Shown: positions 1-39,250 of the stretch, one piece after another
Layout: the number at the start of each line of letters is the position of its first letter
Position numbering within the stretch: the stretch's first letter is position 1
Source: Clostridia bacterium
GTDB taxonomy: Bacteria; Bacillota; DULZ01
Direction: 5' to 3'
Assembly: GCA_012840125.1 (NCBI GenBank)
Contig: DULZ01000028.1
Location: 1-39,250, forward strand
Length of the DNA stretch: 39,250 nucleotides
Made by a program: the position numbers and the translations under genes
The notes under the pieces: model-generated
Databases searched by the model: none
Told to the model about the DNA's origin: nothing
What the model saw: only the letters and a program-made list of their open reading frames with translations

Positions 1-715
1 GGAAGCGGCGCCGCCGCACCATGACAGGACCCTACTGTGCATTCATGGTGCCGGCGGCAACAGCCGCCACTGGGCCTACCAATTAAGCCTGGCCGGAGAA
101 TTGAACATCCGGATCATCGCCGTTGATCTGCCGGGGCATGGCCGGTCTGAGGGACGGGCTTTAACCACGATCAAAGAGTACAGTTTATTTATACAAGATT
201 TGACCCGGTTGTTGGAAATTGAACGCGTATCCTTGCTGGGGCATTCCATGGGAAGTGCCGTGGCTTTAACTGTCGCCGCCGGCAATCCGGCCCTGGTGGA
301 AAGCCTGGTCTTGATCGGTACCTGCAAGCAGTTTAGAGTGGCTCCCTGGCTGCTCGACAGTCTCAAGAAAGGGGAGAGGCCCGTTTCCTTTGTAGAAATG
401 GCTTACCACCGGCAGGTAGATCCCCGGATCTTGACAAGTGCCAAGGAGGAGTTTGCCCGCATACCCGTCGAAGTCTTGCTCACAGACTTCCTGGCTTGCC
501 AGGCTTTTGATTTTGAACACCGGGAACCTGGCCTGAATGTCAACTGCCTGCTGCTCTTCGGAGAACAGGACCGGTTAACGCCCGTGCAGTATGTACAGTC
601 CCTGGCTGCTTTGCTGCCTAACCACCGGTTAACCGTTATTCCTAAAGCAGGCCACATGGTGATGATTGAGCAGCCTGATGCAACTAATCAAGCCATTTAC
701 AGCTTTTTGTCCTAA
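1..715 (+). CDS. Alpha/beta hydrolase (5'-truncated by the window edge)
   Basis: The reading frame is open from base 2 and lacks its start, so the gene begins left of the window. The visible part has the complete alpha/beta-hydrolase signature: an oxyanion-hole HGAGGN near bases 44-61, the nucleophile elbow GHSMG (LLGHSMGSAVAL), an acidic residue in LLFGEQD, and the catalytic histidine in KAGHMVMIEQP near the C terminus. The family covers esterases, lipases and C-C hydrolases; nothing here fixes the substrate. A TTG at 101 also begins an ORF, but it would cut off the oxyanion strand, so it is not the real start. It is followed by an 87-bp gap and a HAD phosphatase on the same strand. Confidence 0.85.
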   Translation, partial: EAAPPHHDRTLLCIHGAGGNSRHWAYQLSLAGELNIRIIAVDLPGHGRSEGRALTTIKEYSLFIQDLTRLLEIERVSLLGHSMGSAVALTVAAGNPALVESLVLIGTCKQFRVAPWLLDSLKKGERPVSFVEMAYHRQVDPRILTSAKEEFARIPVEVLLTDFLACQAFDFEHREPGLNVNCLLLFGEQDRLTPVQYVQSLAALLPNHRLTVIPKAGHMVMIEQPDATNQAIYSFLS

Positions 716-802
716 ACTTGGAGCACTAAGTCCGGACATCTATGGAATGGATGGAAACTTGGGGAAATTTTGGTATATAATAAATGAGAGAGGACGAGAT
801 TA

Positions 803-1459
803 GTGAATCCTTATAGAGCAGTGCTGTTTGATTTCGACGGCACCATTATGGATACCACCGCGTTAATCATTGAATCTTTTAAATACACCGTTCGCAAACA
901 CCTCAATTACGAGATTACACCGCAAGAAATATATCCATCATTTGGCATACCTTTAATTACGGCCCTGGAAGACTTGGCTCCGGGCCGGGGAGAAGAACTC
1001 ATCAAGACTTACCGGGAATTTAACCTGGCGAATCATGATCGCATGGTGAAGATGTTTGATCAGGTGCCGGAAACCCTAACTGCCTTAAAACAAAGGGGAT
1101 ATAAAATAGGGCTTGTGACTTCCAAGGCCAGGCATTCTTTGAATAAAGGGCTGGACCTTTATAACTTGCACCCGTATTTTGATGCCATTGTTGCCATGGA
1201 GGACACCAACAACCATAAACCCCATCCAGAGCCGGTCCTGCATTGTTTACGCTTGCTGGAAACAGCACCAGAGCAAGCTCTTTACGTAGGGGATAGCCCC
1301 CATGACATCAAATGCGCCCATGCCGCCGGTGTGAAGGCTGTAGCTGTCCGCTGGTCTTATCTCTCGTGGGACAGCATTTTGGCTGAAAACCCGGAGTTCG
1401 TGATTAATTCTCTGGATGAATTAATCACTATCGTAACAGGAACAGATAACTCCAACTGA
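803..1459 (+). CDS. ppaX: HAD-superfamily phosphatase, PpaX-like pyrophosphatase
   Basis: This is a 218-residue HAD subfamily IA hydrolase. Motif I is FDFDGTIMDT at the N terminus, motif II is VTSKA, the motif III lysine lies in NNHKPHPEP, and motif IV is GDSPHD. The cap-domain pattern (LIIESF, TYREFNLANHD, KPHPEPV) recalls the Firmicutes pyrophosphatase PpaX, which hydrolyses PPi released by HPr kinase/phosphorylase; phosphoglycolate phosphatase (Gph) is the main alternative. The start is a GTG at 803 behind GAGAGGACGAG. A glycosyltransferase begins 31 bp downstream on the same strand, so the two are probably co-transcribed. The family is certain; the specific activity is inferred from motif pattern only. 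Confidence 0.75.
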   Translation: MNPYRAVLFDFDGTIMDTTALIIESFKYTVRKHLNYEITPQEIYPSFGIPLITALEDLAPGRGEELIKTYREFNLANHDRMVKMFDQVPETLTALKQRGYKIGLVTSKARHSLNKGLDLYNLHPYFDAIVAMEDTNNHKPHPEPVLHCLRLLETAPEQALYVGDSPHDIKCAHAAGVKAVAVRWSYLSWDSILAENPEFVINSLDELITIVTGTDNSN

Positions 1460-1490
1460 CTAGGATGAAGAATAGAAGGGAGGAGTTACC

Positions 1491-2645
1491 TTGAATATCG
1501 GTTTTTTCACCGACAGCTATCGACCTTATACCAGCGGTGTCGTGCGTTCCATTGAGACATTCACCAAAGAACTAAAGCAATTAGGCCATCAGGTTTATAT
1601 TTTCGCTCCTCAATATAAAGACTGTGAAAGAGAACCGGGGGTTTTCCGCTATTTATCGGTTCCATCACCAACCAACCAGGATTTTACCCTGGCCATTCCC
1701 ATTTCCCTGAGAACCCGCCCCCTGGTAAGGAAGCTTAAACTGGACATCATCCATGTCCATTCCCCGTTCATGATGGGGCGTTTAGGAGCTCATGTGGCTC
1801 GCTCGGAAAGAATTCCTTTAGTTTATACCTACCATACCTTATACGACAAATACGTTCATTACGTACCTTTTGCCCAGGAGCTGTCCAGCAAAGTAGTGCA
1901 GAGAATCGCTACCGATTTCAGCAACCGCTGCGACTTAGTCATCGTACCCACCCGGGTCATTGGTGACGTCATCCGCCAAAACGGGGTAAGAACACCCATT
2001 GAAAGTATTCCTACCGGCATTGAGGTCAAAGACTATAAAGACGGCGATCCCGCCTGGCTGAGACGTACTTTCCGCATCCCGCCCCATGACCGTGTACTGC
2101 TCTTCGTAGGCAGGATCGGGCAGGAAAAGAATATTGAATTCTTGATCAGGTCCTTTAGGTTAGTACAGCAGCAAGTACCGGATACAACTCTCGTCTTGGT
2201 AGGAGGAGGGCCCCAGGAGCAGGAACTCAAAGAACTGGTGGTTTCCCTCGGTCTGCGAGACAAAGTTGTCTTTACCGGCACTTTGGAGAAAAAGCTGGTA
2301 GTCAATTGCTACTTGGGTGCAGACCTGTTCGTCTTTGCTTCCGTTACGGAAACCCAAGGACTGGTCATTGGGGAAGCGAAGGCGGCGGGACTGCCGGTGG
2401 TGGCCATCGATGCCTTTGGCGTAAAAGAAATGGTGACCCATGAACGTTCCGGTTTCCTGTGCCAGCTCAACGAACAGGAATTTGTCAACCGCATTATCAC
2501 TTTACTAGAAGACCATGACTTATACCGGCAAATGTCAGCCACCGCGTTGGAAGAAGCCCAGTTGATCACCGCCGAAGCCTGCGCCTGGCGACTGGTGCAG
2601 GCATACCAAAGCATCATCCGGGCAAATAAGGTAGTGGGATATTAA
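1491..2645 (+). CDS. Glycosyltransferase family 4 (GT-B fold), possibly glycolipid-forming
   Basis: A 384-residue GT4 enzyme. The N-terminal acceptor domain opens with GFFTDSYRPYTSGVVRSI, the glycine-rich loop and first helix typical of GT4 enzymes such as diacylglycerol glucosyl/mannosyltransferases. The C-terminal nucleotide-sugar domain contains FVGRIGQEKN and, at about residues 285-296, the E-x7-E donor-binding motif in ETQGLVIGEAKAAGLP. There are no membrane spans, so it would act at the cytoplasmic face. The start is a TTG at 1491 with a strong GGGAGGAG site. A terminator-like hairpin follows the stop directly. A role in glycolipid or lipoteichoic-acid anchor synthesis is plausible but inferred; mannosyl transfer cannot be excluded. 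Confidence 0.8.
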   Translation: MNIGFFTDSYRPYTSGVVRSIETFTKELKQLGHQVYIFAPQYKDCEREPGVFRYLSVPSPTNQDFTLAIPISLRTRPLVRKLKLDIIHVHSPFMMGRLGAHVARSERIPLVYTYHTLYDKYVHYVPFAQELSSKVVQRIATDFSNRCDLVIVPTRVIGDVIRQNGVRTPIESIPTGIEVKDYKDGDPAWLRRTFRIPPHDRVLLFVGRIGQEKNIEFLIRSFRLVQQQVPDTTLVLVGGGPQEQELKELVVSLGLRDKVVFTGTLEKKLVVNCYLGADLFVFASVTETQGLVIGEAKAAGLPVVAIDAFGVKEMVTHERSGFLCQLNEQEFVNRIITLLEDHDLYRQMSATALEEAQLITAEACAWRLVQAYQSIIRANKVVGY

Positions 2646-2648
2646 ACT

Positions 2649-2673
2649 CGGGCAGGGTAGAGCCTGCCCGTTT
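2649..2673 (+). terminator. Rho-independent terminator-like hairpin after the GT4 gene
   Basis: CGGGCAGG (2649-2656) and CCTGCCCG (2663-2670) form a perfect 8-bp stem with a 6-nt loop, starting three bases after the glycosyltransferase stop codon. Only three T residues follow, so termination may be inefficient. Confidence 0.6.
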
Positions 2674-3114
<441 letters not shown>

Positions 3115-3312
3115 ATGCCCATAGGGCTTACCCCTTATATGCACATCCTGCCGGGTAAAACACCCGCAGGCAGCAAGACGCAGTTGGGGTTGCAACCTGG
3201 AGACATCATCAAAACACAGCTATTGACCCTGACCGTGGTGTTCCGGTTAAAACCTGGTGGTGTCTTGTGGTCCAACGGTCATGGGCCCTGCCGCTCCTGC
3301 GGGCAAAAATAA
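3115..3312 (+). CDS. Possible small protein of 65 residues, unknown
   Basis: An ATG at 3115 is preceded by AAAAAGGAAC, a plausible ribosome binding site with good spacing, and the frame ends at a TAA immediately before a strong terminator. A TATACT at 3091-3096 could be a -10, but no good -35 is visible. The product (start MPIGLTPYMHI, end GPCRSCGQK) has no transmembrane segment and matches no family I recognise; the CxxC near the end is the only notable motif. A hairpin (3147-3170) lies inside the frame, so the segment may be a structured RNA rather than a gene. Coding status is uncertain. Confidence 0.3.
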   Translation: MPIGLTPYMHILPGKTPAGSKTQLGLQPGDIIKTQLLTLTVVFRLKPGGVLWSNGHGPCRSCGQK

Positions 3313-3367
3313 AAACACATCCCCTGCTAAGTTTACATAACACAAGAGAGCAGGGGATGTGTTTTTT
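3312..3367. terminator. Bidirectional terminator between the small ORF and the yneA-like gene
   Basis: ACACATCCCCTGCT (3315-3328) and AGCAGGGGATGTGT (3349-3362) are perfect complements, extended by A/T pairs. A T6 run (3362-3367) follows on the plus strand, and the A-rich stretch at 3306-3315 gives a U-tract on the minus strand. It serves the convergent small ORF and LysM gene. Confidence 0.85.
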
Positions 3368-3374
3368 GCATTGT

Positions 3375-3689
3375 TTATTGTTCCAGGGGAATTAATAACA
3401 CTTGTCCCGGGTAAATATACTCGCTGGGCGCCAATCCATTCGCTTCTTGAATGCGGTTAATGGTAACCCGCACATCTTCTTTCGGGCGCCTGTATTCCAT
3501 GGCTATTTTCCAGAGAGTATCTCCTTCCCTAACCACTATCTCTTGCCATGGCGCCTGGGAGGCCGCCCTAACCTTATCGTTCGCTGTTACGGTAGGCCCT
3601 ATCCACCATAACGCCAGCAGCACCAGTACTACTAACCACACTGGCCAGGTATGCCTATTTCTTTTCCTGATCAGCCTTTTTCCGGCCAT
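3375..3689 (-). CDS. yneA: LysM-domain membrane protein, YneA-like SOS cell-division inhibitor
   Basis: A 104-residue protein with a basic N terminus, one transmembrane segment at about residues 15-32, and a single LysM domain (about 50-100) containing VVREGDTLWKIA and ending YPGQVLLIPL. Size, architecture and divergent placement next to lexA match YneA of Bacillus, which delays septation during the SOS response; the LysM domain would sit outside the membrane against peptidoglycan. Its promoter (3740-3768) carries one LexA-box-like site in the spacer and two strong ones downstream of the -10, so LexA repression is very likely. Sequence conservation among YneA-like proteins is low, so function rests mainly on context. 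Confidence 0.75.
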   Translation of the reverse strand: MAGKRLIRKRNRHTWPVWLVVLVLLALWWIGPTVTANDKVRAASQAPWQEIVVREGDTLWKIAMEYRRPKEDVRVTINRIQEANGLAPSEYIYPGQVLLIPLEQ

Positions 3690-3704
3690 GTTACCTTCCC
3701 CTTT

Positions 3705-3761
3705 CGAACATACGTTTCACGAACATACGTTCTAAGGGTATTATAACAAAGCATATGTTCT
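3705..3761 (-). promoter_or_regulatory. Three LexA-box-like sites controlling the yneA-like gene
   Basis: CGAACATACGTTTC (3705-3718) and CGAACATACGTTCT (3720-3733) are close matches to the Bacillus LexA box and lie in tandem, centres 15 bp apart. A weaker half-conserved site, AAAGCATATGTTCT, lies at 3748-3761 between the -35 and -10 of the minus-strand promoter. Confidence 0.8.
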
Positions 3762-3768
3762 AGATCAA
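3740..3768 (-). promoter_or_regulatory. Sigma-A promoter of the yneA-like gene
   Basis: Read on the minus strand: -35 TTGATC (3763-3768), a 17-bp spacer, -10 TATAAT (3740-3745). The two strong LexA sites lie between the -10 and the start codon at 3689. Confidence 0.75.
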
Positions 3769-3778
3769 GTACAAAAAA

Positions 3779-3833
3779 CGAACAAATGTTTGAAACAGCC
3801 GGGGAATATGATATAATATAGAACAAACGTTAC
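3779..3833 (+). promoter_or_regulatory. Two LexA boxes controlling lexA
   Basis: CGAACAAATGTTTG (3779-3792) overlaps the -35 of lexA. AGAACAAACGTTAC (3820-3833), a weaker match, lies just after the -10. This arrangement fits LexA autorepression. Confidence 0.75.
3790..3817 (+). promoter_or_regulatory. lexA promoter
   Basis: -35 TTGAAA (3790-3795) and a perfect -10 TATAAT (3812-3817) with a 16-bp spacer, 37 bp upstream of the lexA start. Confidence 0.75.
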
Positions 3834-3853
3834 ATGGACGGAGGTTATCCATT

Positions 3854-4468
3854 ATGTACGAAGACCTGTCCCAGCGCCAGGTAGAGATTCTTCACTACAT
3901 CCAAAAAGTTACCCGGGAAAAGGGCTATCCTCCTTCCGTCAGGGAAATCGGCCAAGCTGTAGGCCTTAGCTCCAGCTCTACAGTGCACGGCCACCTGGCC
4001 CAATTGGAAGCTAAAGGCTACATTCGTCGGGACCCTGCCAAACCAAGGGCCATTGAAATACTGGATACCGATGGTTTCCCGGAGACCCAGCCCCTGGTTC
4101 AGGTACCGCTGTTGGGAAGGATCACCGCCGGCAATCCCATCCTGGCCACCCAGCATATCGAGCAAATCGTCCCCCTCCCCTTCGACCTGGTGCGTACCCA
4201 AGATGTTTTCATGTTGTCCGTCGTGGGAGACAGCATGATTGAAGCCGGCATCTACGATGGCGACTATGTCATTGTCAAGCAGCAGCCTACGGCGGAAAAT
4301 GGGGATATTGTGGCTGCCATGCTTGATGATGAGGCTACCGTAAAGCGCTTCTACAAAGAAAAGGACTGTATTCGCCTGCAGCCGGAGAATCCAAAATACT
4401 CCCCTATCCTCACCCGGGAAGTAACTATTCTGGGAAAGGTTATCGGCCTGTACCGCCGCTTGGGCTAG
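3854..4468 (+). CDS. lexA: LexA, SOS repressor and self-cleaving protease
   Basis: A 204-residue LexA. The N-terminal winged helix-turn-helix contains [17 protein letters not shown]. The autocleavage site is the Ala92-Gly93 bond in RITAGNP. The catalytic dyad is Ser127 in VGDSMIEAG and Lys164 in DEATVKRFY. It represses SOS genes, and RecA filaments stimulate its cleavage after DNA damage; recA is also in this window. The ATG at 3854 has a GGACGGAGG site. The stop codon overlaps tail to tail with that of the convergent ynbB-like gene within the palindrome CTAG (4465-4468). Two LexA boxes over its own promoter predict autoregulation. Confidence 0.97.
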
Positions 4469-5748
4469 AGAGCCAGCAAGCCTTGCTTCACCATATGATC
4501 GATGGCGGTCAGGAGCCCGGCTTTGATATAGGGATAAGCCAGTCCACCCTGCAGGAACACTGTATAGGGTTCCCTAAGGGGGCCGTCAGCACTCAACTCA
4601 ATAGATGAACCCTGGATAAAGGTTCCTCCCGCCATAATCACCACATCTTCATAGCCAGGCATAGGGGCCGCCTCGGGCGTGATGTGGGAATCCACGGGGG
4701 AACCCTTTTGCAAGCCCTGGCAAAAAGCCACGAGCCGTTCTTTGGACCCAAGAGTAATGGCTTGTATGATGTCCGTCCTTTCCTCATCCCAATGGGGTTC
4801 CACGGAAAACCCCAGTTCGGAAAACAACTTGGCGGCTAAAACAGCTCCCTGGAGGGCTTCTGAGACAATGAGCGGTGCCAAGAATAATCCTTGAAAATAT
4901 AGTCTCTTGCCTCCCAGGGAACAGCCCAACTCCCCCCCTAAACCCGGAGCCGTCAGCCTGTGGGTTATTCTTTCCACCAGTTCAGCTTTGCCGGCGATAT
5001 AACCACCTGCCGGTGCAATACCACCGCCGGGATTCTTGATAAGAGAACCGGCAATAACATCGGCCCCTACTTCAGGGGGTTCCAGTTCCTCCACGAATTC
5101 CCCGTAACAGTTGTCTACAAAACAGATCACATCGGGTTTTAACCCTTTCACATGATTAATCAAATCCTTGATCTCCTTGATGGATAGGGATGGCCTTAGG
5201 CTGTAGCCGCGGGAGCGCTGAATAGCCACCAACCGGGTGCGCCCGGTGATCGCCCTTTCAATCCCATCGAAATCCGGTTTGCCCCCAACTAAAGGCACCA
5301 CCAGGTGCTTGATGCCCCAGTCTCTTAACGAGCCATCCCCTTGGTGACGGCCGTCCACGATCTTAACCAAAGTATCATAAGGTTGCCCCGTAATAGATAC
5401 GACCTCATCCCCGGGCCGGAGCAGCCCGTATAAACACAGGGCGATGGCATGGGTACCGGACACAATTTGGGGCCGTACCAGGGCTGCCTCGGCACCGAAT
5501 ACCCGGGCAAACAGGCTGTCCAGGACATCCCTGCCCACATCCCCATATCCATATCCGGTACTTTCTTGGAAATGATAGTCGCTGACTTCCAATGCTTGAA
5601 AGGCCCTCAGCACCTTAAAATGGTTCTTTTGGGCTCCCCGGCGCACTCGATCCAGCATGGGGCTGATGCTTTTTTCTAAGTCATTTGCCCAGGACCATAT
5701 CTTATCGCCGCAAAATCCGCTGCTGTAGTCCTTACCGCGTTCCGTCAA
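4465..5748 (-). CDS. ynbB: YnbB-like PLP-dependent enzyme (methionine gamma-lyase / aluminium-resistance family)
   Basis: A 427-residue fold-type I PLP enzyme of the family annotated as methionine gamma-lyase-related or aluminium resistance protein. Visible elements are the N-terminal [17 protein letters not shown], the aspartate in [13 protein letters not shown] (about residue 212) that would hold the PLP pyridine nitrogen, and the probable Schiff-base lysine at residue 238 in [17 protein letters not shown]. The start is a TTG at 5748 behind AAGGGGAGA; upstream codons are not in frame with any better start. It lies 25 bp after the spoVK-like gene, an arrangement also seen near spoVK in Bacillus, although hflX, usually between them, is missing here. 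Physiological substrate unknown. Confidence 0.85.
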
Positions 5749-5773
5749 AACACGATCTCCCCTTTGCTTAAAA

Positions 5774-6811
5774 CTATTCTGCAGCTTTTCTCGCTATGGT
5801 GGATACATGTTTTTTCTCCGGTATTTCTACCTCCGAATGATTCTCCCCCGCTAAATCACTTTTGCGGATCATCATTAGTTCTTCCCTGGTCAACCTGGGT
5901 TGGTTGACTAATCGCACCGCCTGGCGCCGGATGGCTTTCTCGATCATGTTTCGTACCAGGCGCCCATTGCCTGCTTTTGCCTGTCCTTGCAGTATGGCCC
6001 GGCGTAAGCTTCTCTCCAATTCATCCCAGGCCTCTTCTTCCAGCAAGTATTGCCGTTGGTCCAGCATCAACCTGGCTATGGCCAGCAATTCCATAATGGT
6101 GTAATCAGGAAACTCTATCTGGAGTGGAAAACGAGACTTTAACCCCGGATTGGAAGACATGAATACCTCCATTTCATGGGTATACCCCGCCAGGATGACA
6201 ATCAAGTCTTCCCGCCAATCCTCCATGTATTTCACCAGCATATCCGTGGCCTCTTTCCCGAAATCCCTGTCGCCCCCGCGGGCCAGGGAATAAGCCTCAT
6301 CAACAAATAGAATACCTCCGGCGGCTCTTTTCAACTGTTCCTTGGTCTTTTGCGCCGTATGGCCGATATACTCCCCCACCAGGTCGGCCCGGTCTACCTC
6401 GACCAAATGTCCCTTGCTTAGTACTCCTAATTCCTTGAATAGCTTGCCGGCTAACCTGGCCACGGTGGTTTTTCCGGTGCCGGGTCCACCTTTAAACACC
6501 ATGTGCAATGTCATCGGGTCCGAGAATAATCCTTCTTGTTGTCGCTGCTTTTGAATCTGCACATAGGCGGCAATCTCCCTTAATGTCTCTTTGACCTCCC
6601 GCAAGCCCACCAGCTGGTCCAATTCTTGGAATACTTCTTCCACCCGGCTCCAGCCCGTCCTGCGCGCTGCTTCTGGGTCTGACCTCCTTGTGTCGCTCCC
6701 AGGCGCAGCCGCCCTCCTGCTCCTGGGCCGCCCCACCGGTTCTGGAACCGGATGGGAGGCATGCCTCCGGTTTACCCGGTCCCGGGAATTAAAGTTTAGC
6801 TTGATCTGCAT
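5774..6811 (-). CDS. spoVK: SpoVK-like AAA+ ATPase (CbbX/CfxQ family)
   Basis: About 345 residues. A poorly conserved, Arg/Pro-rich N terminus (1-55) precedes a single AAA+ module: Walker A GGPGTGKT (108-115), Walker B ILFVDEAY (167-174), and a sensor region with ILAGYTHEME, followed by a conserved PGLKSRFP. The family includes the sporulation protein SpoVK and the Rubisco activase CbbX. Proximity to hfq/miaA and ynbB matches the Bacillus spoVK neighbourhood, so a sporulation role is inferred. ATG 6811 is preferred over ATG 6841 because GAGGTGAGG precedes it, while nothing resembling an SD precedes 6841. The hfq terminator separates it from the upstream operon, so it needs its own promoter. 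Confidence 0.8.
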   Translation of the reverse strand: MQIKLNFNSRDRVNRRHASHPVPEPVGRPRSRRAAAPGSDTRRSDPEAARRTGWSRVEEVFQELDQLVGLREVKETLREIAAYVQIQKQRQQEGLFSDPMTLHMVFKGGPGTGKTTVARLAGKLFKELGVLSKGHLVEVDRADLVGEYIGHTAQKTKEQLKRAAGGILFVDEAYSLARGGDRDFGKEATDMLVKYMEDWREDLIVILAGYTHEMEVFMSSNPGLKSRFPLQIEFPDYTIMELLAIARLMLDQRQYLLEEEAWDELERSLRRAILQGQAKAGNGRLVRNMIEKAIRRQAVRLVNQPRLTREELMMIRKSDLAGENHSEVEIPEKKHVSTIARKAAE

Positions 6812-6890
6812 GGCCTCACCTCGCCAAGCCAAGGCTAACATTAATATACTATGCGAGGGAACAAGGAATGCTCAACGGGGAAGCTGTCCA

Positions 6891-6923
6891 AAAATTAGAC
6901 CTCCTTTCAGTAAGGAGGCCTAA
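6891..6923 (-). terminator. Terminator of the mutS-mutL-miaA-hfq operon
   Basis: On the minus strand TTAGGCCTCCTT (6912-6923) pairs with AAGGAGGTCTAA (6895-6906), with one G-U wobble and a 5-nt loop, followed by TTTTT. The hfq stop codon lies within the first arm. Confidence 0.9.
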
Positions 6924-7150
6924 CTCAAATTCGTTAAACTAACCGGTTTTTGCGGCGCCAGGGTGGAAATAGCATGTTTATAAATCATCTGCTGTTTACC
7001 GTCCACTTCGAGGATCACCGTAAAATTATCGAAGCCCTTCACCAAACCTTTTAGCTGAAAACCGTTTACCAAAAAGACGGTAACCGGGATGTTTTCTTTC
7101 CGGACATGGTTCAGAAAGACATCCTGGATATTTGCTTGGGCTTTACTCAT
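6920..7150 (-). CDS. hfq: Hfq, RNA chaperone
   Basis: A 76-residue Sm-like protein that assembles as a hexameric ring and binds A-rich and U-rich RNA. The Sm1 region contains [18 protein letters not shown]; the Sm2 region has IYKHAIST, where the KHA motif contributes to the proximal RNA-binding face. There is no long acidic C-terminal tail, as usual in Firmicutes. The ATG at 7150 is preceded by GGAGGGAG. It is the last gene of the mutS-mutL-miaA-hfq unit (33 bp after miaA) and ends inside a strong terminator. Confidence 0.96.
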
Positions 7151-7183
7151 CGTACTCCCTCCAAACCTGGAAAAATGGTTAAA

Positions 7184-8164
7184 TCAGTTACTAATGCCTA
7201 ATTCTACATTGTTGGCAATACTCCTGCTTATCACCTGAGCGATTTCAGCTGCCAGGGCACTTTTATCCGGAAAATGCTGTACATTAAACCATATGATTCT
7301 GGGATCCCTTTTAAACCAGGTTAACTGCCTTTTCGCAAATCGCCGGGTATCTCTTTTGATCAAATTGACCGCTGTCTCTAAATCATACTCTCCCCGCAAA
7401 TAGCCAATCATTTGCCGGTAACCCAAGCTTTGCAGGGCCGGTAAGTCCGGACTATAACCCTGGTCCAGGAGAGCCTTTACTTCCTCCAAGAAACCTTCCT
7501 CCATCATTTTGTCTACCCGCTGATTAATTCTTTCATAGAGATAAGTGCGCTCCGCAGTCAATCCTATGTAACAAAGATGGTACCGGCTCTCTGCCCGGCC
7601 CGGAGCTCGCTGCCCGGCTTCAGAAATAGGTACACCGGTGAGAGAGTATACTTCCAAGGCACGAATGACCCGCTTTAGATCATTGGGATGGATTTTTGCA
7701 GCCGCTGCAGGGTCCACCTGAGCTAGCTGCCGGTGCAAGTAATCTTTACCACGCCGCTTACTTTCTTCCATAAGCTTTTGGCGCAATTCCGCATCAAACG
7801 CCAGGGGACTGAACTTGTACGGATCAATAACCCCTTCAATATATAACCCGGTGCCGCCTACCAGTATGGGAATCTTACCCCTGGCAGCAATGCCGGGAAT
7901 CAGTGCGTCTACCCGGTCCCTGAAATCCGCCACACTGAACCTGGCATCGGGAGGCAAAAAGCTCAACAGGTGGTGGGGGATAAACTCGCCGTTTGCAGCG
8001 AACATCTCTTCATGAGTTATTTTCGCGGTACCTATGTCCATACCCCGGTAAACCTGCGCGGAATCAGCGGAAATGATCTCCCCGCCGATCAGGGCAGCCA
8101 CTTCCACTGCCACAGCTGATTTTCCCACCGCCGTCGGGCCGGCAATAATAGCTAAATTATACAT
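7184..8164 (-). CDS. miaA: MiaA, tRNA dimethylallyltransferase
   Basis: A 326-residue enzyme that transfers a dimethylallyl group to N6 of adenosine 37 in tRNAs reading UNN codons. The P-loop is GPTAVGKS (residues 9-16), followed by ISADSAQVYRGMDIGTAK and LVGGTGLYIEGVIDP, all family hallmarks. The C-terminal region contains SLGYRQMIGYLRGEYDL. MiaB, which acts on the product, is encoded about 4 kb away on the same strand. The gene starts with ATG 19 bp after mutL and is followed by hfq. Confidence 0.96.
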   Translation of the reverse strand: MYNLAIIAGPTAVGKSAVAVEVAALIGGEIISADSAQVYRGMDIGTAKITHEEMFAANGEFIPHHLLSFLPPDARFSVADFRDRVDALIPGIAARGKIPILVGGTGLYIEGVIDPYKFSPLAFDAELRQKLMEESKRRGKDYLHRQLAQVDPAAAAKIHPNDLKRVIRALEVYSLTGVPISEAGQRAPGRAESRYHLCYIGLTAERTYLYERINQRVDKMMEEGFLEEVKALLDQGYSPDLPALQSLGYRQMIGYLRGEYDLETAVNLIKRDTRRFAKRQLTWFKRDPRIIWFNVQHFPDKSALAAEIAQVISRSIANNVELGISN

Positions 8165-8183
8165 GTCAACTCACCTATCCGGT

Positions 8184-9995
8184 TTAACTCCGGCCAAACC
8201 GCCTTAAGAGTTCTTTCATTGAAAGGCAAATGATGACCGGCCTGCCATGGGGGCACGTAAAAGGCCGGTTTAGTCGAGCCAGCTTATCCAGCAAGGCCTG
8301 CTGCTCGACCTGGGATAAGCGTTGCTTTGCTTTCACCGCCTTTTTACAGGCAAGCATTTTGATTACCGGCTCCCTGGCATCTTGTGTCTTATGGCCAGGC
8401 TGCTTCTCTGTATGGATGATTTCCCATATCAATTCGGCAATTTCCTCGCCGGTAAAACCCAACGGAACTGCTCTGATTAAAAAGGTATTCTTGCCAAAAT
8501 GTTCTATGATTATTCCCATATCCCTCAGGAGCACCATGCGATTAATCAACAGCTCCTTGTCCACGGGGTTTAACTCCAGTGTGACCGGTACAGCTAATCC
8601 CTGGGCCTCGCAGGCAGAGGTACCCATCTTATCCCATAAAGCCTCATACTCAATGCGTTCATGGGCGGCGTGCTGGTCAACAATGTACAGGCCTTCAGCT
8701 CCTTGGGCCAGAATAAAAGAATCATGCAATTGACCGATAGCCACCAGTTCCGGAAAAGGTTCCTGCTCGACACGACCGGCCGGTGCCGGCGCTGCAACCG
8801 GGTCTACCGTGCCTTGCGGCACTTCGCTATGTTCCCTGGCACCTAATGGCCCCCGTAGAGAACCCGCCGGTGTCTCAGCCGTATGTTCTATCTGATAATC
8901 TTTAAGCTGCGTTTGTAAATAGGTATCAACTGCCTCCTTCACACGCTCAATACGCTTCGTCACTTCCTGGACAGGAGCACCTGAGCCGGTGACTAAGGGA
9001 ATATGGTTCGTTTCCTGAAGGGCCCGGTGTACAGCCCCGGTCAGTGCTTGAGAGATCCTATCGGGATCGGCGAATTTAATCTCCAGCTTGGCCGGGTGGA
9101 CGTTAACGTCCACCTCTTCCGGATCGACCCGCAAGGAGATGACCGCCACCGGATAGCGTCCATTTGGCAGTAACCCGCGATAAACTCGCTCCACAGCCCC
9201 CTGCAGCAAGGGACTTCGCACCGCCCTGCCATTGACAATGAAAAACTGCTGGTCCCTGTTACTGCGGGAAAAGAAGCCCTTTCCGGCATAACCTGTAATT
9301 TCGATAACCTCGTTTTTCCAATTCACCGGCACCAGGTTTTCCACAAACTCTAAGCCAAATAAATCAACCAGTGCATTCTGGAGCACCCCGGAACCGCCGG
9401 TGGCTAACACCTGCTGGCCGTTATGCCATAATTGAAAACCCACTGCCGGGTGAGCGACGGCCAGTTTCTGGACCGCCGCGATAGCATGAAATGCTTCCGT
9501 CGCCGGTCTTTTTAGATATTTCTTCCGGGCAGGAGTATTAAAGAACAGGTCTTCCACGATGACCTCTGTCCCCGCCGGGCATCCTGCCGGGGTAATGCCG
9601 GCTAGTTTGCCTCCTTCCAAGCGAATGACGGTGCCTTCCAAATCCTCTCTCTGCCTGGACATGAGGGTAACCCGGCTCACGGCGGCAATACTCGGCAATG
9701 CCTCCCCTCTAAAACCCAGGGTCCGGATGCGCAGCAAATCACCGGCATGCTTGATTTTGCTGGTGCCATGACGGGAAAAGGCTAACTGGCAATCTTCCCT
9801 GCTCATGCCGCTGCCGTCGTCCCTCACCTGAATCTTCTTGATCCCGCCTTCTTCGATGCTGATCCTGATCCTGGTGCTGCCGGCGTCAATGGCATTTTCC
9901 ACCAGCTCTTTTACTACCGATGCCGGCCGCTCGATCACTTCTCCAGCTGCGATTTTGTTCGCCGTATCCTCATCAAGAATCCGGATCCTGGTCAT
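8184..9995 (-). CDS. mutL: MutL, mismatch repair endonuclease/ATPase
   Basis: 603 residues from the ATG at 9995, which follows a strong AGGAGG; an in-frame extension to 10070 lies inside mutS and lacks an SD. The N-terminal GHKL ATPase shows ENAIDAGSTRI, DDGSGM, RHGTSKI and TLGFRGEALPSI. The C-terminal dimerisation domain has the endonuclease metal motif DQHAAHERIEYE plus ACKKAVKAKQ and CPHGRPV, so this is a nicking MutL, expected for a MutH-less bacterium. A variable linker (about 330-420) separates the halves. The start codon lies 23 bp inside the end of mutS, so translation is probably coupled. Confidence 0.96.
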   Translation of the reverse strand: MTRIRILDEDTANKIAAGEVIERPASVVKELVENAIDAGSTRIRISIEEGGIKKIQVRDDGSGMSREDCQLAFSRHGTSKIKHAGDLLRIRTLGFRGEALPSIAAVSRVTLMSRQREDLEGTVIRLEGGKLAGITPAGCPAGTEVIVEDLFFNTPARKKYLKRPATEAFHAIAAVQKLAVAHPAVGFQLWHNGQQVLATGGSGVLQNALVDLFGLEFVENLVPVNWKNEVIEITGYAGKGFFSRSNRDQQFFIVNGRAVRSPLLQGAVERVYRGLLPNGRYPVAVISLRVDPEEVDVNVHPAKLEIKFADPDRISQALTGAVHRALQETNHIPLVTGSGAPVQEVTKRIERVKEAVDTYLQTQLKDYQIEHTAETPAGSLRGPLGAREHSEVPQGTVDPVAAPAPAGRVEQEPFPELVAIGQLHDSFILAQGAEGLYIVDQHAAHERIEYEALWDKMGTSACEAQGLAVPVTLELNPVDKELLINRMVLLRDMGIIIEHFGKNTFLIRAVPLGFTGEEIAELIWEIIHTEKQPGHKTQDAREPVIKMLACKKAVKAKQRLSQVEQQALLDKLARLNRPFTCPHGRPVIICLSMKELLRRFGRS

Positions 9996-12627
9996 GGTTT
10001 CCTCCTGACAGCTTCCCCAACAGTTCTCCTGCTTCCCTGGCAAAGCTTGATAATAGGTGCCAGGCTTCAATCGGGCTGGTCCCGTCTAGATCCAGCTTGC
10101 AGAGCCGTCCCAAAAAGTGTTGCATTTCCGGTAGGCCGGGCAAGTGAGAAGAACCTGCTGCACCGGCTTTTTGAGCTGCCGCAGCAGCGACTTCCCGGAC
10201 CGTTTGTCTAACATCCTGTTTTCTTTCTTCCAGGGCCGCCAATAGGTTATTGGCCCTGTCGAGCACTTCCTTGGGCACGCCGGCCAGTTCCGCCACATGA
10301 ATCCCGTAACTGCGGTCAGCGGCCCCCGGGATCACCTTGCGGAGGAAAGTAATCTTATTTCCTTCCTCCTTAACCGCCATGCTAAAATTACGGGCGGCGG
10401 GAAACTCTTCCTGTAAGAGAGTCAATTCATGATAATGGGTAGCAAACAGCGTGCGGGCCTTCACACGGGTCAACAGGTACTCGCTGACGGCCCAGGCAAT
10501 GCTGATCCCGTCAAAAGTGCTGGTTCCACGTCCCACTTCGTCTAGAATCACCAAGCTCCGCTCGGTGGCATGGTTAAGAATATTGGCTACTTCATTCATT
10601 TCCACCATAAAAGTGCTCCGGCCGGTGCTCAAGTCATCGGAAGCTCCAACCCTGGCAAAAATGCGATCGGCAATACCCACTACCGCTTTACGGGCCGGCA
10701 CAAAGCTGCCAATTTGGGCCATGACCGTAATCAGCGCCGCCATTCTGATATAGGTAGATTTGCCGGCCATATTGGGTCCCGTAATAATATTCAGTATCGA
10801 AGCAGGGGGTTCCAAGTGACAATCATTAGCCACAAACCTACCGGCACTCAGTTTTTCCACCACCGGGTGCCGGGCTTCGATGAGCTCCAATTTGGAACTG
10901 TCAACCAGTTCCGGTTTGCAATAATTGTTTGCAATCGCCACTAAGGCCAAACTCAATAAGACATCCAATTCCGCCACTATGTTGGCGGATGTCTGCAGGC
11001 GACCGGCGTTTTTTTCGACCTGAGCCCTTAATTCATTAAAGATCTCATATTCCAACTTGTTGAGTTTTTCCTCAGCCCCCAGGATCAAGTTTTCCATTTC
11101 TTTTAACTCGGCGGTGATAAAACGTTCCGCATTGGCCAGGGTTTGCTTGCGGTGATAATCCTGGGGAACCATATGTAAATTGGGTTTCGTGACCTCCAAG
11201 TAATAACCGAAAACCTTGTTGAACCCCACTTTCAACGAACGAATACCCGTTCGTTCACGCTCCTTGGCCTCTAATTCAGCAATCCACTGCTTGCCATGTC
11301 GTGCCGCTTCCCGTAACCGGTCTACTTCCTGGTTAAAACCGTCTTTGATAATGTTGCCTTCCCTGACACCGGCCGGTGGGTCATCAGCAATACCGTTGTC
11401 CAGCAGGGTAAAAAGGTCTTCCAAAAGGTCGAGATCGTTGATTAAGAGCCTCAAATAAGCACTGTGTACCCAGTCGATCAAACCTGCAATCTGGGGCAAA
11501 CGGGCAATGGATTGCTTCAAAGCCAGGAGATCCCGTGCATTGGCGGACCCATAAGCCACCCGGCCTACCAACCTTTCTAAATCATAAATGCCCTTAATAG
11601 CTTTGCGCAAACTTTCCCGCAGCAAAGCATTTTCCACCAATTCTTCCACTGCATCCAATCTTTGTTGAATAAGGTTCTTGTCCAGCAGGGGTGTCTCCAG
11701 CCAGTGTTTCAGCTTGCGCGCTCCCATGGCTGTCACTGTCTCATCCAGGACACCCAGCAAGGAGGCTCGGACGGATTTGGTCTGCATGTTTTCGGTCAAT
11801 TCCAGGTTCCGGCGGGTGGCAGCATCAATCAACATGTAATTCTTCGGCTTGTAAACTTTTAGTTCGGTTAAGTGGCCCAGTTTTTGCTTTTGGGTTTCTT
11901 GCAGGAAATCTAAAACGTAATATGCCGCTTGGCAAGCCAAAGGCCATTTATAAAGCTGCGCCGCCAGGTCTTCCCCAACCCGCAGTTCTGTCTCTAAAAC
12001 TTCCAACACCTGCCCAAGGCTCTTTTGGAGCATTGGCCGCCAATTGATGTAGCACTTCACTTGTTTCAGGATCTCAGGCACGCAGCCATCGTCTTTCAGG
12101 GTATCGGGCACAATCAATTCCGCCGGTTTGAGGCGAATTAGCTCATCCAGGACGGATACTTCCCGGTGTCCACACTGGGTCACGCAAAACTCACCGGTGG
12201 AAATATCTATGTAAGCCAAGCCCCAACTACCATGCTCACTGACCAAAGCACCCAAATAATTGTTGGCTTTATCCAGCAGCACTTTTTCATCCATGACGGT
12301 ACCGGGGGTGATGACCCGGATCACTTCCCGGCGCACTATTCCTTTCGCCACAGCCGGATCTTCCACTTGTTCGCAGATGGCCACTTTATAGCCATGGGCC
12401 AGCAGTTTAGCTACGTAACCCTCATAGGCATGATAAGGAATGCCGCACATGGGGACTTTCTCTATACCGCCGTCGCGGGCGGTAAGGGCAATCTCCAGAA
12501 TGGCCGATGCCGTGAGGGCATCTTCAAAGAACATCTCATAGAAGTCGCCCAGCCGGAAAAACAGGATGGCGTCTTGATACTGGGATTTTATGTGAAGATA
12601 TTGCTGAATCATGGGTGTATAGCCCAC
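9973..12627 (-). CDS. mutS: MutS, DNA mismatch recognition protein
   Basis: 884 residues. The mismatch-binding N-terminal domain starts with GYTPMIQQYLHIKSQY and has FFRLGDFYEMFFEDA, containing the F-x-E mismatch wedge. The ABC-type ATPase has Walker A GPNMAGKST near residue 610, then STFMVEMNE, LDEVGRGTSTFDG and the ATHYHEL switch. GTG 12627 is chosen as start: GGGAGGGAG sits just upstream, and the in-frame ATG at 12657 lies inside the promoter -10, so it would not be in the transcript. It heads the mutS-mutL-miaA-hfq operon. Confidence 0.95.
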   Translation of the reverse strand: MGYTPMIQQYLHIKSQYQDAILFFRLGDFYEMFFEDALTASAILEIALTARDGGIEKVPMCGIPYHAYEGYVAKLLAHGYKVAICEQVEDPAVAKGIVRREVIRVITPGTVMDEKVLLDKANNYLGALVSEHGSWGLAYIDISTGEFCVTQCGHREVSVLDELIRLKPAELIVPDTLKDDGCVPEILKQVKCYINWRPMLQKSLGQVLEVLETELRVGEDLAAQLYKWPLACQAAYYVLDFLQETQKQKLGHLTELKVYKPKNYMLIDAATRRNLELTENMQTKSVRASLLGVLDETVTAMGARKLKHWLETPLLDKNLIQQRLDAVEELVENALLRESLRKAIKGIYDLERLVGRVAYGSANARDLLALKQSIARLPQIAGLIDWVHSAYLRLLINDLDLLEDLFTLLDNGIADDPPAGVREGNIIKDGFNQEVDRLREAARHGKQWIAELEAKERERTGIRSLKVGFNKVFGYYLEVTKPNLHMVPQDYHRKQTLANAERFITAELKEMENLILGAEEKLNKLEYEIFNELRAQVEKNAGRLQTSANIVAELDVLLSLALVAIANNYCKPELVDSSKLELIEARHPVVEKLSAGRFVANDCHLEPPASILNIITGPNMAGKSTYIRMAALITVMAQIGSFVPARKAVVGIADRIFARVGASDDLSTGRSTFMVEMNEVANILNHATERSLVILDEVGRGTSTFDGISIAWAVSEYLLTRVKARTLFATHYHELTLLQEEFPAARNFSMAVKEEGNKITFLRKVIPGAADRSYGIHVAELAGVPKEVLDRANNLLAALEERKQDVRQTVREVAAAAAQKAGAAGSSHLPGLPEMQHFLGRLCKLDLDGTSPIEAWHLLSSFAREAGELLGKLSGGNHDQDPDS

Positions 12628-12655
12628 CGGTCTCCCTCCCTGTCCACTATCTCCC

Positions 12656-12664
12656 ATTATAGCA
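12656..12664 (-). promoter_or_regulatory. Extended -10 promoter of the mutS operon
   Basis: The minus strand reads TGCTATAAT, an extended -10 with a perfect hexamer (12656-12661). A matching -35 is poor (TTTAGC at 17 bp). It lies between the miaB terminator and the GTG start of mutS. Confidence 0.65.
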
Positions 12665-12680
12665 CAATCCGGCTTAAGGC

Positions 12681-12711
12681 TAAAAGAAACCCGTTACGGG
12701 TCGTAACGGGT
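12681..12711 (-). terminator. miaB terminator
   Basis: On the minus strand ACCCGTTACG (12702-12711) pairs perfectly with CGTAACGGGT (12689-12698) across a 3-nt loop and is followed by TTCTTTT. It begins at the miaB stop codon. Confidence 0.85.
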
Positions 12712-14039
12712 CAAACTACCTCACCTATTAAGAAAAAGGTGGGAGCTTCGCAAATTTTCACTTGTACCAGTTGGCCGATTAACTCTTCGCCGCCTGGAAA
12801 AACGACTATTTTATTGCCCCTGGTTCTACCGGTTAAGCGCTCCGCATTTGTTTTGCTGACACCTTCCACCAGGACTTCCTGCACGGTATGGAGTAACGCC
12901 TGGTTTTGTTCCAGGCTGATCCGGTTCTGCAGTTCCAATAAGCGCTGGAACCGTTCTTTCTTAACTTCTTCATCCACTTGTTCCCACTTGGCGGCGGGGG
13001 TACCAGTTCTGGGCGAATACAAGAAAGTAAAAGCGTTGTCAAATCTGGCCCGGGCCACCAGGTCTAAAGTATCCTCAAAATCCTCATCCGTTTCCCCCGG
13101 AAATCCGACAATAATGTCGGTGGTGATGGTGGCTCCCGGTATGGCTTCCCGGATTTTCCTGACCAAATCCAAGTAGTATTCCCTGGTGTAACCGCGGTTC
13201 ATCTTCTTGAGCACCTGGTTGCTGCCCGCCTGCACCGGCAGGTGGAAATGCTCACAGACTTTCTTTGAATTCTTAATCGTTTCAATCAGCTTATCTGTGA
13301 AATCCCTGGGATGAGAAGTGGTATAGCGAATCCTGGCCAGGCCCTCCACGTCTTCCAGGGACTGCAGCAGGTCGGCAAAATCAAAATCCATATCCAAGTC
13401 TTTTCCGTAAGAGTTCACATTCTGCCCGAGCAACATGACCTCTTTGAATCCCTGTTGAGCCATGGCCCGAACTTCCTCTTGAATAGCTTGCGGGTCCCGG
13501 CTCCGTTCCCTGCCCCGCACATAAGGCACAATACAGTAGGAGCAGAAATTGTTGCAGCCGTACATGATGGTCACGTAGCCCTTCAGGTTATTCCATCTTC
13601 GCATGGGCAGGGTCTCCACGATGTCCTGTTCTTTATCCCAAACCTCAGTGACGGTCCCCTGGCCGGCCTGGGCCATGGACAATAATTCCGGCAGCCGGTG
13701 GACGTTGTGGGTGCCGAACACCAAATCCACATGGGGTACCTTCCGGCGCAGCTTCTCAGCCATGCCGGGCTGCTGTGCCATGCAACCGCAGACGCCGATC
13801 ACCAGGTCCGGATTGCTTTCTTTGAGATGCTTGAGCTCGCCTAGCAACCCAATAACTTTGTTTTCCGCTCTTTCCCTGACACAACAAGTATTGATCAACA
13901 CTACATCAGCTTTTTCCGCTTCATCGGTCCATTGATAACCCAGTTGCTCCAAAATGCCGCTCAGTACTTCCGTGTCATGTTCATTCATCTGGCAGCCGTA
14001 GGTGATAATATGATAGTTGCGAATCTGCTCCATTCCCAC
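12711..14039 (-). CDS. miaB: MiaB, tRNA-2-methylthio-N6-dimethylallyladenosine synthase
   Basis: A 442-residue radical-SAM methylthiotransferase that adds a methylthio group to C2 of i6A37, completing the modification started by MiaA. The N-terminal UPF0004 domain supplies cluster cysteines in ITYGCQMNEHD (C16), INTCCV and VCGCMA. The radical-SAM motif is CNNFCSYC (C162, C166, C169). A TRAM domain lies at the C terminus (VEGVSKTNAERLTGR). The GTG at 14039 and the ATG at 14033 are both compatible with the GAGGAG upstream. A TATAAT on the minus strand at 14071-14076 may be its -10. It has its own terminator and is not joined to mutS. Confidence 0.95.
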   Translation of the reverse strand: MGMEQIRNYHIITYGCQMNEHDTEVLSGILEQLGYQWTDEAEKADVVLINTCCVRERAENKVIGLLGELKHLKESNPDLVIGVCGCMAQQPGMAEKLRRKVPHVDLVFGTHNVHRLPELLSMAQAGQGTVTEVWDKEQDIVETLPMRRWNNLKGYVTIMYGCNNFCSYCIVPYVRGRERSRDPQAIQEEVRAMAQQGFKEVMLLGQNVNSYGKDLDMDFDFADLLQSLEDVEGLARIRYTTSHPRDFTDKLIETIKNSKKVCEHFHLPVQAGSNQVLKKMNRGYTREYYLDLVRKIREAIPGATITTDIIVGFPGETDEDFEDTLDLVARARFDNAFTFLYSPRTGTPAAKWEQVDEEVKKERFQRLLELQNRISLEQNQALLHTVQEVLVEGVSKTNAERLTGRTRGNKIVVFPGGEELIGQLVQVKICEAPTFFLIGEVV

Positions 14040-14105
14040 TCTCTCCTCACGATGCAGTTTGCCGCTTTTAATTATAGCTTGGCCAATGTCTACTTCCTTA
14101 TCCTC

Positions 14106-14147
14106 AAAAAAACTGGAGTGCTAAACGCTTCGCCGGTTTGCACTCCA
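14106..14147 (-). terminator. Terminator of the Nudix-like gene
   Basis: On the minus strand TGGAGTGC (14140-14147) pairs with GCACTCCA (14114-14121), with further A/T pairs in the loop, followed by a run of seven T residues (plus-strand A7 at 14106-14112). Confidence 0.8.
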
Positions 14148-14168
14148 ATTCAGTCATCTTCAAGTATT

Positions 14169-14600
14169 TTAAGCTAATTTTTCTACCGATGTCAACTTTT
14201 TCAGGCGCTGGTAAGATACCCTGACCAGCGATTTGTCTTGACTATAAGTTATTTTATCAATGGCTTCTGCCACAGGGTAGAAACCTCCATCGGTAAAGCC
14301 CAACTCTTCATTAATCCGGTGGTGCTCGCTTTTGGCCTCCATAATGAACCAGGTGATTTTATTGCACACAGGTTGCTTGCGGGAATAGGAATAGAATTCG
14401 TATTGGGTTTCTCCTGCGGGACCTATGATCTCAGCCTCTACGCCGGCTTCTTCCCGTACACGGTTAATCGCTACTTCATTAGCACGTTGACCGGCCCGGA
14501 TGACCCCCTTCGGTAGCACCCATTCTTTCTTGTCGTTCTGAAGGATCAGTACTTTGTCTTCGAAAAACACTACTCCTCCTGCACAATTTCTGCAAAGCAT
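14169..14600 (-). CDS. Nudix-like hydrolase with a degenerate Nudix box
   Basis: A 143-residue Nudix-fold protein. The 23-residue Nudix box runs from GVIRAGQ to EEAGV. The terminal EE-x-G is kept, but the earlier conserved Glu is Gln and the Arg-Glu pair is Asn-Arg. It begins MLCRNCAGGVVF, with a CxxC at the very N terminus, and WVLPKGVIR precedes the box. Members usually hydrolyse nucleoside diphosphate derivatives; loss of box residues makes activity or substrate uncertain. The ATG at 14600 follows a GGGGGTG. The gene stands alone between the coxE-like gene (100 bp upstream) and its own terminator. Confidence 0.75.
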   Translation of the reverse strand: MLCRNCAGGVVFFEDKVLILQNDKKEWVLPKGVIRAGQRANEVAINRVREEAGVEAEIIGPAGETQYEFYSYSRKQPVCNKITWFIMEAKSEHHRINEELGFTDGGFYPVAEAIDKITYSQDKSLVRVSYQRLKKLTSVEKLA

Positions 14601-14700
14601 TGGACAGCACCCCCTGATTATTCGTTAGGCTTTAGTATAGCTATTCTATAGAGGTGCTGGTTTTCCTTCAACAACATGCCCGGAAATAAGGCGGTTTTCC

Positions 14701-16077
14701 CTAGAAAACATAAGCGGTGACCCGGCGCAATTCCTGAAAATTACTGCACTGGTAAATCCCCTGGCAATAAGGCCGGTATAATGCCAATACGCTGTCTTTC
14801 TCATACCACTGTTCCGACGGGCGGGGATTAAGCCAGTAGATACCGTTGACCTTACTAGCAATCTCTTCCAAGGCGCCTACTTGCGGGTCACGCCAGTTGT
14901 TCTTACCGTCTCCCAGGATAATCAGCTTGGCTTTTGCCGGGACACTGGGCAAATACATGGCCGCAAAATCACTGAAAACACGCCCGTAATCAGTAAAGCC
15001 GGTGGCGGAACAAGGGGCATAGATGCCCAGGAATCTTAACTTTTCCAAAGCCTCTTGCTTCTGCAGCAAGTGGGTTACTTCAGCTATCCGGTCCACAAAA
15101 ATGAAACTCCGGATTTTCTTGTGTTTTGTTTGAAATGCCCAAACTAAAAGCAGCACGAAAAAAGTATACCTGGACATGGAGTTGGAAATATCGCACAGGA
15201 CAACCAATTCCGGCCGGTCCGGTTTGCGGCTTTTTCGTTTCAGCCGCATAGGCACGCCGCCTTGGGTGGCTGCCAACCGCAGCGTCCTTTTCAGGTCAAT
15301 TTTCCCGCGCTGGCTGGGATGCAGTCGATAACCTTTACGGGAGGCTAGTTTCTTACCTAGTTTTTTTACCTGCTGCGCCACTAGATCCAGGGTGGCTTCA
15401 TTCAAGTGATTGAAATCCCTTCGCCGGTAGTTCAGCTCCTGCAATATCCCTTCAATATCCTGTTCCCCTTTTTGTGCAGCGGTTTTCCGGTACAGGTGAT
15501 ATTCCACCGCTAAGGCCAACTGCTCCAAACGCTCCAGCATAAAGTGTTTTTCCGCCTCGTTGAGTCCAAGCCGGTTCTCTAAATCGTGTTTCAGCATGTG
15601 CCAGTCCAACTGGCGCTGGATGTTTTCCCAGTGCACGGTAACCTGGTGCAGCCGGAATTCTTCGTCAGGGATGCTCTCCACAATGCGCTGCGCCATCCCG
15701 CCGATGTCCTGTTCCTCTAATAAAGAGAGCAAAAAATCCCCCCTGGAGCCTCCGATACCGCTTCGTCCAAGGCCCCTGCCGTCACAGCTGCCGGCCTTTA
15801 TTTTCATGGCCATCTCCTCTTTAGCGATGCCGGACCAACCCCGGGTGTTTGGTTGGGTAGGAGGCGGCCCAAAGCAAAGGGCGTAGACTTTTTCAAAAAC
15901 GATCATTTCTTGGGGGCTTTTGGCAAAGATGGAACGCAGCACAGTATGGAAAGTTTGCGGTTCCACCCCAACCAAGGTCAAAGCTTCCAAAGCCGTTATC
16001 AATTGTTCCAGACTGGCGGTAATACCGGCTTTCCGGAGAGAGTAAACGAAATGCAGCAGTTTTTCCACCATGTTCAT
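14701..16077 (-). CDS. VWA-domain protein, CoxE-like
   Basis: A 458-residue protein of the VWA/CoxE family. The N-terminal half is helical and charged; the C-terminal von Willebrand A domain has a full MIDAS: DISNS at about residue 297 (VVLCDISNSMSRYTF), the threonine in SATGFTDYGRVF and the aspartate in LIILGDGKNN. No signal peptide or transmembrane segment is seen. MoxR ATPases pair with VWA proteins in metal-insertion or complex-assembly chaperone systems (CoxD/CoxE for CO dehydrogenase). The start ATG overlaps the moxR-like stop by 4 bp (16074-16077), showing coupled translation. No client enzyme is encoded nearby. Confidence 0.85.
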   Translation of the reverse strand: MNMVEKLLHFVYSLRKAGITASLEQLITALEALTLVGVEPQTFHTVLRSIFAKSPQEMIVFEKVYALCFGPPPTQPNTRGWSGIAKEEMAMKIKAGSCDGRGLGRSGIGGSRGDFLLSLLEEQDIGGMAQRIVESIPDEEFRLHQVTVHWENIQRQLDWHMLKHDLENRLGLNEAEKHFMLERLEQLALAVEYHLYRKTAAQKGEQDIEGILQELNYRRRDFNHLNEATLDLVAQQVKKLGKKLASRKGYRLHPSQRGKIDLKRTLRLAATQGGVPMRLKRKSRKPDRPELVVLCDISNSMSRYTFFVLLLVWAFQTKHKKIRSFIFVDRIAEVTHLLQKQEALEKLRFLGIYAPCSATGFTDYGRVFSDFAAMYLPSVPAKAKLIILGDGKNNWRDPQVGALEEIASKVNGIYWLNPRPSEQWYEKDSVLALYRPYCQGIYQCSNFQELRRVTAYVF

Positions 16078-16949
16078 TTAGCACCCGACAACAAAAGATA
16101 ATCCAATTTGCCGGCAATTTTCTGGAAATCTTCGCGATACTTAACCAGCAACATCATCGTATTGTGCACTAATTCTTTCCCTAAGGAGACCACGTTCAGG
16201 CTGACCAGGGCATGGGCCCAGTCGACGGTTTCGGCGATACTGGGCGGCTTCCTGAGATTCTGCTTCCGGAGCAAATGCACAAAATGGACTACCTCCCGGC
16301 CCAGCCGCTCGTCTATATCCGGTACCTTACGGCGGATAATAGTCAGTTCCGTTTCCGGGGAAGGATAATCCAAGTATAAATGAAAACATCTCCGCCGCAG
16401 CGCTTCGGAAAACTCCCTGGCACTGTTACTGGTAATGATGATGGCAGGAATACTGGTGGCTTTAATCGTCCCATACTCGGGAATTGTTACCTGGTATTCG
16501 GATAAGGTCTCCAATAGGAAGCTTTCAAATTCCTCTTCGCTCTTATCCAATTCATCGATCAATAAGACCGTTTCTTTATCGGCGGTCAAAGCCTTCAACA
16601 GGGGCCGCTCCAGCAGGAATTCCCTGGTATAGAGTACGCTTTTTGCGTCGGACCATTTTAATTCATCCCGTAGATTAGCTTGGATCCACAACAACTGTTT
16701 CTGGTAATCCCATTCATACAAAGCCTTCGACTCGTCTAATCCCTCATAACACTGCAGCCTAATTAATTCTCGCTGGGAAACCTGAGCCAGCGTTTTCGCC
16801 AGTTCCGTTTTGCCAACGCCGGCAGGTCCTTCAACTAACAACGGCCTTTTCATCTGCCAAGCCAAATAGATAACCGTAGCCGCATCGCGATTCAAATAAT
16901 AGCCGGCTTGTTCTAAACGAGAAATAAGGTCGTCAATGGATTTAAACAT
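16074..16949 (-). CDS. MoxR-family AAA+ ATPase
   Basis: 291 residues from ATG 16949 (an in-frame TTG at 16976 overlaps the preceding gene and lacks an SD). Walker A is GPAGVGKT (41-48); Walker B is VLLIDELDKS; the sensor region contains IIITSNSAREFSEALRRRC. This is a single-domain MoxR ATPase, a family that works with VWA partners to remodel or metallate client proteins. It is translationally coupled to the VWA/CoxE-like gene and follows a HAD phosphatase by 19 bp, so guaB-HAD-moxR-coxE-like form one directional cluster. The client is unknown. Confidence 0.9.
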   Translation of the reverse strand: MFKSIDDLISRLEQAGYYLNRDAATVIYLAWQMKRPLLVEGPAGVGKTELAKTLAQVSQRELIRLQCYEGLDESKALYEWDYQKQLLWIQANLRDELKWSDAKSVLYTREFLLERPLLKALTADKETVLLIDELDKSEEEFESFLLETLSEYQVTIPEYGTIKATSIPAIIITSNSAREFSEALRRRCFHLYLDYPSPETELTIIRRKVPDIDERLGREVVHFVHLLRKQNLRKPPSIAETVDWAHALVSLNVVSLGKELVHNTMMLLVKYREDFQKIAGKLDYLLLSGAK

Positions 16950-16968
16950 ACTCTCAACCCTACCCCTA

Positions 16969-17673
16969 TTACTCAAGATGGACCAGAAACGCCAAGCAAT
17001 CTGCCAGTGTCCCCCGGTAATCCGTGATAAAATCCCTACCGGTCCGGTTAATCAGGTAATCTTCCACCAGGAAGGATTTCATGCCTAGCTCGCGGGCTAT
17101 CAAATCCTCATCCACATCGTTGCCGACCATGAGGCAGTCCGCCGGATCGACACCGATAAGCTCGACAATTTCCCGGTAATACTCTATATGGGGTTTACAA
17201 AAGTGCATGATTTCATAGGATGTGATCAAGTCGAAAGCGACATCGGCGATGCCAATCCAGCGCAATCTTTCCCGAATGGCTTGCAAGGGAAAAACAGGAT
17301 TCGTGGCAATAACAACTTTACCCTGACGCTTAGCAGCTTCAACGATTTTCGGCACCAATGGATTGGCAGGACAGATTTCCCGCAGCCGGCAGAACTCAGT
17401 GACATAAAAGCGGTCGAAAACCGGCTTCATTACTTCCGGCAGCAGCCCCGTCAGGGCGAAAAACTTTTCCATGAATACCTGCTCGTTGGTCTTGCCGGGA
17501 TCTTTATCCCCAATCATGCAAAAAGTAGCTTCCAATAAATGCCGTACAAAAGTATCCGGTTCCATGTAGGGCGCGGTAAACATTGACAGCAGTTTCAGGT
17601 ATTCCTGCAGAAACTCGTCGGTATCCACCGGAAGTAATGTACCGTCCAAATCAAAGAGTATTGCTTTAAACAA
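16969..17673 (-). CDS. HAD-superfamily hydrolase
   Basis: 234 residues from a TTG at 17673, which gives MFKAILFDLDGTLLP at the N terminus and has GGGGGAGGAG directly upstream; the longer frame from the GTG at 17691 would contain that SD inside the coding region. HAD motifs: DLDGT (motif I), VIATNP (motif II), the lysine in CKPHIEYY (motif III) and VGNDVDED (motif IV). A helical cap lies at about residues 15-100. Substrate unknown; small phosphorylated metabolites are typical. It lies 18 bp after guaB and 19 bp before the moxR-like gene, so it is probably in their transcript. Confidence 0.85.
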   Translation of the reverse strand: MFKAILFDLDGTLLPVDTDEFLQEYLKLLSMFTAPYMEPDTFVRHLLEATFCMIGDKDPGKTNEQVFMEKFFALTGLLPEVMKPVFDRFYVTEFCRLREICPANPLVPKIVEAAKRQGKVVIATNPVFPLQAIRERLRWIGIADVAFDLITSYEIMHFCKPHIEYYREIVELIGVDPADCLMVGNDVDEDLIARELGMKSFLVEDYLINRTGRDFITDYRGTLADCLAFLVHLE

Positions 17674-17691
17674 ACTCCTCCCCCATCTCAC

Positions 17692-19619
<1,928 letters not shown>

Positions 19620-19638
19620 TATCTCGCCCCCCGAATAC

Positions 19639-19667
19639 ATGAGGCAGGTAATTCCTTCCTGCCTCAT
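19639..19667. repeat. Perfect 10-bp inverted repeat upstream of fxsA
   Basis: ATGAGGCAGG (19639-19648) and CCTGCCTCAT (19658-19667) flank a 9-nt loop, between the HTH gene stop and the fxsA start. There is no T-tract, so it is not a classical terminator; it may be an mRNA processing or regulatory hairpin, or an operator. Confidence 0.6.
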
Positions 19668-19685
19668 CCTCGTTAAACTACTCTC

Positions 19686-19916
19686 CTAATCTTGTCCGGC
19701 AATGGAATGAATGCCAAACCGTTCGAAATGCTCCCGCAGGTGTTTAATGGTGCCCGGCGATGCGGCCAATACCTCTGCGATTTCCTCATCACTTCGATTC
19801 AAGCGAAGCTGCTCCATTAGAGCGTCAAAACTTATGCCTGCTTCTTCAGCTTTGCTTTTAAGACTTACATCCATGCTCCAAGGCACTCTTGACATAAACC
19901 TGTCCAAACATTCCAA
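19686..19916 (-). CDS. Small helix-turn-helix protein, unknown
   Basis: Up to 76 residues. The C-terminal half (RSDEEIAEVLAASPGTIKHL) looks like a helix-turn-helix of the kind found in sigma-factor region 4 or LuxR-type regulators. The N-terminal half (FMSRVPWSMDVSLKSKAEE) matches no domain I know. The start is uncertain: the TTG at 19916 abuts a GGGGG that is too close to serve as SD, and an ATG at 19895 has only a weak AGG. The upstream region holds a 9-bp inverted repeat whose distal arm covers that G-run. A DNA-binding regulator is likely; its target is unknown. Confidence 0.6.
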   Translation of the reverse strand: MECLDRFMSRVPWSMDVSLKSKAEEAGISFDALMEQLRLNRSDEEIAEVLAASPGTIKHLREHFERFGIHSIAGQD

Positions 19917-19918
19917 CC

Positions 19919-19960
19919 CCCTATCTTGGACATCTATGCTTATTCTTTCCTAAGATAGGG
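19919..19960. repeat. Inverted repeat over the HTH gene ribosome-binding region
   Basis: CCCTATCTT (19919-19927) and AAGATAGGG (19952-19960) are perfect complements separated by 24 nt. The arm nearer the gene contains the only G-rich candidate SD, so the repeat could hide the ribosome binding site in RNA or be a protein-binding operator. Confidence 0.55.
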
Positions 19961-19975
19961 TCCGGTATGTTGGCC

Positions 19976-21143
19976 TTAGCCAAAGGCCTTACCTATTCTC
20001 TCCACAGCCTCGCGCAGTAATAGCTCATCAACAACTAATGCCATCCGCACGTATCCTTCACCGTTTTCCCCGAAAGCAGTACCAGGCACCACCACCACGC
20101 CGGCCCGGTCTAATAGGTCCAAAGCAAATTGCCTGGCTGACCGGTAACCCCAGGGCAAAGGAGCCCACACAAACATGGAAGCCTTCGGCTTAGGTATCTG
20201 CCAACCGCAAGAGCTTAATCCGTCTACTAACACATCGCGCCTTTTTTGGTAAATGCGCGCATTTTGTTTGACCCATGCTTGGGAGCCGGTCAGGGCAGCA
20301 ATGCCGGCCATTTGCACTGGTTTAAAAACACCGAAGTCAATGTTGGATTTAACGGTAGCTAATCCTTGGATGACCTCCCGGTTTCCCACTACAAAGCCCA
20401 GCCTGCAGCCGGCCATACAGAAAGTCTTGGAAAAAGAGTGGAATTCAATGCAAACGTCTTTCGCCCCTGGTACTTCTAAAATACTGGGAGGCTGGTAGCC
20501 ATCATAAGCCAGTTCCGAATACGCCAAGTCATGACAGATGATAATATGATACCGGCGGGCAAAGGCAACGGCTTCCGCAAAAAACTCCAGGCCGGCCACC
20601 GCCGCAATGGGGTTATTAGGATAATTCAAAAACATGATTTTAGCCGCCCTGGCCACGGCGGGGGGGAATAGAGTTGAAATCAGGCAGGAACTCGTTTTCC
20701 GCCTTCAACGGCATTGGATACTTCACTCCACCGGCTAACACTACGCTGGCGGTATACACCGGGTAACCAGGGTCGGGCACCAGGGCAATATCGCCAGGGT
20801 TCAGATAGGCTAGCCCCAAGTGAGCCAAACCGTCCTGGGAACCCAAAACCGGCAGGATTTCCTGCTCTGGGTCCAGGGAAACCTTAAACCTGCTGTGGTA
20901 CCACTTGGCCACCGCTTCTTTGAATTCCAGCATGCCTGCTGTCAAGGGATACCCATAATTGCCCGATTGATTGATTTCCCTCGCTAATGCTTCCTTGATA
21001 TGCTCTGCCGGCGGCAGATCCGGGCTGCCAATACTCAGGTTAATCGGCACCATACCTTCCCGTTCCTTTTTTTTCCTCAAGTCGTCCAGTTCCGAAAAAA
21101 TGCTTGAACCTAATTGATTGAGCCGCTCAGCTGTACTGAACAT
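19976..21143 (-). pseudogene. DapL-family PLP aminotransferase, interrupted by a one-base frameshift
   Basis: Two adjoining frames together give one class I/II aminotransferase of about 390 residues. The N-terminal frame (to codon IPP) has INLSIGSPDLPP, YGYPLTAGMLEFKEAV and VPDPGYPVYTAS; the C-terminal frame has MFLNYPNNP, ICHDLAYSEL and the PLP-lysine motif SFSKTFCMAGCRLG. The break lies at a run of seven C on the coding strand (20660-20666); six C would join the frames as IPPAVARAAKIM. The pattern most resembles LL-diaminopimelate aminotransferase-like enzymes. ATG 21143 is preferred because GGGAGG lies 6 nt upstream. It overlaps the end of the PHP gene. True mutation, slippage site or sequencing error cannot be told apart here. 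Confidence 0.75.
20660..20666 (-). other. Frameshift site: homopolymer of seven C
   Basis: The plus strand has G7, which is C7 on the coding strand. One base too many separates the two halves of the aminotransferase. Downstream codons continue the family pattern without further damage. Confidence 0.85.
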
Positions 21144-21957
21144 CGTCATCCTCCCGCTTTCTCCTCAATTGTTCCACTATATTCCGGCTGGCGCCGCATT
21201 TCCCCAGCGATACGTCTTTAATCTTGCCATGAAAATCAGAACCGCCCGTGGCCACTAACCCGTGCAAACGACACAGCTCCATCAGGTACTGCCTGTAAGC
21301 AGGAGCATGTTCCGGGTAATCCACCTCCATACCCTCAATACCACAATCGATAATTCGCTTCACCAGGGAATTATCCTTCAGCAATCCCGGATGAGCCAGC
21401 ACAGGAACCCCTTTAGCCTTTTTTATCAGTTGGACGGCCGCTCTGAAATCTATTTTCTCTCTTGCCACGTAGGCCGGAGCTCCTTTGGTTAAGAACCGGG
21501 CGAAAGCCTCCTGCACATCCGTCACATACCCGGCATTGACCATGGCCACCGCCAAGTGAGGTCGGCCAATGACACCGGCACCGGCAATTTGCTGCACTTC
21601 GGCAAAATCCAGGGGAAAACCCAACTCAGCCAGCCGAAGGAGCATTTTCTTAATCCTGTTCGCCCGCTGTTCAGTCATCTCCTTCAATGCCTGTGCCAGG
21701 CAAGCCGCACGCCAATCGATGAAATAGCCAAGCAGGTGTACCTCGTGCCCGGCAAAATCAGTACTGAGTTCAATACCTGGAATCACCTCGACATTATATA
21801 CTCGCCCAAAGAACAGACCTTCCTCCAACCCGTCCACGGTATCGTGGTCAGTAATGGCCAGACCCTGCAGGCCCAGTTCTTTCGCCAGACCCACCAGCTC
21901 TCCGGGTTCCATGGAACCGTCGGAAGCCCTGGAATGAGTATGTAAATCGAATTCCAT
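21127..21957 (-). CDS. PHP-domain phosphoesterase (YciV/RNase AM-like)
   Basis: 276 residues from ATG 21957, behind AAGGAG; two upstream TTG codons are too near that site. PHP metal-binding motifs: DLHTHSRASDG at the N terminus, TDHDTVDG, the glutamate in VIPGIELS, the histidine in VLAHPG and GGSDFHG near the C terminus. The family hydrolyses phosphoesters, including 3',5'-nucleoside bisphosphates and 5' ends of RNA in the RNase AM group; the exact substrate is not shown. It overlaps the aminotransferase start by 17 bp, so the two are coupled. Confidence 0.88.
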   Translation of the reverse strand: MEFDLHTHSRASDGSMEPGELVGLAKELGLQGLAITDHDTVDGLEEGLFFGRVYNVEVIPGIELSTDFAGHEVHLLGYFIDWRAACLAQALKEMTEQRANRIKKMLLRLAELGFPLDFAEVQQIAGAGVIGRPHLAVAMVNAGYVTDVQEAFARFLTKGAPAYVAREKIDFRAAVQLIKKAKGVPVLAHPGLLKDNSLVKRIIDCGIEGMEVDYPEHAPAYRQYLMELCRLHGLVATGGSDFHGKIKDVSLGKCGASRNIVEQLRRKREDDDVQYS

Positions 21958-22030
21958 CAACAAACTCCTTTTGACTTATATCTTAAACTAATTGTAATCT
22001 CTTACAGCATGGAACACAAGTCAATTCAAT

Positions 22031-22993
22031 CTACTCCGCCGGCAGCACCTGTCCCAGCACCCGCAGCCAGTTGTCACCGGTTATTTTGTGAATATCTTCG
22101 TCGGAAAACCCCCTGCCCGCCAACCGGTCCAGCAGGCGCGGCCAGGCCATTGCCGTCTCCAGGCCGGGCAGCACTTGATCCATACCGTCAAAATCAGAGC
22201 CGAAGCCCACATGGTCCACCCCCATGACCGTAACGGCATGCTCCACATGATCCAGCAATTTGTCTACGGAAGGATGAAGACCGTCCACAAACTCCGGTAC
22301 AAAGGTGATCCCTACCAGGCCGCCTTTGACCGCCAGAGCCTTTAACTGCTCATCGGTTAAGTTGCGCCGGTGAGGACAGAGCTTCCGGCAGTTGGCATGG
22401 GTCACCACTACCGGGGCTTCACTGATTTCAAGGGCTTCCCAAAACCCTTTCTCTGCCAAGTGCGCTAAGTCCACCAGCATACCGAGCCGGTTCATTTCCC
22501 GGATCACTTGTTTGCCCAGCTCCGTTAAACCCCGGTGCCTTTCCCCCACGCCAACCCCATCGCCCAAACAGTTCCTGTCGTTCCAGGTCAGCCCTAAACT
22601 CCTTACGCCAAGGCGATGCAGGATACTCAAGGTATAGAGTTCCCCTTCCAGGGCTTCTCCCCCTTCAATGGACAAGAGGACACCTAAACACTCTTCCCGG
22701 TCCAACTCTGTCAATTCCCGCCGGGACTTGATGAGTCTCACCTTGGCCGCGTTTCTTTCCACTTCCCGGTGCAAAAGCTCGATACCTTGCAGTGCCCTCC
22801 GCAAAGCCCCTGCCTGCCGGTAAGGCTGCTCGATAAAGACAGCCAGGAACTGCAGCTTCACGCCTGCCTCCCTCAAGCGCACGAAATCCGCTTGACCTGC
22901 TTGACTTCGCTCCCCAAGAGAACGCCTGCCGTGCAGTACGTCCAACATGGAATCACAGTGGGCATCTACAATGGGATATCGATAAACTGTCAA
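22031..22993 (-). CDS. Peptidase family M19 (membrane dipeptidase family)
   Basis: 320 residues. Binuclear zinc ligands typical of M19 dipeptidases are visible: H12 and D14 in VDAHCDS, the bridging E110 in LLSIEGGE, H178 in DLAHLA, H199 in THANCRK and D267 in FGSDFDG. These enzymes cleave dipeptides, often with D-residues; bacterial forms lack the eukaryotic GPI anchor, and none is seen here. No signal peptide, so cytoplasmic. The start is a TTG at 22993 behind AAAGGAGGTG. The strong spoVS terminator just upstream means it needs its own promoter, which was not clearly seen. Confidence 0.88.
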   Translation of the reverse strand: MTVYRYPIVDAHCDSMLDVLHGRRSLGERSQAGQADFVRLREAGVKLQFLAVFIEQPYRQAGALRRALQGIELLHREVERNAAKVRLIKSRRELTELDREECLGVLLSIEGGEALEGELYTLSILHRLGVRSLGLTWNDRNCLGDGVGVGERHRGLTELGKQVIREMNRLGMLVDLAHLAEKGFWEALEISEAPVVVTHANCRKLCPHRRNLTDEQLKALAVKGGLVGITFVPEFVDGLHPSVDKLLDHVEHAVTVMGVDHVGFGSDFDGMDQVLPGLETAMAWPRLLDRLAGRGFSDEDIHKITGDNWLRVLGQVLPAE

Positions 22994-23037
22994 CCGCCAG
23001 CACCTCCTTTTGCTATTATCATAGTCTTTTTGATGAC

Positions 23038-23064
23038 AAAAAAAACTGCTCTGGAACAGAGCAG
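23038..23064 (-). terminator. spoVS terminator
   Basis: On the minus strand CTGCTCTG (23057-23064) pairs perfectly with CAGAGCAG (23046-23053) across a 3-nt loop, followed by T8 (plus-strand A8 at 23038-23045). Confidence 0.93.
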
Positions 23065-23094
23065 GTAAGTATCCCGGCTAACCGTATGTTGTTT

Positions 23095-23358
23095 CTATCT
23101 GGGCTCAACAATGAACTTAATGGCCGTTCTTTCCTCGCCGTCAATCACGATGTCGGTGAAGGCGGGAATACAAATCAGGTCCACTCCACTGGGTGCAACA
23201 AATCCCCTGGCTATAGCTACTGCTTTGACCGCTTGGTTGATCGCTCCTGCGCCAATTGCTTGGATTTCCGCACAACCTCTCTCTCGCAGTACACCTGCCA
23301 GAGCACCGGCTACGGAATTTGGGCTTGATTTCGCTGATACTTTCAAAACTTCCATCAT
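23095..23358 (-). CDS. spoVS: SpoVS, stage V sporulation protein S
   Basis: An 87-residue Alba-like protein of the highly conserved SpoVS family. Typical stretches are visible: EVLKVSAKSSPNSVAGALAG, IGAGAINQAVKAVAIARG, FVAPSGVDLICIPAFTDI and DGEERTAIKFIVEPR. In Bacillus it affects septation, coat assembly and engulfment through an unclear nucleic-acid-linked mechanism. The start is the ATG at 23358 or 23355 behind GGGAGG. A sigma-H-like promoter lies about 50 bp upstream (23411-23437) and a strong terminator follows, so it can be expressed on its own. Confidence 0.96.
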   Translation of the reverse strand: MMEVLKVSAKSSPNSVAGALAGVLRERGCAEIQAIGAGAINQAVKAVAIARGFVAPSGVDLICIPAFTDIVIDGEERTAIKFIVEPR

Positions 23359-23410
23359 CTTGACCTCCCGTAATTATTTCGTTTGTTTGGAGATTACCCA
23401 TATTCAGTAT

Positions 23411-23437
23411 ATTCTGCACCTTAGCGGAAAAACCTTT
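23411..23437 (-). promoter_or_regulatory. Sigma-H-like promoter of spoVS
   Basis: On the minus strand AAAGGTTTT (23429-23437), an 11-nt spacer, then GCAGAAT (23411-23417). This fits the Bacillus sigma-H pattern RnAGGAwWW-N11/12-RnnGAAT with one -35 mismatch. A TATACT overlapping the -10 could also serve sigma-A. Confidence 0.5.
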
Positions 23438-23460
23438 TAATCTAAAAACTTTTTTCCTTT

Positions 23461-24246
23461 TTAAAGCTCAATTGGGAAGTTAATACTTTCAATGGAACGG
23501 GCCAGACCATTGACTGAATTAATATCGATCACCACCGCATTAAATTGAGTTGGACCCTTGGCTAGATGAAACTTCACCGGCATCTGCGTTACAAACCTTT
23601 CGATGATCACCTCCGGTGCAATGCCTAATACTGAGTTCATCGGACCCGTCATGCCTACATCAGTAATATAAGCTGTACCATTAGGTAAAAGCCGTGTATC
23701 GGCGGTTTGGACGTGGGTGTGGGTGCCGCAAACGGCACTGACTTGCCCGTCTAACCAGAAACCCATGGCGTATTTTTCCGAGGTGGTTTCGGCGTGAAAA
23801 TCCACAATAGTATTGACCGTGACATGGCTCGTGTGCTGCACGATCTCCCTGACCGTCCTGAAGGGACAATCCAGGTTCTCCATGTAAACTCTTCCCAAAA
23901 GGTTGATCACGGTCAACTTTTCTCCATTGGCTACATCAAAAATACCATAACCTTTGCCCGGCGTTCCCGGCGGGTAATTGGCCGGCCTAATAATCCTTGG
24001 CTCCGTTTCAATGTAATCCAGCAGCTCTTTCTTATCCCAAACATGATTGCCCATGGTGATGACATTCACACCGTAGGCAAACAGCTCTTCTGCCACGGGA
24101 CGAGTTAACCCATTGCCGCCGGCGGCATTTTCTCCGTTAGCAATGACAAAATCAACGGCGTAATCATGAACAATCTTACTTAAGTATTGCTCCAATACTT
24201 GCCGACCCGGTTTTCCTACCACGTCCCCAACCATCAATACCCGCAA
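23461..24246 (-). CDS. ymdB: YmdB-family metallophosphoesterase
   Basis: 261 residues from a TTG at 24246 (MRVLMVGDVVGKPG), placed 8 nt after AAGGAGG; the longer frame from 24267 would have the SD inside it. Metal-binding motifs: GDVVGKPGR, the aspartate/asparagine in FVIANGENAAGGNG, MGNHVWD, DFHAETTSEK and CGTHTHVQTAD. Bacillus YmdB is a calcineurin-like phosphodiesterase acting on 2',3'-cyclic nucleotides and influencing biofilm versus motility choice. Its position just downstream of rny is conserved in Firmicutes; here one unknown gene lies between. spoVS follows. Confidence 0.94.
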   Translation of the reverse strand: MRVLMVGDVVGKPGRQVLEQYLSKIVHDYAVDFVIANGENAAGGNGLTRPVAEELFAYGVNVITMGNHVWDKKELLDYIETEPRIIRPANYPPGTPGKGYGIFDVANGEKLTVINLLGRVYMENLDCPFRTVREIVQHTSHVTVNTIVDFHAETTSEKYAMGFWLDGQVSAVCGTHTHVQTADTRLLPNGTAYITDVGMTGPMNSVLGIAPEVIIERFVTQMPVKFHLAKGPTQFNAVVIDINSVNGLARSIESINFPIEL

Positions 24247-24271
24247 GTATGCCCCTCCTTGCCGCAATCAA

Positions 24272-24874
24272 CTACTTCTTGAAAACGTGTACTTTTCCCT
24301 CTTCGCGAAAAGCGATCAGCTTCTTTCTCGGCACCGACCCTTTGAATTTTTCCAGCATGTAGTTAATAAACTCATCCTGCAGCAATAAATCATCCTCACT
24401 GATAGGATCTCCAATATCCAAATCTCTCATTAAACAATCACCGAATTCCTCATGCAAGAATGATATAATCAAAGCGATTTCGCCTTTCGAAACAGCATTG
24501 ACATCGTATTCGACCTTTAACAGGCTGGTTTTTTCCAGGGTTGTCCAGTGCACGGAGACGGTGGGCGGTTCTTTGCCTTCTAGGAAACTATATGCTGCCA
24601 GGCAATCGTTTAATCTATGGCTGCCCTGGCGAAATCTTTCCTCCGCGATGGGTTCCGCAAAGCTGAAAGATAAAGAAATCAGATTGTCATCCGGATTATA
24701 ACTGATGGCACAGATTTCGGGATATCGCATTAAAATAGAAATTAAAAGGCCTGCACTTTCCGAAACCCCTTCTCCATTATTGTAGATGAAATCCAACTGT
24801 AACACCTGCCTCTGACAAATCCTACTTGTGCTCTTTATTCTGCTTTCTAAAAGTATTCTCCTTCTGGCAACCAT
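24272..24874 (-). CDS. Conserved-looking protein of unknown function between rny and ymdB
   Basis: Up to 200 residues; no family recognised. No transmembrane segment. The composition is that of a globular alpha/beta protein (LDFIYNNGEG, AISYNPDDNLISLSFSF, VSVHWTTLEKTSLLKVEYD) with an acidic helical C-terminal part and a basic end (FREEGKVHVFKK). The start is uncertain: ATG 24874 has no SD, while a TTG at 24796, before DFIYNNGEG, has AGGTG at good spacing and would give about 174 residues. It lies 25 bp before ymdB, so it is probably co-transcribed with it and may act in RNA turnover, which is inference from position only. Confidence 0.7.
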   Translation of the reverse strand: MVARRRILLESRIKSTSRICQRQVLQLDFIYNNGEGVSESAGLLISILMRYPEICAISYNPDDNLISLSFSFAEPIAEERFRQGSHRLNDCLAAYSFLEGKEPPTVSVHWTTLEKTSLLKVEYDVNAVSKGEIALIISFLHEEFGDCLMRDLDIGDPISEDDLLLQDEFINYMLEKFKGSVPRKKLIAFREEGKVHVFKK

Positions 24875-24904
24875 CGTTGTGCAAAATTATTTTATACCAA
24901 TAGA

Positions 24905-24934
24905 AGAAAGCGATCCCATGAGAGATCGCTTTCT
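24905..24934 (-). terminator. Hairpin at the end of rny
   Basis: On the minus strand AGAAAGCGATC (24924-24934) pairs perfectly with GATCGCTTTCT (24905-24915) across an 8-nt loop; the T-tract is interrupted (TTCTATT). It may terminate partially or protect a 3' end. The rny stop lies in the first arm. Confidence 0.65.
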
Positions 24935-26504
24935 ACTTGGCGTATTCAACTGCCCTGGTCTCTCTGATGACTACCACCTTGATCTGACCCGGGTACTCCA
25001 ATTCCGCCTCAATTTTCTTAACAATATCTCTCGCTAACCTGACGGCCAGTAAATCATCCACTTTATCAGGCTTCACCATAATCCTGATTTCTCTACCGGC
25101 CTGGATAGCAAAAGCCTTCTCAACTCCATCAAATGAATCCGCGATTTCTTCCAGTTTTTCTAGCCTCTTAATATAGGTCTCCAGGGTTTCTCTCCGCGCG
25201 CCGGGTCGAGCTGCGGAAATGGCATCGGCAGCCTGCACCAGCACCGCTTCAATGGTTTGCGGTTCCACATCCCCATGGTGGGCACCGATGGCGTTAATTA
25301 CATCTGGATTCTCCTTATACTTTTTGGCAATTTCCATGCCAATGGCCACATGGGGCCCTTCTACTTCATGATCGACCGCTTTACCGATATCGTGCAGCAA
25401 ACCGGCCCGTTTAGCCAGCGCCACATCCACACCCAGTTCGGCGGCCATGGCCCCCGCCAGGTGAGCCACTTCAATAGAGTGCTTTAAGACATTCTGTCCA
25501 TAGCTGGTCCTAAACTTCAGCCTACCCAATAGTTTGACCAACTCAGGGTGGAGCCCATGGACACCGGTTTCAAAGACGGCTTGTTCGCCTTCTTCTCGAA
25601 TCCGCTGTTCCACTTCTTTTTGCGCTTTCTCCACCATTTCTTCGATCCGGGCAGGATGAATGCGCCCGTCATTAATCAGCTTCTCCAAAGCCACTCTGGC
25701 AATTTCTCTCCGAATGGGGTCAAACCCTGAGAGAATAACAGCTTCCGGTGTATCATCGATGATTAAGTCGACACCGGTCAGGGTTTCCAGGGCCCTGATA
25801 TTGCGTCCCTCTCTACCGATGATACGGCCTTTCATTTCATCATTCGGCAAAGCTACAACTGAAACGGTGGTTTCTGCTACATGGTCAGCAGCACAACGCT
25901 GAATCGCCAAGGTGATCACTTCTCTTGCTCTTTTGTCAGCTTCATCCTTAGCTTGGGCCTCAATTTCCTTGATCATCATCGCCGCGTCATGCTTGATTTC
26001 TTCCTCGATGCTGGCCAATAAAAGCTTCCTCGCCTCTTCGGAAGTCAAGCCGGAGAGTCTCTCCAACTCTGCTACTTGCTTGGCGTACACCTCCGCCAGC
26101 TCAGCTCTCTGTTCCTCCAGTTCAGCTTCCTTCCGTTGGAGATTTTCCTCTTTACGTTCCATCATTTCGCCTTTACGTTCCAAGGCTTCTTCTTTTTGCA
26201 CGAGCCGCCGCTCCAAGCGCTGGAGCTCGTTACGGCGCTCCCGGTACTCTCGATCGGCTTCATTACGCAGCCGGTGAACTTCTTCCTTGGCTTCCAAGAT
26301 GGCCTCTCGCTTCTTTGCTTCAGCATCCTTTTCAGCTTCTTCAATGATTCTTGCTGCCGCTTCCTCGGCAGAGGCAATTTTTGCCTCGGACAAGTGCTTG
26401 CGCACCAGGTAGCCCACCGCTAAACCAACAGCTAAACAGATGATACCAACGGTTAAGTATCCCCAAAAAATACTTCTCACCTCCTTATCAAAGATCGCCA
26501 GCAA
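24933..26504 (-). CDS. rny: Ribonuclease Y
   Basis: A 512-523 residue membrane-anchored endoribonuclease that starts mRNA decay. Domain order: one N-terminal membrane span ([20 protein letters not shown]), a long charged coiled coil (roughly 30-190) rich in Glu/Lys/Arg, a KH domain with [15 protein letters not shown], and an HD domain with [13 protein letters not shown]. The start is unusual: a perfect AAGGAGGTGA (26477-26486) lies inside the frame opened by the TTG at 26504, and the codon at optimal distance after it is ATT (26469-26471). Starting there gives the family's normal length. The coordinates keep the outer TTG. Confidence 0.93.
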
Positions 26505-26778
26505 ATGGATAAGCTATGGTTACAAAATAATGCCGAGCAACACTCGGCATATGTTAGAAGCTATCACCTTTTTCCAACTGGTATTCCATAAAATGACTTC
26601 CGGCTTAATATACCTTAACATCGTCCTTGATCGAATACGATTAAAGCAGACCACTCCCTCAAGCTGGGGCTCTACGTAAAGGTATCCAAAACCCGTTTCA
26701 TCATCTCTATGGAAAACACAAGGTGGCAGTTTCCAACACTACTCTTCTTTTGTATTTTAATATTGCCAGGTTTGCCTG
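26505..26778 (-). other. Intergenic leader between recX and rny with a terminator-like hairpin
   Basis: No gene is evident in about 270 bp. A possible -10 TATATT (26607-26612, minus strand) precedes an 11-codon frame (ATG GAA TAC ... TTC TAA, around 26560-26590). Then comes a perfect hairpin, ATGCCGAG (26543-26550) with CTCGGCAT (26530-26537), followed by TATTTTG. It may end the recA-recX transcript or act as an attenuator before rny. Confidence 0.45.
26525..26550 (-). terminator. Terminator-like hairpin upstream of rny
   Basis: An 8-bp perfect stem (26543-26550 with 26530-26537) with a 5-nt loop, followed on the minus strand by TATTTTG; about 25 bp upstream of the TTG that opens the rny frame. 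Confidence 0.65.
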
Positions 26779-27261
26779 TCAAGTTTGATTAACTTCGGAA
26801 AAATCAATCCCGAGTTCATAAATCGACCGGCGGATAATCTCCGGAGAAAAACCCCTGCGCAGCAGGAAATTGAACAATTTGTACTGGTTCACACCTTGGG
26901 ACTGCAATTTAGTCAACTTGGCACGCACGGCATTCTTGGCCAACAATAATTCCTGCTCCTCCGGTAACAATTCATCAAGAACCTGATTGATGATTTCCTC
27001 CCTGATGCCTTGTTGGAGGAGCTCACTCCTCAATCGCCTACGTCCCATCGGTTTGAAGCGGATACGGTCCTCAATCCAAAAACGGGCGAATTCGCCGTCA
27101 TTAAGATAATTTCTCTCCTCGCAGTAAAGGATGACCGCTTTCACATCTTCTTCGGGAAAACCTCTATTCCTCAACTTCTGCTCCAATTGGTTCTTGGCAT
27201 ACCTTTTTCTCCCCAAGAGAGTCAATGCATAGGATAGGGCCTTTTTGTTCAGCTCCGTCAT
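26779..27261 (-). CDS. recX: RecX, regulator of RecA
   Basis: A 160-residue, highly helical RecX with three tandem three-helix repeats: ALSYALTLLGRKRYAKNQLE, YLNDGEFARFWIEDR and the C-terminal KLFNFLLRRGFSPEII. RecX binds RecA filaments and modulates strand exchange and SOS induction. It starts with ATG 4 bp after the recA stop, so it is co-expressed with recA under LexA control. Confidence 0.93.
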   Translation of the reverse strand: MTELNKKALSYALTLLGRKRYAKNQLEQKLRNRGFPEEDVKAVILYCEERNYLNDGEFARFWIEDRIRFKPMGRRRLRSELLQQGIREEIINQVLDELLPEEQELLLAKNAVRAKLTKLQSQGVNQYKLFNFLLRRGFSPEIIRRSIYELGIDFSEVNQT

Positions 27262-27265
27262 AATC

Positions 27266-28291
27266 TCATCCTAAATCGCTCTTTTCCTTACCGGCTTCTC
27301 TTTGCCTGTTAGGAAAATAGTGATGGCGGATAGCTTCTTCAATAGCCGCAGTTATATCTTTATGTTGTTTCAAGAATTCCTTAACATTCTCCCTGCCTTG
27401 GCCCAGTCGCTCGTCATTATACGAATACCAGGCACCGCTTTTTTGGATGATGTTCAATTCCGTCCCCAGATCAAGAACGCATCCTTCCCTGGAGATACCT
27501 TCTCCATACATAATATCAAAATCAGCTTGCTTAAAGGGAGGTGCCATTTTGTTTTTGACCACTTTGACCCTGGTCCTGGCTCCAACCAGCTCGTCTCCTT
27601 GCTTGATGTTTTCCACCCGTTTGATTTCCATACGCACGGAAGCATAAAACTTAAGGGCTCGTCCACCGGGGGTGGTTTCGGGATTGCCAAACATAACTCC
27701 TACTTTTTCCCGCAGTTGGTTGATAAAAATGGCTATGGTCTTTGATTTATTAATCGCACCGGCCAGTTTGCGCAATGCTTGAGACATTAAACGGGCCTGC
27801 AAGCCTACGTGACTGTCACCCATTTCTCCTTCAATTTCCGCGCGGGGAACTAAAGCCGCCACAGAGTCAATGACCACCACATCCACCGCGTTGCTTCTGA
27901 CGAGGGCTTCAGCAATCTCTAAAGCTTGCTCTCCCGTATCGGGCTGGGATAACAACAGGTTATCCACATCTACTCCCAAATTGGCCGCATAATTGGGATC
28001 TAAAGCATGTTCTGCATCAATAAACGCGGCAATCCCTCCTGTTTTCTGGGCTTCCGCGACAATATGGAGGGCTACCGTGGTTTTGCCGGAAGATTCCGGG
28101 CCAAAGATCTCAATAATTCTCCCCCTGGGCACTCCCCCAATGCCCAACGCTATATCTAAAGACAGGGCTCCTGTCGGTATAACCTCAATATTCATGCCGG
28201 TGGTCTGCCCCAGGCGCATAATCGAACCTTTACCAAACTGCCTTTCAATCTGCAGCAGAGCCGCTTCCAGGGCCTTTTGTTTATCAGTCAT
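27266..28291 (-). CDS. recA: RecA recombinase
   Basis: A 341-residue RecA, shorter at the C terminus than some. The N-terminal oligomerisation helix is followed by the ATPase core with Walker A GPESSGKT (64-71), Walker [13 protein letters not shown], and loop L2 with [22 protein letters not shown]. It forms filaments on single-stranded DNA, drives recombination and triggers LexA cleavage. The ATG at 28291 follows GGGAGGG. A near-consensus promoter (28330-28359) and a LexA box (28307-28320) lie upstream; recX is in the same transcript. Confidence 0.98.
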
Positions 28292-28306
28292 TAATTACCC
28301 TCCCTA

Positions 28307-28320
28307 AAAACATACGTTCG
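28307..28320 (-). promoter_or_regulatory. LexA box of recA
   Basis: The minus strand reads CGAACGTATGTTTT, a good match to the sites at lexA, placed just after the expected transcription start. Confidence 0.8.
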
Positions 28321-28329
28321 GTCTTTTCA

Positions 28330-28359
28330 ATTATATACCATTTTTTGCAGGCATGTCAA
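28330..28359 (-). promoter_or_regulatory. recA promoter
   Basis: Minus strand: perfect -35 TTGACA (28354-28359), 18-bp spacer, perfect -10 TATAAT (28330-28335). The -35 contains the TGA stop of the upstream phosphoesterase gene. Confidence 0.85.
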
Positions 28360-29732
28360 TTGGATAACAACACTCTCTCTACGGAAAGCTTGCGGTTCCT
28401 TTCATAAAAACTGAACATATCTACCGCTGCCGGCTGCCAGGCTGCTTCCGCCTCATCATATCGCAAGTGAAGCAGGGCCAGGGTTAAAGGAACATCATCG
28501 CTCACTTGTAAACGCCTAAGACCCGCACCGCCCGTGGTGCCTGCGTCAATCACTGCTGACCCTTTCGATACGGTGACCTTGCTGCTGTGATCGTGACCGT
28601 GCAGGATCACAGGAGCGAAACCGGCTAGGTTGTGAGCTAATTTAGGCCGGTGCACGGCGATTATGTCTACTTGGAGGGTACTTAACACCTGCTTCAAATC
28701 CTCGGTATGATTGGGGTACTTCTCCTCCGAGGCCGAGATCAAATAGTGACCTTCAGCCGCGGGATCGGCCACACCGAAAATCCTGATTCCATCTATTTCT
28801 ACTACCTCTTCATTTAGAACAATTACATTTTCGTATTTTTCTAACGCCTCGACAATGGCCGGCGAATCATGATTTCCCGGAATGAAAACATAGGGTACGG
28901 ATAATTGCGGCAGTTCCTGGGTTAACAACCCCTCCAGTACCGTACCGTAATCAGATAGATCTCCCGTGTCCACGACAAAACTCACATGATACTTTTCTAC
29001 CATTTGTTTAATCAAATCCAGGGCAGCAGGGTGATTGTGAATATCCGAGACATGCAGTACCTTAACATTCCCCTCAGCATCCCCAACCGGTTCCAACTTG
29101 TCAATTTGCTCCAACATGCTGTACAGATTCCCAGCCACCACAGGAATCTGCCGGTTCAATTCCTGCACCTGTGCTACTGCTTTCTCAGCTAGGCTTACCA
29201 TCCAGGGGGCTGCTTCCAAAGCGCCGTTAAATGTGGGGGAATGAAAACCCTCCACCCGGTACGTCGCCCTGGTCATGACCATAAGGAGGGCCACCACCAG
29301 CAATCCCCCGACGCCCGCGCGGCAATAGGCCTCCCAGCGGTCGAAACGGAGCACCAGTGCCCCCAGTACTCCTCCCAAAAATGCTAACCCAAGGATTCTG
29401 AGAACATACCAGCGCAAGGTTTCTGCCAGCTTCTCCTGCACCAGCAGGATTAACTGGTTTTGGTCGGTAGCATCAGCAATAATCCTGCCCAAAGCATCAA
29501 TATCGATACTGGTCAAAGTCAAGGTAATTCCTAAAGGAGTCTTGTGGGTTACAGCAGTAATGGAACCTAAAGGAGGAATGGAGATTTCCGTAACACCGGG
29601 CTTCAAATAGTCAATCCCAATTTGAAACTGCAAAGCTTCGATGGAAAACTCCATCGGGCTCAGAACCCATATCACGGCAAAAACGGCCATCAGGATTATC
29701 ACAGCTGCAAAGACACTCTTAGTGTAGCCCAT
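28356..29732 (-). CDS. Membrane-anchored calcineurin-like metallophosphoesterase
   Basis: A 458-residue protein. The N terminus holds one membrane span (about 5-25), an extracytoplasmic segment of roughly 85 residues, and two further spans (about 110-155). The C-terminal phosphoesterase domain (from about 220) has every metal motif: HVSDIHNHP, VVDTGDLSD, IPGNHDSP, IAVHRPK and LHGHDHSS. Odd spans would place the catalytic domain outside, but topology is not certain. Substrate unknown. The ATG at 29732 follows AGGAGG. It lies 32 bp after the FtsH-like gene and ends inside the recA promoter. Confidence 0.85.
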   Translation of the reverse strand: MGYTKSVFAAVIILMAVFAVIWVLSPMEFSIEALQFQIGIDYLKPGVTEISIPPLGSITAVTHKTPLGITLTLTSIDIDALGRIIADATDQNQLILLVQEKLAETLRWYVLRILGLAFLGGVLGALVLRFDRWEAYCRAGVGGLLVVALLMVMTRATYRVEGFHSPTFNGALEAAPWMVSLAEKAVAQVQELNRQIPVVAGNLYSMLEQIDKLEPVGDAEGNVKVLHVSDIHNHPAALDLIKQMVEKYHVSFVVDTGDLSDYGTVLEGLLTQELPQLSVPYVFIPGNHDSPAIVEALEKYENVIVLNEEVVEIDGIRIFGVADPAAEGHYLISASEEKYPNHTEDLKQVLSTLQVDIIAVHRPKLAHNLAGFAPVILHGHDHSSKVTVSKGSAVIDAGTTGGAGLRRLQVSDDVPLTLALLHLRYDEAEAAWQPAAVDMFSFYERNRKLSVERVLLSN

Positions 29733-29764
29733 TCCATCCTCCTACTGCCGTTTTTCCAGTTCCC

Positions 29765-31243
29765 TTAAGCAATATCACGACGATGATAAAGATAAGAGCG
29801 CAGCTCGTCACCGGACAAACGCTCTTCTTGTTTCAACACATGAGCTAACTGCTGCAGCAACCCCCGGTAATTGTTCAGGGATTGCTTCACGGCTTGTTCC
29901 TGTTCAGCAATAATGCGCTGTATGGTTTGTCCCACTAATTCGCGGGACTGGCTTTCATCCACGATGCCTAATTCGGACAACCCACAGGTAATCAATCGTT
30001 TGGCTAGTTCAATGGCTTCTTGAATATCATTGGCAGCCCCAGTGCTCTTTTCAAAAAAGATAAGCTCTTCTGCCGCGGCACCGGCCAGGGCCACCTTGAT
30101 TTGACTCTCAAGCTGGCTTTTCGTGTGCAGGTAGCGGTCATGCATGGGAGATTTTCTCATATACCCCATGGCTTGCCCGCGGGGCACAATGGTCACATGG
30201 GCCACAGAGCCGGGCTCTTCCAACTCACTAATCAAAGCATGGCCGATCTCATGGACAGCTACTCGCTGAAGCTCCTCTTCCATGGGCTTCCGTTCCAATT
30301 TTTCACCCAGCATTACTTTGTCAATCGCCTCCCGGAAATGCCGCTGGCTGACTCGTTTTTCCCCTTCCCGGAAGGCTAGGATCGCCGCCTCATTGGCCAA
30401 GCTCTCCAGGTGAGCACCTGAAAAGCCGAAGGTTTCCTGAGCTATGATGTCCAGCCGCACATTTTCTGCCAGGGGTTTATTACGGGTATGGAGCTCCAGT
30501 ATTTGCAGCCTACCTGCTTTATCGGGCAAGCCCACCTGCACCACCCGGTCGAACCGTCCGGGCCTTAACAGGGCCGGATCAATCATATCTATCCGGTTGG
30601 TGGCTCCGATGACCAGTAGTTGGAAATCAGGGGACGACTTCAGGCCATCCATTTCCACCAGGAGCTGGTTTAAGGTCTGATCATATTCCAGGTGGCTGGC
30701 ATGGGAACCTCGCTTAACTCCCAGTACCTCTATTTCATCAATAAACAGAATGGCGCTCTTTTTCTTTTGCTGTTTGGCTTTCTCCCGGGCCTGCTCGAAA
30801 AGCTGCCTCACCCTTTTTGCACCTACGCCCGCATACATTTCCACAAACTCCGATCCGGAAGTGGCAATAAAGACGGAATCCGTATAAGTGGCGGCCGCTT
30901 TGGCCAGCAAAGTCTTTCCTGTGCCCGGCGGCCCGGTCAGCAAGATGCCCTTTAAAGGCCTAATGCCTAAATGCTCCACCCTGTGCTTGTCCCTGAGAAA
31001 ATCCATCGCTTCCATGAGTTCGTGCTTGGCCGTGGCTTGTCCGCCAATATCGGCAAAAGTCACTTCCCGGTGCGGGGAAACCTCATCAAAAGAAACGGTT
31101 TTTAATAAGCCCTGGCGTTGCAATACTAGATACAAAACGCCTCCGATCAAAAATATCCCGACGAGAGGCATCAGGTCATAGCCGAGTATGGACAAGAACA
31201 CACCGGCGGCCAATGCAGCGCCGATCATGAATTCCCCTGCCAA
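29765..31243 (-). CDS. Compact FtsH-like AAA+ zinc metalloprotease
   Basis: About 493 residues. Two closely spaced membrane segments (about 5-21 and 25-42) with almost no loop replace the normal FtsH extracytoplasmic domain. The AAA module has Walker A GPPGTGKT (104-111), SAILFIDEIEVLG and the second region of homology (LLRPGRFDRVVQVG). The M41 protease domain has H331-EIGH and a third zinc ligand, D406, in GAANDIQEA, spaced as in FtsH, so proteolysis is expected. TTG 31243 follows AGAGGTGA; ATG 31228 after AGGGG is the alternative. It sits between an unknown membrane protein and a phosphoesterase, probably one operon. The normal FtsH would be encoded elsewhere. Confidence 0.85.
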   Translation of the reverse strand: MAGEFMIGAALAAGVFLSILGYDLMPLVGIFLIGGVLYLVLQRQGLLKTVSFDEVSPHREVTFADIGGQATAKHELMEAMDFLRDKHRVEHLGIRPLKGILLTGPPGTGKTLLAKAAATYTDSVFIATSGSEFVEMYAGVGAKRVRQLFEQAREKAKQQKKKSAILFIDEIEVLGVKRGSHASHLEYDQTLNQLLVEMDGLKSSPDFQLLVIGATNRIDMIDPALLRPGRFDRVVQVGLPDKAGRLQILELHTRNKPLAENVRLDIIAQETFGFSGAHLESLANEAAILAFREGEKRVSQRHFREAIDKVMLGEKLERKPMEEELQRVAVHEIGHALISELEEPGSVAHVTIVPRGQAMGYMRKSPMHDRYLHTKSQLESQIKVALAGAAAEELIFFEKSTGAANDIQEAIELAKRLITCGLSELGIVDESQSRELVGQTIQRIIAEQEQAVKQSLNNYRGLLQQLAHVLKQEERLSGDELRSYLYHRRDIA

Positions 31244-31266
31244 CGGTCTCACCTCTTTTCCGGTCC

Positions 31267-31779
31267 TTATGTCTTATCAACCCTACGGACAATTTCATAC
31301 AGGTAATACCCACCGTCATGAATTTGCAAGTAGAGATTCTCCCCGTCAACTTCCAGGAGCCAGTAATCCACCTTTTCCTTGGACAGGTTATTCTCAATCA
31401 ACAGCTGCATTTCCGTGAAATTGCCTTTTGCCGCTGCTTCTTCCATAGCAAAGCGATTATGGCGCCACAAGTTCAACAGGTAATCATTCCTGCGATCCCG
31501 GACCGTGACATTGATAGCTTCCTCCCGGGGCAGCACTTGCATGATTTCTTGGTAGAAAGGCTGAATCCGTTCCACTTCCCCGATATCCACGGTTACGGTC
31601 AACCTCCCCTGTGCCTTCGCCACCTCCGCTTTTTTCACCCCGGATACAGCCAGCACCTCTTTATGCAAGGGTTGCTTGACCCCAAATTCCTGATAAATAA
31701 ACCAACCTGCAAACAGGAATCCCAGTGTCAGCAGGAACGAGAGCAGGATTTTTGTCAGGTCAAACCTGGAAAAGCCCAT
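31267..31779 (-). CDS. Single-span membrane protein of unknown function, upstream of the FtsH-like gene
   Basis: 171 residues from ATG 31779, which has GGGTGA just upstream (the outer GTG at 31791 has no SD). One membrane span near residues 9-29 follows a short basic N terminus; the rest is an extracytoplasmic or soluble domain with VSGVKKAEVAKAQGRLTVTV, a heavy-metal-domain-like or secretin-like beta pattern, and a helical C-terminal half ending in a beta-rich DGENLYLQIHDGGYYLYE. No family recognised. It is the first gene of the three-gene unit, with an extended -10 promoter at 31807-31815; partnership with the protease is inferred from position. Confidence 0.75.
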   Translation of the reverse strand: MGFSRFDLTKILLSFLLTLGFLFAGWFIYQEFGVKQPLHKEVLAVSGVKKAEVAKAQGRLTVTVDIGEVERIQPFYQEIMQVLPREEAINVTVRDRRNDYLLNLWRHNRFAMEEAAAKGNFTEMQLLIENNLSKEKVDYWLLEVDGENLYLQIHDGGYYLYEIVRRVDKT

Positions 31780-31806
31780 CGGATCACCCACTTTCAGTTA
31801 CCACCG

Positions 31807-31815
31807 ATTATAACA
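31807..31815 (-). promoter_or_regulatory. Extended -10 promoter of the membrane-protease operon
   Basis: The minus strand reads TGTTATAAT, an extended -10 with a perfect hexamer, downstream of the pgsA terminator and 28 bp before the ATG at 31779. No -35 match. Confidence 0.6.
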
Positions 31816-31853
31816 CAACCCTGGTTATATCTCTTTATGAATCCGTTGGAAAC

Positions 31854-31875
31854 AAAAAAGCCGCCCACGGCGGCT
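31854..31875 (-). terminator. pgsA terminator
   Basis: On the minus strand AGCCGCC (31869-31875) pairs with GGCGGCT (31859-31865) across a 3-nt loop, followed by T6. It ends the ftsK-to-pgsA run of genes. Confidence 0.93.
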
Positions 31876-32419
31876 AACTCTGACGAGCTTTTTCCAGGAT
31901 CTCCTTTGCTTTAATAAAATAATCGACTCCTGACCAAATGGTGATGACCACTGCCAGGTAAAGAAATGCTTCCCCAATGACATTTAAATAAGGAATAGGG
32001 AGATCCGCTAACAAGAGAATCGTAATGGCAATCACTTGGCTGACGGTTTTCAGTTTACCCAAGCCACTGGCGGCAATTACCACATTTTCCGAGGCGGCCA
32101 GGGTCCTTAAACCGGTAACGGCAAATTCCCGGCTGATGATCAGAATCGCGATCCAGGCAGGCACTAATCTTAATTCCACCAATGAAACTAATGAAGCGGT
32201 AATCAGCAGTTTATCGGCCAAGGGGTCAATGAACTGGCCAAATTTAGTGATCTGTTTATTCTTACGTGCCATGTACCCATCCAGCCCATCGGTACTAGCG
32301 GCTAAAATGAAAACAACGGCGGCCAAGAACCTTCCACCCGGTATCCTTGTCAACACAAACACCATGAAAATGGGAACCAGCATAATCCGCACCAGTGTCA
32401 ACCGATTGGCTAGATTCAT
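31874..32419 (-). CDS. pgsA: PgsA, phosphatidylglycerophosphate synthase
   Basis: A 181-residue integral membrane CDP-alcohol phosphatidyltransferase with about five spans. The catalytic motif D-x2-DG-x2-AR-x8-G-x3-D-x3-D is complete in DGLDGYMARKNKQITK and FGQFIDPLADK. It joins CDP-diacylglycerol and glycerol-3-phosphate, the committed step to phosphatidylglycerol and cardiolipin. The ATG overlaps the rimO stop by 4 bp (32416-32419). A position between rodZ/rimO and recA is usual in Firmicutes. Confidence 0.95.
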   Translation of the reverse strand: MNLANRLTLVRIMLVPIFMVFVLTRIPGGRFLAAVVFILAASTDGLDGYMARKNKQITKFGQFIDPLADKLLITASLVSLVELRLVPAWIAILIISREFAVTGLRTLAASENVVIAASGLGKLKTVSQVIAITILLLADLPIPYLNVIGEAFLYLAVVITIWSGVDYFIKAKEILEKARQS

Positions 32420-33753
32420 TCGATCATCTCTCCAACTAGATCGTACTCCGCCACGTCTGTGATGAGGACTTTTGCCATGTCTCCCGGCCGGTGGGCCAGT
32501 GGACTGGTGAAATATACCTGGCCGTCAACCTCCGGTGCGTGGAGGTAAGCTCGCCCCACGTAAAGATCCCGGTTTTCAGGAGAAACTCCCTCGACCAGCA
32601 CTTCCAGTTCCCGGCCCAGCCATTTATCATTTACTTGCAAAGTAATCTCCCTTTGCAGCATCATGGCACGATGATAACGTTCTTCTTTAATGTATTCAGG
32701 CACTTGTTCCCGCATGCCGGCGGCCGGCGTCTCCGGTTCTTGGGAGTAGGTAAAAACTCCCGCCCACTGAAAACGCTGTTGCTGCATGAAATCCAGGAGT
32801 TCTTGGAACTCAGCTTCCGTCTCACCCGGGAAACCTACAATAAAAGTCGTCCTAATAGCTATGTCAGGGACGGTATTTCTAATTTTGGCCAGCAAGTTCT
32901 CCAAAAAGGCCCGGTCGCCTCGCCGCCCCATTCTTCTTAAAACAGCGGTACTCCCATGCTGGATGGGAATATCCATATAGCGGCAAATCTTTCTCTCTTG
33001 ACTGATTACCTGCAGCAACTCATCGGTGATATAAGTTGGATAGCAGTAGAGCAAGCGAATCCAGCGCAGTGCTTCAATCTTGACTAATTGCCGTAGGAGT
33101 ACGGGTAAACGCAACTCTCCATAGATGTCTAACCCATAAGCGGTCACGTCCTGGGCTACCAAACAGAGCTCTTTGACTCCCCTGGCAGCCAAGTCTTGGG
33201 CTTCCTCGATCAGGGCATCCACCGGGCGGCTGCGATAGGGACCCTTGATCTTGGGGATGACACAATAAGTACAGCGATTATCGCAGCCATCAGCAATTTT
33301 CAAATAAGCGCTGGGCCCTGCCACACCCCAGCGTGAGACCCCAGGGGAGGCATCTACCGGATTCTTCTCCACAAAGACCAACGGGGTTCGGCAGCCTTGA
33401 TCCAGCAAATCCAAGGCCTCTTTTAACCTCCCTAGCTCCCCAACGCCCAATAGCACATCAATTTCCGGCAACTCCTCCAGCAGTTCCTTGCCGTACTTTT
33501 GCGCGGCACAGCCGGCTACAATCAGTTTCAATTCCGGCCGCCCTTTCTTCATTTCCGCTATTTCCAAAATGGTATTGACCGTTTCTTCTTTGGCAGCATC
33601 AATAAAACAACATGTATTGATAACCACGGCATCTGCTAAATCAGGCCTGGTCACTACGAGATACTTCGTCCCCATGAGGCTGCCCAGCATAAATTCAGTA
33701 TCTACTTGGTTTTTCGCACATCCTAGAGTAATTGAGGCTACTTTATTAATCAA
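32416..33753 (-). CDS. rimO: RimO, ribosomal protein S12 methylthiotransferase
   Basis: A 445-residue radical-SAM enzyme related to MiaB that methylthiolates an aspartate of ribosomal protein S12. Cluster cysteines: C12 in TLGCAKNQVDTE, INTCCFI and AGCAAQKYGKE; radical-SAM triad CDNRCTYC (C157, C161, C164) followed by VIPKIKG. LGCAKNQVD in place of MiaB's YGCQMNEHD distinguishes RimO from MiaB. A C-terminal TRAM domain is present. The start is a TTG at 33753 after AAAGGTGG, 14 bp after the rodZ stop. Confidence 0.95.
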   Translation of the reverse strand: MINKVASITLGCAKNQVDTEFMLGSLMGTKYLVVTRPDLADAVVINTCCFIDAAKEETVNTILEIAEMKKGRPELKLIVAGCAAQKYGKELLEELPEIDVLLGVGELGRLKEALDLLDQGCRTPLVFVEKNPVDASPGVSRWGVAGPSAYLKIADGCDNRCTYCVIPKIKGPYRSRPVDALIEEAQDLAARGVKELCLVAQDVTAYGLDIYGELRLPVLLRQLVKIEALRWIRLLYCYPTYITDELLQVISQERKICRYMDIPIQHGSTAVLRRMGRRGDRAFLENLLAKIRNTVPDIAIRTTFIVGFPGETEAEFQELLDFMQQQRFQWAGVFTYSQEPETPAAGMREQVPEYIKEERYHRAMMLQREITLQVNDKWLGRELEVLVEGVSPENRDLYVGRAYLHAPEVDGQVYFTSPLAHRPGDMAKVLITDVAEYDLVGEMIE

Positions 33754-33767
33754 CTCAAAACCACCTT

Positions 33768-34517
33768 TTACAACTCATTGTCCGGGGGGAATTCCAACAC
33801 CACCACTTCTCCAACCCGGCCTATATCGGAGAACTCCTCCCCATTATAATTGACGGACAGCACTCCCGCATTGCCCGCCTTCACCCAAAACCTTTCTTCC
33901 GCCTGAAAGGTTTGACTGGCGCCGGCTTCCAAAATGCCGGAAAAGACCGTTTCTCCATCGGCCCTTACTTCTACCCAGCAACGGGAGCCGGGGTCATTAG
34001 AAACCATTAAAACAAGTTCCATGCCATCAAAGACCGGTTCCTCGACCGTCGCCTCAATCGAGTCCTCCGTATCTTGTTCCTGAACCGTTTCCTCTGCAGG
34101 TTGGCCCAAGGAGGGATCAACCACCTGAGGTACAGGCTGGTTCATGAAATAGATGACCACATAAGCAATCACTAAACAGACAGCCAATCCTACTGCTAAT
34201 AATTTGATTTTTTTCCCAACACTGACGGTCGTTGGGGGATACACCGGAGCCCGGGTCTTCATGTCTTCCGCATCTTCCTCGTCCTGCTGCAAGTGCTTTC
34301 TCAATTTGGCCACCAGGTCGTTGGCATCCAGTCCCAAGAATGAAGCATAACTCCGCAAGAAACCAAACATATAGACATTCCCGGGCAGGACATCAAATTC
34401 CTCGGCCTCCAGGGCTTCCAAATACCTACTGCGGATTTTGATTTCTTTCTCCACGTCCGCCAGGCTAAGTTTTTTCGCTTCGCGAGCTTGCCGCAACAAG
34501 TTGCCGATTCCGATCAT
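33768..34517 (-). CDS. rodZ: RodZ-like cell-shape protein
   Basis: 249 residues from ATG 34517 (GGGGGT 8 nt upstream). The N-terminal helix-turn-helix of the RodZ type (GNLLRQAREAKKLSLADVEK, then YMFGFLRSYASFLGLD) would contact MreB in the cytoplasm. One span lies at about residues 105-124, then an acidic linker, then a C-terminal DUF4115 beta domain (CWVEVRADGETVFSG, FWVKAGNAG). RodZ links the MreB cytoskeleton to the wall-synthesis machinery. It lies between mnmH and rimO with short gaps. Confidence 0.9.
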   Translation of the reverse strand: MIGIGNLLRQAREAKKLSLADVEKEIKIRSRYLEALEAEEFDVLPGNVYMFGFLRSYASFLGLDANDLVAKLRKHLQQDEEDAEDMKTRAPVYPPTTVSVGKKIKLLAVGLAVCLVIAYVVIYFMNQPVPQVVDPSLGQPAEETVQEQDTEDSIEATVEEPVFDGMELVLMVSNDPGSRCWVEVRADGETVFSGILEAGASQTFQAEERFWVKAGNAGVLSVNYNGEEFSDIGRVGEVVVLEFPPDNEL

Positions 34518-34533
34518 CCGAGGTACCCCCAAT

Positions 34534-35571
34534 TCACATCAAGTGATTGATGTATTCCTCCAATTGCTGAACAGCCCTCTCCATATTACTTGCATCGAGA
34601 ACTAAATCACAACCTGCCGGATCAGTTACGCTTTTCCGATACAGCACATCATAATAATCGCTAATTAATATTTCTCCTACCACTTCTAGTTTTCCTTGCG
34701 CCAAATAGTTAAGCATCTGATTGACTTTATCCTTGCCCAGCCTCGGGGTAAGCCGCTTGAGGGCCTGCTCTACCTCCGCGATATCCCACCGGCAGTTTTC
34801 CACGTATTCCCTGATTAGTCGTCGCACCCTGTTCTCCATCGTGTCCTTAACCAGTACTCTGTGCCCGTGCAAGATCCCTTCATAAACAGCCTCGGGCACA
34901 AACAGTTTGCCGATTTTCTTGCTTTCTCCCTCCACAATTAATAACCTGCCCGGCCCATAGTTCCTAATCTGGTGCAAAATCATGCTCTCAAATTTCTTTT
35001 GACTGGGTTGTTGACCCAAACCGACGGAGCCAAATACGGAACCCCGGTGGTTGGCTAATCCTTCTAAATCCAGCACCGGGTAACCCCGCCTGCCCAGTTC
35101 TCGAATGATCTCCGTTTTCCCCGTACCGGTCAGCCCGTGAAGTACTACAAATTGATGGGGGAGACTTTTTTCGCGCAAGTGTTTATTGACGTAACGGCGA
35201 TAAGCTTTATAGCCTCCGATTAAACGATAACACGGGATATGCATAATATCCAACAAGTGGGCTACGGCATGGCTGCGGTCACCGCCTCGCCAGCAAAAGA
35301 TCACCATTTGCCGGCCATGCTTTAACTCCCACAACCGGTTCACCATTTGGGGCAACTTCGGGGCTATCAAGCTCAACCCCAATTTCCGGGCCTCTTGGGG
35401 GCCATGTTCAGCATAGACTACACCAATGCGGTGCCTCTCTTCATTGTCAAAAAGAGGCACGTTAACTGCTCCGGGAATAGTATCATGTTCATATTCCTCA
35501 GGCGAACGAACATCAACAAAACTTGCTTTCGTTAGTGCAAGAGCCTCTTCGATTGCTATATCCCTGTGCAT
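34534..35571 (-). CDS. mnmH: MnmH (SelU/YbbB), tRNA 2-selenouridine synthase
   Basis: A 345-residue two-domain protein. The N-terminal rhodanese domain has the catalytic C93 in CWRGGDRS; the C-terminal P-loop domain has GLTGTGKT (146-153) and DLEGLANHRGSVFG. MnmH converts 2-thiouridine at the wobble position of certain tRNAs to 2-selenouridine, using selenophosphate, by way of a geranylated intermediate. Its presence implies selenophosphate synthetase (SelD) elsewhere in the genome; it is not in the window. It lies 62 bp after ftsK and 16 bp before rodZ. The SD before ATG 35571 is weak. Confidence 0.93.
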   Translation of the reverse strand: MHRDIAIEEALALTKASFVDVRSPEEYEHDTIPGAVNVPLFDNEERHRIGVVYAEHGPQEARKLGLSLIAPKLPQMVNRLWELKHGRQMVIFCWRGGDRSHAVAHLLDIMHIPCYRLIGGYKAYRRYVNKHLREKSLPHQFVVLHGLTGTGKTEIIRELGRRGYPVLDLEGLANHRGSVFGSVGLGQQPSQKKFESMILHQIRNYGPGRLLIVEGESKKIGKLFVPEAVYEGILHGHRVLVKDTMENRVRRLIREYVENCRWDIAEVEQALKRLTPRLGKDKVNQMLNYLAQGKLEVVGEILISDYYDVLYRKSVTDPAGCDLVLDASNMERAVQQLEEYINHLM

Positions 35572-35633
35572 CTAAACCCACTACCTTATCTCTTGTCGTA
35601 GTCTACCCTGACATGTTTACACTCAAACGCAGC

Positions 35634-37880
35634 TTAACCGAAAAGCCTTTGGTAATCGTCCCATCCGATCAATACGGCTCTGGGCTTGCTCCCTTCAAAA
35701 CCACCCACCACCCCTTTGGCCTCCAGCAAATCCATTAAACGGGCTGCCCTGTTATAACCTACTCGCAGCCTCCGCTGCAGCATGGAAATGGAGGCTTGGC
35801 CGCTTTCAATCACCAGCCTCGCCGCTTCGGGTAGGAGTTCATCGTCCACCTCCATCTCGGCCCCTGAGCCTTCCGGCAGATTAGCAACCTCCTCATTATA
35901 GTCCGGAGCGGCCTGCTTTTTCAGGAAGGACACCACCGCTTCCACTTCACTGTCTGACACGTAAACACCTTGGACTCGCACCGGTTTGCTCATACCTACA
36001 GGATAGAATAGCATATCTCCCCTACCCAACAGCTTCTCTGCTCCTCCCATGTCCAGGATAGTACGGGAATCGATCTGGGAAGAAACAGCAAAAGCAATCC
36101 GTGAAGGAATATTCGCTTTAATCAATCCTGTAATGACGTCCACGGAGGGACGCTGGGTAGCCACCACTAGATGAATCCCGGCTGCCCGCGCCATCTGGGC
36201 TAAACGACAAATAGCGTCTTCTACATCTGCCGGGGCCACCATCATTAAATCTGCCAGCTCATCCACCAAAACGACAATTAGCGGGAGAGGGGGCTCCGCC
36301 CCGTCAGGATTGGCAGCTTTCAGTTCGTTGTAGCGGGTGATATCGCGTACCCCGGCGGCAGCAAACAGTTCGTATCGCTTTTCCATTTCACTTACTGCCC
36401 ACCTTAACGCCCCGGCTGCCTTTTTCGGTTCTGTCACTACCGGTGCTACCAGATGCGGGATGCCGTTATAATTGTTCAGTTCCACCATTTTAGGGTCAAT
36501 CATCAGAATTTTTAATTGATCCGGCCTGGCTTTAAATAAAAGACTACAAATAATTGCATTCATACAAACACTCTTGCCGGAACCGGTAGCACCCGCTATG
36601 AGCAAATGGGGCATTTTCGCCAAGTCCGCTACCACGGGTTTGCCGGCGATGTCTTTACCTAAAGCGACGGTCAAAATGGATTCCGACTTTAAGAATTCCT
36701 CGGTCTCCAGCACTTCCCGGAAATGAACCACATCAATTTCCTTGTTTGGCACTTCAATACCCACCGCCGCTTTACCCGGGATCGGAGCCTCAATGCGCAC
36801 CTGGGGAGCTGCCAGGCTCAAAGCAATATCATCAGCCAGGCTGACTATTTTACTCACTTTAATACCTGGCGCCGGCTGCAGTTCGTAGCGCGTGATGGTT
36901 GGACCGCAGCTCACCTGGGTCACTTTACCTTTCACCCCAAAGCTCTCCAGGGTTTCTTCCAAAATATGAACATTTTCCGTGATATCTTTGTTCATGCGAG
37001 GATTGCGCAGCTTTAACGATGGCTTTAATAGAGTTAAAGGGGGCAGCATAAAACCGGCGTGATGTCCGGCGGGAGCCTCCTTGCTCGCTTGCTTGCCGGC
37101 GGTTTCTTTCGCAAACAGAGCCGGTTCCATGGGAACATCTGGTGCCTTAATTATCTCGGGCTCATGGGCGGTTGCGGTCACAGGCAAAGGAGTGTCTATG
37201 ACGCCCGTTTCATGGGTATGATCGATGATCACCAGGTCTTGCTCTTTGGGCTTCGCCCCCTTGGCCCGCTTAGGCACAGGCTCTTCGTCTTCAACGGTAA
37301 ACAAGAACTCGATTAACCGGTCTTTAAGAAAGTGATAAAAATTAGCCATGGCTGTTACAAATCTTTTGGAAAAAGTCCTGGGAGAACCGCTCAGCATCAT
37401 GAGGAGGGCAATTACACTCAGAGTCGCCAGCACAATGTATATGCCCCAAGCCCCAAACACTGCATAAAAGACCACGGCCAGAATTGAACCTACGGTTCCC
37501 CCTCCCGCTCCTTGCCATCCTTCGAGTACCGCTTCCCAATAACCTAATGCCGCCACATATTTAATATGTAAGAATGTAACTAGCGCCAGGAAAAGAATAA
37601 TACTTCCTCCGCTCCTGGCACCGATAAAGGGAGCATCCTTATCCTTGACCAGTCTAATCCCCCAGAAAACGCCGAGAAATCCAAATAAGTATTTCCCGTC
37701 ACCTACCAGCTTACCAAAGATCACAGATATTAGGTGGCCGGCGGGGCCAAAAGCATGTCCTCCCTCTTCTGGGTAACCAACATAAAAGCTGGCTAAACAA
37801 AACACAGCTACAGCCAGCGTTACCACCCCAGCAATTTGCCTTTTCAGGTGATTGAGGTTCTTCTTGGACTTCCGATTCAC
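35634..37880 (-). CDS. ftsK: FtsK/SpoIIIE DNA translocase
   Basis: 748 residues from a GTG at 37880, 8 nt after GGAGG; the GTG at 37889 lies within that SD. The N terminus has four membrane spans (to about 170). A charged linker follows, then the alpha/beta motor domain with Walker [11 protein letters not shown] near residue 430 and [15 protein letters not shown], then the winged-helix gamma domain ([19 protein letters not shown]). It pumps DNA through the division or sporulation septum. The length fits Firmicutes SpoIIIE/SftA-type proteins, and with spoV genes present a sporulation role is likely. An 8-bp inverted repeat lies just upstream. Confidence 0.95.
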
Positions 37881-37892
37881 TAAGCTCACCTC

Positions 37893-37914
37893 CCTAACGT
37901 TATTCTACGTTAGG
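37893..37914. repeat. Perfect inverted repeat upstream of ftsK/spoIIIE
   Basis: CCTAACGT (37893-37900) and ACGTTAGG (37907-37914) are perfect complements with a 6-nt spacer, immediately before the ftsK ribosome binding site. It may be an operator or an mRNA hairpin; no T-tract follows. Confidence 0.6.
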
Positions 37915-37967
37915 AAACAAATTCCTTTCAGCCAGGGGTTCATTTAAGCGGCAGGGCCATGAGGGCC

Positions 37968-38738
37968 TCAAACCAGCTGCCACAGCACCACTAGCAATCC
38001 CACCAGCCAGCAGTAATAGGAAAAATAGTGAAGTTTTCCCAAACGTACAAAACGAATAAACAATGTAATAGCGCAGTACCCGGCTGCCATGGCCGCTACC
38101 ATTCCCGCCAGATACGGTACTAACAAGGCACTGTTTATGTCCCCTACCACTATGTCTTTTAACTCCAGCACAGTAGCTCCCAGGATCACCGGAATTGAGA
38201 GCAAAAAGGAATAACGCGGCGCCGACTGCCGGTCCAGCCCTGTGACCAGCGCAGCGGCGATGGTTGTCCCTGACCGGGATAAGCCGGGTAAAATAGCCAG
38301 CCCTTGCGCCAATCCCACAAATACCGCTTGCCCATAACTCATTTTTTCCAAAGGCTTCGCCGCTGAAGCGTACCGGTCCACCAGCCAGAGAATGGTACCG
38401 GTTACCAGCAGCATGCATCCCGTGACCAAGACGGACTCAAACATTTCTGTGAAAACGTCATGAAACACTAACCCGATGACGCCGGTAGGCACGGCGCCCG
38501 CCAGGAGCAGCCAGGTCAGTTTCTGAAAAGGCCGTTTGAGGATGGACACAATATCCGCCCGGTAGACCATCATCACCGCCAGCAAGGTGCCAAAATGTAC
38601 CAGGACATCAAACACTAAGCCTGCTTCTTGCACTCCGAGAATCTCAGTAAATATGACCAAATGACCGGAACTGCTCACGGGAAAAAACTCCGTTAAACCT
38701 TGAATAATGCCTAAAACAATGCCCTCCCAAATAGTCAT
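37968..38738 (-). CDS. uppP: UppP (BacA), undecaprenyl-diphosphate phosphatase
   Basis: A 256-residue integral membrane protein of about eight spans. It removes a phosphate from undecaprenyl diphosphate so the lipid carrier can be reused in peptidoglycan synthesis; extra copies give bacitracin resistance. Family motifs: GLTEFFPVSSSGHL near residues 14-27 and LPGLSRSGTT in the middle. The ATG at 38738 follows AGGAGGAAAAGG, and that SD overlaps the stop of the upstream PhoU-like gene region. Confidence 0.95.
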   Translation of the reverse strand: MTIWEGIVLGIIQGLTEFFPVSSSGHLVIFTEILGVQEAGLVFDVLVHFGTLLAVMMVYRADIVSILKRPFQKLTWLLLAGAVPTGVIGLVFHDVFTEMFESVLVTGCMLLVTGTILWLVDRYASAAKPLEKMSYGQAVFVGLAQGLAILPGLSRSGTTIAAALVTGLDRQSAPRYSFLLSIPVILGATVLELKDIVVGDINSALLVPYLAGMVAAMAAGYCAITLFIRFVRLGKLHYFSYYCWLVGLLVVLWQLV

Positions 38739-38748
38739 CCTTTTCCTC

Positions 38749-39250
38749 CTAATGCTCCCCGAGTACGGCGCTGCTGATATTATTGGAATGGTCGCCGATA
38801 CGTTCCAGGTTACTCATAATATCTAAGTATATCACACCAGAACCCGGAAAACACTTGCCTGTATTGAGACGGCTGATATGATTGCGGCGCAGCTCTTTCT
38901 CTAAAAGGTCTATCTGTTTTTCCATATCCAGTGTCTTTTTAGCCTCATCGACGCTGTCATGCTGCAGGCTGTGAATAGCCTGCAGGTACGTCTCGCTGAC
39001 CAGAGCGCTCATGGAAGAGATCTCCTCTAAAGCTTGATCGCTAAAAGGCAGGTTTTCCTCAATCCGCACCATGGCCATTTCAGCAATGTTTTCCGCATGG
39101 TCACCAATGCGCTCGATATCAGTCACGCTGTGGAGCAGGCTGTTATGTTTTTTCGACAGGGCCGGGGTCATTTCCGTTTGAGATATTTGCACCAGGTAAG
39201 TAGTAATTTGTTCGGCTAACTGGTCAATAATTGTTTCCTGCTCGTACACC
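38749..39250 (-). CDS. PhoU-domain C terminus, probable Na/Pi cotransporter family protein (cut by the window edge)
   Basis: The last 166 codons of a gene whose start lies beyond the right edge. They contain two PhoU repeats with the metal-binding motif ERIGDHAENI and ERIGDHSNNI. PhoU repeats at the C-terminal end of a longer protein are typical of the Na/Pi cotransporter (NptA/YjbB) family; a free-standing PhoU is the alternative. The frame is open to the edge. It lies 10 bp upstream of uppP. Confidence 0.75.
   Translation of the reverse strand, partial: VYEQETIIDQLAEQITTYLVQISQTEMTPALSKKHNSLLHSVTDIERIGDHAENIAEMAMVRIEENLPFSDQALEEISSMSALVSETYLQAIHSLQHDSVDEAKKTLDMEKQIDLLEKELRRNHISRLNTGKCFPGSGVIYLDIMSNLERIGDHSNNISSAVLGEH

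Follow-up and report, generated by a model that had tools for sequence, protein, structure and literature searches.

A seventh C divides an aminotransferase gene, probably not a dapL, in a draft Clostridia genome

In a 39,250-nucleotide stretch of a Clostridia bacterium contig, referred to here as the window, two adjacent frames of the minus strand together resemble one aminotransferase gene, which raises the question whether the gene is truly broken, what made the break and what the cell would lose by it. A preliminary description of the locus held that a DapL-type aminotransferase is interrupted by a surplus C within a seven-C run, and that a plain knockout would block lysine and cell-wall precursor synthesis if this were the only LL-diaminopimelate aminotransferase. 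The source genome (G000) is a 2.47-Mb draft of 106 contigs, 97.2% complete, and our search for relatives covered 61 genomes, namely its own and 60 relatives. The closest genomes compared, G001 and G002, belong to the same family, genus-level kin lying outside the comparison set. The features of the locus are as follows.

17692-19146, minus strand: IMP dehydrogenase (658.8 bits against a cut-off of 481.5), conserved downstream neighbour
19227-19667, minus strand: FxsA family membrane protein, conserved downstream neighbour
19976-20656, minus strand: C-terminal part of the aminotransferase, 226 aa from a GTG; TIGR03540 positions 162-382; 78-80% identical to G001/G002
20660-20666, minus strand: C7 run, site of the one-base frame shift, read from the sequence and compared with relatives
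20640-21149, minus strand: N-terminal part of the aminotransferase, 169 aa; TIGR03540 positions 2-158; 72-74% identical to G001/G002
21127-21963, minus strand: PHP-domain phosphoesterase (RNase RNM / 3',5'-nucleoside bisphosphate phosphatase-like), below both curated cut-offs
22031-22993, minus strand: M19 membrane dipeptidase family gene, conserved neighbour

The C7 run, which is G7 on the plus strand, divides one aminotransferase gene, both halves of which match a single aminotransferase profile (TIGR03540) consecutively. The N-terminal frame contributes 163 residues in frame, followed by six out-of-frame residues past the run and a stop at 20640-20642, while the C-terminal frame opens on a GTG that we describe as a chance start. 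Reading through at the run gave a protein of 390 aa with an exact junction, aligning to positions 2-384 of the NF006756 model (521 bits), and no further stop was seen in it; the claims that removal of one C joins the halves exactly and that there is no other damage were thus borne out. The start had been placed at 21143, which is indeed an in-frame ATG, but the second of two, the first being at 21149. The C-terminal half contains an SFSKTF stretch whose lysine we take to be the PLP lysine from general knowledge of fold type I enzymes, and by its full-length match and this S-x-S-K stretch the read-through protein belongs among the fold-type I PLP-dependent aminotransferases.

Both nearest relatives, G001 and G002, carry the aminotransferase whole and in the same gene order (one frame each, 392 and 399 aa respectively), which excludes a chance split and confirms that one extra C divides the gene. 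The read-through protein is 77 and 76% identical to these two orthologues over residues 3-389, and its C-terminal part is 80, 78 and 70% identical to those of G001, G002 and G004. The order M19 peptidase, PHP phosphoesterase, aminotransferase, FxsA and IMP dehydrogenase is conserved in G001 and G002 and partially in others, the PHP phosphoesterase being a neighbour in G001, G002, G004 and further genomes. In the window this PHP gene lies directly upstream and overlaps the start of the aminotransferase by 23 bases. The 12 other genes of the region 14701-28291 that were compared with G001/G002 each align in a single frame for most of their extent. A search of a plasmid collection gave no match, and a literature search on this gene neighbourhood found no report.

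The comparison with relatives, proposed earlier as a check, covered 78 relatives (loci at least 53% identical and with sufficient sequence upstream, own copies removed), and a C7-like run was found at the junction in none of the 78, the longest C or G run near it being 5. The junction reads ATTCCCAAGGAA in G001, ATTCCCCGGGAA in G002 and ATTCCTCCGGAT in G004. There is accordingly no conserved slippery site at the frame change among these 78, as would mark a programmed frameshift. The idea that transcriptional slippage or ribosomal frameshifting yields full-length protein from the seven-C gene draws on the exact junction and on the ordinary constraint upon both halves, but a one-base loss (or a two-base gain) is needed here, and in a survey of E. 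coli and Buchnera transcriptomes (PMC5574713) homopolymer insertions occurred in A/T runs only and G/C runs were judged not slippage-prone. Since the run is not conserved and G/C runs are so judged, we regard recoding as very improbable.

The frames could also encode two separate working polypeptides, as a GTG just past the run opens the second frame; however, no Shine-Dalgarno-like stretch is visible just before this GTG, the orthologues listed for the clade of the window gene are each one frame of at least 388 codons, and the split would presumably cut the fold. This is the least probable of all the readings considered.

Seven bases is short for a contingency tract. The proposal of phase variation, in which changes in run length would turn the gene on and off, has in its favour a C run of seven within a coding region, but the gene is a metabolic enzyme, and a census of C/G runs of at least seven bases in the genome gave 88 overlapping matches, that is 80 distinct runs, where a first-order model trained on the window predicted about 741, such runs being therefore under-represented. 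As the run is not conserved and C/G runs are not enriched, phase variation appears improbable. Equally slim is the chance that the run is a real reversible switch, by length change or slippage, such that part of the population runs without an aminotransferase commonly misnamed DapL. Taken together, all readings other than an error or a fresh mutation are unlikely. Of the causes listed in the preliminary description, error and fresh mutation thus stayed in the lead, while slippage and phase variation were weakened by the absence of the run from all 78 relatives, by the transcriptome survey (PMC5574713) and by the scarcity of C7+ runs.

For the census, the surroundings of the 78 runs outside the window were retrieved, and the runs were judged by frame lengths, by translations read by eye (15 strand views, 12 loci) and by a hexamer coding scan. 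The longest stop-free frame over the run reached at least 200 codons in 64 of the 80 runs, 100-199 codons in 10 and fewer in 6; frame size alone is blind to breaks, the aminotransferase run itself being counted among the 64. The hexamer scan, which looks for coding frames meeting at a run, recovered the aminotransferase case. It flagged 27 of 118 neighbouring frame pairs, and profile searches were then performed for a pair at window 4465 and for the second frame of locus L161. The apparent frame break at window 4465 was rejected as an antisense shadow of lexA; that at a G7 run in L161 was rejected too, since one frame ends there and an ABC ATPase gene begins. At the level of runs, the scan listed 12 rows at 11 run-strands; the ten other than the aminotransferase resembled ordinary gene boundaries or weak chance frames, those outside the window and L161 being judged from frame ends and scores. 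Hence only one of the 80 runs, that of the aminotransferase, was found to break a gene, and this rarity of homopolymer breaks speaks against a raw assembly prone to homopolymer errors. The window has one other C/G run of seven, at 4932-4938, and the methionine gamma-lyase family gene around it (4465-5748, minus strand) is intact. Genome-wide, the longest C/G runs are at L188:1501-1510 (10 bases), 40 codons into a long stop-free frame, and at L128:1501-1509 (9 bases), where there is no frame of 100 codons.

The label DapL-type held in the broad sense, as the read-through protein passed NF006756, a broad subfamily model named LL-diaminopimelate aminotransferase (521.1 against 507 bits), as did its orthologues in G001, G002 and G004 (532.6, 521.3 and 540.4 bits). 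It failed in the strict sense, for the protein fell below the equivalog cut-off of TIGR03540 (506.4 vs 593.25 bits) and below that of NF005815 (520 vs 545 bits), and a lysine implicated in substrate recognition is absent. The orthologues in G001, G002 and G004 also missed the TIGR03540 cut-off (513, 505 and 523 bits), whereas copies linked to dapF in G004 and G059 passed it (656 and 642 bits). In a tree of 116 rows, from which three short rows (L047, L044 and L016) were left out, the window gene fell in a clade of 24 rows (99% SH-aLRT, quick method) apart from the dapF-linked copies of G004, G006, G037, G040 and G059, and these five genomes hold both types of aminotransferase. The window gene is of the same aminotransferase branch as DapL (the TIGR03540 / NF006756 group), being 50-52% identical to the five dapF-linked copies, but it does not lie beside dapF.

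With clade memberships entered by hand from the tree, 18 type-specific columns separated the 24-row clade from a clade of 32 rows that includes the five dapF-linked copies, linkage to dapF having been checked for those five only. At residue 105 all 24 rows of the window clade have Q and all 32 of the other clade have K. In an alignment with 3qgu this lysine falls in a G-(A/S)-K motif and corresponds to K142 of the Chlamydomonas enzyme, which according to PMC3102117 is thought necessary for substrate recognition. The same lysine is also found in other aminotransferases, so its loss speaks against DapL without naming a substrate, and its presence alone would not make a DapL. The best PDB sequence matches, over nearly the whole length, were 2x5d ('PROBABLE AMINOTRANSFERASE', 334 bits) and 6l1l ('Aminotransferase', 301 bits), both of which have K at this position, unlike the window gene, while the third match, 2dou, has Q. 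Since it misses the strict cut-off together with three orthologues, stands in a separate clade and has Q at residue 105, the window gene is, as judged from sequence comparison, probably not dapL. Aminotransferases beside a PHP phosphoesterase form a group in Bacillota (window 19976-21963 and loci L008, L018, L054, L089-L093 and L100). On these sequence grounds the group is likely misnamed as LL-diaminopimelate aminotransferase, and, passing the broad model of that name but not the strict one, it could mislead pathway predictions.

The supply of diaminopimelate points the same way. G000, G001 and G002 each have a diaminopimelate dehydrogenase scoring above the TIGR01921 cut-off, that of G000 lying on contig C22 (95.8 kb). 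As described in PMC4176475, the enzyme yields meso-diaminopimelate in one reaction, so that DapF is bypassed. The possibility that the aminotransferase is the only route to diaminopimelate was therefore rejected, and the earlier conditional that a knockout would block lysine synthesis does not apply, the dehydrogenase being another route. dapB and lysA were over their cut-offs in all three genomes. DapF was found in six of the eight genomes searched and not found in G001 (93% complete) or G002 (81% complete), both of which have the dehydrogenase; this suggests that they make meso-diaminopimelate by it. Because DapF is required to turn the product of DapL into meso-diaminopimelate, a DapL role for the window gene is unlikely in this family.

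In G000 itself, DapF sits on a doubtful contig, C33, beside a plant-type DapL. C33 (L209, 1-5627) is 5.6 kb long, begins inside carB and holds the C-terminal part of that gene, dapF, a plant-type dapL (TIGR03542, 623 bits) and an unidentified frame that runs off the end. No match to the remaining half of carB was found in the G000 genome, and carB queries gave only weak matches in G001 and G002. Its GC content of 0.559 is just above the range of 22 chunks of the same genome (0.467-0.556), and its tetranucleotide distance of 0.203 is near the top of theirs (0.110-0.213), so that C33 is possibly a stray contig; for this reason the dapF-dapL pair was not relied on as settling the DapL question. 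As for a second dapL or a dapE-type pathway, proposed earlier as a check, the former was seen on C33, and the search for an acyl route, which covered DapH_N, gave no match in any of the eight genomes. None of G000, G001 and G002 yielded a carbamoyl-phosphate synthase large subunit scoring above the cut-off of TIGR01369, while all 14 control genomes did; either contigs are missing or the absence is a trait of the family.

Relative-rate counts, in which G001 and G002 served for comparison along with four outgroups, were about even for both halves (0.78-1.60 for the N-terminal and 0.73-1.45 for the C-terminal half) and inside the spread of the neighbour genes, so relaxed selection is not clear on either. 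Branch lengths from the shared fork in the tree were 0.23 for the window gene, 0.14 for G001 and 0.16 for G002; the longer window branch would fit some loosening, which the relative-rate counts do not show. The absence of the run from 78 relatives, the even relative rates and the single gene-breaking run among 80 indicate that the seventh C is very probably a recent slip of one base, private to this genome and with no function in itself, whether error or fresh mutation.

Runs of C or G readily gain bases by slipped-strand mispairing. A real and very recent mutation of this kind would leave a young pseudogene or a segregating null allele of a paralogue unneeded for diaminopimelate, and we give this reading a chance somewhat short of even. 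It agrees with the rarity of other homopolymer breaks in the assembly, with the other route offered by the dehydrogenase, which makes loss tolerable, and with the longer branch of the window gene. But there is neither a second lesion nor an acceleration in the relative-rate counts, so that such a mutation must long postdate the divergence from G001/G002, and same-genus genomes are absent from the comparison.

The best explanation, which we hold to have about an even chance, is an error of consensus or assembly at a short homopolymer. The gene would then encode a functional aminotransferase from a paralogue group of Bacillota, its seventh C a one-base consensus or assembly error, and in cells the reading frame would be whole. 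In support, both halves are fully preserved and evolve at even relative rates, as expected of a gene in use, the neighbours align in one frame, and gene order and the PHP overlap are kept. Against it, a homopolymer-prone method should leave more broken genes than one in 80 runs, although one sporadic error is still compatible, and the cell could probably build its wall without the gene, which would make a real knockout tolerable. That the seventh C is absent from cells is what we infer, and we favour it by a narrow margin over a genuine mutation of very recent date.

Also in support of an error, the GeneTack survey (PMC3711429) expected BLASTp-validated singleton frameshifts to be sequencing errors and not genuine indels; for singletons that Pfam confirmed as well, it expected either an error in a functional gene or an indel in a pseudogene. 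The present case is like these singletons in its one-base frame transition, whole homologues and frameshift site that is not conserved; the survey used complete genomes and ours is a draft of 106 contigs, and there is otherwise no difference of substance from the cases described there. The break itself thus carries little consequence, and it should not be taken as a sign of defective lysine or cell-wall synthesis, given that the dehydrogenase is present and the gene name doubtful.

A related aminotransferase in a Desulforamulus aquiferis record (L047:4519-5675) also shifts frame, near 4908, without a long homopolymer. The next aminotransferase-like match in that record (L047:5811-6970) is spread over three frames, and this stretch looks error-rich.
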